The translations under genes were made by a program, and so were the position numbers. DNA of 64,000 nt from Ferrovibrio terrae (GTDB lineage Bacteria; Pseudomonadota; Alphaproteobacteria; Ferrovibrionales; Ferrovibrionaceae), in assembly GCF_007197755.1 (NCBI RefSeq), contig NZ_CP041636.1:1276001-1340000 (forward strand), given 5' to 3'. The notes beneath the pieces were generated by a model, which saw only the letters and a list, made by a program, of their open reading frames with translations, was not told where the DNA came from and did not search any database. The first letter of the stretch is position 1. The number at the start of each line of letters is the position of its first letter. Positions 1-64,000 of the stretch are shown piece after piece.

Positions 1-795
1 CCGACTGCCATCGGTCTGCCGCCAGGGCAGAATCATGCGCTGGTAACGGCGCCGGCGCGGATCGTGATCCGGTTCCTCGATGATCGCATCAACATCATCG
101 AGCGCGGGCCGGCCGCTTTCGAGGCAGGTGCGGTAGCTGTTTTCGACCCAGGCGCCATAGGCGCGGTCGGGCTGGTCGGACACGCGGCGACCGGCAACCT
201 TCTGCATCTGGAAATTGTCATAGATGGTGAAGCCGCCGCCGGTGGCGTTGACGAAGAGTTCGTTGTTGCGCGGTTCGACGAACACCGTGCGCTCGATCAG
301 ACCACTGCTGCTGAGATAGCGCTGCACCGGATCGGAATAGGTGCCGCCCTCGAAGCGCCAGAGTTCGAACAGGCTGCTGAGATGATGATGTGCATGATAC
401 AGCCATTCGCTCGGCTGGTGCGCATGTGCAATGAACTGGTCGCGCATGCGCGGCTCGCGCAGCGGCGCCAGTTCGTCCAGACGCGCCAGCAGACCGTTCG
501 GCTCGACGAACACTTCCTCGAGCCAGCCGGTGGCATAGAAAACCAGCGCGACCGGCTTGGACAGCACGGCCTTGCGCAGATAAGGCTTGAGCGAGTTCAC
601 AATCGCCTGGCTGACCATGCCGGCGCGGAACTGCATCAGCGTGACCTCGTCTTCGATCACCAGCCAGACATAGCCGAGATTGCGCGCGGCATAGGCGGCG
701 AGATCGAAATCGGGATCGGTATGGCCGAGCCGTTCGGCCAACGTTGCCGACGGCCAGCGCCACCAATGCCCTTGCGGGTCGATCAGATAATTCAT
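1..795 (-). CDS. Partial hypothetical protein with a PAS-like C-terminal half (C-terminus cut by window edge)
   Basis: The frame is open from ATG at 795 (protein begins [20 protein letters not shown]) to base 1, giving at least 265 residues with no stop, so the 3' end lies outside the window. The N-terminal half matches nothing I recognise. The last third has [16 protein letters not shown], then a long acidic stretch ([13 protein letters not shown]) and an [12 protein letters not shown] segment. That looks like the substrate-pocket half of a PAS domain in the small alphaproteobacterial PAS proteins found elsewhere in this window. There is no signal peptide or membrane segment. It is divergent from hslVU. 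Function is unknown; the PAS link is inference. Confidence 0.7.
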
Positions 796-973
796 TCAAT
801 ACCCCTGCCGCGCCTGCCTGCGGCGACAGATAAATTTTAGGGCAGCGCCTGAGCTAAGTCGAGGGGGCTGGCCGCAACCCGGAGGCCACAACTGGGCGCT
901 GCTACCGCGGTTGCGTAGACTGCTGGTTGTGCCGGGCGTCACAGGTCGTCTCATTGCAGTGCGATGGAGCCGG

Positions 974-1002
974 CTTGCAGCCCGGCCTGCGCGCCCCTAC
1001 AT
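974..1002 (+). promoter_or_regulatory. Candidate heat-shock (RpoH-type) promoter of hslVU
   Basis: CTTGCA at 974-979 is followed about 15 bases later by CCCTACAT (995-1002), resembling the sigma-32 pattern CTTGAA / CCCCAT-T. It lies 35 bases upstream of the hslV start. hslVU is a heat-shock operon in most proteobacteria. The match is partial and was found only by eye. Confidence 0.35.
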
Positions 1003-1036
1003 GAAGGTCCGTTTCGATGCCGAGGATTTCCCGATC

Positions 1037-1558
1037 ATGACGACAATTATTGCTGTCCGTAAGGGCAACCAGATCGTTCTCGCCGGTGACGGGCAGGTCA
1101 GCCTGGGCCAGACGGTGATCAAGTCGAATGCGCGCAAGGTGCGCCGTCTCGGCGACGGATCGGTGGTGGCCGGTTTCGCCGGAGCAACCGCCGATGCCTT
1201 CACGCTGTTCGAGCGACTGGAAGCCAAGCTGGAACGCTATCCCAACCAGCTGGCGCGCGCCTGCGTGGAGCTTGCCAAGGACTGGCGCACCGATCGCTAT
1301 CTGCGTCGCCTGGAAGCGATGATGGCGGTGGCTGACAAAGCCGTGTCGCTGGTGCTGACCGGGACCGGCGATGTGCTGGAGCCCGAGGACGGCCTGATCG
1401 GCATCGGCTCGGGCGGCAATTACGCACTCGCCGCCGCGCGCGCGCTGATCGACCGCGACGACATGGATGCCGAGGCGATCGCGCGCAAGAGCCTGAAGAT
1501 CGCCGCCGATATCTGCGTCTACACCAATGGCAACATCATCGTAGAAAAGCTGTCATGA
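1037..1558 (+). CDS. hslV: ATP-dependent protease subunit HslV (ClpQ)
   Basis: Threonine peptidase of the cytoplasmic HslUV protease; it forms double hexamers capped by the HslU ATPase and degrades unfolded or regulatory proteins. The protein is 173 residues, normal for the family. The ATG at 1037 was chosen because it places Thr2, the catalytic nucleophile exposed after Met removal, in the order [10 protein letters not shown]. Conserved blocks [33 protein letters not shown] and [14 protein letters not shown] are all present. A longer frame upstream (from 911) would bury the nucleophile and is rejected. The stop overlaps the hslU start in ATGA, so the two are translationally coupled. Confidence 0.97.
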
Positions 1559-2871
1559 CCTCTTTCTCGCCGCGTGAAATCGTTTCCGAACTCGACCGCT
1601 ACATCGTCGGCCAGCACGATGCCAAGAAGGCGGTCGCCGTCGCATTGCGCAACCGCTGGCGCCGCCAGCAGCTGCCCGAAGGCTTACGCGAGGAAGTGCT
1701 GCCCAAGAACATCCTGATGATCGGCCCCACCGGCGTCGGCAAGACCGAGATTTCACGCCGCCTGGCCAAGCTGGCCAATGCACCCTTCCTGAAGGTGGAA
1801 GCCACCAAGTTCACTGAAGTGGGCTATGTCGGCCGCGATGTTGAGCAGATCGTGCGCGACCTGCTGGAAGGCGCGCTGACCATGATCCGCGAGAGAAAGC
1901 GCAAGGACGTTTCGGCCCGCGCGGAGCTTGCAGCGGAAGAACGCCTGCTGGATGCGCTGGTTGGCGACAAGGCCAATGTCGAGACGCGGCAGAAATTCCG
2001 CAAGATGCTGCGCGAAGGCGAACTCGACAAGCGCGAGATCGAGATCGAACTGAAAGACGCCGGTGCCGGCGGCATGCCGATGTTCGAGATTCCCGGCATG
2101 CCCGGCGCGCAGATGGGCATGACCAATCTGCAGGACATGCTGGGCAAGGCCTTTGGCGGTGGGCGCGGCAAGCCGCGCAAGACCAATGTGGGCGATGCCA
2201 TGAAGGCGCTGATCCAGGAAGAAAGCGACAAGCTGGTGGACCAGGACAACCTGGTGAAGGAAGCCATCGAGGCGGTCGAGCAGAACGGCATCGTCTTCCT
2301 CGACGAGATCGACAAGATCTGTGCCCGCAGCGAATACCGCGGCGGCGGCGATGTTTCGCGCGAAGGCGTGCAGCGCGACCTGCTGCCGCTGATCGAGGGC
2401 ACCACCGTCAACACGAAACACGGCGCGGTGAAGACCGACCATATCCTGTTCATCGCGTCCGGCGCATTCTCGCTGGCCAAGCCGAGCGACCTGCTGCCGG
2501 AACTGCAGGGCCGCCTGCCGATCCGCGTCGAGCTGAAGGGGCTGACGCGTGAGGATTTCAAGCGCATCCTGACCGAGCCGGAAGCCAGCCTGCTGAAGCA
2601 GTATACCGCGCTGATGGGCACCGAACAGGTGAAGCTGGACTTCAGCGACGACGCGATCGACGCACTGGCGCAGATCGCCGCCGATGTGAACGAGGGCGTG
2701 GAGAACATCGGTGCCCGCCGGCTGCACACCGTGCTTGAGCGCGTGCTGGAAGAGATCAGCTACTCTGCGGCTGACCATTCAGGTGAGACAATCACGATAG
2801 ATGCGGCCTATGTGCAGCAGCGCATCGGCGACCTGGCGAAGAATAGCGACCTGAGCAAGTACATCCTCTAG
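1555..2871 (+). CDS. hslU: ATP-dependent protease ATPase subunit HslU (ClpY)
   Basis: AAA+ unfoldase that feeds substrates to HslV. The 438-residue protein has the Walker A motif GPTGVGKT at residues 57-64 and the Walker B motif LDEID at about 249-253. Between them is the I-domain, rich in charged residues with a Met/Gly stretch near 175-190. It ends in KYIL, like the family's C-terminal tail that inserts into HslV to activate it. The start overlaps hslV by four bases. No truncation or missing motif is seen. Confidence 0.98.
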
Positions 2872-2953
2872 GGTTATGTCCTCGCTGTCCCACGCGCGGA
2901 ATCTCACTGATTGTGCGGTTGAAAGCTGCGGCGGCGAATGCTAAGGCCGAAGC

Positions 2954-3565
2954 ATGCCGGAACGACTGCTTCGCTTTGCCTCCCTGACCACCGCGCGTGG
3001 CTGGCTCAACCATCCGGTTTCCCACCAACTGGTTGATCACTATATCGCGCTGCGACAGCAAGCCGGCGGCCTGCCGGCCAAGTCGGCCATCGAACCGGGG
3101 CGTTTGAAGGCCTGCCTGCCGCATATGGTGGTGATGGATTGCGACATCCCGGCCGAGCCGCATTACCGCCTGGCCGGCGAAGCCTATATCCAGCTTCTGG
3201 GCACCAATCCGACCGGACGGCCCTATCTCGATTTCGTGCCGAAAGAACGCCACGCCAGCGCCAGCGCCGCCTATGTCGCCTGCATGACACATGACTGCGG
3301 CATGCTGACCCGGCTGATCACCACCAACCGCTTCGGCCATGAAGTGGTCTGCGAGGTGGTGAACCTGCCGGTCAGCGACGATGCCGCGCCCGGCCGCCCG
3401 CGCTATCTCTACGTCACGCTCGTGCCGGAAGGCGAAGCCGGCTGGGACATGCAGGAAACCGGCTTCTCGCAATACCGCGAAGTGCGCGAACGCGCCTTTG
3501 TCGATCTGGGCAGCGGCGTGCCGCTGCAATTCGTCGGCCGGACTGTCGAACCTGCTGCGGTTTGA
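2954..3565 (+). CDS. PAS_5-type single-domain PAS protein
   Basis: A 203-residue soluble protein without signal peptide or output domain. The order is an N-terminal helix (HQLVDHYIALRQQAGGLPAKSAIEP), a GRLKACLPHMVVMD segment, a beta-rich core (YRLAGEAYIQLLGTNPTGRPYLDFV) and a basic/acidic tail. This is the layout of the PAS_5 family, which is largely alphaproteobacterial and of unknown function. It is the most divergent of the six copies here and lacks the SDG-x-x-VD motif near the C-terminus seen in the other five. The ATG at 2954 is the first in frame. It stands alone between hslU and a dehydrogenase. Confidence 0.8.
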   Translation: MPERLLRFASLTTARGWLNHPVSHQLVDHYIALRQQAGGLPAKSAIEPGRLKACLPHMVVMDCDIPAEPHYRLAGEAYIQLLGTNPTGRPYLDFVPKERHASASAAYVACMTHDCGMLTRLITTNRFGHEVVCEVVNLPVSDDAAPGRPRYLYVTLVPEGEAGWDMQETGFSQYREVRERAFVDLGSGVPLQFVGRTVEPAAV

Positions 3566-3638
3566 GTCTGGCTGACGCCTGACACCTTCGCCCGGGCAGG
3601 CTAGCATCCTCCGCATAAAGAGGGGGTAACGAAAAATC

Positions 3639-4427
3639 ATGGGCGATCTCAAGGGACATGTGGCGCTGATCACCGGCGGTTCGAGCGGCATCGGCGCCGC
3701 GACTGCCAGACTGCTGGCCGGGCGCGGCTGCAGCGTGGCGATTAATTTCTCCAAAAGCCGGGCCGCCGCCGAGAAGGTCGCCGTCGACTGCAAGTCTGCT
3801 GGCGGCGAGGCGCTGCTGGTGCAAGGCAATGTCGCCGAGGATACCGACTGCCGCCGCATCGTCGAGGAAACCGTCACGCATTTCGGTCATCTCGACTACC
3901 TGGTCAACAATGCCGGCACGACCAAGTTTGTCGCGCATCGCAATCTTGCCGGGCTGTCGGCCCAGGATTTCCATGACATCTTCGCCGTCAACAGCATCGC
4001 GCCCTTCCAGATGGTGCGTGCCGCCGAATCCCATCTGCGTGCCCGGCGCGGTTCGGTGGTGAATGTGTCGTCGATTGCCGGCATCTATGGCACCGGGTCG
4101 TCGATCGCCTACGTCGCCTCGAAAGCGGCGCTGAATGGCATGACGCTGAGCCTCGCCCGCGTGCTGGGGCCGGAGGTGCGGATCAATGCCGTCTGCCCCG
4201 GCTTTGTCGAGGGCGAATGGCTGCAGCAGGGCATGGGCGAGGCGGCCTACAAGGCGGCACAGGACACCTGGCGGAACGCCGCGCCGCTGGGCACTACCAA
4301 CAAGCCGGAAGACGTCGCGCAGAGCATCGCCTTCTTCCTGACCGCGGCGGTCAACGTCACCGGCGAAACGCTGCTGGTCGACAGTGGCATGCGGCTGGCC
4401 CAGCCCCGTGCGCCGCACAAGGCGTAA
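3639..4427 (+). CDS. SDR-family NAD(P)-dependent oxidoreductase (FabG-like)
   Basis: A classical short-chain dehydrogenase of 262 residues. It shows the cofactor motif TGGSSGIG (residues 12-19), NNAG near 90-93, a serine in NVSSIAG near 144, and the catalytic Y158-x3-K162 in AYVASK. The AINFSKSRAA segment after the second strand favours NADP(H) over NAD(H), by family convention. Substrate cannot be read from the sequence. A purine-rich AGAGGGGG lies 10 bases before the ATG. The gene ends 2 bases from the convergent endonuclease-family gene, with no terminator between them. Confidence 0.92.
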   Translation: MGDLKGHVALITGGSSGIGAATARLLAGRGCSVAINFSKSRAAAEKVAVDCKSAGGEALLVQGNVAEDTDCRRIVEETVTHFGHLDYLVNNAGTTKFVAHRNLAGLSAQDFHDIFAVNSIAPFQMVRAAESHLRARRGSVVNVSSIAGIYGTGSSIAYVASKAALNGMTLSLARVLGPEVRINAVCPGFVEGEWLQQGMGEAAYKAAQDTWRNAAPLGTTNKPEDVAQSIAFFLTAAVNVTGETLLVDSGMRLAQPRAPHKA

Positions 4428-4429
4428 CG

Positions 4430-5218
4430 TCAGACATCATCCTCGATCTCAGCCTGCGCACGCGCTTCGGCCAGGCTGAGCGGTTGCGGGCCCGGCTCGG
4501 CCTCTTCCATGCGGATGTCGGCGAAGACCGGCAGGTGATCCGACACGCGCCGGCCGAGCGGATCGGTCCAGCACTCCAGCAGCGCATGGCGCGGCCGGCA
4601 GTAGATGCGGTCCAGCATAAAAATCGGCCAGACAGCCGGAAAGCTGCGCAGCTTGGTGCGGCCGGGCAGCACGGTGGCGAGGGCGCGACGCACCGTGCCG
4701 TAGATGAACCAGTCGTTGAAGTCGCCCAGCATCACCGTGGTCTGCCGCGCCGTGCCGGCGATGGCCGAGAGCATGGCGGCCTGCTGGCGCCGCTCGCGCA
4801 GGCTCAGGCCCAGATGCACCGAGGCCAGATGCAGCGGGCCATAGGGCGTCTGCACGATGGTTTCGATGGCGCGGCGCGGTTCACGCCGGGTAACCGAGAG
4901 ATCGTGGATGGCGATATCAGTCATCGGCCAGCGGCTGATCAGCACATGGCCATAGTCTCCGTCCGGCGTGACGATGGTGCGGGCCTCGGCCGCATGGCTG
5001 CCGAGCGCCTTGGCCATATAGGCGAAGGCGTCGCTGCCACGGCCGCGGGAATCGATTTCCTGCAGTGCGACAATATCGGGCTCATGCCGGCGCACCAATG
5101 CTGCGATGCGCGGCAGGTCGTAGACGCCATCGGGGCCTACGCCGGCATGCACATTCCAGGTCAGGATGCGGACGGTATTAGGCCGGGAAGAATCAGGTTT
5201 GGGGAGATTCTGTCGCAC
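4430..5218 (-). CDS. Endonuclease/exonuclease/phosphatase (EEP) family hydrolase
   Basis: A 262-residue protein of the DNase I/EEP fold. The metal- and phosphate-binding motifs are in order: LTWNVHAG near the N-terminus, IVALQEID, SVHLGLS, LGDFNDW and a final SDHLPV. No signal peptide is visible, so it is probably cytoplasmic. Its first 26 bases overlap the end of the phospholipase D/VTT gene, so the two are probably cotranscribed and translationally coupled. EEP proteins beside PLD-like genes may hydrolyse phosphodiester bonds of lipids or nucleic acids; the actual substrate is unknown. Confidence 0.9.
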   Translation of the reverse strand: MRQNLPKPDSSRPNTVRILTWNVHAGVGPDGVYDLPRIAALVRRHEPDIVALQEIDSRGRGSDAFAYMAKALGSHAAEARTIVTPDGDYGHVLISRWPMTDIAIHDLSVTRREPRRAIETIVQTPYGPLHLASVHLGLSLRERRQQAAMLSAIAGTARQTTVMLGDFNDWFIYGTVRRALATVLPGRTKLRSFPAVWPIFMLDRIYCRPRHALLECWTDPLGRRVSDHLPVFADIRMEEAEPGPQPLSLAEARAQAEIEDDV

Positions 5219-7421
5219 CGAACTTGTCTCGCAGGCGCGCGACGATCAGCTGCATGATGTAGGAGAGCCCGGCCCAGAGCAGCAGGAAGCCGACGATCAG
5301 CGCAATATCCAGCAGCGAAGGCCGCGTCATCATCTCCAGCAGCCGGCCGCCCAGCACCGACATGATCACGATGCCTGGCGCCAGGCCGAGGAAAGTCCCG
5401 ATCGTGTAATCGAGCAGCCGGATTTTCGTCGCGCCGGCGACCAGATTGACCAGCATGAAGGGCGCGGTCGGCATCACGCGCATGGTGGTGACGGCGAGGA
5501 TGCCGTTGCTCTTCACCTTGCGCGCCACGCGGTTGATACGCGGGCCCATCACGCGACGCAGCAGATCCGCGCCGAGCCAGCGGCCGGCCGCATAAGTGGC
5601 GAGCGCGCTGGCCATCGAGCCGGTCAATGCGATCGACAGACCTTCCCAGGTGCCAAACGTGATTGCCGTGGCCGCGATCAGCAGCGTGACCGGGAAGGCA
5701 ATGAAGCCGGCAGCAATGAAAATACCGACCACGATGGGGAAGGACAGCGGGCTCTGCGCCACGGACCGGAAGGCGGCAGCCAGGCGCGTCGGCGAGGCCC
5801 ATTCGGCCAGTGGCGTGTAACGCCAGGCCAGCACCAGCACGATCACCGCCACCACGCAAAGCCCGATGACCAGCAACGACGAGATGCGCCGCTGCGGCAC
5901 CGGCTCGTTGCCCGGATCCAGCAGATAACGGTCCGTCTCGAGCGGGCGGACCGGATCTGCCATCGCACCGATCAGGTCGAAGCCGCCTGGCATGTCATCA
6001 TGAATCGGGCAGAGCCGGTGGTCGCGGTCTTTCAGCGCATCCAGCGTGGCGAACAGCGATCCGGTCCGCTCCAGCAGCGTCTCGACCTCTTCGACGGTGG
6101 CGCCGCAATGTTCGGCGACCAGACGATTGCGCGCCCGCGCAACACAGGCACGCTGATCCGGTGTGGTCGCCTCGATCACTAGGTCGCATTCGGTATCGAC
6201 GGCGATCGAACGGTTGCACAGATTGGCCGAGCCGACGCGCAGCAGGCGGTCGTCGACCGCCATCACCTTGGAATGCACCATCACTTCGGCGTCGCGGTCC
6301 TTCACGCTGCCGTCGTTCTTCAGACAGGGATAGGTGAAGCGCACGCGGTCCTGCACGCCGGCATCCTCGATCAGCTGGATGAAGCGGATGCGACCGGCCA
6401 GCATGCTCTGCTGTTCAAGCCAGGTATGATGCGTCTTGGGTGCGACGATCAGCACTTCGAGATCGCGCTTCTGCTTCAGCCGATCCACCAGCCGGCGCGC
6501 CAGCGCCATGCAGGTGAGGAACTGGTTCTCGATATAGAGGATGCGCTCGGCCGCATCGATCATGTCGTGGAACAGCGCCTCGACCTCGCGTACCTCGGGC
6601 TCGGGGCCATAACGCGGTTCGGTGCGGGCGATACCTACGGAAACGTCGCCGGTGAATTCGGGCCGCACGGCCACCGGCCAGGGATCGCAGTCGCCTTCGC
6701 GATAGAATCCCGGTGCAGGCGTCAGCAGTTCATGCGTGACGCGATACCAGCGACCGCGCACCAGCTGACCCAGGGCCGCCGCCGCCGCGCCATCCACCAT
6801 CATCTGCACGTCATGGAAGGGCGGATAGGGCTTGCCGGCCGGATCGACCCGCAGGGCATTGTGCAGCTCGTGCTTCTCGTTGTCCCAGCGCCGGATGGTG
6901 ATGTCGAGACCGCCCGAGAAGGCCACGGCATCGTCGATCACCACGATCTTCTGGTGATGCGAGGCACCGATGGGGAGCACGTCGTCGAGACAGAGCTCGA
7001 TCTGGCGCGGCGTATTCCATTGCAGCGCCAGCGCCGGCATCAGCTCGCGTTCCAGCGAATAGACCGCCGAGTAATAGTCCCATAGCAGCAGCTTGATGGA
7101 GAGCTGCGGCCGGCGATGCACCAGCTCGGTGAGAAAAGCGCCAAAGGTGATCGGCAGGTCGTCGCCGGTCTTGCCGTCCGGGCCGACCAGCGGCGTGCGG
7201 CTGTCGATATCCCAGCCGGTGATGACCACGGAGTGGCGCGCATTGCGCAGCGCCTGGCGCAGCGCGCCGAAATAGGCGGCCGCATCGACCAGCATGGTGG
7301 CGCGGCTGGCGGTTTCACGCCGCCAGACATTGCCGCCGGGCCGCAGAATGCCTGTTGCAGCGGCTGGCGGATCGATACTTTCAGCGGTTTTCTTTGGGCG
7401 ACTGGCCCGCACGGCTTGCAC
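5193..7421 (-). CDS. Phospholipase D-like phosphatidyltransferase fused to a VTT (DedA-like) membrane domain
   Basis: A 742-residue two-part protein. Residues about 40-480 form a PLD-superfamily enzyme with two HKD motifs, H156-x-K158...D163 (SHHQKIVVIDD) and H383-x-K385...D390 (VHSKVMAVDD). This is the cardiolipin synthase/phospholipase D pattern. From about residue 510 the protein becomes hydrophobic, with four or more membrane segments ending in a VTT/SNARE-associated domain of the DedA scramblase type. The GTG start at 7421 is chosen for the strong AGGAGG six bases upstream. It probably acts on membrane phospholipids at the inner membrane. The downstream EEP gene overlaps its end. Confidence 0.92.
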   Translation of the reverse strand: MQAVRASRPKKTAESIDPPAAATGILRPGGNVWRRETASRATMLVDAAAYFGALRQALRNARHSVVITGWDIDSRTPLVGPDGKTGDDLPITFGAFLTELVHRRPQLSIKLLLWDYYSAVYSLERELMPALALQWNTPRQIELCLDDVLPIGASHHQKIVVIDDAVAFSGGLDITIRRWDNEKHELHNALRVDPAGKPYPPFHDVQMMVDGAAAAALGQLVRGRWYRVTHELLTPAPGFYREGDCDPWPVAVRPEFTGDVSVGIARTEPRYGPEPEVREVEALFHDMIDAAERILYIENQFLTCMALARRLVDRLKQKRDLEVLIVAPKTHHTWLEQQSMLAGRIRFIQLIEDAGVQDRVRFTYPCLKNDGSVKDRDAEVMVHSKVMAVDDRLLRVGSANLCNRSIAVDTECDLVIEATTPDQRACVARARNRLVAEHCGATVEEVETLLERTGSLFATLDALKDRDHRLCPIHDDMPGGFDLIGAMADPVRPLETDRYLLDPGNEPVPQRRISSLLVIGLCVVAVIVLVLAWRYTPLAEWASPTRLAAAFRSVAQSPLSFPIVVGIFIAAGFIAFPVTLLIAATAITFGTWEGLSIALTGSMASALATYAAGRWLGADLLRRVMGPRINRVARKVKSNGILAVTTMRVMPTAPFMLVNLVAGATKIRLLDYTIGTFLGLAPGIVIMSVLGGRLLEMMTRPSLLDIALIVGFLLLWAGLSYIMQLIVARLRDKFGATESPQT

Positions 7422-7551
7422 GACTGCCTCCTGGGTTCTGGAGGCTTAACGTCTCATCCGGGCTTTGGTGCCCATGCCTGAATAGCGGTCACGCCGCGGA
7501 ATGCGGCGGATTTGCGGCATTTATGCCAAAGCGGGGACGAGCCCACAGCCG

Positions 7552-7902
7552 TCAGCCGCGCAGCAGCCTGAGCAACTGCTCCAGCCGGGCATCATCGAGT
7601 TCGGTGATGCGGCGCGAGAGTTCGTTGGCCAGCAGGGTGGCTTTCGGCGTCAGTCCGGCGGTGTCGATGGTGATGCGCGGGTGAGACAGTTTGGCAAGTT
7701 CGGCCAGCTCTTCGGCATCGTCCCAGATGATGTTGAGATAGCCGCAGATACGTTGCAGCAGCAGCCAGCTCGGCCGGCCGCGATGGCCATGCTCCAGCGC
7801 GGAGAGATACGCCGACGACACCCCGAGATCGGCAGCCATCTGCTTCAGCGCGATACCGCGCGCCTGCCGCAAGCTGCGGATGCGCGCCCCGAACGGGGTC
7901 AC
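7552..7902 (-). CDS. XRE-family helix-turn-helix regulator
   Basis: A small DNA-binding protein of 116 residues. The helix-turn-helix covers residues about 5-60 (IRSLRQARGIALKQMAADLG, then SSAYLSALEHG), the Cro/C1 type. The C-terminal half is helical and ends ELDDARLEQLLRLLRG, perhaps for dimerisation. The GTG at 7902 follows GGAGA and puts the domain at the usual distance from the N-terminus; a longer frame begins upstream without support. It is divergent from the solute-binding protein gene and upstream of nothing obviously cotranscribed. Targets are unknown. Confidence 0.88.
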   Translation of the reverse strand: MTPFGARIRSLRQARGIALKQMAADLGVSSAYLSALEHGHRGRPSWLLLQRICGYLNIIWDDAEELAELAKLSHPRITIDTAGLTPKATLLANELSRRITELDDARLEQLLRLLRG

Positions 7903-8020
7903 GACACCGTCTCCCGCGCCGGGGACACGGCACAGATCGTTTGCAGGCCAATCGCTTTCGCGCGAGCCGCTCGCAGGAAGGTGCATGGACGGCGCATCAG
8001 GCGCATCCTAGTATCCTGAC

Positions 8021-8818
8021 GTGCTGTTACGCCACCTCTTCGCCACCTGCCTTGTCTTACTCCTTGCCGCCGGGATGGTCCCCGCGGCAACGGCGCAGAC
8101 CGATATCAGCATCGGTTTTCGTGCCAGCGCGCCCTATGTGATCCGCGCCAATGATGGCAGCCTGAGCGGCCTGGAATACGAACTGGTGATGCAGGCCGCC
8201 GGCGCGACGGGGATCAAGCCACGCGCGGTGCTCACGCCCTTCGGCCGCCTGCCGGAAGATTTCCGGCGCGGCTCGATCCAGGCCTTCGTGCCAGCCAATC
8301 CGGCGATGAACCTGCCCGGCTGCATCAGCGACACCGTGCTGGTCTATCGCAACATGGCCTTCAGTCTGCAAAGCCGGGCTTTGAGCATTGCATCTGCCAC
8401 CGACCTTGCCGCACTGGATGTCACGGCGTTCCAGAATGCCCAGCTGCTGCTGGGCCCGGGCGTAGGCTCGCTGATGTTGAACCCTGATCGCTATCGCGAA
8501 GTGGCCAACCAGATGCTGCAGGTGCGCGCGCTGTTTTCCGGCCGCACCGATGTGGTTTTGGCTGAGCGCCGCATCTTCCGCTATATGATGCGCAGCCCCG
8601 AGGCCGGCGTGAATACCGACCAGCCACTGACCGAACACGATATCTTTCCGCCAACGCACTATGGCGTCGCCTTCCAGCGCCAGGACGATTGTATCAGTTT
8701 CAACCGCGGGCTGGCCGCGATCCGGCGCAGCGGCGTCTATGACGAGGTGCTGCGGCGCTGGGACAGCGGGCCGCAGGCCAGGAGCGGCGCCCGGCCTGTC
8801 GCCAACCCTGCAGGTTAG
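8021..8818 (+). CDS. Periplasmic solute-binding protein, amino-acid type (SBP_bac_3), orphan
   Basis: The protein of 265 residues starts with a signal peptide (hydrophobic stretch LFATCLVLLLAAGMVPAATA, cleavage near AQT). The mature part follows the family-3 pattern: GFRASAPYVI, SGLEYELVMQAA, then a lobe with FPPTHYGVAFQRQDDCISFNRGLAAIRRSG near the end, which is the usual amino-acid-binding C-terminal helix. The GTG at 8021 is the first start in frame. No permease or ATPase gene is nearby, so it may serve a distant ABC system or act as a sensor. The ligand is unknown. Confidence 0.87.
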   Translation: MLLRHLFATCLVLLLAAGMVPAATAQTDISIGFRASAPYVIRANDGSLSGLEYELVMQAAGATGIKPRAVLTPFGRLPEDFRRGSIQAFVPANPAMNLPGCISDTVLVYRNMAFSLQSRALSIASATDLAALDVTAFQNAQLLLGPGVGSLMLNPDRYREVANQMLQVRALFSGRTDVVLAERRIFRYMMRSPEAGVNTDQPLTEHDIFPPTHYGVAFQRQDDCISFNRGLAAIRRSGVYDEVLRRWDSGPQARSGARPVANPAG

Positions 8819-8829
8819 GCGGCCGCCCG

Positions 8830-9918
8830 TTAAGCGACAGACAGGCCGGCCAGCGCCAGTTTCTGGATCTCGACGGCACGCGGATAGCACAACCCGCGCC
8901 ATTCATCGTTGTCGGGATAGAAAGCGGCGCGGATCTGCGCCTTGATCTGGCGGCCGGCCGGCGAGAAGACATCGCCACGCAGATGCAGCCAGTTGTCGGC
9001 GATCACCGAGAGCCGCACTTCTTCGGATGACAGCGTGCCGACCTCGATGGCGCTGGCCACCACGGTGGCCTGGGCGCAGAAGCGCGCAATGCCCATGCGC
9101 AGGTTGCCCTCGATGATCGGCGAGTCCGACTGCCCCATCGCCGGCGAGGTGACGGCATCGCCGAACCACTGGCGCGCCAGCTTCAGCGAGTCGGAGTCGA
9201 CCGGGTGGCGGCAGATCATTTCCGAATAGCCGAACGGGCCAAGGCCCGTGTGATAGTCCAGCACGCAGATGCGCTTCGCCGTGCTCAGGTATTTCTGCGC
9301 GATAGCCTTGATCGTCCTGTGCGACCAGCAGGCCTGCTTGCCGCCATAGAAGATGCCGTCCGCATGGCTGTGCTGGCCGCCGACGATGGCGGCCGTCGCG
9401 GCTTTCGCGCCGACGCGGGCGTAATAGGCGGCGATCTTCTGCTGGATACCTGACGCGATCTCGTCGCTCCATGTATGCGGCACCAGCCAGTCATGCACTT
9501 CCGCATAGGCCGGATTGGCCGGCGGCTGTTTCGTATCGAAGTCGATGAAGTTGCGGTTGATATCCATGTTGTCTTCATTGACGCGGCGACCCCAGGAGAA
9601 ACCGTAGGGGTTGCTGGCATGGATCGACATCATCGCGGTATTGGCCGGCAGTTTCGCCACATGGCCTTCACTGAGCCAGCCGACCTGACAGCCCGAACCG
9701 TAATAGCCTTCGATGCCATGCGTGCCCGACACCGTGACCAGCACGCTGCGCGCATCCTTCGGCCCGATCCAGGCGACATCGGTGAACAGATCCTCGCCGG
9801 CGATGCCGGTATCCGGATGCTGGAGGCTCTCGACCTCAGCTTTGGCGTCTTTCGCCGCATGAAGGAATTTCTGGCGTGCGGTGGCGTAGTCGGGCGAGAA
9901 ATACTGGTGGATCGACAT
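8830..9918 (-). CDS. DUF2817 / M14-like zinc metallopeptidase family protein
   Basis: A 362-residue protein matching the DUF2817 family, distantly related to M14 carboxypeptidases. Likely metal-binding and active-site motifs are SGTHGIEGYYGSG, NEDNMDINRNFIDF and DYHTGLGPFGYSE. No signal peptide is present. The ATG at 9918 (MSIHQYFSPDY) is preferred over an upstream in-frame start because homologous proteins begin close to this point. Its substrate is not known. It converges with the binding-protein gene with an 11-base gap. Confidence 0.88.
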   Translation of the reverse strand: MSIHQYFSPDYATARQKFLHAAKDAKAEVESLQHPDTGIAGEDLFTDVAWIGPKDARSVLVTVSGTHGIEGYYGSGCQVGWLSEGHVAKLPANTAMMSIHASNPYGFSWGRRVNEDNMDINRNFIDFDTKQPPANPAYAEVHDWLVPHTWSDEIASGIQQKIAAYYARVGAKAATAAIVGGQHSHADGIFYGGKQACWSHRTIKAIAQKYLSTAKRICVLDYHTGLGPFGYSEMICRHPVDSDSLKLARQWFGDAVTSPAMGQSDSPIIEGNLRMGIARFCAQATVVASAIEVGTLSSEEVRLSVIADNWLHLRGDVFSPAGRQIKAQIRAAFYPDNDEWRGLCYPRAVEIQKLALAGLSVA

Positions 9919-10025
9919 GCTGGAACCTGTGGGGCTTACGAAAATTTCCGCCACTTTCCGCCTGTCACCTGCGCTTGGCAAGCGTGACGGCGATTGGTCC
10001 GTATTGGCTCAGCTGGTGGCGCGGA

Positions 10026-10658
10026 TCAGCGGTGTGTTTTGACCGGGGCTTCGTCGCGCTGGCGACGCAACAGCACGTAGAATGCGCCGGCGCCACCCAT
10101 GTCTGGTCGCGCCGGCGCGAGACCGAGAATCTGGTCGCGCCATGGGCCGCGCTTCAGATACTCCGGCAACCAGGCGCGCAGCACGCCGCGGCCTTTCTGA
10201 AGCGTGCCGATCTCGTCGTCCTTGGCCCTGACGCTGCCCTTGCCGGTGATCACCAGCAGGCAGCGTTTCTGCTGGGCGACGCCGTCGCGCAGGAATTTCG
10301 ATAAGGCGCGCTCGGCATTGGCGAGCGTCATGCCATGCAGGTCGATACGCGCCTCGACCGGCAGTTCGCCACGCTCGAAACGCTGGCGCAACCGCTTGTC
10401 CATCTGCAGGGCGGGCTTCTCGTTGTGCCGCCCCGAAATGCCATGAGCAGGAAGCGGGGCTTTCTGCTTCGCCTCGGCCTTGGCATAGGCAGCCGCGCCG
10501 ACCCCCTCGGGGCGATACACCTTGGGCAACGGCGCGAGCGGCTGCGGCACGACATTGGCCGGCTTTTTCAGCGGGCGCGCCGATTGCACCACCTGCTGCC
10601 AGACTTCCTGGTCCGGGATCAGCGGCGTCGGCTTGACGGAGGACTTACGGGGTGCCAT
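10026..10658 (-). CDS. Smr (small MutS-related) domain protein
   Basis: A 210-residue protein with a low-complexity, Pro/Ala/Lys-rich N-terminal region and a C-terminal Smr domain. The domain includes IDLHGMTLANAERALSKFL, LVITGKGS and a GGAGAFYVLLRR end, the usual Smr landmarks (DLHG and TGKG). Smr domains of this kind act as nucleases on RNA or DNA; which applies here is unknown. The start at 10658 (MAPRKSS) lies 14 bases inside the end of lutC. In many alphaproteobacteria an smr gene follows mltA instead, so the fusion to the lut operon is notable. Confidence 0.9.
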   Translation of the reverse strand: MAPRKSSVKPTPLIPDQEVWQQVVQSARPLKKPANVVPQPLAPLPKVYRPEGVGAAAYAKAEAKQKAPLPAHGISGRHNEKPALQMDKRLRQRFERGELPVEARIDLHGMTLANAERALSKFLRDGVAQQKRCLLVITGKGSVRAKDDEIGTLQKGRGVLRAWLPEYLKRGPWRDQILGLAPARPDMGGAGAFYVLLRRQRDEAPVKTHR

Positions 10659-11346
10659 CCGCGATGAGTACGATATGAAGCCGCCGCGGTCCATGGGCGC
10701 CGAGCACCGGCACGCCTTCAATATCGGCGGTGCGCGACGGCCCGGTGACGAAATTCACCGTGCGCGGCCAGTTTTCCGCCGCCGTCTTGTCTGCCGTGCC
10801 GAGCTTGTCGCGCAGGCGCGCGAAGGCATCTTCCAGCGAGCCGGTGATCTGGCTCTCGCGCATCACGACGATATGATGGTCGGGCACGAAATGCAGCGTG
10901 GTCGGCGTCGTGGTGGAAGAATGCAGCATGAGCGTGCCGGTCTCGGCGATGCCGGCAAAGGCCGGTGTCACGCTGACCAGGTCCTGGCTGCGGCCACCGC
11001 CATAGTCGACCTGCAGCATGGGCCGTTCGGACCAGGGCAGGTTTTGCAGCAGCGGGTCGGGCGAAACACGGAGCTGCGAGGGCAGATTATGCCGCGCCAG
11101 ATAGTCGGCCACCTTGCCCGGCACGTCCTGTTCGGATGGCACGCTGTCGACCGTGACGGTGAGTGCTTCCACCTTGGCGGTGAACAAAGCCACCTGTTCG
11201 GCATGCGGAATCTGCGCGCGCTGCGGCACCAGATTCGGCGTCCGGCGATTGATGCGCTCGGTCACGGCCTGCGGCCGTGCCGGATCATCGACAGTGTGTT
11301 TCAGGCCGGCGCGGAGCGTGGCGAAGATGCGGTCGCGCGAACTCAT
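10645..11346 (-). CDS. lutC: Lactate utilisation protein LutC
   Basis: A 233-residue LutC/YkgG (DUF162) protein. It shows the family's AGIAETGTLML, TLHFVPDHHIVVMRESQI and TGPSRTADIE...GAHGPRRLHIVLI segments. With LutA and LutB it forms the L-lactate oxidase complex that feeds electrons to the respiratory chain. Its start overlaps the end of lutB by four bases and its end overlaps the Smr gene. All three lut genes are intact and in the standard A-B-C order. Confidence 0.95.
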   Translation of the reverse strand: MSSRDRIFATLRAGLKHTVDDPARPQAVTERINRRTPNLVPQRAQIPHAEQVALFTAKVEALTVTVDSVPSEQDVPGKVADYLARHNLPSQLRVSPDPLLQNLPWSERPMLQVDYGGGRSQDLVSVTPAFAGIAETGTLMLHSSTTTPTTLHFVPDHHIVVMRESQITGSLEDAFARLRDKLGTADKTAAENWPRTVNFVTGPSRTADIEGVPVLGAHGPRRLHIVLIADGTP

Positions 11347-12803
11347 TTCAGGCCGCCTTTCTTCGAGGCCTTATACTGGCTCATGAAGGTGCTGGCGGAT
11401 TGCGGCGCCGGGAAATCGCGGCCATCGGTCCAGCCGCCAGCCAGCGGCAGGGATGACAATCGTCCCTTGTCCTTGCCCAGCATATTCAAGAGCCCGATGG
11501 CAACACGCGCCCCGAGACGATAGAGCCAGGGGGTTTTCGCCGCAAAGGCCCAGGCCTCGATGCCCCAGCGCTGCAGCGGCGGGGTGATGCGCTTTTCATG
11601 CGCCTGCTCGCGCCACCAGCGCATGATATCGGGCAGCGGAATCCGCATCGGGCAGACTTCTTCGCATTTGCCGCAGAAGGTGGAGGCATTCGGCAGATGC
11701 CGCGCGGTTTCCAGCCCGATCATATGCGGATCGAGCGCCGCGCCGATCGGGCCAGGATAGACCCAGCCATAGGCATGGCCGCCGACCGAGTGATAGACCG
11801 GGCAGTTGTTCATGCAGGCACCGCAGCGGATACAGCGCAGCAGCGGTTCCAGCGCCGTGCCGAGCATTTCGCTGCGGCCATTATCGACCAGCACGACATG
11901 GAACTCTTCCGGGCCGTCAATGTCCTCGGGCCGCTTCGGACCGCAGGACAGTGTGGTGTAGCAGCTCATCTCCTGGCCGGTGGCCGAGCGCGCCAGAATG
12001 CGCAGGATGGTGGAGAGGTCTTCCAGATTGGGGATGACCTTCTCGATGCTGCTGACCGCGATATGCATCCTGGGCAGCGACTGCGTCAGGTCGCCGTTGC
12101 CTTCGTTGGTGACGATCACGGTGGCGCCGGTTTCGGCGATCAGGAAATTCGCGCCGGTGATGCCGACATCGGCCCGGAAATACGTGTCGCGCAAGACGCT
12201 GCGCGCTTCGGTGACCAGCACCTGTGGCTCGGTCGAGCGCGGCCCCGCCTTGATGCCCGGCACATTCGGCAGTTCGTAATCCGGATGATGCTCCTCGAAC
12301 AGTTCGGCGACCTGTTCGCGCGTCTTGTGCAGCGCCGGCCCGATGATGTGGCTGGGCGGCTCCTGCGCCAGCTGGATGATGTATTCGCCCAGATCGGTTT
12401 CCACCGGCGTGATGCCATGTTCCTCGAGGAAGGCATTGAGGCCGATTTCCTCGGTCACCATCGACTTGCCCTTGGTGACCAGCTTGGCGTCGCGCGAGCG
12501 GCAGAGCGCGAGAATGGTTTCGCGCGCCTCGCGCGGCGTGCGGCACCAGTGCAGCTTGCCGCCGCGCGCGGTCAGCTGCTGCTCGAACTTTTCCAGATAG
12601 AGGTCGATATGCTTCAGGACGTGGTTCTTGATCTTCACGCCTTCGTCGCGCAAAGCCTCGAATTCCGGCAGTTCGCGCGCGGTTTCCACGCGCCGGCTCG
12701 CCATCGGGCCGCCGATGATCTGCATCGCCTTGCGCAGGTTCGGGTCCTTCAGCGCCTTGGAGGCATTGGCTTCGAAATTCTGGGTGGTGACCTGCATGCT
12801 CAT
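11343..12803 (-). CDS. lutB: Lactate utilisation iron-sulfur protein LutB
   Basis: A 486-residue protein with an N-terminal LUD (DUF162-like) domain containing GANFLIAETGATVIVTNEG. A ferredoxin-type C-terminal part follows, with two [4Fe-4S] motifs: CIRCGACMNNCP, and FCGKCEEVCPM in the next block. A C-terminal tail has a predicted helix-rich region. It carries electrons within the LutABC complex. The start MSMQ at 12803 is chosen because GAGGG lies eight bases upstream; a longer frame reaches 12830. It follows lutA by about 10 bases. Confidence 0.95.
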   Translation of the reverse strand: MSMQVTTQNFEANASKALKDPNLRKAMQIIGGPMASRRVETARELPEFEALRDEGVKIKNHVLKHIDLYLEKFEQQLTARGGKLHWCRTPREARETILALCRSRDAKLVTKGKSMVTEEIGLNAFLEEHGITPVETDLGEYIIQLAQEPPSHIIGPALHKTREQVAELFEEHHPDYELPNVPGIKAGPRSTEPQVLVTEARSVLRDTYFRADVGITGANFLIAETGATVIVTNEGNGDLTQSLPRMHIAVSSIEKVIPNLEDLSTILRILARSATGQEMSCYTTLSCGPKRPEDIDGPEEFHVVLVDNGRSEMLGTALEPLLRCIRCGACMNNCPVYHSVGGHAYGWVYPGPIGAALDPHMIGLETARHLPNASTFCGKCEEVCPMRIPLPDIMRWWREQAHEKRITPPLQRWGIEAWAFAAKTPWLYRLGARVAIGLLNMLGKDKGRLSSLPLAGGWTDGRDFPAPQSASTFMSQYKASKKGGLK

Positions 12804-12813
12804 GATCTTGCCC

Positions 12814-13587
12814 TCACTTGCTCTCGCCAATGGCGGGCAGATCGGTCATCCCGGCCAGCACCTCGGCGACATGGCGCACCTGCACAGGGCTGCCTTCGCG
12901 TTTCAGCTTGCCGGCCATGTTGAGCAGGCAGCCCATATCTCCGGCCAGCAGCAGGTCGGCCCCGGTGGCGGTAATATCGGCCGTTTTACGTCCGACAATA
13001 TCTGTCGAGACCTCGCCATATTTGACGCAGAAGGTGCCGCCGAAGCCGCAGCAGGTTTCCGGCGTCTGCATTTCCACGATCTCCAGCCCGCCAATCGAAT
13101 CAAGCAGCTGGCGCGGCTGACCTTTCACGCCGAGTTCGCGCAGGCCGGAGCAGGAATCGTGATAGGTGATTTTCACATCCTGCGGCGCGGTCTGTACGCC
13201 CTGTATCTTCAGCACATCGACCAGGAAACTGGTCAGTTCATGCATGCGGCCGGACAGATCCTCGGCGCGGCGCTGCCATTCAGGGTCGGCTGCGAACAAT
13301 GCCGGATAGTGATCCTTGATCATGCCGCCGCAGGAGCCGCTGGGTGCTACGACATAGTCATAGTCCTCGAACGCCTCGATCACCTGTTTTGCAATCGCCG
13401 CCGTATCTTTGCGGTCGCCCGAGTTATAGGCCGGCTGGCCGCAGCAGACCTGCGCCTCGGGCACTTCGACGATGCAGCCAGCATCTTCCATCAGCTTGAT
13501 CGCGGCGAAGCCGACGCTGGGCCGGAACAGATCGACGAGACAGGTGACGAAGAGGGCGACGCGGGGTTTTGCATCAATCTGGGACAT
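12814..13587 (-). CDS. lutA: Lactate utilisation protein LutA (CCG-domain Fe-S oxidoreductase subunit)
   Basis: A 257-residue protein with two CCG domains, VCCGQPAYNSGD and TCCGFGGTFCVK, each supplying cysteines for an Fe-S centre, as in glycolate oxidase GlcF and heterodisulfide reductase. SGSCGGMIKDHYP and TYHDSCSGLRELG are the other family blocks. The ATG at 13587 sits seven bases after GAGGT and is preferred to the ATG two codons upstream. It is the first enzyme gene of the operon and starts 14 bases after the regulator gene. Confidence 0.95.
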   Translation of the reverse strand: MSQIDAKPRVALFVTCLVDLFRPSVGFAAIKLMEDAGCIVEVPEAQVCCGQPAYNSGDRKDTAAIAKQVIEAFEDYDYVVAPSGSCGGMIKDHYPALFAADPEWQRRAEDLSGRMHELTSFLVDVLKIQGVQTAPQDVKITYHDSCSGLRELGVKGQPRQLLDSIGGLEIVEMQTPETCCGFGGTFCVKYGEVSTDIVGRKTADITATGADLLLAGDMGCLLNMAGKLKREGSPVQVRHVAEVLAGMTDLPAIGESK

Positions 13588-13600
13588 GGGCATACCTCGG

Positions 13601-14287
13601 CTAACTCAGGCCATGGCGGCGCAGGCCGCTGGCAATATGGTGCTGCACGGCAGCGCGCGCAGCGAGGGCGTCGCGCGCGGCGACAGCGGCGATGATGGCG
13701 GCATGTTCGGCTTCGATCTCGGCCAGGCGGTTCTGCTCTTTCAGATGGGAGAGCCGCGCCAGCTGCATCGCCTCGCGCGCATGACGGCCGACGAAGGCGG
13801 CGAAACGACGCAGCGCCGGATTATGCGCCGCGTCCGCCAGCACATCATGGAAACGGATGTCTTCAGCCAGGCCGAGCCCGCCCTTGGCCACCGCATCGCG
13901 CATGGCATCCGATGCCGCGCGCAAAGCCGCCAGGTCGGCCGCTGTGTGGCGCTCGGCGGCAAGCGCCGCGCAATCAGCCTCGATCAGGGCGCGCAGCTCA
14001 AGCAGATCGTCACGCACCTCTTCGTCGTTGAGGCGGAAAGCATTGCCGCCGGGCGCAGCGGCAACGAAAGCGCCCTTGCCCTGACGCGTCTCGACATAAC
14101 CGTCGGATTTCAGCCTGGCGATGGCCTCGCGCACCACGGCGCGGCTGACCTCGTGTTGCGCCGCCAGCGCATGTTCGGACGGCAGCCGGTCATGCGGCCG
14201 CCAGTCGCCGGCCAGGATCGGCTGCAGCAGGGCCTCAGTAAGGCTGTCCACGCGGGACGGCAGGCGTATGTCAGACAGGAGGGTCAT
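13601..14287 (-). CDS. FadR/GntR-family regulator of the lut operon (LldR/LutR-like)
   Basis: A 228-residue transcription factor with an N-terminal winged helix (LPSEHALAAQHEVSRAVVREAIARL, GYVETRQGKGAFVA). The C-terminal FCD ligand domain has the metal/ligand residues in RFHDVLADAAHNPALR and the ending EAEHAAIIAAVAARDALAARAAVQHHI. It is the first gene of the regulator-lutABC operon, so autoregulation is likely. Related regulators respond to lactate or other hydroxy acids. The effector here is not shown. Confidence 0.92.
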   Translation of the reverse strand: MTLLSDIRLPSRVDSLTEALLQPILAGDWRPHDRLPSEHALAAQHEVSRAVVREAIARLKSDGYVETRQGKGAFVAAAPGGNAFRLNDEEVRDDLLELRALIEADCAALAAERHTAADLAALRAASDAMRDAVAKGGLGLAEDIRFHDVLADAAHNPALRRFAAFVGRHAREAMQLARLSHLKEQNRLAEIEAEHAAIIAAVAARDALAARAAVQHHIASGLRRHGLS

Positions 14288-14290
14288 AAC

Positions 14291-14301
14291 TTGCCTGACA
14301 A
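14291..14301. promoter_or_regulatory. Candidate FadR-type operator upstream of the lut regulator
   Basis: TTGCCTGACAA, four bases upstream of the regulator's start, is one mismatch from the FadR-subfamily pattern TNGTN3ACNA and is imperfectly palindromic. Its position fits autorepression of the regulator-lutABC operon. It was found by eye and has not been tested by scanning the genome. Confidence 0.35.
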
Positions 14302-14342
14302 GCTACGCAGATTACCCAATCAAATCAATGTGAGAACTGCTC

Positions 14343-15629
14343 TCAACTGGGTCCGAAAATCCAGTCCGGCACCAGCAGCACCACTTCGGGGATGAAGATC
14401 AGCGCCAGCGTCACGACCGAAACGGCCAGCAGGAAGGGCAGCGACTCCCGGGTGTAGTCGCCAATGCGGCATTTCAGGATCGAGCAGACCGCATACATTG
14501 CCGCGCCGACCGGCGGCGTGAAATTGCCGATGGTGGCGACCAGCACGAAGACCAGGCCGAAATGCACCGGATCGACGCCAAGATCGCGCACCAGCGGCAG
14601 GAAGATCGGCGTCAGCATGATGATCAGCACCGTGCCGTCGATGAAGCAGCCGGCCACCAGGATGAACAGCACGATCAGGAGCATCACCAGATGCACATTC
14701 CGGGTGAGATCGAGCATGCTTTCGGAGATCACCTCGGGCACGCGCTCGAACACGATGCCGTAGCCGAAGATGCCCGACAAGGCGATCAGGAACATCACCG
14801 CACCGACATCGACCAGGCTGCCTTCCAGCGCTTCGGCGAAGCCGGCGGCATTGAGCTTGCGGTAGATCACCACGCCGATGGTGACGGCATAGATCACGGC
14901 GAAGGCGCCGATCTCGGACGGCGTGAACACGCCCATGCGCAACCCGAGCAGCAGGAAGACCGGGAACAGCAGCGCCCAGATGCCGCCGCTGATCGCCGAA
15001 CCGACCTCGCGAATACTGGGCCGCGCCGTGCGTTCGGGCTGGTAGCCGCGCCGTTTGGCGGTGACGCCGATGGTGAAGGCCAGCGCCGCCCACAGCAGCA
15101 GCGCCGGCAGGAACCCGGCCGCGAAGAGTCTGCCGATGGAAACCTGTCCGACCGTGCCGTAGAGGATAAAGCCGATGCCGGGCGGAATGATCGGCGTGAG
15201 CAGCGAACCGAACGACAGCACGCCGGCGGCATAGCCTTTCGAGAAGCCGCGTTTCAGCATCTGGTCGCCCAGCATGCGGGTCTGCATGGCCGCATCGGCA
15301 ATGCAGGAGCCCGATACGCCGCCCATCAGCGCGGCCAGCGCAATCGACACCTGCGCAATGCCGCCACGCAGTCGCCCTGTCAGCACGGCAGCCAGGTTAA
15401 GCAGCTGCTCGGTGATGCCGGTCTTGTTCATGAAGTTGCCGGCCATGATGAACAGCGGCACGGCCAGCAGCGCAAAATTCTGCGTCTGCGTGACAGTCAG
15501 CTGAATCGGAATGGTGGACGGCAGTTCGGGATGCTGGAGGAAGAACAGCGCGCCGGAAATGCCGATCGCAAAGGCGACCGGCATGCCCATCAGGATGAAG
15601 ACGGCAAAGGCAATGGCGACGAGCAGCAT
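14343..15629 (-). CDS. dctM: TRAP transporter large permease DctM
   Basis: A very hydrophobic 428-residue protein with about 12 membrane segments, the ion-coupled large subunit of a tripartite ATP-independent periplasmic (TRAP) transporter. Family blocks are AIGISGALFFL, MAGNFMNKTGI, GGVSGSCIADAAMQTRML and LTPIIPPGIGFILYG. The ATG at 15629 is chosen over one seven codons upstream because TGAGG overlapping the dctQ stop gives it a ribosome site. The operon reads dctP, dctQ, dctM, next to lutABC and opposite a GntR regulator, so a hydroxy-carboxylate substrate is plausible but unproved. Confidence 0.95.
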   Translation of the reverse strand: MLLVAIAFAVFILMGMPVAFAIGISGALFFLQHPELPSTIPIQLTVTQTQNFALLAVPLFIMAGNFMNKTGITEQLLNLAAVLTGRLRGGIAQVSIALAALMGGVSGSCIADAAMQTRMLGDQMLKRGFSKGYAAGVLSFGSLLTPIIPPGIGFILYGTVGQVSIGRLFAAGFLPALLLWAALAFTIGVTAKRRGYQPERTARPSIREVGSAISGGIWALLFPVFLLLGLRMGVFTPSEIGAFAVIYAVTIGVVIYRKLNAAGFAEALEGSLVDVGAVMFLIALSGIFGYGIVFERVPEVISESMLDLTRNVHLVMLLIVLFILVAGCFIDGTVLIIMLTPIFLPLVRDLGVDPVHFGLVFVLVATIGNFTPPVGAAMYAVCSILKCRIGDYTRESLPFLLAVSVVTLALIFIPEVVLLVPDWIFGPS

Positions 15630-15636
15630 GACGGCC

Positions 15637-16134
15637 TCAGACGTCCGCAATCACAGCGGCGGAATGCGCGGGTCTGCCACGCCATTCATCGCGTAGCTTG
15701 AGGATGGTGGTGATCAGCAGCAGCAGGCCGCCGACCGACAGGCTCATCGTGACCCAGGAATAACTGATCTCAGGGATGCCCTGAAAACTGCGGGCCCGGC
15801 TTGTCCAGGACAGCCAGACGCCGTAGACCGCCAGATAGGCGAGAAAGACACTGATGATGACATAGTTGGCATAGCGGCAGAACGCCTGCACTTTCGGCGG
15901 CAGGCGGTCGGTCAGCAACTCCACCGACATCAGGCTGTTGCGCCGCCAGGCGATGTCGGCGCAGAGAAAACACGACCAGGCAAATAACGCGGTGGCCGTG
16001 TCACCAGCCCAGTTCAGCGGGTAGCCGAGCATGCGGCCGACACCGCCGGCAAAGATCAGCACCACCATCAGGACCAGGAACAGCCCGGCAATCCAAATCT
16101 CGACCCGGCACAGGCCGTCGTAAAACTTCTTCAT
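15637..16134 (-). CDS. dctQ: TRAP transporter small permease DctQ
   Basis: A 165-residue membrane protein with four hydrophobic segments (around residues 12-34, 45-63, 88-110 and 128-148). It carries the DctQ hallmark WAGDTATALFAWSCFLCADIAWRR. It pairs with DctM in the inner membrane. The stop overlaps the dctM ribosome-binding site. No oddities are seen. Confidence 0.93.
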   Translation of the reverse strand: MKKFYDGLCRVEIWIAGLFLVLMVVLIFAGGVGRMLGYPLNWAGDTATALFAWSCFLCADIAWRRNSLMSVELLTDRLPPKVQAFCRYANYVIISVFLAYLAVYGVWLSWTSRARSFQGIPEISYSWVTMSLSVGGLLLLITTILKLRDEWRGRPAHSAAVIADV

Positions 16135-16182
16135 GCCCGGCTTCCTGATCCTGACGATGGTGTAGGCGTTACGCGTCGTTTT

Positions 16183-17178
16183 TTACTTGCCGATTTCCTT
16201 ATGCACGGCCTTCTTGGCCTCCAGGATATTCAGCACTTCGTAAGCCTTTTCGCCGGCCTTGCGGAAGGCGTCGAGATTGACGTCTTCCACGATGGTCATG
16301 CCACGGCCCTTGAGCTGCTGCTCGACTTCGGCTTCGAGGCGGAAGATTTCCTTCGACGTCGCCTCGCCGGCCTTGTCGGCTTCTTCCAGCAGCGCGGTCT
16401 GATAGTCCTTCGGCAGGCCATCGAACCACTTGGCGCTGACCACTTCAAAGTTGATCAACATGATATGTCTGGTCTCGTTGGCGAATTTCAGCACTTCATA
16501 GAAACGCCCGCCGGGGATGTTGTTGTAGACCAGCTCGACACCATCGATGGCGCGCTGCTGCAGGCCCGGATACATGTCGCCGAAGCCCATCGCGACCGGC
16601 GTGGCGCCAAGCGCGCGGATCGATTCCTGCCAGATCGGCGCAGGTGGGGTGCGGATGCGGAGACCCTTGAGGTCGTCGGGCGTCTTCACCGGCTTGTTGG
16701 TGAAGAAGTGGCGATAGCCCTGTACCCAGCTGAAGGACACGACCTTGAGGCCGTGCTTGCTGGCCAGTTCGTCCTGCCATTTGATCACGGTCGGCGCCTT
16801 GCGCAGCTTGGCGACGTCTTCCAGCGTCTCGACGAAATACGGCCCGTTCATCACCGCGATGCCCGGCACATAGTTGCCCATGCGGGCAGAGTCGGTGTTC
16901 TGGCCGAGATTGGCGCCCTGGCGGATCTGCTCGATGATGTCCTCTTCCTTGCCAAGCTGCGAGGAATGGAAGACATCGATCTTCAGGCCGCCATTGGTGC
17001 GCGCCTCGACCGCTTTTGACCAGGCCAGGAAGCCGTCATGGAATGGCTCTTTCGGGCCGAGCACATGGTTGAATTTCAGGTTGAACTTCTGCTGCGCTTC
17101 GGCCGGCAGGGCGGCGAAGAGCGCAAGGCCGGCGCAAAGCGCAAGGCCGGATTTGAGAATGGTCTTTGCGATGGTCAT
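16183..17178 (-). CDS. dctP: TRAP transporter substrate-binding protein DctP
   Basis: A 331-residue periplasmic receptor. The N-terminal signal peptide (SGLALCAGLALFAALPAEA) is followed by the DctP pattern: FNHVLGPKEPFHDGFLAWSK, QLGKEEDIIEQIRQGA, SWVQGYRHFFTNKPVKTPDD, LKGLRIRTPP, and VYNNIPGGRFYEV. RIRTPPA contains the conserved arginine that usually contacts a substrate carboxylate, so an organic acid ligand is likely. It is first in the dctPQM operon. Confidence 0.94.
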   Translation of the reverse strand: MTIAKTILKSGLALCAGLALFAALPAEAQQKFNLKFNHVLGPKEPFHDGFLAWSKAVEARTNGGLKIDVFHSSQLGKEEDIIEQIRQGANLGQNTDSARMGNYVPGIAVMNGPYFVETLEDVAKLRKAPTVIKWQDELASKHGLKVVSFSWVQGYRHFFTNKPVKTPDDLKGLRIRTPPAPIWQESIRALGATPVAMGFGDMYPGLQQRAIDGVELVYNNIPGGRFYEVLKFANETRHIMLINFEVVSAKWFDGLPKDYQTALLEEADKAGEATSKEIFRLEAEVEQQLKGRGMTIVEDVNLDAFRKAGEKAYEVLNILEAKKAVHKEIGK

Positions 17179-17278
17179 CTGCCTCTCCCGGACGGAATGG
17201 CGGCGCGGTCGCCGGATTGATCTCCGGCTGAAACGGCGCCTGCGGTTTGCGTTTCCTCAGAACTCTTGCGGTGCGCAC

Positions 17279-17308
17279 TTGAGCGGCGCCCTGTAAACTG
17301 GTATATCA
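17279..17308. promoter_or_regulatory. Candidate divergent promoter/operator between dctP and a GntR regulator
   Basis: TTGAGC (17279-17284) and TATATC (17302-17307) are 17 bases apart and point right. On the other strand a TTGTGC...GATATA pair points left toward dctP. TGGTATATCA at 17299-17308 overlaps both -10 regions and is an 8-of-10 palindrome close to the FadR/GntR class. A single repressor site could therefore control both directions. This is inference from pattern and position. Confidence 0.35.
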
Positions 17309-17384
17309 GACACCACACACTAGGCACAAGACCATATTTTTATGCCGCGGCTATGCGGCGGCCCGTAGGACTGCGGATACCGGC

Positions 17385-18071
17385 ATGAAACTGATACGGC
17401 CGAAATCGCTGAAGGAACTGGTAGTCGAGGAGATGCGGACCCGCATCATCGACGGCCGCCTGCGGCTGGGCGCCGGCCTGTCGGAAAACACGCTGGCTGC
17501 CGAGCTGGGGATTTCCAAGACGCCGGTGCGCGAGGCGCTGCAGCAGCTGAAGCTGGAGGGCCTGGTCGAGGTGCAGCCGCAGCGCGGCACTTACGTCTTT
17601 CGTCTCGCGCCCGAACAGGTGGTGGCGATTTCCGAATTACGCGAAGTGCTGGAGGTCGCTGCCATCGCCGCCGCGATCGAACGTCATCACGATGCGCTGG
17701 TGCTGCGCATGTCGCGTATTTTCGATGGCATGAAGGCCGCCTTCGATGCCGACGACAACGCGGCCTACCGCACGCTGGACGGCGAATATCACGACGCGAT
17801 CATAGAGCTGTGCGGCAACCCCTATATCAGTTCGGCCTACAGCCTGATCGGTTTCCGCATCCAGGCGCTGCGCTCGCGTCTGTCGCATGAAGCCTCGCTG
17901 AACAAGCTGTCGATCAAGGACCATCGCGAGATGCTGAAACTGGTGAAGACGCGCGATGTGCCGGCGCTGCAGGCGCTGATGCGCGGCCATATCAACCAGA
18001 CCAAGCAATCCTATCTCGACGTGCTGGAACGTCGAGATTTTATCAGTGACGAGCAGGAGAAGGCGTCTTGA
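17385..18071 (+). CDS. GntR-family regulator with FCD domain
   Basis: A 228-residue protein. The winged-helix part (LSENTLAAELGISKTPVREALQQLKLEGLV, QPQRGTYVF) is followed by an FCD ligand domain (YHDAIIELCGNPYI, EHRE-like DHREMLKLVKTRDVPALQALMRGHI). The D-x3-H...H...H pattern suggests a metal-assisted carboxylate-binding pocket. It is divergent from dctPQM, and the SDR gene starts inside its stop, so it probably controls both. The ligand is likely the TRAP substrate or a derivative. Confidence 0.93.
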   Translation: MKLIRPKSLKELVVEEMRTRIIDGRLRLGAGLSENTLAAELGISKTPVREALQQLKLEGLVEVQPQRGTYVFRLAPEQVVAISELREVLEVAAIAAAIERHHDALVLRMSRIFDGMKAAFDADDNAAYRTLDGEYHDAIIELCGNPYISSAYSLIGFRIQALRSRLSHEASLNKLSIKDHREMLKLVKTRDVPALQALMRGHINQTKQSYLDVLERRDFISDEQEKAS

Positions 18072-18859
18072 ACAGCGCAGCCGGAATCCCCCAGCCTGAG
18101 GCCATGTCCTTCGACCTCAGCGGCAAGCATGCCGTGGTGATCGGCGGCGGCAGCGGCATCGGCAAATCGATTGCCGAGGGCCTGGGCAAAGCTGGTGCGC
18201 GTCTGACTCTGGCCGGCCGTCGCCGCGACGTGCTGGAAGGGGCCGCCGTGGCCTTCAGCAAGGCCGGCATCGCCGCCGGTGTGGATGCGGTGGACGCCAA
18301 TGACACGACGCAGCTGGCTGCCTTCGCGGCGCGCGCGCAAAAAACCGCACCGGTCGATATCCTGGTGAACGCGCAGGGCGTGATGACGCTGAAGCCGGCC
18401 GAGGAATTCACGCCGGACGACTTCGACCGCATCATGACCACCAATACGAAAAGCGTGTTCTTCGCCTGTCAGGAATTCGGCAAGCTGATGCTGGCGCGCG
18501 GTCGCGGCAGCATCGTCAACATCGCATCGCTGGCCTCGTTCCGCGGCTTTGCGCGCAATGCGGTCTACACGATCAGCAAGCATGGCGTGGTGGCGCTGAC
18601 CGAGACGCTGGCGTCTGAATGGGCCGCGCGCGGCGTGCGCGTGAATGCGATTGCGCCGGGCTTTTTCGTCACCGATCTCAACCGGACAACGCTGGTGGAC
18701 GAGCGCCGCAACAAAGCGGAAAGCCGCACGCCGATGGGCCGGCTGGGCGAAACCTCCGAACTGGCCGGCGCTGCCGTGTTCCTGAGTTCGCCGGCGGCCT
18801 CTTACGTGACCGGCGCAACGATTCCGGTCGATGGCGGCTTCCTCGCCGCCGGGATGTAG
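18068..18859 (+). CDS. SDR-family oxidoreductase, gluconate 5-dehydrogenase/FabG-like, TTG start
   Basis: A classical short-chain dehydrogenase of 263 residues with VIGGGSGIGKS near the N-terminus, NAQGVMT (in place of NNAG), a serine in NIASLASF, and Y-x3-K in YTISKHG. The TTG at 18068 overlaps the regulator's TGA and has AGGAG eight bases upstream. An ATG at 18104 has TGAGG only two bases away and is less likely. Coupling to the GntR gene suggests it oxidises the substrate imported by the adjacent TRAP system; the substrate is unknown. Confidence 0.9.
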   Translation: MNSAAGIPQPEAMSFDLSGKHAVVIGGGSGIGKSIAEGLGKAGARLTLAGRRRDVLEGAAVAFSKAGIAAGVDAVDANDTTQLAAFAARAQKTAPVDILVNAQGVMTLKPAEEFTPDDFDRIMTTNTKSVFFACQEFGKLMLARGRGSIVNIASLASFRGFARNAVYTISKHGVVALTETLASEWAARGVRVNAIAPGFFVTDLNRTTLVDERRNKAESRTPMGRLGETSELAGAAVFLSSPAASYVTGATIPVDGGFLAAGM

Positions 18860-18885
18860 GCCGTAATATTTAGTCGGGCCCAGTT

Positions 18886-19446
18886 TTAATCTGGTTTTGG
18901 CTGCTGGTTCGGCAACGTGCTGTCACCCGAGCCGAGCGGGCGCTGCATGAACACGCTGTCGACCCAGCGGCCATGCTTGAAGCCGATGGAGGGCAGCGTG
19001 CCGACCACGCGAAAGCCAAGTGTGGCATGGAGCGCGATCGAGCCGGTATTCTGCGTGTCGCCGATCACCGCCACCATCTGGCGATAGCCCAGCGCCGCGC
19101 AACGCGCCATCAGGCTTTCCAGCAGCGCGCGGCCCACGCCCTTGCGCGGCGCGTCATGCGACACGTAGATCGAGTCCTCCACCGAAAATCGATAGGCGAT
19201 GCGCGGGCGATAGGCGCTGGCATAGGCATAGCCGACCACCCGGCCATCAAGTTCCGCGACCAGATAAGGGAAATCCTTCGCCAGAATATCGCCGCGCCGG
19301 CGCGCCATCTCGGCGGCATCGGGCGGCACTTCCTCGAAACTGCCGAAGCCATGGCGCACATGGTGGCCATAGATTGCGGCAATCGCGGTGATGTCGCGCT
19401 CTTCGGAGGCGCGGATGATCAGGGGTGTAGTGGCGGGCGAAGACAT
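18886..19446 (-). CDS. GNAT acetyltransferase, phosphinothricin/methionine sulfoximine acetyltransferase-like
   Basis: A 186-residue GNAT protein with the order IRASEERDITAIAAIYGHHV, GYAYASAYRPRIAYRFSVEDSIYV, the acetyl-CoA loop APRKGVGRALLESL, and GDTQNTGSIALHATLGFRVVGTLPSIGFKHGRW. This is the PAT/bar/MddA pattern for acetylating phosphinothricin or methionine sulfone derivatives. In most bacteria the real substrate is an amino-acid analogue. The gene lies alone between convergent neighbours. Confidence 0.9.
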   Translation of the reverse strand: MSSPATTPLIIRASEERDITAIAAIYGHHVRHGFGSFEEVPPDAAEMARRRGDILAKDFPYLVAELDGRVVGYAYASAYRPRIAYRFSVEDSIYVSHDAPRKGVGRALLESLMARCAALGYRQMVAVIGDTQNTGSIALHATLGFRVVGTLPSIGFKHGRWVDSVFMQRPLGSGDSTLPNQQPKPD

Positions 19447-19605
19447 GGCGGATCGGGTTCCGGCAGGGAGGTGTTAACCGCACTATGCCACGATGACGGC
19501 GGTGGCGGAATCCGCCGGATTGCAGTTCCTGCAGAAAGTGTTGATCGGAATGGGATATCCAGATTTTCACTTGTCCGGCGACGGCCACCGGCCCAGATTG
19601 GCGAC

Positions 19606-20130
19606 ATGATCGATCCCGCTGCCCCGCTGGATGCGGCAAGCCTGCGGTTCAACGCCACCGGCGCCGCCGACGGACCTGACCCGCACTCGCCGGTCCTGCT
19701 GGCGCTGCTGCGCTACTGGCAATCCAAGCGTCATGCAGACGGTCGCCTGCCAGGCCGCAGCGATCTCGATCCGCTTGAGCTGCGCAGCCTGCTGCCACAT
19801 GTCTACCTGATCGACGTGCTGCCCGGTGAAGTGCCGGGTCGCTGGCGCTTCGGCGTGCGCCTGCTCGGTGAGAAGCATGTCGAGGTTTATGGTTCAGGCC
19901 TGGTCGGCAAGGTGATCGACGATGTGTTTCCTGCCGCCGTGGCGGCCGAGTTCAATCGGCTTTACGCGACCGTGGTGCGGCGGCGCGGGCCGGTCGTCAA
20001 TCGCGGCCGGGTCAGCTGGATCCGCAACAAGGAATGGCTGGAATATGAAGGGATGCATGCGCCGCTGGCCAGCGACGGCGTAACCGTCGACTGCATCTTC
20101 GGCACCGGCGCGTTTGTCGGACTGGATTAA
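19606..20130 (+). CDS. PAS_5-type single-domain PAS protein
   Basis: A 174-residue protein with the family signature: LLRYWQSKR, LPGRSDLDPLELRSLLPHVYLIDVL, WRFGVRLLGEKHVEVYGSGLVGK and a final ASDGVTVDCIFGTG. There is no signal peptide or output domain. The ATG at 19606 is chosen since it precedes the domain directly; the frame is open far upstream as a shadow of the opposite acetyltransferase gene. Its TAA overlaps the stop of convergent mltA in TTAA. Function is unknown. Confidence 0.82.
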   Translation: MIDPAAPLDAASLRFNATGAADGPDPHSPVLLALLRYWQSKRHADGRLPGRSDLDPLELRSLLPHVYLIDVLPGEVPGRWRFGVRLLGEKHVEVYGSGLVGKVIDDVFPAAVAAEFNRLYATVVRRRGPVVNRGRVSWIRNKEWLEYEGMHAPLASDGVTVDCIFGTGAFVGLD

Positions 20131-21329
20131 GACAGCGAAACCAGTTTGGTGGCCACGGCCTTCGGCAGCAGCAGCCAGGTGCGGCCCGGATGCTTCATGC
20201 GGCCGGCAATGTTTTCAGCCGGCGCACCCGCCCCCCAGAACACATCGCCACGCACGGCGCCACGGATCGCGCCGCCGGTATCCTGCGCCACCATCAGGCG
20301 CTGGAACGGCACGGCATCTGCGGTGGTTTCCACCGCCGGACGCGTTGCCGCGACCCAGACCGGCAGACCGAGCGCGAAATGGCTGCGGTCGACCGCCAGG
20401 CTGCGGCCCGGCACCAGCGCCACGCCCTGCGCACCGGGCGGTCCGTCGAGATCATCCTTCGGCGCCGGCAGTTCGCGGAAGAACACGTAGGATGGGTTCT
20501 GCTGCAGCAATTCGGGCGCAGCCGCGGGATTGGCACGCAGCCAGGCGCGGATCGCCTGCATCGAGACATCTTCGCGGGTCAGCGTGCCGCGATCGATCAT
20601 CACACGGCCGATGGCCACATACGGGTGGCCGTTCTGAGCGGCAAAGCCGACGCGCAGGCGCTGCCCGGTATCGAGCTGCACCAGGCCAGAGCCCTGCACC
20701 TGCAGGAAGAAGGCATCCGAGGCGTCGTCGAGCCAGACCAGTTCGAGATTCTTGTTATTGAGCGCGCCGGCATCGATCTGGCCGCGATCCTCATAGGGCC
20801 GCAGGCGGCCGTCGCGCACGCGGCCGGCGATGCGCTGGCCCTTCAGGCTGTCGCGGAATTCGCCGAGATCGACCTGCACCAGATCGGGCGGCTGGCGATA
20901 CAGCGGTGTGACGTAAGCGCCCTGTTTCTGCCGGCTGCCGCGCACCAGCGGTTCGTAATAGCCGGTGAACAGTCCTTCAGGCTTGCCGTCGCCGATCACG
21001 GCGACCGGCTGCAATTCGCTTTCGATCAGGCGGCGCAGGGCGGCATCGTCGCCCTGCGGCAGCGCAGTCAGCGCCGTGCAGAAGGGTTTCCAGTCGTTGC
21101 CGGTACCGTAGCGATCGTGGCTGTCGAGGCCGCGTTCGTTGCGCGGCATCATGCGCGCGCAGCTGCGGCTCAACGCCGGCAGCGCCTCGGCCACGCGGTC
21201 AGCGTTGTAGCCGGGCAGATCCGTGAAGCGGGCAGGCTGGAAGGCGATGGCCGGCGGCGCGGGTGGTGGCGCCTTGGGCGCGCAGGCAGCGACAAGCAGA
21301 AGTGTGAGAAGCGCCAGGCCACGCCGCAT
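20127..21329 (-). CDS. mltA: Membrane-bound lytic murein transglycosylase A (MltA), lipoprotein
   Basis: A 400-residue lipoprotein: signal peptide with lipobox LLVAAC near residue 16, then MltA domains including GLFTGYYEPLVRGS, FFLQVQGSGLVQL, GQRLRVGFAAQNGHPYVAIG, and the 3D-domain block QDTGGAIRGAVRGDVFWGAG. These carry the catalytic aspartate in the 3D fold. It cleaves peptidoglycan glycan strands at the cell envelope. The ATG at 21329 follows GAGG at nine bases; a TTG five codons upstream is less likely. It lies directly downstream of the Tim44-like gene, as in many alphaproteobacteria. Confidence 0.95.
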   Translation of the reverse strand: MRRGLALLTLLLVAACAPKAPPPAPPAIAFQPARFTDLPGYNADRVAEALPALSRSCARMMPRNERGLDSHDRYGTGNDWKPFCTALTALPQGDDAALRRLIESELQPVAVIGDGKPEGLFTGYYEPLVRGSRQKQGAYVTPLYRQPPDLVQVDLGEFRDSLKGQRIAGRVRDGRLRPYEDRGQIDAGALNNKNLELVWLDDASDAFFLQVQGSGLVQLDTGQRLRVGFAAQNGHPYVAIGRVMIDRGTLTREDVSMQAIRAWLRANPAAAPELLQQNPSYVFFRELPAPKDDLDGPPGAQGVALVPGRSLAVDRSHFALGLPVWVAATRPAVETTADAVPFQRLMVAQDTGGAIRGAVRGDVFWGAGAPAENIAGRMKHPGRTWLLLPKAVATKLVSLS

Positions 21330-21340
21330 ATGCGGGTGCC

Positions 21341-22021
21341 TCAATTCGGCGCGGAGGTGGCGATCAGGGTCCAGTTCGGATCGCGCGAGCGGGTATCGCG
21401 GGCAAAGGTCCAGATATCGGTGACCTGGTCAACGCTGTTGGCATGACCGCCGACCACATGGCCCTGGGCATCCTTGGTGACGCTGATCAGTTCGGACTCG
21501 AACTTCACCGTCACTTCGGCGATGCGGTTATTGACCTGGGTCTCGGTGATGGCGATGCCGCGCAGGCCGACGAACGTGGTTTCCATGGTTTCGCCGCGTT
21601 TGGCGCGCTCGTCGATGGCGCCGGCGAAATCGTTGAACACTTCGCGCGACAGCAACGGGCGCAGCGTGTCCTTGTCGCCGGCGGCAAAGGCGGTCACCAC
21701 CATTTCATAGGCGGCCTTGGCGCCACCGATGAATTCGGCGGCATCGAAATCGGGATCGACAGCGCGCAACGGGGCGAGGGCTGCTTCCTGGACCGGATCG
21801 GCCGGAGCAGCCTCCGGCGCGTCGCGCCGCGGCAGGGCGACGACATTGTCCTCGGCGCTCTCGCCATCCTTGGCAGCGCCATCCTTGTCGGCAAAGCCCG
21901 GGCGGCGACGCTTCTGTTCATGCCCGGTGCGCTGGCCCAGCACGGCGCGCAGGCGCAGTGCGATGAAGCCGGCAATCGCGCCAAGCAGAAGAATGTCGAG
22001 GAACTGGAAACCGTCGCCCAT
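21341..22021 (-). CDS. Tim44/TimA-like membrane-anchored protein
   Basis: A 226-residue protein: one N-terminal membrane segment (LDILLLGAIAGFIALRLRAVLG), a charged linker, then a C-terminal Tim44 domain (FIGGAKAAYEMVVTAFAAGD, LLSREVFNDFAGAIDERA, VDQVTDIWTFARDTRSRDPNWTLIAT). It is the bacterial relative of mitochondrial Tim44; its role in bacteria is not settled. The ATG at 22021 puts the membrane segment at the N-terminus. It is the usual neighbour of secB and mltA near the alphaproteobacterial origin. Confidence 0.93.
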   Translation of the reverse strand: MGDGFQFLDILLLGAIAGFIALRLRAVLGQRTGHEQKRRRPGFADKDGAAKDGESAEDNVVALPRRDAPEAAPADPVQEAALAPLRAVDPDFDAAEFIGGAKAAYEMVVTAFAAGDKDTLRPLLSREVFNDFAGAIDERAKRGETMETTFVGLRGIAITETQVNNRIAEVTVKFESELISVTKDAQGHVVGGHANSVDQVTDIWTFARDTRSRDPNWTLIATSAPN

Positions 22022-22303
22022 TATGTCTGATGCCCTGTTTTCACGGAATTTTACCCCCGGCGACCGGGGCGGTCCAGCCATGCCGCCCCCCGGAAGCAGT
22101 CCTATGCTGCGGAAATAAGGGCAAATCATGGCAATACAAGCGGTACGGCGACGTTTCCCTTCCCCCGGCGGCGCAGCGGAATTGCATCCGGGGGCCCGCC
22201 GCCTTGTCGATATCCGCCAAAGCATGCTAGGGACAGCCCGCCCTTACGCGATACACAGACTGCATTCAGCAGCCTGCCTTCAGACGGAAAGACACCACCG
22301 GCC

Positions 22304-22780
22304 ATGACCGACACCGCCAATCCGCCGCCGGGTTTCGACCCCAACGCCGCCCCGCATTTCGGCCTGAGCGCGCAATACACCAAGGATCTCTCGTTCGAGC
22401 ATCCGATGGCGCCGCGCACCTTCAGCATGCAGGGCGCGCCGCAGATTTCGGTGAATGTCGGCACCTCGGCCGAGCGCGTGAACGACACGCTGTTCGAAGT
22501 GACGCTGCGCATCCTGTGCGAAGCCAAGCATGGCGAGGAAGTCGCCTTCCTGGTCGACCTGCATTATGCCGGCCTGTTCACGCTGGCCAATATTCCGGCC
22601 GAACATGTCGAACCGCTGCTGCTGGTCGAAGCGCCGCGTCTGCTGTTCCCCTTCGCCCGCCGCATCGTCGCCGATGCGACGCGCGACGGCGGCATGCCGC
22701 CGCTGATGCTGGATCCGATCGATTTCATGCAGCAGTTCCAGCGCAGCAAGCAGGCCGAAGGCCAGGCTGGCAACGCGTAA
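22304..22780 (+). CDS. secB: Protein-export chaperone SecB
   Basis: The tetrameric cytoplasmic chaperone that keeps preproteins unfolded and hands them to SecA. The 158-residue protein has the family blocks QYTKDLSFEHP, EVTLRILCEAKH, FLVDLHYAGLFTL and LLLVEAPRLLFPFARRI, and the C-terminal GGMPPLMLDPIDF. It diverges from tim44-mltA. A clear rho-independent terminator follows it. Confidence 0.97.
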   Translation: MTDTANPPPGFDPNAAPHFGLSAQYTKDLSFEHPMAPRTFSMQGAPQISVNVGTSAERVNDTLFEVTLRILCEAKHGEEVAFLVDLHYAGLFTLANIPAEHVEPLLLVEAPRLLFPFARRIVADATRDGGMPPLMLDPIDFMQQFQRSKQAEGQAGNA

Positions 22781-22808
22781 AATCTGGCGCGCAGATACGT
22801 TTTAGAGA

Positions 22809-22834
22809 AGCCGGGCGTCATGCCCGGCTTTTTT
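22809..22834 (+). terminator. Rho-independent terminator of secB
   Basis: An 8-base G+C-rich stem AGCCGGGC / GCCCGGCT with loop GTCAT, followed by six T residues, starts 28 bases after the secB stop. Confidence 0.85.
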
Positions 22835-22905
22835 CTTGATCTGGCCACGTCGCATCGGCAATCTCGCTGGATCGAGGCGAAAACCAGAAACCAACCGGAG
22901 GCAGG

Positions 22906-23445
22906 GTGGAACCGTTGCTCGACGACCTCATTCAGGCGTCGTCCTATCCGCGTCTGCTTGGAACGGCCTTTCTGGATCGCTGCTCCCCGCCCATTCGCCG
23001 TATCTGGGATTACTGGGACAGCCGACGCGGCGACCAGCCGCTGCCCGGCCGACGCGACATCGATCCCTTAAGCATTCCCGCCGACCTGCTGCCGGGCATC
23101 ATGCTGACCGAGGTGCTGCGTGAGCCGCCATGGCTGCGCTACCGCCTGGTCGGCACCGCGCAGGTGGCGCTGCGCGGCCGCGATCCGACCGGGCAACCGG
23201 TGGCCGGCAACTACATGGGCGCGCATCTGGGCGTGAAGCCCGACGAAACGATGCTGAACTACCGCATCGTCATCGAGAAGCGCGTGCCGGTCTACACCTA
23301 CAACCCGGTGGTCGGCATGGCGCCCGACGGCAGTTCGCTGCGGCAGTCGCCGCTGCGGGCCAACAGCTCGCTGCTGATGCCGCTGTCGAGTGACGGGGAC
23401 AGCGTCGACATGGTGCTCTGCTACAGCGAGCTGGAAGCACCCTGA
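22906..23445 (+). CDS. PAS_5-type PAS protein, tandem copy A
   Basis: A 179-residue soluble PAS protein. Order: FLDRCSPPIRRIWDYWDSRR, RDIDPLSIPADLLPGIMLTEV, RYRLVGTAQVALRGRDPTG, LNYRIVIEKR and SSDGDSVDMVL. A GTG at 22906 follows GGAGG at four bases. The next gene is its close duplicate: 26 of 27 residues are identical across the block from REPPWLRYR to GRDPTGQPV. No output domain or membrane anchor is visible, and the function is unknown. Confidence 0.82.
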   Translation: MEPLLDDLIQASSYPRLLGTAFLDRCSPPIRRIWDYWDSRRGDQPLPGRRDIDPLSIPADLLPGIMLTEVLREPPWLRYRLVGTAQVALRGRDPTGQPVAGNYMGAHLGVKPDETMLNYRIVIEKRVPVYTYNPVVGMAPDGSSLRQSPLRANSSLLMPLSSDGDSVDMVLCYSELEAP

Positions 23446-23534
23446 CTGTCCTGGGCCGGCGGCCAAGCCTGCCCGTTCACCTTAACAGTTGTCCACCTTG
23501 CGATCGCCGCCCTGCGGCGGCAATCTGCGCGACC

Positions 23535-24092
23535 ATGACCAGACCAGAGCAGGGAAAGTCCGCGCTGGATGATGCGATCCGCATGTCCACGCATCCGCGC
23601 ATTCTCGGACCAGCTTTTCTGGACCGGTGCTCTCCGCGCGTGCGCCGCATTTACGAATACTGGGATGAGCAGCGCGGCGACCGCGCCATGCCGGCGCGAC
23701 GCGACATCGATCCGTTGAGCATTCCGCGCGACCTGCTGCCGGGTATCGTACTGACCGAGGTACTGCGCGAAGCGCCCTGGCTGCGCTATCGCCTGGTTGG
23801 CACCGCGCAGGTGGCGCTGCGCGGTCGCGATCCGACCGGCCAGCCGGTGGACGGCAATTATCTCGGCGCGCATCAGGGGCTGCCGGGCGACAACGTGATC
23901 CTGAACTATCGCATCGTCATCGAGAAGAAGACGGTGGTGTATGTCTACAATCCGCTGCCCGGACCGGCGCCGGGCGGCAGTTCACTGACCCAGCGCATCG
24001 TGCGCGGCAACGGCACGGTACTGATGCCGCTGTCGAATGATGGCGACAGTGTCGATACGGTGTTCTGTTTCAGCGACCTGGATCAGCCGTAA
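23535..24092 (+). CDS. PAS_5-type PAS protein, tandem copy B
   Basis: A 185-residue duplicate of the preceding gene with ILGPAFLDRCSPRVRRIYEY, ARRDIDPLSIPRDLLPGIVL, RYRLVGTAQVALRGRDPTG and SNDGDSVDTVFCFS. It differs mainly at the N-terminus and in the GLPGDNVILNYRI loop, the region that would shape a ligand pocket. It ends two bases from the convergent hybrid kinase. The separation suggests an old duplication with specialisation. Confidence 0.82.
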   Translation: MTRPEQGKSALDDAIRMSTHPRILGPAFLDRCSPRVRRIYEYWDEQRGDRAMPARRDIDPLSIPRDLLPGIVLTEVLREAPWLRYRLVGTAQVALRGRDPTGQPVDGNYLGAHQGLPGDNVILNYRIVIEKKTVVYVYNPLPGPAPGGSSLTQRIVRGNGTVLMPLSNDGDSVDTVFCFSDLDQP

Positions 24093-24094
24093 CA

Positions 24095-26227
24095 TCAGGC
24101 CGGCTTTGCTGCCGGCAGGCCAATGGCGGCCAGCAGCTTGTCGATCTCGATCGGCTTGGCGAGGATGGCGTCGAAGCCGGCGACCTCGTAGCGCGCCAGC
24201 GCTTCAGGCACCACATCGGCGGTCAGCGCGATGATACGCTGGCGGGCGCCCTGTGGCAGGCTGCGCAGATGACGATGCGTTTCGATGCCGTCCATTTCCG
24301 GCATATGGATATCCAGCAGCACGACATCGAATTCCTGGCTTTCGGCGGCCTGCAATGCAGCCGCACCGCTGCTAACCAGCACCAGCTTGTCGCAGAGCGG
24401 CTTGAGCAGGGTTTCGACAACGCGACGGTTGACATGGTTGTCGTCAACGCAGAGCACGCGCGGCCGCTTGGTGCGGTAGTCCGGACTGGCAGAAGCCTGC
24501 TGCAGTAAAGGCTCATGGTCTTCGACCAGTTCGGCAGGGATTTCGAACCAGAACAGCGAGCCGCGGCCCCGCTCGCTTTCACAGTCGATCACGCCGCCCA
24601 GCAGTTCGCAGAGCCGGCGACAGATCGCCAGTCCAAGGCCGGTGCCACCAAAACGCCGCGAGGTCGAGGCATCTTCCTGCGAAAAGCGCTCGAAGATCGA
24701 GTTCAGCGCCGCCTCCGAGATGCCGGGGCCGGTATCCTCGATCTCGAAGCGAATCCCGTCAACGCCGCCCGCCAGCGTCACCGGTTTCACCCGCAGCACG
24801 ATACCGCCATGCGAGGTGAATTTGACCGCATTGCCGACCAGATTGACGAGGATCTGGCGCAGGCGCACCGGATCGCTTTCGATACTCACCGGCGCAGCGG
24901 GGTCGATCTCGACACGCAGGCTGAGCTTCTTCTGCGTGCAGGCCGAGGAAAACAGCGCCGACATTGAGTCCATCAGGGTGCGCAGGCGGATCGCGCTGGG
25001 TGCGACCTTCATCTTGCCGGCTTCAAGCCGCGAATAGTCGAGGATGTCGTTGATGATGCCGAGCAGGCTTTCGGCCGATTCCCGGATCACGCCGACATAG
25101 TCGCGCGTCGTGGCATCCAGCGGCATATTTTCCAGCGCCTGCGCCATGCCGAGCACGCCATTCATCGGCGTGCGGATTTCATGGCTCATGGTGGCGAGAA
25201 ATTCGCTTTTCACCGTGGCGAGTTTTTCAGCGCGCGCGGTCTGCTCCTGCAGGTCGGCATTCAGATTGGCCAGCATGCGCGCACGGCTTTCGCGGTCGGC
25301 CAGAGCACGCAAGCCGACCGCCAGCGCGATAATGCCACTGAGCATCACGAGCAGCGAGATCACGCTGATGATGGTGGCCAACGAGCGCCAGTTGGCAATG
25401 CCCTCTTCGAGTGAACGCGAGGTCGACAGCACCATCCGGTCGCCAAAAATGCGGCGCACGGCAACGATGCGGTCCTCGCCGGTGAAAGGATTGGCATAGA
25501 TCCCGCTGTGCTCCCGCGCGCCGCTGGCGGCGAAAGCGTCATAGGCATCGACCTGACGCCGGGTGCCAACATCCGCTTCACGCCAGGGATAGCGGGCGAT
25601 GAGAGTGAAGTCGTTGGTCAGCAAGGTGACGTTGTCGCCGTGGCCGACCGCACTTTCAAAGGACTTGGAATAACTGTAAGGGTCGATAATCGCGCCGATC
25701 ACGCCCTTCAGGCTGCCGTCGGGATGGCGTACCGCCATGCTCATCGTCAGCTGCCAATTGCCGTCGATGGTGTTCTTGGTCGGGCCGGAGAACAGGAAGC
25801 GTTCGTCGGAGTCGCGCAGCCGTGCGAAGGAGGCGAGGCCGGCGGCGCTGTAGGGCCGCACCGGATGCATGCGCGACGAAAACAGGCCGGCGCCGGCGCC
25901 ATCGACCACGCCGAGCGCGCGGACATAAGGCAGCTGTTCTTCGAGCTGCTTGAGTTTCAGATGCATCCGCGCCGAATTGTTACCGTCCGCCAGCCAGAGC
26001 AGTTCGATCTTCTCCAGCCCGAACTGCACGTTCAGCAACGAGTTTTCGATTTCCTGGGCGCGGATTTCGCCCTGGCGCTCAAGGTCGCCGGTCTCTTCGG
26101 TGATCGCCGCCTGGCGCAGGGCCGTATAGACGTAGTGATTGAGCCCGATCAGCGGCAGCATGATCGCGCCGATATAGACGACGCAGAAAAGGATGGCGCG
26201 ACGCATGGTGGCTTGGGCCGGGTTCAT
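24095..26227 (-). CDS. Hybrid sensor histidine kinase with periplasmic sensor and receiver domain
   Basis: A 710-residue membrane protein. One N-terminal helix (about 10-30), a periplasmic Cache-like sensor (residues 35-280, with GVVDGAGAGLFSS and DPYSYSKSFESAVGHGDNVTLL), a second helix (284-306), and a HisKA domain with H349 in SHEIRTPMNG. The HATPase has NLVGNAVKFT, DTGPGIS and GTGLGLAI, and the C-terminal receiver has D639 in LLDIHMPEMDG and K in LAKPIE. Phosphotransfer partner is not adjacent. The neighbouring genes are PAS_5 copies and dnaQ, so no clear target is implied. Confidence 0.94.
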   Translation of the reverse strand: MNPAQATMRRAILFCVVYIGAIMLPLIGLNHYVYTALRQAAITEETGDLERQGEIRAQEIENSLLNVQFGLEKIELLWLADGNNSARMHLKLKQLEEQLPYVRALGVVDGAGAGLFSSRMHPVRPYSAAGLASFARLRDSDERFLFSGPTKNTIDGNWQLTMSMAVRHPDGSLKGVIGAIIDPYSYSKSFESAVGHGDNVTLLTNDFTLIARYPWREADVGTRRQVDAYDAFAASGAREHSGIYANPFTGEDRIVAVRRIFGDRMVLSTSRSLEEGIANWRSLATIISVISLLVMLSGIIALAVGLRALADRESRARMLANLNADLQEQTARAEKLATVKSEFLATMSHEIRTPMNGVLGMAQALENMPLDATTRDYVGVIRESAESLLGIINDILDYSRLEAGKMKVAPSAIRLRTLMDSMSALFSSACTQKKLSLRVEIDPAAPVSIESDPVRLRQILVNLVGNAVKFTSHGGIVLRVKPVTLAGGVDGIRFEIEDTGPGISEAALNSIFERFSQEDASTSRRFGGTGLGLAICRRLCELLGGVIDCESERGRGSLFWFEIPAELVEDHEPLLQQASASPDYRTKRPRVLCVDDNHVNRRVVETLLKPLCDKLVLVSSGAAALQAAESQEFDVVLLDIHMPEMDGIETHRHLRSLPQGARQRIIALTADVVPEALARYEVAGFDAILAKPIEIDKLLAAIGLPAAKPA

Positions 26228-26357
26228 CGGTAGCAGGCGCAGTTCATGGAGTGCAGCCTAGATTCGCCTCTTTCCCACGAAAAATTGCCTTGCGGTAAGG
26301 TTATCGGAAAATTATCCGCCTGAGGATGATTTCCCGGCACCGCGCGACTGGCTGTGA

Positions 26358-27044
26358 TCATTCCGTCTTGAGCCAGAGGGCGTCTTTCAGCTTGGCGACG
26401 AAAGCCGAATGAGCAGCAAGCTCCTCTGCGCTGGCGGCATGCGGCCGCACCGGCCGGGCGGGGCCGCGGGGTGCCTGTGCTGCCAGAATGGCATCGCCGT
26501 CGGCCGAGCCGACAAGGCCCAGCCCCTGCTGCCGGCCGCCGATCAGCTCGAGATAGACCTCGGCCAGCAGCTCGGCGTCGAGCAGCGCGCCGTGTTTCAC
26601 GCGGGCTGAATTGTCGATATTGAAGCGTTTGCACAGCGCGTCCAGGCTGGCCTGCGCGCCGGGGAATTTCTGCCGCGCCAGCCGCACTGTGTCTATGGCG
26701 CGTTCCATGGCGATATGCGGAAAACCCGACAGCCGCGCCAGTTCGGCATTCAGGAATCCGAGATCGAACTGCGCATTGTGGATCACCAGCGGATCCTCGC
26801 CGATGAAATCGCAGAAGTCCTGCGCCACCGCGGCAAACAGCGGCTTGTCCCTGAGGAACTCGTCCGACAGGCCGTGCACCTTGAAGGCCTCTTCCGGCAT
26901 GCCGCGTTCAGGATTGATGTAGACGTGATAATGCCGGCCGGTGGGGATGTGGTTGACCAGTTCGATGCAGCCGATTTCGACCAGGCGGTCGCCCTCGTTG
27001 GCCTTGAAGCCGGTGGTTTCGGTATCGAGCACGATTTCGCGCAT
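26358..27044 (-). CDS. dnaQ: DNA polymerase III epsilon subunit (3'-5' proofreading exonuclease)
   Basis: A 228-residue exonuclease with the three Exo motifs: ExoI LDTETTGF, ExoII HNAQFDLGFLNAEL and ExoIII HGALLDAELLAEVY, with the expected catalytic Asp/Glu/His residues. It proofreads for the replicative polymerase. The gene follows coaE with a few bases between, the usual origin-proximal order in alphaproteobacteria. The final HAASAEELAAHSAFVAKLKD probably binds the alpha subunit. Confidence 0.96.
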   Translation of the reverse strand: MREIVLDTETTGFKANEGDRLVEIGCIELVNHIPTGRHYHVYINPERGMPEEAFKVHGLSDEFLRDKPLFAAVAQDFCDFIGEDPLVIHNAQFDLGFLNAELARLSGFPHIAMERAIDTVRLARQKFPGAQASLDALCKRFNIDNSARVKHGALLDAELLAEVYLELIGGRQQGLGLVGSADGDAILAAQAPRGPARPVRPHAASAEELAAHSAFVAKLKDALWLKTE

Positions 27045-27046
27045 GT

Positions 27047-27646
27047 TCAGCGCCCAGCTTTCGTATTGAGGGTTTCGATCAGTTCCGCCACCTGCGCCTC
27101 TGTCTCTGCCAGGGTGACGCCGGTGTCGATGACATGATCGGCGCGGGCGCGTTTTTCCGCATCCGGCATCTGGTTCGACAGGATGCCGGCGAGTTTGTCT
27201 TCCGTCATGCCCGGCCGCGCCAGCGCGCGCGCGCGCTGTACATCTGCAGGCGCGCTGACCACCACGATGGCGTCGAGCTGTTTCGCGCTGCTGCCTTCCA
27301 GCAGCATCTGAATTTCCAGCACGGCCATGGCCGCGCCGCTCGCTTCGGCCTGGCGCAGGAAATCCTCGCGCAGCGTGGCCACCAGCGGATGCACGATGCT
27401 TTCGAGTTTTTTGATCTCGGCCGGCTTGCCGACCACGGCGGCCGACAAGGCCGCGCGATCAATTGCGCCATCCTTCACGACACCCGGGAAGGCCGCACCG
27501 ACCGGTTCGACCGCGGCGCCGCCTTTGGCATAAAGCTGGTGCACGCCGGCATCGGCATCGAAAACCGGGATACCGCGCGCGGCGAACATCTTCGCCACCG
27601 TGGTCTTGCCCATGCCGATGGAGCCGGTGAGGCCGATCTTTTTCAT
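27047..27646 (-). CDS. coaE: Dephospho-CoA kinase CoaE
   Basis: The last enzyme of coenzyme A synthesis, phosphorylating the ribose 3' position of dephospho-CoA. The 199-residue protein starts MKKIGLTGSIGMGKTTVAKM with the P-loop GSIGMGKT, followed by FDADAGVHQLYAKGG, LESIVHPLV and ADHVIDTGVTLAETEAQV. Its ATG overlaps the stop of the upstream PIN toxin gene in ATGA. Expression of this essential gene may therefore be tied to toxin translation. Confidence 0.96.
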   Translation of the reverse strand: MKKIGLTGSIGMGKTTVAKMFAARGIPVFDADAGVHQLYAKGGAAVEPVGAAFPGVVKDGAIDRAALSAAVVGKPAEIKKLESIVHPLVATLREDFLRQAEASGAAMAVLEIQMLLEGSSAKQLDAIVVVSAPADVQRARALARPGMTEDKLAGILSNQMPDAEKRARADHVIDTGVTLAETEAQVAELIETLNTKAGR

Positions 27647-28014
27647 GCTGGCAGCACCGTGACGTCATATTCGGCCAGCTGCCTGTCGCTGGTGACAAGA
27701 ATCAGGTTCTCGATCCTGGCCTGGGTAACCAGCATCCGGTCAAACGGGTCGCGATGTAGCAAGGGCAACTCGCGATAAGCCGCAAGATGTGGCCGGGAGA
27801 GCGGGAGTTCGATGATGCCCAGTTGTTCGACCTGAACGTCGAGATCATCAGGCACGCGCAGTTTACCCAAGCCAGACTTGATGGCGATTTCCCATAGCGA
27901 GACGTGACTTACAAACAACTCGTTCGCCGGGTCGTCCAGCATGTCCATCACGTCCGGTCGCAACGCGCCGGCGATGCTCTGGATCAGCACATTGGTGTCG
28001 AGAAGCAGCCGCAT
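27643..28014 (-). CDS. PIN-domain ribonuclease toxin of a toxin-antitoxin pair (VapC-like)
   Basis: A 123-residue PIN protein with the acidic catalytic set D6 (LLLDTNVLIQ), E42 (SLWEIAIKSG), D92 (HRDPFDRMLVTQA) and D110 (VTSDRQL). This is the type called COG3744, usually paired with a Phd/YefM antitoxin. The stop overlaps the coaE start. Homologous toxins cut RNA; the target here is unknown. The gene interrupts the conserved aroE-coaE neighbourhood, so it was probably inserted later. Confidence 0.93.
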   Translation of the reverse strand: MRLLLDTNVLIQSIAGALRPDVMDMLDDPANELFVSHVSLWEIAIKSGLGKLRVPDDLDVQVEQLGIIELPLSRPHLAAYRELPLLHRDPFDRMLVTQARIENLILVTSDRQLAEYDVTVLPA

Positions 28015-28026
28015 TGGCCTGACCAG

Positions 28027-28299
28027 CTACGCTTTCTCGTCCGGGAAAACCGGCGTGCTGTAAAAGTCCTTTTCGATTTCGGCATCGGCCTGATCGTAAT
28101 CCGGGGCATACCAGACCTTGCCTTTCCAGGCACCGAAGCCGCGCCGCCGTTTCGGCTTCGCCGCATCGGTTTGAGCCATGACCAGTCTTACGGCCGGCTT
28201 GCCGGCCCGCGCGATCACAACCTCTTCGCCCCGCTCCGCCGCTTCAATCAGCTTGGAGAGGGTGGTTTTGGCTTCGTGGATATTAACCTGAATTTTCAT
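28027..28299 (-). CDS. Phd/YefM-family antitoxin
   Basis: A 90-residue protein starting MKIQVNIHEAKTTLSKLIEA, the Phd/YefM DNA-binding N-terminal pattern. It has AGKPAVRLV, then a Lys/Arg-rich linker (KPKRRRGFGAWKGK) and an acidic C-terminus, which normally covers the toxin's active site. It ends 12 bases before the PIN toxin gene. Upstream are three copies of a 13-mer repeat that probably form its operator. Confidence 0.93.
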   Translation of the reverse strand: MKIQVNIHEAKTTLSKLIEAAERGEEVVIARAGKPAVRLVMAQTDAAKPKRRRGFGAWKGKVWYAPDYDQADAEIEKDFYSTPVFPDEKA

Positions 28300-28310
28300 C
28301 GGCTTAGAAC

Positions 28311-28360
28311 TTAGCTTAGCTAACCTGCAGGGATTAGCTTAGCTAAGTTAGCTAAGCTAA
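28311..28360. promoter_or_regulatory. Iterated operator of the antitoxin-toxin operon
   Basis: TTAGCTTAGCTAA occurs at 28311-28323 and again at 28334-28346, followed by its exact reverse complement at 28348-28360. The central 28324-28333 segment contains the palindrome CCTGCAGG. The block fills almost all of the gap between the antitoxin start and the aroE stop, and the A+T content is far above the neighbourhood. Such arrays match the multiple operator sites bound by Phd-type complexes. The exact binding unit is inference. Confidence 0.75.
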
Positions 28361-29215
28361 TCAAGCCAGGACTGCGGCGCGCAGCTCGGGCGTGACCTCC
28401 GGTGCGACGCCGAACCAGGCCTCGAAGCCCGGCCGGCCCTGATGCAGCAGCATGCCGAGCCCGTCCACCACCGGGTTGCCACGCGCCTGGGCCGCAGCCA
28501 GCAGGTCGGTTTCCAGCGGCGTGTAAACAATGTCGTTGACGAGCGCGGTGGCCGGCAGGTCGTTCAGCGGCAGGTCGAGGACGGGCTGGCTACCCATGCC
28601 GAGACTGGTGGTGTTGACCAGAAGATTCGCCCCGGCGAGCGCGCCAGCGCGCTTCTCCCAGTCGACGACCTGGATGCGGTTGCCGAACTCGACGGCCAGC
28701 GCTTCGGCCTTGTCGCGACTGCGGTTGGTCAGTCGCAGTTCGGGCACCCCTGCATCGAGCAGGGCCACAATAATGGCGCGCGAGGCGCCGCCGGCGCCCA
28801 GCACCACGGCCGGGCCGTTTGCCGCGCGCCACATCTTCGGCGCATCCGCCCGCAGCGAGGCGAGGAAACCGAAGGCATCGGTATTGCTGCCATGCAGGCT
28901 GCCATCTTCGCGCACGACGATGGTGTTCACCGCGCCGATACGTCTGGCCACCGGATCGATCTCGGCCAGATAGGGCAGCACGGCAACCTTGTTGGGAATG
29001 GTGACATTCACGCCGCGAAAGCCGGGCTCCTTCGGCAACGCCTCGAGGAAAGCCCCGACCTCCTCCGGGGGCACCGGCAGGCGGTCGTAGCGGCCGCTGA
29101 GGCCATACTGCGCCAGCCAGAATCCATGCAGCTTCGGCGAGCGCGAGTGATCTACCGGCCAGCCGATCACGCCGGCGCGCGGCAGGATGTCGTCTTCGGT
29201 GTCGAATGCTGTCAT
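28361..29215 (-). CDS. aroE: Shikimate dehydrogenase AroE
   Basis: A 284-residue NADP-dependent reductase of aromatic amino-acid synthesis. It has WPVDHSRSPKLHGFWL (shikimate binding), NVTIPNK with the catalytic lysine, GSNTDAFGF, and the cofactor loop GAGGASRAI, then TNRSRDKA. The ATG at 29215 is chosen because GAGG lies eight bases upstream and the next start would add an unconserved tail. It follows maf with a 25-base gap and lies immediately before the antitoxin operator. Confidence 0.96.
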   Translation of the reverse strand: MTAFDTEDDILPRAGVIGWPVDHSRSPKLHGFWLAQYGLSGRYDRLPVPPEEVGAFLEALPKEPGFRGVNVTIPNKVAVLPYLAEIDPVARRIGAVNTIVVREDGSLHGSNTDAFGFLASLRADAPKMWRAANGPAVVLGAGGASRAIIVALLDAGVPELRLTNRSRDKAEALAVEFGNRIQVVDWEKRAGALAGANLLVNTTSLGMGSQPVLDLPLNDLPATALVNDIVYTPLETDLLAAAQARGNPVVDGLGMLLHQGRPGFEAWFGVAPEVTPELRAAVLA

Positions 29216-29240
29216 GCGCCCGACCTCATGAATCGAGGAC

Positions 29241-29834
29241 TCATGCTCGAAGCACCTTGTTCTCGCGCAGGATATCCAGCAGCGGCAGCAGCGGCAGGCC
29301 GAGGATGGTGAAGAAGTCGCCCTGAATACGGCTGAACAGCTGCACGCCGAGCCCTTCGAGCTGGTAGCAGCCGACGCAGGACAGTATGGCCTCGCCGGCC
29401 TGCGCCAGATAGGCATCGAGGAAATCATCACTGAAATCACGCATGGTCAGCTTCGCGCTTTCAGCGTGGCGCCAGATCACGCTGCCGCCACGCGCCAGTG
29501 CCACCGCGCTAACCAGTTCATGCGTCTTGCCGCGCAGGGATTGCAGATGCGCGCGCGCCTCGTTCATATCCTTCGGCTTGTCGTACCAGCGAGCGTCGCA
29601 GGCGACCATGGAATCCGCCGCGATGATGAAATCCTGCGGCTCCGCCGAGCTGATGCGATGCGCCTTCAGTTCGGCCAGCGCCGTGGCGGTATCGCGCAAG
29701 CTGACGCCATCGCCTTTCAGCGACAGCTTGATTTCCTCTTCGTCGACGCGGGCCGGCCTGATGTCGAAATCCAGCCCGGCCTGGCGCAGCATCGCTGCGC
29801 GGGACGCGCTGGCGGAAGCGAGGATCAAGGTCAT
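29241..29834 (-). CDS. maf: Maf-family nucleoside triphosphate pyrophosphatase
   Basis: A 197-residue house-cleaning hydrolase with SASASRAAMLRQAGLDF at the N-terminus, RVDEEEIK, AADSMVACDARWYDKPKD, LRGKTHELVSAVAL and YQLEGLGVQLF. These are the residues of the Maf fold's nucleotide pocket. The ATG at 29834 (MTLILAS) is used; a TTG three codons upstream is possible. Subfamily substrate (dTTP/UTP or 7-methyl-GTP) is not assigned. Confidence 0.93.
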   Translation of the reverse strand: MTLILASASASRAAMLRQAGLDFDIRPARVDEEEIKLSLKGDGVSLRDTATALAELKAHRISSAEPQDFIIAADSMVACDARWYDKPKDMNEARAHLQSLRGKTHELVSAVALARGGSVIWRHAESAKLTMRDFSDDFLDAYLAQAGEAILSCVGCYQLEGLGVQLFSRIQGDFFTILGLPLLPLLDILRENKVLRA

Positions 29835-29844
29835 TCCCGGCAAC

Positions 29845-30711
29845 TCACTCTTTGGGTCCGTCGAAGCCGAGATTCTGCTGCTTGCGCTGCTCCTCGCGAC
29901 GGTTATGTAAGTTGAGAATTGCAGCGGCCGTTTCTTCGATCGAGCGACGCGTCACGTCGATGATCGGCCAGTTATGCTTGGCACACAGCTTGCGCGCGAT
30001 CATCAGTTCTTCCTTCACGCGATCGTCGTCGACATAGGCCGTCTCGGTATTCTGGTTCATCGAGATCAGGCGGCTTCGCCGGATCGACACCAGACGATCC
30101 GGCGAAGCGGTCAGACCGACCACCAGCGGATTTTTCAGCGCCTCGACTTCGGGCGGAATGATCAGGCCCGGCACGATCGGCACATTCGCGGTTTTGAGCC
30201 CGCGGTTGGCCAGATAGATCGAGGTCGGCGTCTTCGAGGTGCGCGACACGCCGACCAGCACGATATCGGCCTTGTCGAGGTCTTCGAGATGCTGGCCGTC
30301 GTCATGCGCGATGGTGAAATGCATGGCATCGATGCGGTGGAAATATTCCGCATCCATTTCATGCTGGCGGCCTGGCAGATTGACCGCCTTTTCGCCGAGA
30401 TATTTGCCAAAGGCCATGATCACCGGATCAAGCACCGGCACGATGGGAAGTTTGGCCTTGGCGCAGCCTTTCACCAGGATCTCGCGCAGTTCCTGGTCGA
30501 CGATGGTGAACAGCACCAGACCGCCCATGGCGGCGATGGCTTCCACCACGCGTTCCATCTGCAGCGGCTTGCGCACCAGCGCCCAGGTATGGGTCTCGAC
30601 CTCTTCCTGCGATTTCTGGAACTGCACCAATGCCGCCTTGGCCACCGATTTCAGGGTTTCGCCGGTGGCGTCGGAGACCAGATGGATATGCGGCCGGGCG
30701 GTTTTCGGCAT
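29845..30711 (-). CDS. Pyruvate phosphate dikinase / PEP synthase regulatory protein (DUF299)
   Basis: A 288-residue bifunctional kinase/pyrophosphorylase that phosphorylates and reactivates PEP synthase or pyruvate phosphate dikinase. The P-loop-like GVSRTSKTPTSIYLANRG sits near residue 155, with HLVSDATGETL at the N-terminus. SRRSLISMNQ-like RSRLISMNQNTETAYVDD and DVTRRSIEETAAA are the other family blocks. In Caulobacter the equivalent is the first gene left of the replication origin. It diverges from hemE across the candidate oriC. Confidence 0.95.
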   Translation of the reverse strand: MPKTARPHIHLVSDATGETLKSVAKAALVQFQKSQEEVETHTWALVRKPLQMERVVEAIAAMGGLVLFTIVDQELREILVKGCAKAKLPIVPVLDPVIMAFGKYLGEKAVNLPGRQHEMDAEYFHRIDAMHFTIAHDDGQHLEDLDKADIVLVGVSRTSKTPTSIYLANRGLKTANVPIVPGLIIPPEVEALKNPLVVGLTASPDRLVSIRRSRLISMNQNTETAYVDDDRVKEELMIARKLCAKHNWPIIDVTRRSIEETAAAILNLHNRREEQRKQQNLGFDGPKE

Positions 30712-31116
30712 CAGCGGGGCACCAGGGAGCGCGGGTGAATCATGGGGATAAAGGGCATAAGCGGGGTGTTTTCCCCAATCCGATCAATTTCATGCCCGTA
30801 AGCTGGATTCCTTGCAACCGGCCAGTCCCATCGGGATCGATTTTGTGACACCCCTGTGGAAAGCGGGGAGGAAATACAATTCCGCCACAATGCTTACCCA
30901 TCCACGTTATCCCCACGATCCCCAATCGGGAACAGCCGGCATTCCGTGACAGTTTTGACGCGCTTATCCCCGGCCTTACCGAATCAGGCCGGTAAAGATG
31001 CGCTTGGGACAGAATCCGGGACCGGTCCTGTATGGGCAGTTATCCCCGCCACTCACCGCACATACCTCAACTACTATCTCTTTTAATTTAAACTAAAATA
31101 GAAGAGGAATAAGGCC
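30712..31116. other. Candidate chromosomal replication origin (oriC) between the PPDK-regulator gene and hemE
   Basis: This 405-base gap separates two divergent genes and holds no reading frame I trust. It has four TTATCCCC(A/G) boxes: 30743-30751 (minus strand), 30907-30915, 30964-30972 and 31040-31048. Each differs from the DnaA box TTATCCACA by one or two bases. Weaker matches are CTTTCCACA (30855-30863, minus) and TTTTCCCCA (30769-30777). An A+T-rich stretch follows at 31071-31110. In Caulobacter the origin lies between hemE and the same left-hand gene, and transcription on both sides runs outward. A conserved origin is inference until tested. Confidence 0.75.
31071..31110. other. A+T-rich stretch, possible DNA-unwinding element of oriC
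   Basis: The 40 bases before hemE are almost all A and T (core TTTTAATTTAAACTAAAATA), unusual in this GC-rich DNA. They end at the hemE ribosome-binding region. In origins such a stretch next to DnaA boxes is where the strands first open. It could equally be part of the hemE promoter. Confidence 0.5.
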
Positions 31117-32202
31117 ATGAGCCCTGTTCCCCCGACCCCTCTCACGGCGCAACTGACCAAGCAGCCGACCAAACCGTTGCTGCGCACCCTAGCCGGTCTG
31201 CCCAGCACGCGTCCGCCGCTCTGGTTGATGCGCCAGGCTGGCCGTTACCTGCCGGAGTATCGCCAGACCCGGTTCGAGGCCGGCGGTTTCCTCGACCTGT
31301 GCTACGACCCGGAGCGGGCCGCGGAAGTGACCCTGCAGCCAATCCGGCGCTTCGGCTTCGATGCCGCCATCCTGTTCGCCGATATTCTGCTGATTTGCCA
31401 GGCGCTGGGCCAGCATCTGGAGTTCCGTGAAAACGAGGGCCCGGTGCTGGATCCGATCCGCACGGCCGGCGAACTGACCCGCCTGAACCCCAATGGCATC
31501 CACAAGACGCTGGAACCGGTCTACGAGGCCGTCGGACGCATCAAGGCAGACCTGCCCCCCAACTGCACCATGATCGGCTTTGCCGGCGCTCCCTGGACGG
31601 TGGCGACCTACATGCTGGAGGGCAAAGGATCGAAGGATTATCCCGCTGCCAAGACCTGGGCCTTCGGCAATCCCATCGGGCTCAACACCCTGATGGAAAT
31701 CCTGATCGAGGCCACCGTGGCCTATCTGGACCGGCAGGTGCAGGCCGGCGCCGAAGTGGTGCAGCTGTTCGACACCTGGGCCGGGGTGCTGCCCGAAGCA
31801 GAATTCCGCAAATTCTGCATCGAGCCGGTGCGGCGGATCATCGCGGCGCTGAAAGCCAGATACCCGACCCTGCCGGTGATCGCCTTCCCGCGCGGTGCCG
31901 GCATCATGTACGACGGCTATGCGGCCGCCACCGGCGCAGATGCTTTGGGGCTCGACTACACGATGCCGCTCGGCTGGTCGAAGGACCATCTGTGGAGCAA
32001 GCATGTCGTGCAGGGCAATCTCGATCCACGTTTGCTCGTGGTCGGCGGTTCAGCCCTCGCGGAAGGCGTGCAGCGCCTGCTCTCCACCTTCAAGGGGCGC
32101 AACCACATCTTCAATCTCGGTCATGGCATCGTACCGGAAACGCCGATCCGCCATGTCGAGGAACTGGTGCGCCTGGTGAAGGGCTCCGAAGCGCTGGCCT
32201 GA
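31117..32202 (+). CDS. hemE: Uroporphyrinogen decarboxylase HemE
   Basis: Catalyses four decarboxylations of uroporphyrinogen III to coproporphyrinogen III in haem synthesis. The 361-residue protein has PPLWLMRQAGRYLPEYR, the conserved arginine-rich N-terminal region, AILFADILLIC, GFAGAPWTVATYMLEG, FDTWAGVLPE and NLGHGIVPETP. GAGGAATAAGG lies upstream of the ATG. It is the right-hand gene of the candidate origin, transcribed away from it. Confidence 0.97.
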   Translation: MSPVPPTPLTAQLTKQPTKPLLRTLAGLPSTRPPLWLMRQAGRYLPEYRQTRFEAGGFLDLCYDPERAAEVTLQPIRRFGFDAAILFADILLICQALGQHLEFRENEGPVLDPIRTAGELTRLNPNGIHKTLEPVYEAVGRIKADLPPNCTMIGFAGAPWTVATYMLEGKGSKDYPAAKTWAFGNPIGLNTLMEILIEATVAYLDRQVQAGAEVVQLFDTWAGVLPEAEFRKFCIEPVRRIIAALKARYPTLPVIAFPRGAGIMYDGYAAATGADALGLDYTMPLGWSKDHLWSKHVVQGNLDPRLLVVGGSALAEGVQRLLSTFKGRNHIFNLGHGIVPETPIRHVEELVRLVKGSEALA

Positions 32203-32211
32203 CAGGCAGCA

Positions 32212-32700
32212 CTACATCCGCGCCAGATCCTCGATCGCGGCAGCAACCATGCCGGTGCCGACTGCAATCATCAGGATGTCGCCGGCGACGCGAACGTATT
32301 TGTAGCCAGAGGGCGGCGCGCTCATACGGATGCGCAACTCATGCGGCAGGTCGTAGAACACGACGTCGCGTGGCAGCGGATGACCCATCATCCATTTCTT
32401 CGCCTGGCCCGGCGGCATGCAACCGTTGTTCTTTTTGGCCAGGCCCGGCGGGCAGCGGCCGCCCGGCGGATGGCCATAGTAGTCGCGGATGACCACGCGG
32501 TCGCTGTCGTTGAAACTGAAATTGATGTTGATGCTGTCGCCGCCACCTTTTCCCTTGTTCCCTTGCGGCGCATGGCCTTTTTCCTTCTTCGCGTGACCCG
32601 GCGGATCGGCGTAAGCCGGCAAGGCGGCAGTGAGGCTGGTGCTGGCGATGGCAAGAGCAAAGGCAGCGGTGGCGATACGAAAGCTGGTGGTGGCGCGCAT
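32212..32700 (-). CDS. RcnB-like secreted protein
   Basis: A 162-residue protein with a signal peptide (FALAIASTSLTAALPAYA, cleavage near ADP), a Gly/Lys-rich linker (GHAKKEKGHAPQGNKGKGGG), and the CPPGLAKK / PPGQAKK motifs. The C-terminal block is PPSGYKYVRVAGDILMIAVGTG. This follows the RcnB family, periplasmic proteins some of which affect nickel/cobalt homeostasis; the role here is unknown. It converges with hemE and diverges from hemH. The ATG at 32700 places the signal peptide correctly. Confidence 0.8.
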   Translation of the reverse strand: MRATTSFRIATAAFALAIASTSLTAALPAYADPPGHAKKEKGHAPQGNKGKGGGDSININFSFNDSDRVVIRDYYGHPPGGRCPPGLAKKNNGCMPPGQAKKWMMGHPLPRDVVFYDLPHELRIRMSAPPSGYKYVRVAGDILMIAVGTGMVAAAIEDLARM

Positions 32701-32840
32701 GGCGATGTCCTTCTCCCGAAGTTTTTCCCGGGCATGGTGATCCTCAGGAACGATTGCGGCGTATCTTTGTCTCAAAAAGCGCGAAATATAGGACGGCTCG
32801 CGCTCGTCTGAACCTCTTTCCTGCCTTAAGTCTTAGGATC

Positions 32841-33878
32841 ATGAAAAAGAAGACAGCCGTTATCCTTTTCAATCTCGGTGGACCGGACAGCCCGCAGGCG
32901 GTGCAGCCGTTTCTGTTCAACCTGTTCAACGATCCGGCGATCATCCGCCTGCCCAATCCGTTCCGCTGGCTGTTGGCGAAACTGATCTCGACACGCCGCG
33001 CGCCGGTGGCGCGGGAAATCTACGCGAAGATGGGCGGACGCTCACCGATCCTGCCGCAGACCGAAGCGCAGGCACGCGCGCTGGAAGCCGAGCTGGGTGA
33101 GGATTTTCGCGTCTTCATCGCGATGCGCTACTGGCATCCGTTTTCCGATGAAACTGTAAAAGCCGTGAAGGACTGGGGCGCCGAGCGCATCGTGCTGCTG
33201 CCGCTCTATCCGCAATTCTCCACCACCACCACGGCCTCGTCCTTCGCCGACTGGCACAGGGCCGCGGCCAGAGCAGGCCTGACCGCACCGACGGCGGCGA
33301 TCGGCTGTTACAACGATGAGCCGGGCTTCGTCGCCGCGCAGACCGCGCTGCTGCGCGACCGGTTGCCTGAGGCCGAAGCAAAAGGCATGGAAGCAAAAAC
33401 GGGTGTGCGGATTCTCTTCTCGGCGCATGGCCTGCCGAAAAAAATCGTCACCGATGGCGATCCGTATCAGCAGCAGGTCGAGCGCAGTGTCGCAGCGATC
33501 CGCCAGCAGCTGGGACGCGACGACCTCGACACCCGCATCTGCTACCAGAGCCGCGTCGGTCCGCTGGAATGGATTGGCCCGTCCACCGATGCCGAGATCG
33601 CGCGTGCTGCGCAGGAGAAGCGCGCCATCGTCGTCGTGCCCGTCGCCTTTGTGTCCGAGCATTCGGAAACCCTGGTCGAACTGGATATCGAATATGCCGA
33701 ACTGGCCCATCACAACGGCGCGGCCTGCTATATCCGCGTCCCCACCGTGGGCACGCAGCCGGCCTTTATCGCTGGCCTGGCCCGTCTGGTGCGCAGCGCG
33801 ACTGATGGCGGTGCGCCGCGCTGCGGCAGCAGCCAGCCCTGCGGCGCCGCTTGGCGGCGTTGTGCCTGCGCGGCCTGA
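32841..33878 (+). CDS. hemH: Ferrochelatase HemH with a cysteine-rich C-terminal tail
   Basis: Inserts Fe2+ into protoporphyrin IX to make haem. The 345-residue protein starts MKKKTAVILFNLGGPD (from ATG at 32841). It has the active-site histidine in FSAHGLPKK and the SEHSETLVELDIEY block. The tail reads C-x5-C-x6-C-x-C from RCGSSQPC to the end, four cysteines that could hold a [2Fe-2S] cluster, as in Caulobacter ferrochelatase. Whether this cluster forms here is untested. The gene belongs with hemE and hemJ. Confidence 0.96.
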   Translation: MKKKTAVILFNLGGPDSPQAVQPFLFNLFNDPAIIRLPNPFRWLLAKLISTRRAPVAREIYAKMGGRSPILPQTEAQARALEAELGEDFRVFIAMRYWHPFSDETVKAVKDWGAERIVLLPLYPQFSTTTTASSFADWHRAAARAGLTAPTAAIGCYNDEPGFVAAQTALLRDRLPEAEAKGMEAKTGVRILFSAHGLPKKIVTDGDPYQQQVERSVAAIRQQLGRDDLDTRICYQSRVGPLEWIGPSTDAEIARAAQEKRAIVVVPVAFVSEHSETLVELDIEYAELAHHNGAACYIRVPTVGTQPAFIAGLARLVRSATDGGAPRCGSSQPCGAAWRRCACAA

Positions 33879-33894
33879 GGGGTAAAACCACGGC

Positions 33895-34326
33895 ATGCTC
33901 TACGACTGGCTGAAAGCCCTGCACATCATCTCGATCATCGCCTGGATGGCGGGAATGCTGTATCTGCCGCGGCTGTTCGTTTACCACGCAGAAGCCGAGA
34001 CCGGATCCAAACAATCCGAGACCTTCAAGGTGATGGAGCGCCGGCTGCTGAAAGCGATCATCAACCCGGCGATGGGTGCGGCCTGGATCTTCGGCGCCAG
34101 CATGGCGTGGCTCGGCCACCACTGGGACCAGCCCTGGTTCTGGGCCAAGATCACCCTGGTGCTGGTGATGCAGGCGGTGCATGGCAAGCTGGTGGCCTGG
34201 CAGCGCGACTTCGAGAATGACCGCAACACCCGCAGCCAGCGTTTTTACCGCTATGCGAATGAAGCGCCGACTGTGCTGATGATCGGCATCGTCCTGCTGG
34301 TGGTCCTGAAGCCCTTTTTATCCTGA
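33895..34326 (+). CDS. hemJ: Protoporphyrinogen oxidase HemJ
   Basis: A 143-residue membrane protein (UPF0093/CopD type). Four hydrophobic segments; conserved YDWLKALHIISIIAWMAGMLYLPRLFVYHAE with the histidine that coordinates haem, and FWAKITLVLVMQAVHGK. It oxidises protoporphyrinogen IX and replaces HemG/HemY in many proteobacteria. It follows hemH by 16 bases, in a haem cluster. The usual next gene in related genomes, rho, is absent. Confidence 0.93.
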   Translation: MLYDWLKALHIISIIAWMAGMLYLPRLFVYHAEAETGSKQSETFKVMERRLLKAIINPAMGAAWIFGASMAWLGHHWDQPWFWAKITLVLVMQAVHGKLVAWQRDFENDRNTRSQRFYRYANEAPTVLMIGIVLLVVLKPFLS

Positions 34327-34553
34327 CAGGCGCTGTCAGCAGAGCATTGTCCGGTAACAATGTTCCTTTTGCGTGCTCATTCACCCGATGGTATGAGACC
34401 GCCAAACCAACGAGTCATGTGCGCGCGCGTGAAGTATCCCTAAGATGCCGTTGCGTCAGTGTTTCGTGCCGTTGGTCACACAGGATGTACTTGTCGTCCG
34501 TGCGATATCCGCATAGTTCTTCGCGCATGCAAAAAATCAGTGGGGGTCTCCCA

Positions 34554-35768
34554 ATGTCTTTCCGTCAGTTCCGTAACGGCGCCCTGGCTGCTGCCGCCCT
34601 GATGAGTGTCGGCGCGCTGCCGGCAACCTCTTATGCCCAGGGTGGCCCGGGCGGCCCGCCGCCGGTGACGGTCGCCAAGCCGGTACTGCGCAGCATCGTC
34701 GAGATGGACGAGTATACCGGCCGCTTCGACGCCGCCGCCTTCGTGGAGATCCGCGCCCGCGTCAGCGGCTATCTCGACACGGTGCATTTCCAGGACGGCG
34801 CCATGGTGAACCAGGGCGACCTGCTGTTCACCATCGACCGTCGCACCTATCAGGCCGCCTATAACCAGGCCCAGGCCTCGCTCAGCATCCGCCAGACCGA
34901 GTTCGACCTCGCCAAGGTGGAATTTGAACGCTACCAGCGCCTGACCCAGAGCGGCGCCGCCGCTGCCGCCACGCTGGACCAGCGCCGCCAGGCCTTCCTG
35001 TCCGCGCAGTCCGGTATCGTCGGCGCCCGCGCCGCTGCCGAATCCTCGCGTCTGGCGCTCAGCTTCACCGAGGTGCGCGCGCCGATTTCGGGCCGCATTT
35101 CGCGCAAGCTGGTCACCGAGGGCAACCTGGTGCGCGAGAACGAGACGCTGCTGACCACCATCGTGCAGGTCGACCCGGTGCATTTCTATTTCGACATCGA
35201 CGAGCGCTCGTACCTCTCCTACCAGCGCATCGCCAAGCAGGGCGGCAACAGCAGCAGCGGCGGCAGCAACGGTCGCGGCCTCGCCGTTTCGGTGATGCTG
35301 ACCGACGAGAAGACCTTCACGCATAAGGGCGTGCTGGACTTCACCGACAACCGCGTCGATACCGCCACCGGCACGATGCGCCTGCGCGCCGTGTTCGACA
35401 ACAAGGACCAGTTCCTGACGCCGGGCCTGTTCGGCCGCATCGCCGTGCCAGGCAGCCCGCAGTATCAGGCTGTGATGGTGCCGGATGAAGCCATCCTGAC
35501 CGATCTCGACCGTCGCTACGTCTATGTCGTGGGTGACGGCGGCGCGGTGCAGCAGCGCCCGATCCGCACCGGCTCGCGCACCGACAACTACCGCATCGTG
35601 CGCGAAGGCCTGAAGGGCGACGAGACTGTCGTGATCAACGGCCTGCAGCGCGTGCGTCTGGGCGGCGGCAAGGTGACGCCGATGCCGGTGGAACTGCCGC
35701 AGGTCTGGAACGGCCTGATGTCGCTGCCGCAGCCGGCAGCGCCCGGTGGCCAGGCGCCTGCCAAGTAA
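34554..35768 (+). CDS. RND efflux periplasmic adaptor (MexE/AcrA-like)
   Basis: A 404-residue membrane-fusion protein. Signal peptide with ALMSVGALPATSYA, then the barrel-sandwich EIRARVSGYLDTVHFQDGA, a coiled-coil hairpin, the second sandwich LSFTEVRAPISGRISRKL, and the beta-barrel with FYFDIDERSYLS. It links the inner-membrane pump to an outer-membrane channel. The ATG at 34554 is chosen since it starts the signal peptide; the frame is open upstream. No outer-membrane factor is nearby, so it probably uses a TolC homologue elsewhere. Confidence 0.95.
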   Translation: MSFRQFRNGALAAAALMSVGALPATSYAQGGPGGPPPVTVAKPVLRSIVEMDEYTGRFDAAAFVEIRARVSGYLDTVHFQDGAMVNQGDLLFTIDRRTYQAAYNQAQASLSIRQTEFDLAKVEFERYQRLTQSGAAAAATLDQRRQAFLSAQSGIVGARAAAESSRLALSFTEVRAPISGRISRKLVTEGNLVRENETLLTTIVQVDPVHFYFDIDERSYLSYQRIAKQGGNSSSGGSNGRGLAVSVMLTDEKTFTHKGVLDFTDNRVDTATGTMRLRAVFDNKDQFLTPGLFGRIAVPGSPQYQAVMVPDEAILTDLDRRYVYVVGDGGAVQQRPIRTGSRTDNYRIVREGLKGDETVVINGLQRVRLGGGKVTPMPVELPQVWNGLMSLPQPAAPGGQAPAK

Positions 35769-35795
35769 TCCAGTCTTTTACGCCGCGAGGGCGCC

Positions 35796-38700
35796 ATGAA
35801 ATTCGGACACTTCTTCGTCGACCGGCCGATCTTTGCCGCCGTGATCTCCATCGTCACGGTGATCCTCGGTGCGATCGCCTTCTTCCAGCTGCCGGTTTCG
35901 GAATATCCCGAAATCGCGCCGCCGCAGATCAACGTGACCGCCAGTTACCCCGGCGCCGATGCCGAGACGCTGGCCCGCACGGTGGCGACGCCGATCGAGC
36001 AGGAAATCACCGGCATCGAAAACCTGCTCTATATGTCGTCGTATTCCACCGCCGACGGCCTGATGCAGCTGACCGTCACCTTCAAGCCGGGCACCGATCT
36101 CGACACGGCGCAGGTGCAGGTGCAGAACCGTGTCACCATCGCCGAGCCGCGTCTGCCGGAAGAAGTGCGCCGCCAGGGCATCCAGACGCGCAAGCAGGCC
36201 GGCGACTTCCTCATGGTCGTGCATCTGCTGTCGCCCGATGAGCGCTACGACCAGCTCTACATCGCCAACTACATGCAGCTGCGCATCCGCGACCAGCTGC
36301 TGCGGCTGGAAGGCGTGGGCAACGTGGTCGTGTTCGGCGGCAGCGAATATGCCATCCGCATCTGGCTCGATCCCAACCGCATGGCTGCCTATGGCCTGTC
36401 GGGATCTGACGTAGTCAGCGCGCTGCGCGCCCAGAATGTGCAGGTTTCCGGTGGCGCGCTGGGCCAGCAACCCTCGCCGGACGACACGGCCCTGCAGGCC
36501 ATCGTCACCACACAGGGCCGCTTCTCGGATGCCCGCCAGTTCCGCGACGTGATCATCAAGGCCTCGGCCGACGGCCGCCTGGTGCGCCTGGATGACGTGG
36601 CTCGCGTCGAACTCGGCGCCAAGGACTACAGCAGCCGCAGCTATCTGGATGGCAAGACCGCCATCGCCATGGGCGTGTTCCAGCGCCCCGGCACCAATGC
36701 GCTGGAAACCTCGACGGCCGTCATCGCCCGCATGGACGAGCTGAAGCAGGATTTCCCCGAAGGTCTGGAATACACCATCATCTACAACCCGACCGAATTC
36801 ATCGAGGAGTCGGTCAACGAGGTGTACAAGACGCTGGTTGAGGCGATCATCCTCGTCGCGCTGGTGGTTCTGATCTTCCTGCAGAACTGGCGCGCGGCGC
36901 TGATCCCGATCCTGGCCATCCCGGTCTCGCTGGTCGGCACCTTCGCCGTCATGCTCGCCTTCGGCTTCACGCTGAACGTGCTCAGCCTGTTCGGCCTGGT
37001 GCTCGCCATCGGCATCGTGGTCGACGACGCCATCGTCGTGGTGGAAAACATCGAACGCAACATTGCGCTGGGCATGAGTCCGCGCGATGCAGCGCATGAA
37101 ACCATGGACGAGGTCGGCACGGCCGTCATCGCCATCGCCGTGGTGCTGTCGGCGGTGTTCATCCCGACCGCCTTCATTCCCGGCATCACCGGCCAGTTCT
37201 ACAAGCAGTTCGCGCTCACCATCTCGGTGGCGACGATCCTGTCGGCCTTCAACTCGCTGACACTGTCGCCGGCGCTCGGCGCCGTGCTGCTGCGCAAGCA
37301 TGAGCCTGGCCACGAGCCGAAATTCCCGCCGTTCCGCTGGCTGAACAGCGCAGGTAACAAATTCAATTCCGCCTTCGACAGGATGAGCAACGGCTATGCC
37401 CGTGGCGTCAGCCGCATCGTCACCCGCCGGGTGCTGATGCTGGGCGTCTATGGCCTGCTGGTGGCGAGCACCTTCTTCCTGTTCCGCACCGTGCCGCCGG
37501 GCTTCATCCCGCCGCTCGATCGCGGCTATGCCATCGTCGTCATCCAGCTGCCCGATGGCGCGTCGCTCAGCCGCACCGACGAGGTGACGCAGAAGGCGAC
37601 CAAGATGATCGAGACCGTGCCGGGCGTGGCGCATGTCGTCGCCATCCCGGGCTTCAACGGCGCGACCTTCACCAATGCGACCAACGCCTCGGTGATGTTC
37701 ACCCCGTTCACGGCCTTCGAGGAGCGCCTCGGCCAGGGCCTGACCGCGGATGCCATCATCGGCCAGATGATCGGCAAGCTGCAGGGCATCGAGGAAGCCT
37801 TCGTCATCGCGGTGCCGCCGCCGGCGGTGCCCGGCATCGGTTCGGGCGGCGGCTTCAAGATGCAGCTGCAGAACCGCACCGGCGACGACGTGCGCCCGAT
37901 CCTGGCGGCCGCCTATCAGATCATGGGCATGGCGGCGCAGACGCCCGGCGTGACCGGCGTGTTCACCACCTTCTCGGCCGCCTCGCCGCAGGTGTTCCTG
38001 AATATCGACCGCGTCAAGGCGCAGATGCTGAACGTGCCGATCGCCAACGTGTTCGAGGCGCTGCAGGTCAATCTCGGTTCGGCCTATGTGAACGACTTCA
38101 ACGCCTTTGGCCGCATCTTCCAGGTGCGCGCCCAGGCCGACCAGCAGTTCCGTCTCAACAACGAGGACATCTCGCGCCTGAAGGTTCGTTCGGCGACCGG
38201 CGACCTCGTTCCTCTCGGGACTTTGGTCGAGATCAAGGAAACCGCGGGCCCCGACCTGCTGCAGCGCTACAACACCTATGTGTCGGTGCCGCTGCAGGGC
38301 AACACGCCGCCGGGCGTTTCCACCGGCCAGTCGCTGGCGATCATGGAAGGACTGGCCAAGCAGGTGCTGCAGCCGGGCCAGAGCTTCGAATGGACGGAAA
38401 TCGCCCTGCAGGAGCGCTCGACCGGCAACACGGCGACCTATGTGTTCATCCTCGCCGTCGTCTTCGTCTTCCTGGCGCTGGCGGCCCAGTATGAAAGCTG
38501 GGTCCTGCCGCTGGCGATCATGCTGATCGTGCCGATGAGCGTGCTGTTCGCCCTGCTGGGCGTCTGGATCGTCGGGATCGACAACAACGTGCTGGTGCAG
38601 ATCGGACTCGTCGTGCTGATCGGTCTGGCGGCGAAGAACGCGATCCTGATCGTGGAATTCGCCCGCCAGCTGGAGGCGGAAGGCAAGTCGGCCGCCGACG

Positions 38701-38972
38701 CGGTGATCGAGGCCTGCCGCCTGCGCCTGCGCCCCATCCTGATGACGGCATTCGCCTTCATCCTCGGTGTGCTGCCGCTGGTGACCTCGTCGGGCGCCGG
38801 TGCGGAAATGCGCCGCGCGCTAGGCACGGCGGTGTTCTCCGGCATGATCGGCGTGACCTTGGTCGGCCTGTTCCTGACGCCGGTCTTCTACGTGGTGCTG
38901 CGCGCCTTCGTGCACGGCCGCGTGTCGAAAGGCCAGAAACACCAGGAGCAGCCCAATCCTGCGGGCGAATAG
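35796..38972 (+). CDS. RND multidrug efflux pump (AcrB/MexF-like, HAE1 family)
   Basis: A 1058-residue inner-membrane proton-driven exporter. N-terminal FFVDRPIFAAVISIVTVI is the first membrane helix; the proton relay is in GIVVDDAIVVVENIER, with the paired aspartates. Twelve helices and two large periplasmic loops are in the usual order. It is cotranscribed with the adaptor and ends in a clear terminator. Substrate range (drugs, solvents, dyes) cannot be read directly. Confidence 0.97.
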   Translation: MKFGHFFVDRPIFAAVISIVTVILGAIAFFQLPVSEYPEIAPPQINVTASYPGADAETLARTVATPIEQEITGIENLLYMSSYSTADGLMQLTVTFKPGTDLDTAQVQVQNRVTIAEPRLPEEVRRQGIQTRKQAGDFLMVVHLLSPDERYDQLYIANYMQLRIRDQLLRLEGVGNVVVFGGSEYAIRIWLDPNRMAAYGLSGSDVVSALRAQNVQVSGGALGQQPSPDDTALQAIVTTQGRFSDARQFRDVIIKASADGRLVRLDDVARVELGAKDYSSRSYLDGKTAIAMGVFQRPGTNALETSTAVIARMDELKQDFPEGLEYTIIYNPTEFIEESVNEVYKTLVEAIILVALVVLIFLQNWRAALIPILAIPVSLVGTFAVMLAFGFTLNVLSLFGLVLAIGIVVDDAIVVVENIERNIALGMSPRDAAHETMDEVGTAVIAIAVVLSAVFIPTAFIPGITGQFYKQFALTISVATILSAFNSLTLSPALGAVLLRKHEPGHEPKFPPFRWLNSAGNKFNSAFDRMSNGYARGVSRIVTRRVLMLGVYGLLVASTFFLFRTVPPGFIPPLDRGYAIVVIQLPDGASLSRTDEVTQKATKMIETVPGVAHVVAIPGFNGATFTNATNASVMFTPFTAFEERLGQGLTADAIIGQMIGKLQGIEEAFVIAVPPPAVPGIGSGGGFKMQLQNRTGDDVRPILAAAYQIMGMAAQTPGVTGVFTTFSAASPQVFLNIDRVKAQMLNVPIANVFEALQVNLGSAYVNDFNAFGRIFQVRAQADQQFRLNNEDISRLKVRSATGDLVPLGTLVEIKETAGPDLLQRYNTYVSVPLQGNTPPGVSTGQSLAIMEGLAKQVLQPGQSFEWTEIALQERSTGNTATYVFILAVVFVFLALAAQYESWVLPLAIMLIVPMSVLFALLGVWIVGIDNNVLVQIGLVVLIGLAAKNAILIVEFARQLEAEGKSAADAVIEACRLRLRPILMTAFAFILGVLPLVTSSGAGAEMRRALGTAVFSGMIGVTLVGLFLTPVFYVVLRAFVHGRVSKGQKHQEQPNPAGE

Positions 38973-38987
38973 CTGAAACGGAAACAG

Positions 38988-39019
38988 AAAAGGCCCGGTG
39001 TCAGAACCGGGCCTTTTTT
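38988..39019 (+). terminator. Rho-independent terminator of the RND operon
   Basis: The stem GGCCCGGT / ACCGGGCC, extended by A-T pairs, has a short GTCAGA loop and ends in six T residues, starting about 16 bases after the pump stop. Confidence 0.88.
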
Positions 39020-39033
39020 ATTGTAGCCCTACT

Positions 39034-39115
39034 CGTCACCCCGGCCTTGAGCCGGGGTCCCATTTTCTCACCGCCATAAAACAAATGGGATCCCGGGTCT
39101 TCGCCCGGGATGACG
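39034..39115. repeat. Dispersed palindromic repeat (CGTCA...TGACG type), copy 1
   Basis: Bounded by CGTCA and TGACG. Two small hairpins (CCCGGC-CTTGA-GCCGGGG, ATCCCGGGTCTTCGCCCGGGAT) flank a pair of longer arms, CCCATTT / AAATGGG. Similar short palindromes at 52925, 59867 and 61486 in this window share the CGTCA/TGACG ends and G+C-rich hairpins. Intergenic REP-like elements are common in alphaproteobacteria. Confidence 0.8.
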
Positions 39116-39129
39116 GTGAAGGACAGCGC

Positions 39130-40347
39130 TCAGCGCAGAACGCTCGGATCCAGCGTGAACAGCTCCGAGGGATTCTCGACGCCGCGCAACGCGTAACGCC
39201 CCAGCGAAATCGCATACTCGTTCAGCCCGCCGGCGGCCTGCTTGAAGGCGGCCGAGTAGATCGCGCGCTGGTCGACCGAGCGCGCCAGGCCGGAAATGCG
39301 CGAGAGTTCGTTCACTGCCGGGCCCACGACAGTGAAGTCGAGGCGATCCTCGCCGCCGAAATTGCCATACAGCACTTCGCCGACATGGAGCGCGACCGAC
39401 ATATCCGTCACTGGCAGCCCCGCATTGGCGCGGCGGTTGCGCACCTCGCGCAGGTCGCGCAGGCAGCTTTTCAGCGCCTTGATTGATTGCAGACAGGCAT
39501 TCTGCAGGTTGCCGTCATCGCGGAAGATGGCGAGCACGCCGTCGCCGACGAATTTCAGCACCTCGCCGCCATGCGCATGGATCGCGGAGACGGCCGCGCC
39601 GGCATAGTCGTTCAGCAGCGGCATGATAAGTTCGGGCGACACGGTATCGACCAGCCGCGTGAAACCGCGCAGGTCGGAGAACCACAGGGCCGCCGTGATG
39701 CGTTCGGCCTCGCCGCGGCCGATGGTGCCGCTGAGAACGCGCTGCGCGGCGTTGCGGCCCAGATAGGTCTCGGCCACCGTTTCGGCGATGCGGCGCACGC
39801 TGGCCGATCGTACGGCGGCGGCGGCGAAAGGAATCAGTGCGCCGAGCGTTTCGACCTGCTTGTCGGTGTAGCCCTCGCCATGCGTCGTGGTCCAGGAGGC
39901 ATAGACCGAATTGAGCTGGCCGATCACCGCGCGCTCACCGAAGCGCGTCATGGTGACCAGGTAGTCGGTATAACCCTGCTCGGCCAGTTCCGGCAGCACC
40001 GGGAAGGGATAGTCGCCGTTATGGCCGAGGATGCGGAAACGTAAGGAATCCTCGCCGCTGGTTTCCAGATGGTAGAACGGGCTGGAATGCCATTTGCGCT
40101 GGCCTTCCTCGGTGATCGAGCGGCCGAATTCGTACAGCTCCACATCCTGCTTGTCGGCATGCCAGGAGAAGATGCGGCCGGCCAGCACCGGATGCAGCGT
40201 GTCGGCGCCGAGCAGCGCGCGCTTCACCGGGATGCCGGCTTCGTTCAGGTTCGAGCAGAAGTTGCTGAGGATTTCGCCTTCTGAATGCCCATTGAGCGAG
40301 GCATCGGCGATGGCGCGGGCGATATTGGTGAAGACCTTGGGATCCAT
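39130..40347 (-). CDS. Class III adenylate/guanylate cyclase
   Basis: A 405-residue protein with an N-terminal unassigned region (no membrane segment or signal peptide) and a C-terminal class III cyclase domain: ALWFSDLRGFTRLVD (the first metal aspartate), VLKFVGDGVLAIF (second) and VALHVGEVLYGNFGG. The product, cAMP or cGMP, cannot be assigned safely. The N-terminal part, about 230 residues, includes EGQRKWHSSPFYHLE and may bind a signal. No obvious target is adjacent. Confidence 0.9.
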   Translation of the reverse strand: MDPKVFTNIARAIADASLNGHSEGEILSNFCSNLNEAGIPVKRALLGADTLHPVLAGRIFSWHADKQDVELYEFGRSITEEGQRKWHSSPFYHLETSGEDSLRFRILGHNGDYPFPVLPELAEQGYTDYLVTMTRFGERAVIGQLNSVYASWTTTHGEGYTDKQVETLGALIPFAAAAVRSASVRRIAETVAETYLGRNAAQRVLSGTIGRGEAERITAALWFSDLRGFTRLVDTVSPELIMPLLNDYAGAAVSAIHAHGGEVLKFVGDGVLAIFRDDGNLQNACLQSIKALKSCLRDLREVRNRRANAGLPVTDMSVALHVGEVLYGNFGGEDRLDFTVVGPAVNELSRISGLARSVDQRAIYSAAFKQAAGGLNEYAISLGRYALRGVENPSELFTLDPSVLR

Positions 40348-40424
40348 GCGCGCAAGATAGGACCGGGTTTGCGAAAAAGCGATGGTGCGGTGGATGAATC
40401 CGCGGCAGAAACTGTCAGCAGACG

Positions 40425-41474
40425 TTAATCGTTTTCCCAGCGCATCCAGCGGCCGTGATAATCGCCGGCGCCCAGCCGTTCCTCGCGGCCGGCGGGGTCG
40501 GTGCCGTTCCACAGCGTCAGGGTGAGATCCGCGCCGTCCTTGGCGCGGCCGGGCTCGAACCGCAGCCAGGCCAGCGGTGCCTGCGCGGTCGCGGTTGCTC
40601 CGGCCTGGTTCATGGCGGCGGCGATACGCTGCTGCTCCGGCGCTGCGATATACTGCCAGACGATCGAGTGATAGAGCACCAGGGCCGCATCGGGTTTGCG
40701 CTGCTGCAGCTGTGCGGCGACGAAATCGGCAGCATGGTTGCGGGCGACGGCGATATCGCAGGCGGCGGCGTGATCCAGCGCCAGCGTGACCCGCGCCAGC
40801 CGTTCGGGCTGGTCGGCCCAGATATACGACAGCAGGCGCTGGCGGTCGGCGGTGTTGCGCGCATCGAGCGGACTGACATCGCAGCCGGCGCGCGCAATGA
40901 CACGCGGGCGCAACGCGGGCGGCTGCGATCCGCCCCAGCGACAGCGCAGCAGCAGCGGCGCGGTCTGCGGCTCGCCATGTTGCCAGCCGCCGAAGTCATA
41001 GGCGTAGGTGTCCCACAGCTGGTTGAGTCCGGCGCTGGCGCCGATCTCGCAGGTCTGCAGCGGCAGTCCCGGACAAAGCTGCGCGAGCTTGAGGAAACCG
41101 CCGAGCAACACGGCCGAGCGCTGCGGATCGTTGGTCTGCGGCGGGCTTTGCAGATACTGCGCGAGCAGCGCGGCATGGCGCGTCAGCGCGGCATCGAGGT
41201 CTCCGGCGGTGATGTGTGTTGCCGCATAAGCGGCCGTGAGCGGTGCATCGCCACCCTCCAGCACGGCGCGATGCAGCGCGCCGGCCAGCCGCAACGGCAA
41301 GGCATCGGCACGCGGATCGCCCGGCCAGTTTAAAATCGGTTCCGCCCACGATGCGTTCGCCGCGAGCCGTTCGGTGGCGAGATCGAGCAGCATGCCGGTG
41401 AACGGCGAGCCCAGCGCGCGGCAATAGTCGGCCTGGTCGCGGAAGGATGCGATGACGGAATCGGCAGAAGGCAT
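40425..41474 (-). CDS. DUF2332 family protein
   Basis: A 349-residue protein of the DUF2332 family, of unknown function. Blocks include YCRALGSPFTGMLLD at the N-terminus, the glycine-rich CEIGASAGLNQLWDTYAYDFGG, GCDVSPLDA, and VLYHSIVWQYI. The GASAGLN segment recalls nucleotide-binding loops but I cannot assign a reaction. The ATG at 41474 is used; one seven codons upstream (41495) is possible, and longer frames run into the tRNA gene. Confidence 0.82.
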   Translation of the reverse strand: MPSADSVIASFRDQADYCRALGSPFTGMLLDLATERLAANASWAEPILNWPGDPRADALPLRLAGALHRAVLEGGDAPLTAAYAATHITAGDLDAALTRHAALLAQYLQSPPQTNDPQRSAVLLGGFLKLAQLCPGLPLQTCEIGASAGLNQLWDTYAYDFGGWQHGEPQTAPLLLRCRWGGSQPPALRPRVIARAGCDVSPLDARNTADRQRLLSYIWADQPERLARVTLALDHAAACDIAVARNHAADFVAAQLQQRKPDAALVLYHSIVWQYIAAPEQQRIAAAMNQAGATATAQAPLAWLRFEPGRAKDGADLTLTLWNGTDPAGREERLGAGDYHGRWMRWEND

Positions 41475-41571
41475 GGCGCATTTTGTCGAGCGCATGCCGG
41501 CTGCGTCCAGTGCTGCATTGCTGCGGGACAATTGACGGTCTGCCTGCGCCCCCGCTAGACAGGACCCGCCT

Positions 41572-41658
41572 GCCCGCTTGGCGGAATTGGTAGACGCACG
41601 GGACTTAAAATCCCGAGGCCGCAAGGCCGTGCCGGTTCGAGTCCGGCAGCGGGCACCA
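41572..41658 (+). tRNA. tRNA-Leu (anticodon UAA)
   Basis: The 87-base gene has acceptor arms GCCCGCT / AGCGGGC, an anticodon stem CGGGA / TCCCG with loop CTTAAAA reading TAA (UAA), a long variable arm (GAGGCCGCAAGGCCGT), the T-arm GCCGGTTCGAGTCCGGC, and an encoded CCA at 41656-41658. The long variable arm and UAA fit tRNA-Leu. Confidence 0.97.
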
Positions 41659-41710
41659 GCCTTCACGACTCTTTTGACACCCGACGGCCGCCGCGCAGTG
41701 AATAATCTGC

Positions 41711-41745
41711 TTGACTCAGATATCGCAAAGTATATCTTACGATAT
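41711..41745. promoter_or_regulatory. Promoter/operator of the PadR gene
   Basis: TTGACT (41711-41716) and TATCTT (41733-41738) are 16 bases apart, a plausible -35/-10. The inverted pair ATATCG (41720-41725) and CGATAT (41740-41745) lies over it, with GTATATC between them. This is the usual A+T-rich dyad bound by PadR repressors, suggesting autoregulation. Found by eye. Confidence 0.5.
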
Positions 41746-41785
41746 GTCAGACAACGGGTCTGACGTAAGAAGCGAGTAGACTATC

Positions 41786-42472
41786 ATGAGTGAACATCTG
41801 GAATTTCCCCATATTCTCAAGGCTTTGCGCGATCATCGCTGCATCGGGCGCGCCAAATACGGCATTGGGGGCGGCCGCCGCCATTTCCGCGGGCGACTGG
41901 CTGCCGCCTTATTCTCGGCCGGGGAAGACGGCCTGGGCGGCCATGGCTTCCGCGCCAGCCGCGTGGTCTCGGCCGCCGACCTGCAGCTGCTGATCCTGGT
42001 GCTGCTCGAGGAGCATCCGCGCCACGGCTACGAGATCATCAAGGCGCTGGAGGAACACACTTCGGGCTTCTACGCGCCGAGCCCCGGCGTGATCTATCCC
42101 GCGCTGACCTATCTGGAAGAGATCGGCCATACCAGCGTTGCGGCTGACGGCGCCAAGAAGCTCTACAGCCTGACGACCACGGGCCGTACCTATCTGGCCG
42201 AACACCGCGTGCATGCCGACACGATGATGGCGCAGCTGGCCAAGATCGGCCTGCGCATCGCCAAGGCGAAGCGGTTTTTCCGCAGCGGCGACGAGATGCC
42301 GGCGGAAGAGGACGATGTCACACGGCACAATGCCGATCCGTCTTCCTCGATGAGAGCTGCGCGCCGGCACCTGCGCGCCGTGCTGCAGGCCACCGACGAC
42401 GCCTCGCCCGAGGAACAGCGCCGCATCATCGACATCCTGGTGCGGGCGGCGAAAGAGATCCGCGGCCAGTAA
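41786..42472 (+). CDS. PadR-family transcriptional regulator
   Basis: A 228-residue protein. After a low-complexity N-terminal segment (Gly/Arg rich), the PadR winged helix appears from LQLLILVLLEEHPRHGYEI through ALEEHTSGFYAPSPGVIY to ALTYLEEIGHTSVAADGAKKLYSLTTTGR. A helical C-terminal domain (MRAARRHLRAVLQAT) follows. PadR repressors usually respond to phenolic or drug-like ligands. It precedes a DUF3861 gene with a short gap; its dyad suggests it controls its own operon. Confidence 0.92.
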   Translation: MSEHLEFPHILKALRDHRCIGRAKYGIGGGRRHFRGRLAAALFSAGEDGLGGHGFRASRVVSAADLQLLILVLLEEHPRHGYEIIKALEEHTSGFYAPSPGVIYPALTYLEEIGHTSVAADGAKKLYSLTTTGRTYLAEHRVHADTMMAQLAKIGLRIAKAKRFFRSGDEMPAEEDDVTRHNADPSSSMRAARRHLRAVLQATDDASPEEQRRIIDILVRAAKEIRGQ

Positions 42473-42543
42473 GGGCCATCTTCATAGGACGGGGGCCTAT
42501 GGGCACTGCAACCATCAGCGACATCGCCTGGAAAGGGCATCAC

Positions 42544-42855
42544 ATGCGTGGCCATCGCTATCGCGTCACCATCGAACATCTCGGCACGCCGCGCGATGGC
42601 ATGGACCGGCAGCCCGAGCTGGTGTTCGAGGCAGTCAACCATGACGACATTATCGGCATCGTGCAGCGCATCCGCGCCAGCGGGCATTACAGCGAGGACG
42701 AAGCCGCCTCGCTGGGTATCGGTCTCAAGCTGTTTTCGGAAGTGATGCTGAAGCGCAAGGACGATCCGCTGTTCGCGGCCTTGCGTCCGGCGATCAGCAG
42801 CTTTATCGGCGGCCTGAAAGATCGGAATCGCGCCGGATCTGGCGAGGCAGCCTGA
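42544..42855 (+). CDS. DUF3861 family protein
   Basis: A 103-residue protein with the DUF3861 blocks RGHRYRVTIEHLG, VFEAVNHDDIIGIVQRIRA and LGIGLKLFSEVMLKRKDDPLFAALRPAI. Function is unknown. The ATG at 42544 with an upstream AAAGGG is preferred; an ATG at 42499 would add 15 unconserved residues. It probably forms an operon with the PadR regulator. Confidence 0.85.
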   Translation: MRGHRYRVTIEHLGTPRDGMDRQPELVFEAVNHDDIIGIVQRIRASGHYSEDEAASLGIGLKLFSEVMLKRKDDPLFAALRPAISSFIGGLKDRNRAGSGEAA

Positions 42856-42967
42856 AGGCCGGAAAGTATTTTCGGGGTTGGTACCGGGCCGGCATCGCAT
42901 CGAGCTGCCTCAAGATGCGATGCCGGCCACGGTTTGCCACCCCCGGCAACCGGATAGATGAAAGCTG

Positions 42968-43534
42968 TTACTGCGCCGCCAGCGGCGCGGTTTCCCACAG
43001 ATCGATGGGACGATAGGGCAGGCTGATCCCCAGGACGGTGTCGACGTTGATGCCGTCGCTGGCGAGCGGCAGCATCAGGTTTTCCACCTCGCTCCAGCCA
43101 TTGAAATCGAAGGCGTCATCTTCCACCGGCACGGCACCGCGGCGCCAGGTCGGCATGCCGTCGCGCACGGTGGTGATCAGGCGGGTGCGGTTGGCGGCCC
43201 AGGCCTGCGGCCGCAATTCGTCATACCAGTCGTTGCCGATGGTGCGGCCGACCGAAGCGGCAAATTCGCTGCCGGCCATGCGATAGCGGAAGCGCCATGG
43301 GCTGCGCTCGACATCGAGCATCCACATATGCGGCAGCAGTTCGGAAAGTTCGATCCGGTCGATCGCCTGGCGCGATGGCAGATGCCCTTCGGCATTGCAG
43401 TTGCGCATCCAGTAATACAGCAGCTCGCGAACCTGCGGGTGCCAGTCGTTGCCACGCTCGGCGGCGCGGACGACGCGCCAACCGCCGTCGAAAACGCGGG
43501 GCAGTTCGGAGGAGACGAGGAAGGGCTGGGTCAT
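42968..43534 (-). CDS. PAS_5-type single-domain PAS protein
   Basis: A 188-residue soluble PAS protein with RELLYYWMRNCN, QAIDRIELSELLPHMWMLDV, WRFRYRMAGSEFAASVGRT and ASDGINVDTVLGIS. The ATG at 43534 is used; a GTG two codons upstream is possible. It sits alone between egtD and the DUF3861 gene. Its core matches the other copies but the loops diverge, so its ligand or partner probably differs. Confidence 0.82.
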   Translation of the reverse strand: MTQPFLVSSELPRVFDGGWRVVRAAERGNDWHPQVRELLYYWMRNCNAEGHLPSRQAIDRIELSELLPHMWMLDVERSPWRFRYRMAGSEFAASVGRTIGNDWYDELRPQAWAANRTRLITTVRDGMPTWRRGAVPVEDDAFDFNGWSEVENLMLPLASDGINVDTVLGISLPYRPIDLWETAPLAAQ

Positions 43535-43627
43535 AAGCACGGAGGGACCCTACCGGGTTGGATCACCGTCCGCGCGTTACTTTCCGATTACGTTTCGGAT
43601 CGAAACCCAGATGATTCAAGCCCATGC

Positions 43628-44613
43628 TTAAGCTTGCGGCAGGGTGAGCCAGTGCAGGCTGAACAGACTGTCGGGATCGGTCCACATCGCCGCCGGCCGG
43701 AAACCGGCCTTTTCCGCCAGCTGGCGGAAGCGGATCGGCGTGTATTTGCAGGAATTCTCGGTGTGGATCGACTCACCGGCATCAAAGCCATACTGCCGGC
43801 CAGCGACTGTCACCGTCTGCGCCTTGCTGCTGACCAGATGCATTTCGATCCGGTGCTGGCGCGGATTGTAGAAAGCGTAGTGATCGAAGGCGTCGAGATT
43901 GAAATCGCCATCCAGTTCGCGGTTGATCCGCTCCAGCAGGTTGAGGTTGAAGGCCGCGGTGACGCCAGCACTGTCGTTATAGGCGGCATGCAGCACGGCC
44001 GGGTCCTTCACCAGGTCGACGCCGATCAAGAGCCCCGAACCAACACCACCGCCGTCGCGCAACATCGCGGCCGCATTGCGCAGGAAACCCAGCGCCTCGT
44101 CGGGGGTGAAATTGCCAATCGTCGAGCCCGGAAAGAAGCCGACGCGGGCCCGCGCCTGCGGCAGCGGTGCAGGCAGCGGCAGCTGTTTGGTGAAATCGCC
44201 GGCCACCGCGCGCATGGTGACATCGGGATAGGCGCGCTGCAGCGACGCCACTGCAGCCGACAGATGCGCACCGGAAATGTCGATCGGCAGATAGCCGGCC
44301 GGGCGCGGCAGGGCGTTGAGCAGCAGGCGGATTTTTTCCGCAGCACCCGCGCCGAATTCCACCACCTCCACGTCAGGCCCGATGATGCCTGCGATGGCCG
44401 GGCCCTGCTCGCGCAGGATTTTCCACTCGGTGCGGGTCGGGTAATATTCCGGCAGGCGGCAGATCTGCTCGAACAGCTCCGAGCCGCGCTGGTCGTAGAA
44501 ATACTTCGCCGGCAGGGTTTTCACCTGGGCGCCGAGGCCCGCCTGCACATCGCGGTCGAATTCAGGATCATGTGGGGCCGGGCGCTCCCGGCGCCGCAGC
44601 GAGACAAGCGTGC

Positions 44614-44617
<4 letters not shown>
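43628..44617 (-). CDS. egtD: L-histidine N-alpha-methyltransferase EgtD
   Basis: Makes hercynine (trimethylhistidine) in the first step of ergothioneine synthesis. The 329-residue protein has KYFYDQRGSELFEQICRLPEYYPTRTE, the SAM-binding GAGAAEKIRLLL, YLPIDISGAHL, FFPGSTIGNF and FHD-like NLDAFDHYAFYNPRQHRIEMHLVS. The ATG at 44617 overlaps the egtB stop in ATGA. With egtB upstream it forms a two-gene ergothioneine operon. Confidence 0.94.
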
Positions 44618-46080
<1,463 letters not shown>

Positions 46081-46308
46081 CCCTGTGGCTCTCCCCTGAC
46101 GCAACGCAAACGGGTTCAAGTGCCGCAACCGGGGTCCGACACCAGCAAATAAGTTAACGCCAGTGCCGAACCGTGGTTCCGGGGTGTCGCCCCCGCGCCC
46201 GACAGAGATTGGGCGTCAGGCCCGGCTAATCCAGTGCGAAACGATGACGGAGGCGTGACTGCTGCCGGAAACTGGCAGATCACCGCCATGCTGCGTTATC
46301 CTGTGGCC

Positions 46309-46740
46309 ATGAACACACCCACTGATTGGCGCAACGCAGTGCAGGTGCGGCGTGCCACCGCGCTGGCCGACGAGCGTGCCATGCAAGGTGGCCGCACGAC
46401 GGTGTTCGACTTCAGCGGTATCGGCGGCAGCGAAAAGGCCTGGGTCGGCAGCGTCCATGTCGCGCCGGGCAGCAATACCGGGCCGCACACTCATGGCCGC
46501 CATGAAGTGATGATCCATGCCGTGCGGGGCCGCAGCGAGATCCGCTGGGGCGCGCGGCTGGAATATGCCATCGAGATCGGGCCGGGCGACGCGGTGTATT
46601 TCGCGCCCCATGTTCCGCATCAGGAACGCAGCCTGGAGACGACCGAGATGGTGGAATACCTGGTCGTGCGCAGCGACAACGAGAAGATCGCCAACCAGCT
46701 GCCTGACGTGCAGCCGGTGGAAAACCCGCAGTGTTTCTGA
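46309..46740 (+). CDS. Cupin-domain protein
   Basis: A 143-residue single cupin with GSNTGPHTHGRHEVMIHAVRG (first motif with metal histidines) and GDAVYFAPHVPHQERSLE (second motif). The fold is common in metal-dependent dioxygenases and isomerases and in some regulators; the reaction is unknown. The ATG at 46309 is preferred to one seven codons upstream. The gene converges with the TetR gene 4 bases away. Confidence 0.85.
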   Translation: MNTPTDWRNAVQVRRATALADERAMQGGRTTVFDFSGIGGSEKAWVGSVHVAPGSNTGPHTHGRHEVMIHAVRGRSEIRWGARLEYAIEIGPGDAVYFAPHVPHQERSLETTEMVEYLVVRSDNEKIANQLPDVQPVENPQCF

Positions 46741-46744
46741 CGTT

Positions 46745-47395
46745 TCAGCGCGTCAGATGGCTGTCGATCAGCCGCGTGGCGGCAGCGGCCAGTGCGCGCG
46801 CCGGGCCGCCGCCGGCATGGAAGATCTGGCCCGACACGAAGGCGCCCTCGATCAGCAGCATCAGGCTGTCGCCCAGCTGCTTCGGATCGTCGGCGCCCAT
46901 ATCGGCGGCCAGCTCGGCCAGCTTGAGCCGTAATTTGCGCTTGTGGTCTTCCGACACCTTGCGGGCCGGATGCGCGTCGTCGGGATATTCCACCGCCGTG
47001 TTCGACAGCCCGCAGCCACGGTAGCTGGCGGCGCTGGCCCGGTCGTTCAGGCTTTGCAGGAAATCCATCAGGCCGGCGCGCGGATCGTCGCGCCCGGCCT
47101 TGTCGAGCCGCGCCTCGAAGCGCTGCCAGAACTCAGCGTCGTAGTCGCGCAGGTAGGCTGCGGCCAGCTCATCCTTGGACGGGAAGGCGCGGTACAGGCT
47201 CGGCTTGGTGACGCCGGCCCTGGTGACGATCTCATCGACGCCGACGGCGCGGATGCCCTCGGCATAGAACAGCTCGCGCGCGGTGCGGCGGATCTTGTCG
47301 GCGGCGCGCGGCGCGCCAGTCTTCGCATCGACCGGCAGGGGCGGGTTGCTGCCAAACGGCGTCTGGGCCGGTTCGTGCTGGCTTTTGCGGGCCAT
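46745..47395 (-). CDS. TetR-family regulator of the adjacent MFS gene
   Basis: A 216-residue protein with a TetR helix-turn-helix (TARELFYAEGIRAVGVDEIV, RAGVTKPSLYRAFPSKDELAAAYL) and a variable ligand domain. It is divergent from an MFS transporter, across a region with a perfect palindrome in the transporter's promoter, so it probably represses that gene. The ligand is probably a substrate of the exporter. Confidence 0.92.
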   Translation of the reverse strand: MARKSQHEPAQTPFGSNPPLPVDAKTGAPRAADKIRRTARELFYAEGIRAVGVDEIVTRAGVTKPSLYRAFPSKDELAAAYLRDYDAEFWQRFEARLDKAGRDDPRAGLMDFLQSLNDRASAASYRGCGLSNTAVEYPDDAHPARKVSEDHKRKLRLKLAELAADMGADDPKQLGDSLMLLIEGAFVSGQIFHAGGGPARALAAAATRLIDSHLTR

Positions 47396-47419
47396 AAACG
47401 ACGGGTTCCTGAATGAGAC

Positions 47420-47473
47420 TTGACAATGTTACCGATCGGTACGCATATAACGGCATCATTTAACGTACCGGTA
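47420..47473 (+). promoter_or_regulatory. MFS promoter with TetR-type operator
   Basis: TTGACA at 47420-47425 is the -35 element, with an A+T-rich -10 candidate near 47444-47451. The perfect 12-bp palindrome TACCGATCGGTA (47430-47441) sits between them, and a shorter TACCGGTA is at 47466-47473. A repressor bound here would block the polymerase. The divergent TetR gene is the obvious candidate. Confidence 0.7.
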
Positions 47474-47479
47474 AGTCAC

Positions 47480-48748
47480 ATGAGCATAGCACGCCCCCGT
47501 TTCCTTGGCCAGAAATATGCGTTCCTGGTCGTCGCCGTCATTTTCGTCTGTCTGCTGGCGGCGGCGGGGCTGCGTTCCAGCCCCAGCGTGCTGCTGGTGC
47601 CGTGGGAAAAGTCGTTCGGCTGGAGCCGCGACACCACCTCGCTGGCCGCCGCGATCGGCATCTTCCTCTACGGCCTGGTCGGGCCCTTTGCGGCAGCCCT
47701 GATGCAGAGTTTCGGCATCCGTCGCACGCTGCTCTGCGCCCTGGTGCTGATGTCGGGCGCCACCATGCTGTCCACCCTGATGACCGAGGCCTGGCACCTG
47801 ATCGCCACCTGGGGCGTGCTGACCGGTCTGGGCTCGGGCGCCATCGCGCTGGTGATGGGCGCGACCATCACCAACCGCTGGTTCGCCACCAACCGCGGCC
47901 TCGTCATGGGGCTGCTCACCGCCAGCACCGCGACCGGCACGCTGATCTTCATTCCGCTGCTCTCCATGCTGGCCGAGATGGGCGGCTGGCCGCTGGTGAC
48001 CTGGACGGTGGCGCTGGCCGCGGCCGCGCTGGTCCCGCTGGTCTGGTGGCTGCTGCCGGAGCGTCCGGGCGATATGGGCCTGATGCCCTATGGCGCCACC
48101 GAAGCCGCGCCGCCGGCCGCGCCGGCGCAGAACCCGCTGGTATTTGCCGTGGCCGCGCTCGGCCGCGCCTCGAAGAAAGCTGACTTCTGGTTCCTGTTCG
48201 CCACCTTCTGGATCTGCGGTTTCACCACCAACGGTCTGGTCGGCACGCATCTGCTGTCATTCTGCGGCGATATGGGCCTGGCGGTGACGACGGCGGCCGG
48301 TGTGCTGGCGCTGATGGGCTTCTTCGACCTGTTCGGCACGACGGCGTCGGGCTGGCTCACGGATCGTTACGATCCGCGCAAGCTGCTGTTCATGTATTAC
48401 GGTCTGCGCGGGCTGTCGCTGGTCTACCTGCCCTATACCGACTTCTCGCTGGCGAGCCTGTCGATCTTCGCGGTCTTCTACGGTCTCGACTGGATCGCCA
48501 CCGTGCCGCCGACCGTGCGGCTGGCGACGGAAGCTTTCGGCGAGCGCGATGCACCGGTGGTGTTCGGCTGGATCGCGGCGGGCCACCAGCTCGGCGCGGC
48601 CAGCGCGGCTTTCTTCGCCGGCTGGATGCGCGTGCAGCAGGGCGATTATCTGCAGGCCTTCATCATTGCCGGTGTCACGGCTGTGATTGCGGCCGGGCTG
48701 TCGCTGCTGATCAAGGGCAGGAAGCAGGCGGTGCTGGCAACCGCCTAG
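47480..48748 (+). CDS. Major facilitator superfamily transporter
   Basis: A 422-residue inner-membrane protein with 12 hydrophobic segments, starting MSIARPRFLGQKYAFLVVAV. Conserved GxxxDR-like sequence is in the first half (LYGLVGPFAAALM, ASTATGTLIFIPL) and GWLTDRYDPRKLL in the second. It resembles the OFA-/monocarboxylate-type carriers. The substrate is not known. Its stop overlaps the convergent DUF255 gene stop in CTAG. Confidence 0.93.
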   Translation: MSIARPRFLGQKYAFLVVAVIFVCLLAAAGLRSSPSVLLVPWEKSFGWSRDTTSLAAAIGIFLYGLVGPFAAALMQSFGIRRTLLCALVLMSGATMLSTLMTEAWHLIATWGVLTGLGSGAIALVMGATITNRWFATNRGLVMGLLTASTATGTLIFIPLLSMLAEMGGWPLVTWTVALAAAALVPLVWWLLPERPGDMGLMPYGATEAAPPAAPAQNPLVFAVAALGRASKKADFWFLFATFWICGFTTNGLVGTHLLSFCGDMGLAVTTAAGVLALMGFFDLFGTTASGWLTDRYDPRKLLFMYYGLRGLSLVYLPYTDFSLASLSIFAVFYGLDWIATVPPTVRLATEAFGERDAPVVFGWIAAGHQLGAASAAFFAGWMRVQQGDYLQAFIIAGVTAVIAAGLSLLIKGRKQAVLATA

Positions 48749-50820
48749 ACCGCCCGCGTCGCCTTGATCGAGGACGTCAGTTCCGCCGGCGTCGTCACCG
48801 GCAGGCCGCAGGTCGGACCGAGGCAGACATAAGCCGTCGGCTTGCCGTCGATCTGCGTCTTGGCATGGGCCGGATGGGTTTCGGGCAGGGTCGCATCGGG
48901 CGAGGACACCAGAAGCACGCGGTTGGGCGCCGAGACCTGGTAGGCCGCCGTGATCAGCGCCTCGGTGGCGGGGTCGCCGCGCCGGCCGATGATCGCCACC
49001 TGCACGGCATTCAGGAAGAGGTCCGCGCCGTTGAGGAAGCTGCCCATCGGGAAGAAGTTGCGCCCGATCTCGGGCGAGAAGGCATCGATCAGGTTCTGCG
49101 CCCGCTCGCGCCAGACCACATCGCCGGTGAGATACCACAGCCGCGCGAACACGCCGACCAGGGTGCCGTTGCCGGCCGGTGTGGCATTGTCGGCCGCATG
49201 ACGCGTGCGCGCCACCAGATCCTCGGCATCTTTTGAGGTGAGGAAATAGCCGCCGTTCACACTGTCGGCGTAATCGCTTTCCACCACCTCAAGCCAGCGT
49301 TTGGCCTGTTCGAGATAATCGGGATTGCCGGTGGCCTCATACAGCGCCAGTGCCGCCGCGGCCATGTTGGCGTAATCATCCAGCAGGCCGGGGCTGACCA
49401 GGATATCGTTGCGCCAGCTGTGGCCGAGGCGATTGTCGCCATACTGCATCGTCGCATGGATGAAGCCATAGGCGCGTTCGGCGGCCTGCAGCCAGTCGGG
49501 CCTGGCATATTGCAGCGACAGGTCGGTCATGCTGCGGATCATCAGGCCGTTCCAGTCGGCCAGCACCTTGTCGTCCCAGCCGGGCTTGATGCGTTTGTCG
49601 CGCACGGCGAACAGTTTCTCGCGCGCGATGCGCAGGCGTTTTTCGCCGGCCTCGTCCTTCAGGTCGGGCTCGAGCGAGCGGCGCAGGATGGTCTTGTGTT
49701 CCCAGTTGCCATCATCCGTGACGTCGTAGGCCGCACAGAATTCGCCGGTATAAGGCCCGAGCACGGCGGCGATCTCGTCTTTGTCCCAGACGTAGAACTT
49801 GCCTTCCTCGCCTTCTGAATCCGCGTCTTGAGTCGCGGCAAACGCGCCGTCTGCAGCAATCATCTCGCGCAGCAGCCAGCCAACGGTCTCGCCGATGCGC
49901 TGGCGCAGCATCGCATCATTGGACTCGGCCTCGACCATCGCCATGTGGCTGAGCAGCTGCGCGTTGTCGTACAGCATCTTCTCGAAATGCGGCGCCAGCC
50001 ATTCGGCGTCCGTCGAGTAGCGCGCGAAGCCGCCGCCGAGATGATCGTAGATGCCGCCCTGCGCCATGCGCGTGATCGTGGTGATCACCGCCACGGAATA
50101 ATCGGGGATGCCGGTGCGCAGGTAAGCGCGCCACAGCAGATCGAACAGGCCGGTCTGCGGGAATTTCGGCGCCGAGCCGATGCCGCCCTGTTCGGGATCG
50201 ACATGGCCGAGCACCTGCCCTGCCACCTGGTCGAGCACGTCGTTGCTTAAAGGAAGGCGGTCGCGGCTCTGCGGCTTGGCCAGGTTGCGCAAGGCGCCGA
50301 CCAGCATCTTGGAATTCTGCGCCACGGCGTCGGGCTTCTGCGTATAGGCCTCGTGGATTTTTTCCAGCACCTCGCGGAAGCCGGGCCGGCCATAGCGGCT
50401 TTCCGGCGGGAAGTATGTGCCACCCCAGAAAGGCTCGCCCTTCGGCGTCAGGAACATGGTGAGCGGCCAGCCGCCCTGTTCGCCCAGCACATGCAGCGCG
50501 TTCATGTAGATGGTGTCGATGTCGGGGCGTTCTTCGCGGTCGACCTTGATGTTGACGAACAGCTCGTTCATCACCGCGGCGATACCGGGATTTTCAAAAC
50601 TTTCATGGGCCATCACATGGCACCAGTGGCAGGCGGCATAGCCGATGCTGAGCAGGATCGGCTTGTTGGCGGCCTGGGCAGCCTTCAGCACCTCGGGCGA
50701 CCAGATCTGCCAGTGCACCGGATTGTCGCGGTGCTGCTGCAGATAGGGCGAGGCGGCCCGGTCGAGATTGTTGCGGCCAAGATCGGGTTGATTGGTCCCT
50801 GACAACGCGGCACCGGTCAT
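48745..50820 (-). CDS. DUF255 thioredoxin-domain protein (YyaL/SSP411-like)
   Basis: A 691-residue protein: N-terminal thioredoxin-like DUF255 domain with HRDNPVHWQ and the CxxC motif in ACHWCHVMAHESFEN, VKVDREERPDID-like IKVDREERPDIDTIYM, then an alpha/alpha-barrel region with repeated GLMIRSMTDLSLQYARPDW and DDYANMAAAALALYEAT. The last part has DLFLNAVQVAIIG. Relatives are annotated as spermatogenesis-associated 20-like; the bacterial role is unclear. The ATG at 50820 puts the domain at the N-terminus. Confidence 0.92.
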   Translation of the reverse strand: MTGAALSGTNQPDLGRNNLDRAASPYLQQHRDNPVHWQIWSPEVLKAAQAANKPILLSIGYAACHWCHVMAHESFENPGIAAVMNELFVNIKVDREERPDIDTIYMNALHVLGEQGGWPLTMFLTPKGEPFWGGTYFPPESRYGRPGFREVLEKIHEAYTQKPDAVAQNSKMLVGALRNLAKPQSRDRLPLSNDVLDQVAGQVLGHVDPEQGGIGSAPKFPQTGLFDLLWRAYLRTGIPDYSVAVITTITRMAQGGIYDHLGGGFARYSTDAEWLAPHFEKMLYDNAQLLSHMAMVEAESNDAMLRQRIGETVGWLLREMIAADGAFAATQDADSEGEEGKFYVWDKDEIAAVLGPYTGEFCAAYDVTDDGNWEHKTILRRSLEPDLKDEAGEKRLRIAREKLFAVRDKRIKPGWDDKVLADWNGLMIRSMTDLSLQYARPDWLQAAERAYGFIHATMQYGDNRLGHSWRNDILVSPGLLDDYANMAAAALALYEATGNPDYLEQAKRWLEVVESDYADSVNGGYFLTSKDAEDLVARTRHAADNATPAGNGTLVGVFARLWYLTGDVVWRERAQNLIDAFSPEIGRNFFPMGSFLNGADLFLNAVQVAIIGRRGDPATEALITAAYQVSAPNRVLLVSSPDATLPETHPAHAKTQIDGKPTAYVCLGPTCGLPVTTPAELTSSIKATRAV

Positions 50821-50880
50821 GCTAGGTATTTGTCCTGCTTCTGAATTTCGAGCATTTCCACTCAGCAGTATGGTGCAGCG

Positions 50881-51135
50881 ATGAAGGTGACTGTCAATGT
50901 CGATTGCACGCCGGAGGAGGCCCGGAGCTTCCTCGGGCTGCCGGATGTGCAACCCTTGCAGGAGGCCGTGATGGCCCAGATGCAGGAGCGCATGCTGGGG
51001 TCGCTCAAATCCATGGACCCGGAAGTGCTGCTGCGCACCTGGGGCCCGATGGGGATGAACAACCTGGAGCAGATTCAGAAATTCTTCTTCAGCCAGTTCC
51101 CGGCGAATGCGGGCACGCCGCCGGGCAAGAAGTAA
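50881..51135 (+). CDS. DUF6489 family small protein
   Basis: An 84-residue protein: MKVTVNVDCTPEEARSFLGL, PDVQPLQEAVMAQMQERML, then a C-terminal Gly/Pro-rich tail. This is a small family found widely in alphaproteobacteria with no known function. It lies just upstream of the ferredoxin gene and probably shares its operon. Confidence 0.8.
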   Translation: MKVTVNVDCTPEEARSFLGLPDVQPLQEAVMAQMQERMLGSLKSMDPEVLLRTWGPMGMNNLEQIQKFFFSQFPANAGTPPGKK

Positions 51136-51152
51136 GCCCGAAGGTATAAGGT

Positions 51153-51554
51153 ATGGCCATCCGTTATCAGGTCCGCCCCCCGGCCAAGGCCGGCGACGCG
51201 TCAGATTTCTACCGCGCGCATATTTTCGTCTGCACCAACGAGCGGCCGGAAAATCACCCGCGCGGCAGTTGCGCGCGCAAGGGCGCCGAGAAGCTGCGCA
51301 ACTACATGAAGGCGCGCGCCAAGGAACTCGGCCTGGGGCTGGAAGACGGCGTGCGGGTGAACAATGCCGGCTGCCTCGAGCGCTGCGAACTGGGGCCGAC
51401 GCTGGTGATCTATCCCGAAGGCATCTGGTACCGCGCCGACAACTTTGCCGATATCGACGAGATTCTGGAAACGCATGTGAAGCAGGGCGGCCGTGTCGAG
51501 CGCCTGCTGCTCAGGCCGGAAGATGGCCCGGACCACAGCGAAAAGAAAAAGTGA
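51153..51554 (+). CDS. Thioredoxin-like [2Fe-2S] ferredoxin
   Basis: A 133-residue protein with four cysteines C27, C40, C74 and C78, spaced C-x12-C and C-x3-C, in HIFVCTNERPENHPRGSCARKG and NNAGCLERCELGPTLVIYP. This is the thioredoxin-like ferredoxin type that carries one [2Fe-2S] cluster. Its stop and the mnmE GTG overlap in GTGA. The partner is unknown; coupling to the tRNA-modifying mnmE gene makes a role in electron supply possible but unproved. Confidence 0.92.
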   Translation: MAIRYQVRPPAKAGDASDFYRAHIFVCTNERPENHPRGSCARKGAEKLRNYMKARAKELGLGLEDGVRVNNAGCLERCELGPTLVIYPEGIWYRADNFADIDEILETHVKQGGRVERLLLRPEDGPDHSEKKK

Positions 51555-52894
51555 CGCCGCAGACCATCTACGCGCTGTCTTCCGCGCCCGGCCGCGCCGG
51601 TGTGGCGGTGATCCGGCTCAGCGGGCCGCAGGCCGCCGATGCGCTGGAAGCTCTCGTGGGCGGCAACCTGCCGCGCCCGCGCGCTGCATCGCTGCGCCGG
51701 CTGAAGGATGAGACCGGCGCGCTGCTCGATGAAGGCATGGTGCTGTGGTTCCCCGCACCGCACAGCTTCACCGGCGAGGATGTGGTCGAGCTGCAGGTGC
51801 ATGGCGGCCGCGCCGTGCTCAGCGCGATCTTCGCGGCCCTGGCGAAACTGCCGGGCCTGCGCCTGGCCGAGCCGGGCGAGTTCAGCCGGCGTGCGTTTGA
51901 GCATGGCAAGCTCGACCTGACGGCGGCCGAGGGCCTGGGCGACCTGATCAATGCCGAGACCCAGGCGCAACGCAGGCAAGCATTACGCCAGATGCAGGGC
52001 GCGCTGGGCCAGCTGTACGAGGGCTGGCGCAACCAGCTGGTGCGCGCGCTGGCGCATCTCGAGGCCGATATCGATTTCCCCGACGAGGATCTGCCCGAAG
52101 GCGTGGCGGCCGAGGTGAAGCCGCAGATCGCGCGCCTGCGCGAGGAGATCGCGGCGCATCTGAACGACCGCCAGCGCGGCGAAAGACTGCGCGACGGCCT
52201 GATGGTGGCGATTGTCGGCGCGCCGAACGTGGGCAAGTCGTCGCTGCTCAATGCGGTGGCGAAACGCGAGGCGGCGATTGTTTCGGATATTCCGGGCACC
52301 ACGCGCGACGTGATCGAGGTGCATCTCGATCTCGGCGGCTATCCCGTGATGCTCGCCGATACGGCCGGTCTGCGCGAGAGCGCGGACGCCATCGAGTCTG
52401 AGGGCGTGGCGCGCGCCCTGAAGCGCGCCGAGAGCGCCGACCTCAAGATCGTGGTGCTGGACGCGACGAAAAAGACCGTGCCGAAAGACACGGAAGCCCT
52501 GATTGATGGCGATGCCATCGTGGTGGCCAACAAGGCCGATGCGACCGCCGTGCTGGCCGGCTGGGAGATCAATGGCCGCCCCGTGCTGCCGATCTCGGTG
52601 CGGACCGGCACCGGCATGGGCACGCTGCTCGATCTGCTGGAAAAGGAAGTGGTCGAGCGCATTGGCCTGACCGGCAGCGCGACGCTCACCCGCGCGCGCC
52701 ACCGCGAGGCGCTGACCGACTGCATCGCTGCGCTGGACCGCTTCCTGCGCGGCTCGGAGCGGCACAACACCAGCGCCGAACTGGCCGCCGAGGATGTGCG
52801 GCTGGCGGCGCGCAGCATTGGCCGCATCACCGGGCGGATCGATGTCGAAGACCTGCTGGATGTGATCTTCAGGGATTTCTGTATCGGGAAGTGA
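51551..52894 (+). CDS. mnmE: tRNA U34 modification GTPase MnmE
   Basis: With MnmG it makes 5-carboxymethylaminomethyl-uridine at position 34 of certain tRNAs. The 447-residue protein has the folate-binding N-terminal part (LSSAPGRAGVAVIRLSGP), the G domain from GAPNVGKSSLLNAVAKRE through DIPGTTRD and ADTAGLRE, and the C-terminal CIGK with the conserved cysteine. The GTG start at 51551 overlaps the ferredoxin stop. Its usual partner, mnmG, is about 5 kb downstream. Confidence 0.97.
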   Translation: MTPQTIYALSSAPGRAGVAVIRLSGPQAADALEALVGGNLPRPRAASLRRLKDETGALLDEGMVLWFPAPHSFTGEDVVELQVHGGRAVLSAIFAALAKLPGLRLAEPGEFSRRAFEHGKLDLTAAEGLGDLINAETQAQRRQALRQMQGALGQLYEGWRNQLVRALAHLEADIDFPDEDLPEGVAAEVKPQIARLREEIAAHLNDRQRGERLRDGLMVAIVGAPNVGKSSLLNAVAKREAAIVSDIPGTTRDVIEVHLDLGGYPVMLADTAGLRESADAIESEGVARALKRAESADLKIVVLDATKKTVPKDTEALIDGDAIVVANKADATAVLAGWEINGRPVLPISVRTGTGMGTLLDLLEKEVVERIGLTGSATLTRARHREALTDCIAALDRFLRGSERHNTSAELAAEDVRLAARSIGRITGRIDVEDLLDVIFRDFCIGK

Positions 52895-52924
52895 GGGCTG
52901 GCTTGCCGACCTGTCCCCCAGTAT

Positions 52925-53031
52925 CGTCATGCCCGGCCTTGTGCCGGGCATCCACGCCTTTTTAAGCTGCGATGCGGTAAGACGTGGATGGCCGGGACAA
53001 GCCCGGCCATGACACTCCCGGCCATGACACT
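52925..53031. repeat. Dispersed palindromic repeat, copy 2, with a 15-bp tandem duplication
   Basis: CGTCATGCCCGGCCTTGTGC begins it, with a matching GTGGATGGCCGGG arm and a GGCCATGACAC end. CCCGGCCATGACACT is repeated exactly at 53002-53016 and 53017-53031. The copy lies between mnmE and the GNAT gene, and shares the ends and hairpins of the repeat at 39034. Confidence 0.75.
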
Positions 53032-53051
53032 GGTGGGTTCCGAGACAGAAA

Positions 53052-53639
53052 ATGCCCGACGCCTTTCCCACCCTGAAATCCGAACGCCTGGTCCTGCGCG
53101 CCTTCGTGCCAGATGACGAAGTCGCGTTCCAGCAGTTCGCCGTGAAGGAGGATTTCTGGAAATTCCTGCCCGGCCCGGCGCTGGATTCCGGCCTGGTGAA
53201 GCGCTTCATCGCCGCGCGGGTGATCGAGGCCGAGACTCCGACCGGGCATGACTGGCTGTTCTGCGTGGCCGAACGCCAGATGGAGCGCGCCATCGGCATG
53301 GTGCGCCTGAGCGTGGCCTCGGCCGAGCATCGCCAGGGCAATATCGGTTTTTCGTTCGACGGCACCATTCGCGGCAAGGGCTATGCCTCGGAAGCCGTGC
53401 AGGCGGCGCTGCGCTTCGGTTTTGCCGAACTGGGGCTGCACCGGATCACGGCGCTGGCCGATGTGGAGAATATCCGCAGCCATGCGGTGCTGAAGAAACT
53501 GGGCTTCCGGCTGGAAGGCCGGCTGCAGCAGAATTTCAATGTGCGTGGCGAATGGCGCGACTGCGACCTGTTTGCCCTGCTGCGCAGCGAATGGCCGCCG
53601 CACGACCATCACGGCAGCGGCGGGACCGCGCTGGCGTAA
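53052..53639 (+). CDS. GNAT acetyltransferase of the RimJ/RimL type
   Basis: A 195-residue protein: LKSERLVLRAFVPDDEVAFQ, VRLSVASAEHRQGNIGFSFDGTIRGKGYASEAVQAALRFGF, LHRITALADVENIRSHAVLKKLGF. The GKGYASEA and N-x-x-S-x-x-V motifs are the acetyl-CoA and substrate loops. RimJ/RimL proteins acetylate ribosomal proteins; many relatives have other substrates. It converges with the PepSY-like gene. Confidence 0.9.
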   Translation: MPDAFPTLKSERLVLRAFVPDDEVAFQQFAVKEDFWKFLPGPALDSGLVKRFIAARVIEAETPTGHDWLFCVAERQMERAIGMVRLSVASAEHRQGNIGFSFDGTIRGKGYASEAVQAALRFGFAELGLHRITALADVENIRSHAVLKKLGFRLEGRLQQNFNVRGEWRDCDLFALLRSEWPPHDHHGSGGTALA

Positions 53640-53649
53640 ACTCTAAACC

Positions 53650-54066
53650 TTACGACTTGGGCCAGTGCACGGTGGGCAGCGCGCCCTCGACCGGTCGGCC
53701 GGTGCGCGGATCGACCTTCAGGTTGCGGTCGCGGCCGTCACGCGTGCGGTATTGCACGTCGTAGCGGCCATCGTCCCAGTCGATATCCTTGATGAAGGCG
53801 AAATCCGGCCGGCTCTCGATCTGGGTGATGATCTGCGACAGCGACAATGCGCCAGCCGGCGGCCCGCCCTCAGGCTCGACCTGCTGCGCCGGCTCGGCCA
53901 TGACATTGCTCTGAGAGCCTGGTGTCGGCGCACCCTGCGACTGCACGATTCCGGCAGATGGTCCGCCGCCGGGCGAGGATCCGCCGCGCGCGGGTTCGAT
54001 GGCGGGGGCCGGGGCGGCGACACCGGTCAGCATGCCGAACAGGATCAGGGCTGCGAGGTTGTTCAT
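53650..54066 (-). CDS. PepSY-domain-like secreted protein
   Basis: A 138-residue protein starting MNNLAALILFGMLTGVAAPAPA (signal peptide), a Gly/Pro/Gln-rich linker, then SLSQIITQIESRPDFAFIKDIDWDDGRYDVQYRTRDGRDRNLKVDPRTGRP, a PepSY/YpeB-like fold. Such domains inhibit peptidases or bind ligands in the periplasm. The ATG at 54066 begins the signal peptide; the frame continues upstream as a shadow. Confidence 0.75.
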   Translation of the reverse strand: MNNLAALILFGMLTGVAAPAPAIEPARGGSSPGGGPSAGIVQSQGAPTPGSQSNVMAEPAQQVEPEGGPPAGALSLSQIITQIESRPDFAFIKDIDWDDGRYDVQYRTRDGRDRNLKVDPRTGRPVEGALPTVHWPKS

Positions 54067-54229
54067 GGCGAGGGCTCTGTCTGGTCCAAACGAATAGGTC
54101 CGCCCATAAGGGCCGGGCTGGGCTTTGCGCCCTTGTCGGGGACCTATGACGGACCCGGAATATGGCATCAGCAGGGCCGCCCGGGGGCGATGCATGGGCG
54201 ATTCGGGGGGATTCCCCGGATCGGACGGT

Positions 54230-54775
54230 TCAGCCCGGGTCCGGCCCAAGATCCGGCCGGGGGTCCGGGCTGGGCAGCGGCCGGACCAGGGCCAGGATCA
54301 TGTCGACCTGCCGGCCATCGCTGGCCAGCGGCAGGCCGAACCGGCCGAAATAGAGGAAACCCCGGCCCGGCGCCGCCGAGGGGCTGGCGAAAAACATCGG
54401 CCGCGCTTCGCTGACCGCCTGGTCGAGATGCTGGCGCAGCACGGCATAGCCGGCAGGTGGCACGGTTTCGTCATAATAGCGCCCGGTCTCGTCGGCCCCG
54501 GTCATCGCCGCCAGCGCACTGCCGAACAGGCGGATGCGGTAGCGGCGGCTGCCGTCAGATTGAGGCACCACCTCCAGCAGCGCGATGTCGCGCAGCAGCT
54601 CGCGCGGGATATCCAGCACGTCGATATCGTTGCGCGCCGGCAGGAGACCGTGCCCGGTCTCGTCCCGGCGGCATTTGCCGAGCCAGAACTGATGCAGGCG
54701 GGCGAAGGCAGGGTCGCCCTCCGCGCCTGCGGGCAGGGACCAGTGGACTGGCCAGGAAGTGGAATGCTGGGTCAT
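54230..54775 (-). CDS. PAS_5-type single-domain PAS protein in a small operon
   Basis: A 181-residue protein with LHQFWLGKCRRD, LLPARNDIDVLDIPRELLRDIALLEVV, RYRIRLFGSALAAMTGADETG and ASDGRQVDMILALV. Its ATG overlaps the stop of the upstream hydrolase in ATGA, so it is translated with a DUF3303 protein and a hydrolase. That operon is the only clue to function: the three may sense and process one metabolite. Confidence 0.82.
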   Translation of the reverse strand: MTQHSTSWPVHWSLPAGAEGDPAFARLHQFWLGKCRRDETGHGLLPARNDIDVLDIPRELLRDIALLEVVPQSDGSRRYRIRLFGSALAAMTGADETGRYYDETVPPAGYAVLRQHLDQAVSEARPMFFASPSAAPGRGFLYFGRFGLPLASDGRQVDMILALVRPLPSPDPRPDLGPDPG

Positions 54776-55575
54776 GCCGCAGAACGGCCAAGGAAGTCGC
54801 GCAGTGCCATCACAAATTCTTCAGGCCGCTCGTCATGCGGTACATGGCCGGCGCCCTCGAAGATCTTCAGTTCGCAGCGCGGATTGAGCGCCGCCATGCG
54901 GTCCATCTCTTCGCGCTTCACCAGCCAGCTCTTCGTGCCGTGCATCAATAAAATCGGACAGACGATGGCGGCCCAGTCATCGCTCCAGTCACCGGTGATA
55001 TGGGCGCGCGCCTCGTCATGCCAGGCATCGGAGAAGCGGAAACCCCAGCCATCCTCGTACTCGACCAGGCTGTCGAGCAGGTAGCGGTCCATGCCGATCT
55101 CGGTGCTGCGCATGAAGGCGAGGAACTGGTCGAGCGTTTCCCAGCGCAACGGCCAGGATACGCCGGGTTTAGCCGGGCCGAAGCGGCAGCCGACATCCTC
55201 GATGACCAGCGCGCGCACCAGGTCGGGGCGGTGGGCCGCGAGCTGGTAGGCATTCACGCCGCCAAACGAATGCCCCATCAGTACGACCGGGCCGCAATCG
55301 AGATGTTCGATCATCGCGGCGGCATCGTCGAGGAAGGCGTCGCGCGTGCGGTCGGTGGCATGGTCGCTCCAGCCATGGCCGCGCTGGTCCATGCCGACGA
55401 TGCGCCAGTCGGGGCGCCCCGTATTATCTCTTAGGGCCTGCGCCAGCGGCGCATAGTTGCGGCCGCAACCGGCGCGGCCATGCAGCGCCAGCAGCGTCTT
55501 CTCAGGCTGACCGCCGAAGTCGACGTATGACAGCTTTACGCCGTCACGCGTGAGGTGGCCGCGTTTGCCGGTCAC
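54772..55575 (-). CDS. Alpha/beta-hydrolase
   Basis: A 267-residue hydrolase with the oxyanion-hole LLALHGRAGCGRNY, the catalytic serine in MGHSFGGVNAYQLA, an aspartate in LLMHGTKSWLVKREEMDR context and histidine in EGAGHVPHDERPEEF. A GTG start at 55575 overlaps the DUF3303 stop in GTGA. Many relatives hydrolyse esters, epoxides or lactones; the substrate is unknown. It is translationally coupled on both sides. Confidence 0.9.
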   Translation of the reverse strand: MTGKRGHLTRDGVKLSYVDFGGQPEKTLLALHGRAGCGRNYAPLAQALRDNTGRPDWRIVGMDQRGHGWSDHATDRTRDAFLDDAAAMIEHLDCGPVVLMGHSFGGVNAYQLAAHRPDLVRALVIEDVGCRFGPAKPGVSWPLRWETLDQFLAFMRSTEIGMDRYLLDSLVEYEDGWGFRFSDAWHDEARAHITGDWSDDWAAIVCPILLMHGTKSWLVKREEMDRMAALNPRCELKIFEGAGHVPHDERPEEFVMALRDFLGRSAA

Positions 55576-55844
55576 AGCTGATCGGCCAAAGCAGCCGCCG
55601 TATCTTTGCCGGGTGTGACCGGCACGATCTCGAACTCGACGAGATCCGACCAGGCGGCGCACCAGCGCTGCAGCAGGGTGAGGTCGTCACATTCCATCAC
55701 TTGGAAACAGCGGCTGAGATCGGCGCTGACCCAGCTTGATACGAACTGCACGCCCTCGGGCATCATGCGGCCCTGGTCGCGGAAGCGGCGATAGACCGCT
55801 TTGGCGTCCTGGTTGCGGAAATGCTCGATCACCATGAACTGCAT
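55572..55844 (-). CDS. DUF3303 family protein
   Basis: A 90-residue protein with MQFMVIEHFRNQDAKAVYRR, FRDQGRMMPEGVQFVSSWV and RCFQVMECDDLTLLQRWCAAWSDLVEFEIVPV. These are the DUF3303 family blocks; its function is not known. The ATG at 55844 is selected because a longer frame shadows the MOSC gene. It is the first gene of the DUF3303-hydrolase-PAS_5 operon. Confidence 0.87.
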   Translation of the reverse strand: MQFMVIEHFRNQDAKAVYRRFRDQGRMMPEGVQFVSSWVSADLSRCFQVMECDDLTLLQRWCAAWSDLVEFEIVPVTPGKDTAAALADQL

Positions 55845-55876
55845 GTCTCGCCTCCGGATGGCCGCTGCCGGCGGGT

Positions 55877-56662
55877 TCAGAGAATGCGGCCGACGCGGTC
55901 GCCGCGCCTGATCCGGCCGCCTTTGACCACGCGGGCATAGACGCCGCATTTGTTATGGCCATAGACGCTGTTCAGCGTGCCGACCAGATCGCTGTCGGGA
56001 ATCCCGGTATCGGGATTCACATGCGTGGCGGCGCAGCGGCCGATCACGGCCTCGATCGCCAGCACGGTCTCGCCGATCTCGATCTGCGACCCGACCCACT
56101 GCATCTCGGCCCAGGCCGGGAAGCCGCCGATCACCAGGTTGGCGCGCAGGCGGCGAGAGTCGAGCGGTTCGGACTGTCCCAGCTTGCGGCCGAGTTCGAC
56201 CAGCGTGGCGGTGTTCTGGATCGAGAGATAGGGATCGGGCACATCGGCGAACCAGGCGCCCGGTGCCTCGGCGACTTTCACGCTGCCGCGCGAGCCTTCC
56301 GGGCCGATATGATCGAGCACCACTTTCTCAATGGCGGGCCGGCTGAGCGGCGAGGTCAGGTCGGCCTCCTGCACCAGCACCCTGCCGTCTTTTTTGATCG
56401 TGATCTTCGTGCCGCTTGCATCGAAGCTGCAGTCCAGCGCTGCCAGCGGCGGGTTGCGGATCCAGGTGAGGAAATGCGCCTTCTTCTGGAAGGCCGGCGT
56501 CTGCGCGTCGAAAGCCGAACTGCCATGCGCCAGCGCGAAGCGGCGGTCATTGGCGAGCGGCTGGTCAGGCGTGAGCTGGGCGTCGTCGAGCGACTGCGGC
56601 GTCAGGCCCTTCACCGGGAAGCGCGTGATGGAGAGAAGAGAGGCGTCGAGATCCATTGTCAT
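55877..56662 (-). CDS. MOSC-domain protein
   Basis: A 261-residue protein: N-terminal MOSC beta-barrel (SITRFPVKGLTPQSLDD, LANDRRFALAHG) and a C-terminal MOSC domain (RRLRANLVIGGFPAWAEMQWVG, IGRCAATHVNPDTGI) with the conserved cysteine. MOSC proteins bind sulfur or molybdenum-cofactor-related ligands, such as mARC-type N-hydroxylamine reductases. No molybdenum gene is adjacent. The start ATG at 56662 is used; 56656 is also possible. Confidence 0.9.
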   Translation of the reverse strand: MTMDLDASLLSITRFPVKGLTPQSLDDAQLTPDQPLANDRRFALAHGSSAFDAQTPAFQKKAHFLTWIRNPPLAALDCSFDASGTKITIKKDGRVLVQEADLTSPLSRPAIEKVVLDHIGPEGSRGSVKVAEAPGAWFADVPDPYLSIQNTATLVELGRKLGQSEPLDSRRLRANLVIGGFPAWAEMQWVGSQIEIGETVLAIEAVIGRCAATHVNPDTGIPDSDLVGTLNSVYGHNKCGVYARVVKGGRIRRGDRVGRIL

Positions 56663-56761
56663 GGCTTCTCTATGGCCAAGGCGGCGCACGCGGTCAACGC
56701 CGGAATTGCACCGCTATTGTCCTCCTGTAACACTGGCCTGTTCACAGAGAAGGATATCTCC

Positions 56762-57181
56762 ATGCTGCTCTCCGCCGTTGCGCTCTATGCCACCGCGATC
56801 CTGCTCGGCACGATGCTGTTCTTCTCGTTTGCGCTGACGCCGGTGATCTTCGCCAAGCTGGAGTCCGAGCAGGCGTCGCGCACGGTGCGGGCGCTGTTCC
56901 CGGTCTACTATCTCGTCATCATCATTTGCGGCGCTGTTGGTGCGCTGACATTGGCGCTCGATCAGCACCCGGTGCCATCATCGCTGCTCGCCATCGTCGC
57001 GGGATTTGCCGTGCTGACGCGGCAATTCGTGATTCCGCGTCTGGATGCATTGCGCGAGGCGAAAACCGCCGGCGATGCGGGGGCTGTGCGGCAGTTCAAA
57101 CGCCTGCATTCCTTGAGCATGGCGGTAAACCTGGTGCAGATCACCGCCGTGCTGGCAGCGCTATCCACCTTTGTTCACTAA
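56762..57181 (+). CDS. DUF4149 membrane protein
   Basis: A 139-residue protein with four hydrophobic segments and LLGTMLFFSFALTPVIFAKL, ALFPVYYLVIIICGAVGAL and KRLHSLSMAVNLVQITAV, the DUF4149 family. Function is unknown. AGAAGGA lies upstream of the ATG. It is divergent from the MOSC gene and upstream of the parS cluster before mnmG. Confidence 0.87.
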   Translation: MLLSAVALYATAILLGTMLFFSFALTPVIFAKLESEQASRTVRALFPVYYLVIIICGAVGALTLALDQHPVPSSLLAIVAGFAVLTRQFVIPRLDALREAKTAGDAGAVRQFKRLHSLSMAVNLVQITAVLAALSTFVH

Positions 57182-57250
57182 GCCCGGCCATTCCGGATTG
57201 TGAACCCTTTTATTAAAGAACAAAAAGAGAATATAAAGCCAGATGGGTCG

Positions 57251-57264
57251 GTTTCACGTGAAAC
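57251..57264. promoter_or_regulatory. parS-like site 1, perfect 14-bp palindrome
   Basis: GTTTCACGTGAAAC, the core of the ParB site consensus TGTTTCACGTGAAACA, in the gap between the DUF4149 gene and mnmG. Only the outermost base on each side differs. ParB encoded at 61583 is the likely binder. Confidence 0.8.
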
Positions 57265-57270
57265 GGGGTC

Positions 57271-57286
57271 TGTTTCCCGTGCAACC
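57271..57286. promoter_or_regulatory. Degenerate parS-like site
   Basis: TGTTTCCCGTGCAACC lies six bases beyond site 1's end, with three differences from the consensus. It may be a weak second site or chance, since the neighbouring parS is a perfect core. Confidence 0.4.
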
Positions 57287-57344
57287 CGGGTCTGTGGGCG
57301 ATTCCCTTTGACGACCCGGCCCCCTGTGCGTAAAACCCGCGCCC

Positions 57345-59237
57345 ATGCAGGACAGGTTCGATGTCATCGTGATCGGCGGCGGCCATGCCGGCTGCGAGGC
57401 CGCAGCGGCCGCGGCGCGCATGGGCGCGCGCACCGCGCTGGTGACGCACAAGCCCGAGACCATCGGCGAGATGTCGTGCAACCCCGCCATCGGTGGCCTG
57501 GCCAAAGGCCATCTGGTGCGCGAGATCGATGCGCTGGATGGCGTGATGGGCCGCGTGGCCGATGCCGCCGGCATCCAGTTCCGCATGCTCAACAAGTCGA
57601 AGGGCCCCGCGGTGCGCGGCCCGCGCACGCAGGCGGATCGTAAGCTGTATCGCCAGGCGATGCAGGCAGTGCTGGCCGAGCAGCAGAACCTGACCATCAT
57701 CGGCGCTGCGGTTGAAGACATCCGCATCGAGCAGGGCGAGATCAAAGGCGTCGAATGCGGCGATGGTCGTTTCATCGCCGCGCCGAAGGTGATCCTCACC
57801 ACCGGCACATTCCTGCGTGGTCTGATCCATATCGGCGAAGAGAAGATTCCGGCCGGCCGCGTCGGTGAGGCGCCGTCGCTCGGCCTCTCGAAAACCCTTG
57901 AGAATTGCGGCTTTTCGCTGGGTCGCCTGAAAACCGGCACGCCGCCGCGTCTCGATGGCCGCACGATCAACTGGTCGGCGCTCGAGATGCAGAGCGCCGA
58001 CGATCCGCCGGTGCCGTTCAGCTTCCTGACGCAGCAGATCACCACGCCGCAGATTCAATGCGGCGTGACCTATACGTCTGAGGCCGGCCATGCGCTGATC
58101 CGCGACAACCTGCATCGCGCGCCGATGTATTCCGGCCAGATCGAAGGCACCGGGCCGCGCTACTGCCCGTCGATCGAGGACAAGGTGGTGCGCTTCGCGC
58201 AGCGCGACCGCCATCAGATCTTCCTTGAGCCGGAAGGGCTGGATGACGACACCGTCTATCCGAACGGCATTTCCACCTCGCTCCCCAGGGATGTGCAGGC
58301 CGGCCTGCTGAAGACCATCCCGGGTCTGGAGCGGGCCGTGATGCTGCGGCCGGGCTATGCCATCGAATACGACTTCGTCGATCCACGTGAACTGAAGCCC
58401 ACGCTGGAGACAAAACGCCAGCCCGGGCTGTATCTGGCCGGCCAGATCAATGGCACGACCGGCTATGAAGAAGCCGCCGCGCAAGGGCTCATCGCGGGCC
58501 TGAATGCGGCCATTTCTGCCGGAAATCAGGGAAATTCCAGAGAAACTGCGCCCTTCATTCTCGGCCGTGCCGATGCCTATATCGGCGTGCTGATCGACGA
58601 CCTGGTCACGCTGGGCACCCGCGAACCCTACCGCATGTTCACCAGCCGGGCGGAATACCGCCTCAGCTTGCGCGCCGACAATGCCGACCAGCGCCTGACC
58701 CCGCTGGGGCTCAAGCTGGGCTGTATCGGGGTTTCCCGTGAAACCGCCTGGACCGCCAAGGATATCGCGCTGACCGAGGCCCGCCGGCTGGTGCGCGAGC
58801 TGAAAATGACCCCGCCTGAACTGGTCAAGCGCGGTTTTCCGGTGAATCAGGACGGCCAGTTGCGCTCGGCCGCCATGCTGCTGGGCTATCCGGACATGAA
58901 TGTGGCCCGGTTGAGCGGGATCTGGCCCGAACTGGCCGGGCTTTCACCCGAGATCATCGAGCAGGTCGAGATCGACGGGCTGTACGCCGGCTATATGGAG
59001 CGCCAGGAGGCCGACATCGTCGCCTTCCGCAAGGATGAAGGCCTGATCCTGCCCGAAAGCCTGGAGTATGACGCGGTCGGCGGGCTGTCGAACGAGGTGC
59101 GCGCCAAGCTGAAGCAGCACCGCCCCGGCACGCTGGGGCAGGCGGCGCGGATTTCCGGCGTCACGCCGGCGGCGCTCTCGGCCCTGCTGGGATACGTAAA
59201 AAAGGCCAAGCGGGACGGTGCCGAAGCAGCTGAATAA
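57345..59237 (+). CDS. mnmG: tRNA uridine-5-carboxymethylaminomethyl modification enzyme MnmG (GidA)
   Basis: FAD-dependent partner of MnmE. The 630-residue protein starts [27 protein letters not shown] with the dinucleotide fold, then [51 protein letters not shown], and [22 protein letters not shown]. The last part is helical and binds MnmE and tRNA. It begins the mnmG-rsmG-parAB gene order; a parS-like sequence lies within the coding part. Confidence 0.98.
58731..58744. promoter_or_regulatory. parS-like site inside mnmG
   Basis: GTTTCCCGTGAAAC differs from the 14-bp parS core by one base. It lies within the mnmG coding sequence, which codes for VSRET there. In Caulobacter-type systems parS sites also occur inside genes near parAB. 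Confidence 0.55.
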
Positions 59238-59261
59238 AGCAATTTCAATAACTTAAGTACC

Positions 59262-59295
59262 AAAAGGGGATGTTTCACGTGAAACATCCCCTTTT
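59262..59295. promoter_or_regulatory. parS site 2 (perfect 16-bp consensus) in a 34-bp perfect palindrome, possibly also the mnmG terminator
   Basis: TGTTTCACGTGAAACA is at 59271-59286, identical to the ParB-site consensus. It is extended on both sides by GGGGA / TCCCC and AAAA / TTTT, so bases 59262-59295 form a perfect palindrome with no unpaired centre. It is 25 bases after the mnmG stop. The transcript would fold into a long G+C stem followed by TTTTT (59292-59296), so it could also stop transcription. Confidence 0.9.
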
Positions 59296-59381
59296 TCGTG
59301 TCCCAGAAAGGTCTCGCCCGCGCCCAACAAAAGCCGGGTAGCATCGGCACCATAAACGGCGAAAAACGAGGGAGACGCCCC

Positions 59382-59822
59382 ATGACCGGCCTACCGGTAG
59401 CAGGAACCCCCACAGAAGCCCCCGGCCTGATCGTGCCGGTGCTGCGCTATCGCGATGCGCCGGCGATGATCGAGTGGCTGTGCAAGACCTTCAGCTTCGA
59501 GAAACACCTTGTCGTGCCCGACGAGGAGGGGCGGATCGTGCATGCCCAGCTTTGCTACGGCGACGAGATGATCATGCTTGGCTCGGTGATGGAGTCGGAA
59601 TTTGGCCGCCACATGACCCAGCCGGACCAGACCGGCGGCCGCGCCACCATCAGCATCTATGTCGTGGTGCCCGATGCTGACCTGCATTACGCCCGGGTGC
59701 GCGCCGCCGAGGCCGAGATCCTGATCGATATCCGGGACGAGGATTACGGCGGCCGCGGTTTCACGTGTCGCGACCCCGAAGGCCATATCTGGTCCTTCGG
59801 GACCTATGATCCCTGGAAATAA
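59382..59822 (+). CDS. VOC-family (glyoxalase/bleomycin-resistance-like) protein
   Basis: A 146-residue protein starting MTGLPVAGTPTEAPGLIVPVLRYRD. The VOC pattern: PVLRYRDAPAMIEWLCKTFSF, VHAQLCYGDEMIMLGSV, ISIYVVVPDADLHYARV and YGGRGFTCRDPEGHIWSFGTY. It is probably a metal-dependent lyase, dioxygenase or a resistance protein; the substrate is unknown. GGGAG precedes the ATG. It lies between mnmG and rsmG, breaking the usual gidA-gidB order. Confidence 0.9.
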   Translation: MTGLPVAGTPTEAPGLIVPVLRYRDAPAMIEWLCKTFSFEKHLVVPDEEGRIVHAQLCYGDEMIMLGSVMESEFGRHMTQPDQTGGRATISIYVVVPDADLHYARVRAAEAEILIDIRDEDYGGRGFTCRDPEGHIWSFGTYDPWK

Positions 59823-59838
59823 GCGGAAAACGGGCGGG

Positions 59839-59852
59839 TTTCACGGGAAACA
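59839..59852. promoter_or_regulatory. parS-like site after the VOC gene
   Basis: GTTTCACGGGAAAC has one mismatch to the parS core and lies in a gap of about 110 bases before rsmG. A half-site, GTTTCACGTG, also lies in the VOC gene at 59758-59767. Confidence 0.5.
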
Positions 59853-59866
59853 ACGCCACTTTCGCT

Positions 59867-59895
59867 GTCACCCCGGCTCAAGGCCGGGATGACGA
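59867..59895. repeat. Dispersed palindromic repeat, copy 3 (single hairpin)
   Basis: TGTCACCCCGGC / GCCGGGATGACG with a TCAAG loop. It is the short half form of the repeat at 39034 and lies between the VOC gene and rsmG. Confidence 0.7.
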
Positions 59896-59931
59896 TTGAG
59901 TAGTGGGCCTGCTGGTGAGATAACCCGCGGC

Positions 59932-60564
59932 ATGACGCCCGCAGATTTCCAGACTGCCACCGACTGCAGCGACGCCGCCATCGCGCGGCTCGAAGCCTAT
60001 GCCGCGCTCATCAACAAATGGCAGAAGGCGATCAACCTGGTGGCGCCGAAAACACTGCCCGAGCTATGGTCGCGGCACTTCCTCGATTCCGCGCAGCTGC
60101 TCGAGCATGCGCCGAAAGACACCATGCGCTGGCTCGATCTCGGATCGGGCGGCGGCTTCCCGGGCCTCGTCATTGCTGCACTTTTCGATGGTTATGTTCA
60201 TCTGGTCGAAAGCGATCAGCGCAAATCCACCTTCCTGCGTGAGGCCGCGCGCGCCATGAATGTGCAGGCCACCGTCCACGTGAAACGCATCGAGGCGGTC
60301 GATCCCGCCGATCTGCACAAAGCCATGGGCGGTGCGCCGCAGGTGATCTCGGCCCGCGCCCTGGCGCCGCTCCATGAGCTGATCGGCCTGGCGCAGCCGC
60401 TGGCCGGACCTGATACGGTCTATCTGTTTCCCAAGGGACGTAATGCCGAGGATGAATTGACCGAGGCGCGGCGATATTGGACACTTCCCGCAGCTGAGAA
60501 GCTGCCGAGCCGGACCGATCCGGAAGCCAGCATCCTGCTTCTCAGGGGAATGGAAGCCAAGTGA
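59932..60564 (+). CDS. rsmG: 16S rRNA (guanine-527-N7)-methyltransferase RsmG (GidB)
   Basis: A 210-residue methyltransferase that makes 7-methylguanine 527 in 16S rRNA. It has INLVAPKTLPELWSRHFLDS, the SAM-binding WLDLGSGGGFPGLVIAAL, VHLVESDQRKSTFLREAA, and VISARALAPLHELI. The ATG at 59932 is used; a short in-frame extension to 59896 is not conserved. Its stop overlaps the parA GTG by four bases (GTGA). Confidence 0.97.
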   Translation: MTPADFQTATDCSDAAIARLEAYAALINKWQKAINLVAPKTLPELWSRHFLDSAQLLEHAPKDTMRWLDLGSGGGFPGLVIAALFDGYVHLVESDQRKSTFLREAARAMNVQATVHVKRIEAVDPADLHKAMGGAPQVISARALAPLHELIGLAQPLAGPDTVYLFPKGRNAEDELTEARRYWTLPAAEKLPSRTDPEASILLLRGMEAK

Positions 60565-61460
60565 ACGGTACAGAACAAGAACATCCTGCCGAAGGCGGCG
60601 CCTGGGGTGACGACAGCACCCTGAATGCCGAACTGGAGGCTGGCAGTCCGCAGGCGAAAGTGGCGCCGCCACGACAGGGCCGCGTGCTGGCCATCGCCAA
60701 CCAGAAGGGCGGGGTGGGCAAGACCACGACGGCGATCAATCTCGCCACGGCTTTGGCCGCCGTTGGCGAACGCGTGCTGCTGATCGACAGCGATCCGCAG
60801 GGCAATGCCTCGACGGGCCTGGGCCTCACGCATGAGGAACGCGACTTCGGCACCTACGAATTGCTGATGGGCGCGGCCGAACTGCACGAGACGATACGGC
60901 CCACGAAAGTCCCCAATCTTTCCATCGTGCCGGCCAATGTCGAGCTGGCCGGTGCGGAGCTTGAGATGATGGATCTCGAGCATCGCACCCATCGCCTCAA
61001 ACATGCGATCGAGGGCCGGCTCGCCGACTTCGACCACATCCTGATCGACTGCCCGCCATCGCTCACCCTGCTCACCGTCAATGCGATGGTGGGATCGGAT
61101 GCCGTGCTGGTGCCGCTGCAATGCGAGTTCTTTGCGCTCGAAGGTTTGTCGCAGCTTCTGAGAACAGTGGAGCGCGTGCGCACCACGCTGAACCCGACGC
61201 TGGATGTGCAGGGCGTGGTGCTGACCATGTTCGACAAGCGCAACAACCTGTCCGACCAGGTGGCGGCCGACGTGCGCGGCTTCCTCGGCGAGAAGGTCTA
61301 CGAGACGGTGATCCCGCGCAACGTCCGCATCTCGGAAGCGCCGAGCCATGGCGTGCCGGCGCTGATCTACGATCATCGCGCGCCCGGCAGCACGGCCTAC
61401 ATGGCGCTGGCGCGCGAGGTGATCAAACGCGAACAGGCTTTGCGCGACGCGGCAGAGTGA
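60561..61460 (+). CDS. parA: Chromosome-partitioning ATPase ParA
   Basis: A 299-residue deviant Walker-type ATPase with a disordered acidic N-terminal tail (about 38 residues). Motifs: IANQKGGVGKTTTAINLATAL, LLIDSDPQGNASTGLG, ILIDCPPSLTLLTVNAM, then QCEFFALEGLSQL. It moves ParB-bound origins apart. A GTG start overlaps rsmG. It forms an operon with parB downstream, separated by about 120 bases with a repeat. Confidence 0.97.
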   Translation: MNGTEQEHPAEGGAWGDDSTLNAELEAGSPQAKVAPPRQGRVLAIANQKGGVGKTTTAINLATALAAVGERVLLIDSDPQGNASTGLGLTHEERDFGTYELLMGAAELHETIRPTKVPNLSIVPANVELAGAELEMMDLEHRTHRLKHAIEGRLADFDHILIDCPPSLTLLTVNAMVGSDAVLVPLQCEFFALEGLSQLLRTVERVRTTLNPTLDVQGVVLTMFDKRNNLSDQVAADVRGFLGEKVYETVIPRNVRISEAPSHGVPALIYDHRAPGSTAYMALAREVIKREQALRDAAE

Positions 61461-61485
61461 GATGAGCGGAGTAGTCAGTTTAAGC

Positions 61486-61559
61486 CGTCACCCTCGGGCT
61501 TGACCCGAGGGTCTCATGCCGATTGGCGAAAGATCCTCGGCTCAAGCCCGAGGATGACG
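61486..61559. repeat. Dispersed palindromic repeat, copy 4, between parA and parB
   Basis: CGTCACCCTCGGGCTTGACC begins it; the far side has ATCCTCGGCTCAAGCCCGAG and TGACG. It has two G+C hairpins with an AT-richer middle, like copy 1. It occupies most of the 122-base gap between the two partition genes. Confidence 0.75.
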
Positions 61560-61582
61560 AAGTAGGGTACAGAGGACAGAGT

Positions 61583-62527
61583 ATGATCGACGATCCGAAA
61601 CGACGCGGCCTGGGCAGAGGCCTGGCCGCATTGATGGGCGAGCCGGCGCCGGGCTCCGAAGCCGCCGCCGCGCGTAGCGCCGCCGCCACCGGCGTGCGCG
61701 AAATCCCCATTGAGCAGCTCAAGCCGAACCCGTATCAGCCGCGCAAGGTCTTCAACAAGGACGCGCTGGAAGAACTGGCGCAGTCGATCAAGGCCAAGGG
61801 CGTGCTGCAGCCGCTGCTGGTGCGCCGCGCCAAGGACGGGCAGGGCTACGAGATCATCGCCGGCGAGCGTCGCTGGCGCGCCTCGCAGCTGGCCAAGATC
61901 CATGCCGTGCCGGTGGTGATCAAGGAGATCACCGACCGCGACGCCGTCGAGATCGGCCTGATCGAGAACTTGCAGCGCGAGGATCTCAATCCGGTGGAAG
62001 AGGCCGGCGCCTTCCTGCAGCTGTCGGAAGAATTCGGCTACAGCCAGGACCAGATCGCCCAGGTGATCGGCAAGAGCCGCAGCCATGTCACCAATATCCT
62101 GCGCCTGCTGCAGCTGCCGAAATCGGTGATCACGCTGGTCATCACCGGCAAGCTGACAGCCGGCCAGGCCCGCCCGCTGATCGGCCATCCGCTCGCCGAG
62201 CAGCTCGCCCAGCGCATCATCGAGGGCCAGCTCACCGCGCGTCAGGTGGAAAAGCTGGTCGCGGTCGGCCGTGAGGTCGGCACGCCGCAGGCCGCGAAGA
62301 AGGGCGGCCGTCCCGCCGGTGCCGCCAAGCCCAAGGCGGCGAACGAGTCCGCGCCGGCGCGCAAGGATGCCGACACGCTGGCGTTTGAGCGCGGAATGGC
62401 GGCGGCGCTTGGCATGAAGGTCGAGATCGAGGCCGAGCCCGGCAACCCGGAAGCCGGCCGGCTGGTGGTGCATTACCGCAAGCTCGAACAGCTGGATGAG
62501 CTGGCCAAGAAACTGAGCCGGCGCTGA
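61583..62527 (+). CDS. parB: Chromosome-partitioning protein ParB
   Basis: A 314-residue parS-binding protein and CTPase. Order: KRRGLGRGLAALMG at the N-terminus, IPIEQLKPNPYQPRKVFN, EIIAGERRWRASQLA (the CTP-binding GERR motif), LIENLQREDLNPVEEA, then the helix-turn-helix IAQVIGKSRSHVTNILRLLQLP and a dimerising C-terminus. The parS cluster lies 1.3-4.3 kb upstream. The ATG at 61583 gives the usual N-terminal ParA-contacting tail. Confidence 0.97.
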   Translation: MIDDPKRRGLGRGLAALMGEPAPGSEAAAARSAAATGVREIPIEQLKPNPYQPRKVFNKDALEELAQSIKAKGVLQPLLVRRAKDGQGYEIIAGERRWRASQLAKIHAVPVVIKEITDRDAVEIGLIENLQREDLNPVEEAGAFLQLSEEFGYSQDQIAQVIGKSRSHVTNILRLLQLPKSVITLVITGKLTAGQARPLIGHPLAEQLAQRIIEGQLTARQVEKLVAVGREVGTPQAAKKGGRPAGAAKPKAANESAPARKDADTLAFERGMAAALGMKVEIEAEPGNPEAGRLVVHYRKLEQLDELAKKLSRR

Positions 62528-62538
62528 CCCGAGCGAAG

Positions 62539-63600
62539 ATGCAGCCGCCGTCCCGACAGCCCCTTGCCCTCCTGACCCGGCTGTTCGGCGGCGGCGATGC
62601 GCTGGCCGGCCATCGCGAGAAAATCCTCTACCGTATCGCCATTGCCAGCGCGGTGCTGCTGACGCCATTCGGCATTTTCAATCTGTTCATCGACCGTCTG
62701 CCGCTCGGCCTCGCCATCCTCGCCACCGTGGGCGTCCTGGCGGTTGATGCCCAGGCAATCCGGCGCGGCCGCAAGCCGCCGGTGCCGTTCGCGCTGCTGC
62801 TGGTGCCGACGGCGGCGGCCGTGGCCATTCTGCTTTTGCTGCAGCCGGCCTATGGCGTGCTGTGGACCTATCCGGTGCTGCTGTTCTGCTATTTCGTGCT
62901 GACGCGCGGCCTCGCCGTGATGGTCAGCCTCGGCCTGCTGATCGGCACGGTGCTGCTGGTTTATGTGAATGTCGATGCGGCGACAGCGATCCGCGTCTTC
63001 GCCTCGCTGCTGCTCACCATCGTGATCGTCAACATCATCCTCGGCGTGATCAACGACCTGCATGACCGGCTGGTGGCGCAGACCATCACCGATCCGCTGA
63101 CCGGCGCCTATAACCGCCGCCATATGGAAACCTGCCTGGATGAAGTGATCGAGCGGCAGCGCCGCAGCCGGGCCAGCGCCGCGCTGCTGGTGATCGACAT
63201 CGACCAGTTCAAGCCGGTCAACGACCGGCTGGGCCACGCCGCCGGTGATATCGTGCTGCGCACCGTTGTCGCTCTGGTCGCCGACCGCGTGCGGCGGCTT
63301 GATCGCGTGTTCCGCATCGGCGGCGATGAATTCCTGCTGCTGCTTCCGGATACCGATTTGGCTGCAGCACAAACAGTGGCGGAAGACCTGCGCAGCCGCA
63401 TCGCCGCCGCCGCGATGCCCAGTGCGGCGTCTGATGCCGCGCCCGTCACGGTCAGCATCGGCCTGGCCGTGCTGCAGCCCGGCCAGCAGATGGATGCCTG
63501 GATGCACGCGGCCGATGCCGCGCTCTACCGCGCCAAGCAGCAGGGCCGCAATCGCGTGGTGAGTGCGGCGGTTGAAGCAGCGGCGCAACGCACTAGTTAG
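62539..63600 (+). CDS. Membrane-bound diguanylate cyclase (GGDEF)
   Basis: A 353-residue protein with six hydrophobic segments in residues about 28-175 and a C-terminal GGDEF domain from DPLTGAYNRRHMETCLDEV to the end. The active site reads FRIGGDEFLLLLP. The product-inhibition I-site RRLD lies five residues before it. It makes cyclic di-GMP. It follows parB by 12 bases and may be cotranscribed, but no partition role is implied. Confidence 0.94.
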   Translation: MQPPSRQPLALLTRLFGGGDALAGHREKILYRIAIASAVLLTPFGIFNLFIDRLPLGLAILATVGVLAVDAQAIRRGRKPPVPFALLLVPTAAAVAILLLLQPAYGVLWTYPVLLFCYFVLTRGLAVMVSLGLLIGTVLLVYVNVDAATAIRVFASLLLTIVIVNIILGVINDLHDRLVAQTITDPLTGAYNRRHMETCLDEVIERQRRSRASAALLVIDIDQFKPVNDRLGHAAGDIVLRTVVALVADRVRRLDRVFRIGGDEFLLLLPDTDLAAAQTVAEDLRSRIAAAAMPSAASDAAPVTVSIGLAVLQPGQQMDAWMHAADAALYRAKQQGRNRVVSAAVEAAAQRTS

Positions 63601-63623
63601 TCGCCTGCCAAGGAGTGATCGCC

Positions 63624-63992
63624 ATGACCGACACCAAATCCCTCTCCCCCGAAGCCGCGCGCGTGCTGCGCGACCACGGCACCGAGCGGCCCGGCTCCAG
63701 CCAGCTCAACAAGGAATACCGCGCGGGCCGCTATTTCTGTGCCGGCTGCGGCACCGAGGTGTTTTCGTCCGACACCAAATACGACAGCGGCAGCGGCTGG
63801 CCCAGCTTCTATGCCCCGGTGGGCGAGAATGTCGCCGCCACCGTCGACACCAGCCATGGCATGCACCGCGTCGAGGTGCACTGCGCCAAATGCCAGGGCC
63901 ATCTTGGCCATGTTTTCGAGGACGGGCCGGAGCCGACCGGCCTGCGCTACTGCATCAACGGCGTGGCGCTCGATTTCAAGCCGCAGGACTGA
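63624..63992 (+). CDS. msrB: Peptide-methionine (R)-S-oxide reductase MsrB
   Basis: Repairs oxidised methionine (R form). The 122-residue protein has the zinc pairs CAGC (YFCAGCGTEVF) and CAKC (VHCAKCQGHLGHVF), the GSGWPSFYAP block, and the catalytic cysteine in LRYCINGVALDF. The ATG at 63624 follows AGGAG at nine bases. It is 23 bases after the GGDEF gene and ends just before the window edge. Confidence 0.97.
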   Translation: MTDTKSLSPEAARVLRDHGTERPGSSQLNKEYRAGRYFCAGCGTEVFSSDTKYDSGSGWPSFYAPVGENVAATVDTSHGMHRVEVHCAKCQGHLGHVFEDGPEPTGLRYCINGVALDFKPQD

Positions 63993-64000
63993 GTGTAGGG

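Follow-up and report, generated by a model that had tools for sequence, protein, structure and literature searches.

Locus and palindrome

The window analysed here, a stretch of 64,000 nucleotides from Ferrovibrio terrae, contains a perfect 34-bp palindrome between mnmG and the VOC, rsmG, parA and parB genes, all four of which lie downstream of it on the same strand. The features of this region are the following, in window positions.

57250 to 57265, no strand: near-parS site with two mismatches, before mnmG (consensus match)
57345 to 59237, + strand: mnmG, the gene preceding the hairpin (TIGR00136, 826 bits, cut-off 525)
59262 to 59295, no strand: perfect 34-bp palindrome (sequence, palindrome search)
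59266 to 59291, + strand: GC-armed hairpin GGGGATGTTTCACGTGAAACATCCCC, putative terminator stem-loop (folding, terminator score)
59271 to 59286, no strand: exact parS consensus at the palindrome centre, the sole exact copy in the genome
59292 to 59296, + strand: T5 run (U-tract) past the stem (sequence)
59382 to 59822, + strand: glyoxalase/VOC-superfamily gene (PF00903)
59837 to 59852, no strand: near-parS site with two mismatches, before rsmG (similar site in G008, G010, G012 and G013)
59932 to 60564, + strand: rsmG (TIGR00138)
60561 to 61460, + strand: parA (profile and domain matches)
61580 to 62527, + strand: parB with canonical domains (ParB_N, HTH_ParB, ParB_C)

The palindrome reads AAAAGGGGA-TGTTTCACGTGAAACA-TCCCCTTTT (in full AAAAGGGGATGTTTCACGTGAAACATCCCCTTTT, with one further T next), carries A4 and T4 at its two ends and is separated by 24 nt from the end of mnmG. 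Its symmetry stops at 34 bp, being flanked by C at 59261 and T at 59296, and it is the longest perfect palindrome of the window, the two runners-up measuring 18 bp each. An earlier sequence-only reading had placed the parS consensus at the exact centre of a perfect palindrome at 59262-59295, and both the description and the coordinates proved correct: the exact 16-bp consensus is precisely centred. The same reading had the palindrome end in T residues after mnmG, which is confirmed by the T5 run that closes the palindrome end; CGTG comes next, so the U-tract is short.

Terminator-like properties

The element resembles an intrinsic (Rho-independent) terminator in its GC-armed stem, its short loop and its T-run just past a stop codon. 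The RNA folds into a stable 15-bp stem with a 4-nt loop at -22.7 kcal/mol, compared with -8.2 (sd 2.2) for shuffled sequences, none of 200 being as good; the T-run directly past this stem is, with five residues, on the short side, and the whole structure lies beyond a gene 3' end. It differs from an intrinsic terminator in that its inner stem is a predicted protein-binding site, with the AT-rich parS forming the top of the stem.

With a d'Aubenton-Carafa-type terminator score, which is usable for ranks and contrasts only, the palindrome reaches 36.5 in the forward and 28.4 in the reverse direction, and is fourth among the 8 site-strands scoring above 15 in the window, where any stem was admitted and G-T pairs were allowed. 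In four one-strand Markov controls, the number of such site-strands was 1, 0, 0 and 0. Two other best-scoring places of the window each follow closely on a stop codon (38972 and 22780). Outside the window, the score was applied to perfect or one-mismatch arms, and in the genus and class samples to perfect arms only. A simple terminator scan of the window did not list the 34-bp element, probably because the Ts were counted as stem. Membership of a known RNA family was rejected, as an Rfam search of the window matched a tRNA at 41572-41655 alone.

parS sites and ParB

The palindrome core matches the 16-bp chromosomal parS consensus with 0 mismatches, and the genome encodes a cognate canonical ParB (ParB_N, HTH_ParB and ParB_C; best solved relatives 6t1f/7bm8), 2.3 kb downstream of the palindrome. 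A whole-genome search of the 4.26 Mb found 1 exact copy of TGTTTCACGTGAAACA and 1 copy with one mismatch. Within the window, five parS-like places with at most three mismatches were found, compared with 0.08 expected, and all of them fall within 57250-59852. One of these, at 58730-58745 in mnmG (three mismatches), has counterparts in related species; this site and the one at 59837-59852 are perhaps weaker ParB sites.

Dispersed parS sites of the genus show a further regularity, a second box GAAC that starts 6 nt past the 16-bp parS at 21 site-sides among 52 sites and 5 nt past it at 4 (G005-G013, loci L210-L249). Outside the genus, GAAC at 6 nt was seen 3 times among 131 sites. The second near-exact parS of the window genome, TGTTACACGTGAAACA (L002, G000:C1:3907185), also has GAAC 6 nt further on and, judged by eye, shares its accB-side position with parS+GAAC sites of G008, G010 and G012 (L196, L197, L203). 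G011 carries parS+GAAC sites in tandem with a spacing of about 34 bp; one such site (L208) is flanked by genes that, by eye, are probably cas9 and alaS. The combination may represent a bipartite parS, or a second protein may have its site there. A different kind of accumulation was seen in G247, a 1.8-Mb genome of the class (L150, L282-L285), with 127 matches to a parS+T5 pattern, nested T-runs being counted repeatedly; these are clustered and include parS variants such as TGTTTCACGAGAAACA.

Conservation within the genus

mnmG scored above its cut-off in 17 of 18 genomes of the family, and 17 full mnmG loci from 16 genomes were compared, the locus of G001 being truncated and G007 having two. 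Four species, the window genome G000 together with G008, G010 and G012, carry the palindrome at equal distance after mnmG. They form a clade (support 100/99) with G013 as sister, and a VOC gene adjoins mnmG in exactly this palindrome-bearing clade (4 of the 17 loci read). Pairwise among the four species, the 16 core columns are invariant (96/96), each arm is identical at 48/54 positions, and the flanks agree at 102/144 before (0.71) and 286/473 after the element (0.61). One G-C pair of the arm is replaced by T-A in G008. G012 has an A-C in place of one stem pair and has lost the outermost pair too, and with the broken stem pair its terminator score in the mnmG direction is only 2.9. The covariation within these four sequences amounts to one compensatory pair, that of G008, and lacks significance, since 124 of 500 shuffles did as well.

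Among 53 distinct exact parS sites from 10 genomes of the genus, 9 of 106 site-strands scored above 0, and 8 of these 9 belong to the four elements 3' of mnmG. Seven loci of other genera have a parS or near-parS 29-90 nt past the mnmG stop, seemingly in the first codons of rsmG (by eye). A parS apparently within the first rsmG codons, reading Val-Ser-Arg-Glu-Thr, was likewise seen by eye in many relatives (L023-L102); the rsmG of the window has none in its first codons.

G013 possesses a degenerate parS after mnmG, which was considered as an ancestor of the palindrome and rejected, since its 16 letters are identical to those of the degenerate site that precedes rsmG in G012. Because the two sites correspond, the palindrome and the VOC gene probably entered together, as an insertion between mnmG and the degenerate pre-rsmG site.

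parS and terminators in other lineages

A general link between parS and terminators was rejected: among 385 genomes of the class, parS followed by T5 occurred in 51 and parS with A5, at a similar count, in 47, and none of 226 parS site-strands at 80 MnmG loci (L023-L102) scored above 0. By these measures, a parS site does not as a rule double as a terminator. In a class sample, from which sites near the ends of stretches were skipped, 17 of 212 site-strands scored above 0, and just two places exceeded 20, the window element and a site in G060. This genome, from another family, has a 34-bp palindrome of its own, AAAAGGCGC...GCGCCTTTT.

Of 317 genomes in the order of G060, 37 matched a pattern search. 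Among the 30 matching loci that were scored (7 of the 37 being without a locus), 8 genomes exceeded 30, one of them with an arm mismatch, and all 8 sites adjoin rho, with a convergent quinone reductase gene on the other side in 7 of the 7 loci where that side was covered; NCBIfam profiles confirmed rho for 2 of these loci and the quinone reductase for 2. rho scored above cut-off in 50 of 55 genomes of the family, and 9 of these 50 rho regions, with G503 added to the previous 8, hold a parS palindrome with a T-run. In G548 the parS palindrome lies 273 nt past rho, behind another hairpin. The 39 other rho regions read in frame lacked TTTCACGTGAAA over 400 nt, or as far as the stretch extended, and many of them, by eye, have an ordinary hairpin there; G537 and G544 carry a partial parS beside a hairpin, outside the stem. 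Among the 50 regions, G501 was unparsed and G504 and G538 were caught in the wrong frame, G504 being scored separately and G538 left unscored.

Arm covariation at the rho locus is strong and compensatory. The arms differ between genomes (CCCC, GGCGC, GGGCTG, GGGTGG) yet stay complementary: across the outer nine positions of the nine sites, 77 of 81 cells are paired compared with 59.9 (sd 2.5) after shuffling, and 7 extra pair types occur compared with 2.3, both reached by 0 of 10000 shuffles, a significance that is overstated, as the shuffling ignores relatedness.

Wider recurrence was assessed in 398 Pseudomonadota genomes, 17 of which contain parS with GC3 and T4. Nine of these 17 have complementary arms, with at least 4 pairs beyond the 14-bp core, and all nine exceed a score of 30 on one strand or both. 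When A4 replaced T4 as a control, 9 genomes matched and none had more than 3 pairs. The difference between T4 and A4 is based on few genomes (17 versus 9) and gives a two-sided Fisher value of 0.009, or 0.022 without the two discovery genomes and 0.044 when counted by family. The seven new genomes, some of whose gene neighbours were assigned by eye, belong to the same phylum, not the same class, and represent four families outside it. In G1001 and G1003 the site comes after a LivF-like gene, which scored below the cut-off for LivF, and before mnmG (confirmed in G1003). G901 and G1009 have it where tag and an amidohydrolase-like gene, a weak family match, converge; in G1033 it stands between that amidohydrolase-like gene and glyQ, and it follows cysQ in G846 and a Xaa-Pro dipeptidase gene in G896. 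According to passages of PMC5521831, tag is also among the genes adjoining parS3/parS4 in P. aeruginosa.

Discussion

We consider it probable, at roughly three in four, that this is one element with two uses, a parS that has been put to further use as an intrinsic-terminator stem after mnmG. In the DNA duplex, the central 16 bp would serve as the ParB nucleation site, as suggested by the consensus match and the canonical ParB. In the RNA, the mnmG transcript would fold the GC-lengthened palindrome into a stem which, together with the U-run, may act as an intrinsic terminator and would separate mnmG from VOC-rsmG-parA-parB. The likely evolutionary route would be economy of sequence: since parS already is a perfect inverted repeat, GC arms and a T-run suffice to make a terminator of it when it lies past a gene. 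The dual use in ParB loading and mnmG termination had been proposed in the sequence-only reading, and this part gained support, albeit from sequence only, through the canonical parB 2.3 kb away, the hairpin and T-run past the stop codon, their retention in four species and the recurrence with other arms above the control level. Interference between ParB and termination, the second part of that proposal, is unsupported.

ParB would load onto duplex DNA and termination would take place through the nascent RNA, and probably both uses exist side by side with no special regulation. Passages of PMC10681803 describe Bacillus ParB-DNA clusters that are crossed in vitro by transcribing RNA polymerase with virtually unchanged processivity and, at the highest ParB level, a loss of speed of about 20%, and a passage of PMC6238139 states that active transcription does not perturb the assembly of partition complexes; together, these reports make coexistence likelier than conflict. 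A regulated terminator, in which ParB occupancy alters read-through into VOC-rsmG-parA-parB in an attenuation-like feedback, seems unlikely to us. Every downstream gene through parB does lie on the same strand, and ParB represses promoters beside two parS sites in Pseudomonas aeruginosa (passages of PMC5521831), but polymerase passes ParB clusters in vitro, and the occurrences at rho, cysQ, pepQ and LivF-like genes have no parAB directly after them in the loci read, which means that the fusion can do without a regulatory role. Equally doubtful is the broader proposal of a recurrent, selected Pseudomonadota class of parS-terminators that couples ParB loading to termination, in which ParB at parS would alter how the hairpin forms or how polymerase is arrested and, in the clade of the window, would set mnmG read-through into VOC-rsmG-parA-parB as a parAB feedback from centromere occupancy.

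Somewhat less probable again is a parS extended for reasons of DNA, whose long palindrome would assist the loading of ParB or adopt a cruciform shape, with a T-run present by chance. Such a function would fit the perfect DNA palindrome with its A4 and T4 ends, the scores on both strands and the 5-pair extensions without a T-run at some other parS sites of the genus, but long arms accompany T-runs (9/17) and not A-runs (0/9), the sites are placed beyond gene 3' ends, and arm extension does not exceed 6 pairs in 131 sites from outside the genus. Slightly weaker still is the idea of a plain terminator that has inherited its resemblance to parS and is no longer used by ParB. Other near-parS copies nearby could make the window copy a spare one; the element is, however, the sole exact parS of the genome, and its core is invariant in the four clade species, whose flanks have diverged to 0.71 and 0.61. 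Template switching is a mutational process that perfects palindromes, and arm complementarity kept by it rather than by selection, which would equally be expected to yield the one compensatory change that the clade shows, in G008, is the least probable account, as it predicts neither T-runs nor gene-end placement nor the short arms of most parS sites.

As a chromosomal ParABS parS, the window site is typical in its 16-bp consensus and in the canonical parB and parA nearby, but it is embedded in a longer palindrome that has GC arms and a U-tract and follows a gene, which sets it apart from most parS sites examined. The nearest analogue is found in Neisseria, where close inverted pairs of DUS act as rho-independent terminators, as described in passages of PMC2397512, a protein-recognised repeat doubling there, too, as a terminator stem. 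Two DUS copies pair with each other in that system, whereas a single palindromic site pairs with itself here and the partner system is chromosome segregation; the window stem being one parS palindrome and not two uptake-sequence copies, the element works like a DUS-type terminator but is not a member of this type. Titles and abstract openings of the open-licence literature, a limited scope, yielded no description of a parS inside an intrinsic terminator. The passages available from PMC2346475, PMC4368675, PMC5521831 and PMC9040568 mention no parS within an intrinsic terminator, and those from PMC10681803, PMC6238139 and PMC5521831 contain no test of a parS that itself is a terminator. What appears to be new here, on evidence of novelty that is weak, is a parS that by its letters would double as an intrinsic terminator.

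If the preferred reading of one element with two uses is true, the segregation and transcription machines would use one common 34-bp sequence, and a centromere site would be transcribed in full whenever its terminator works. The lineages with unrelated arms would then be natural replicates for asking whether the stopping of polymerase on parS is tolerated by ParB loading, exploited by it or harmful to it.
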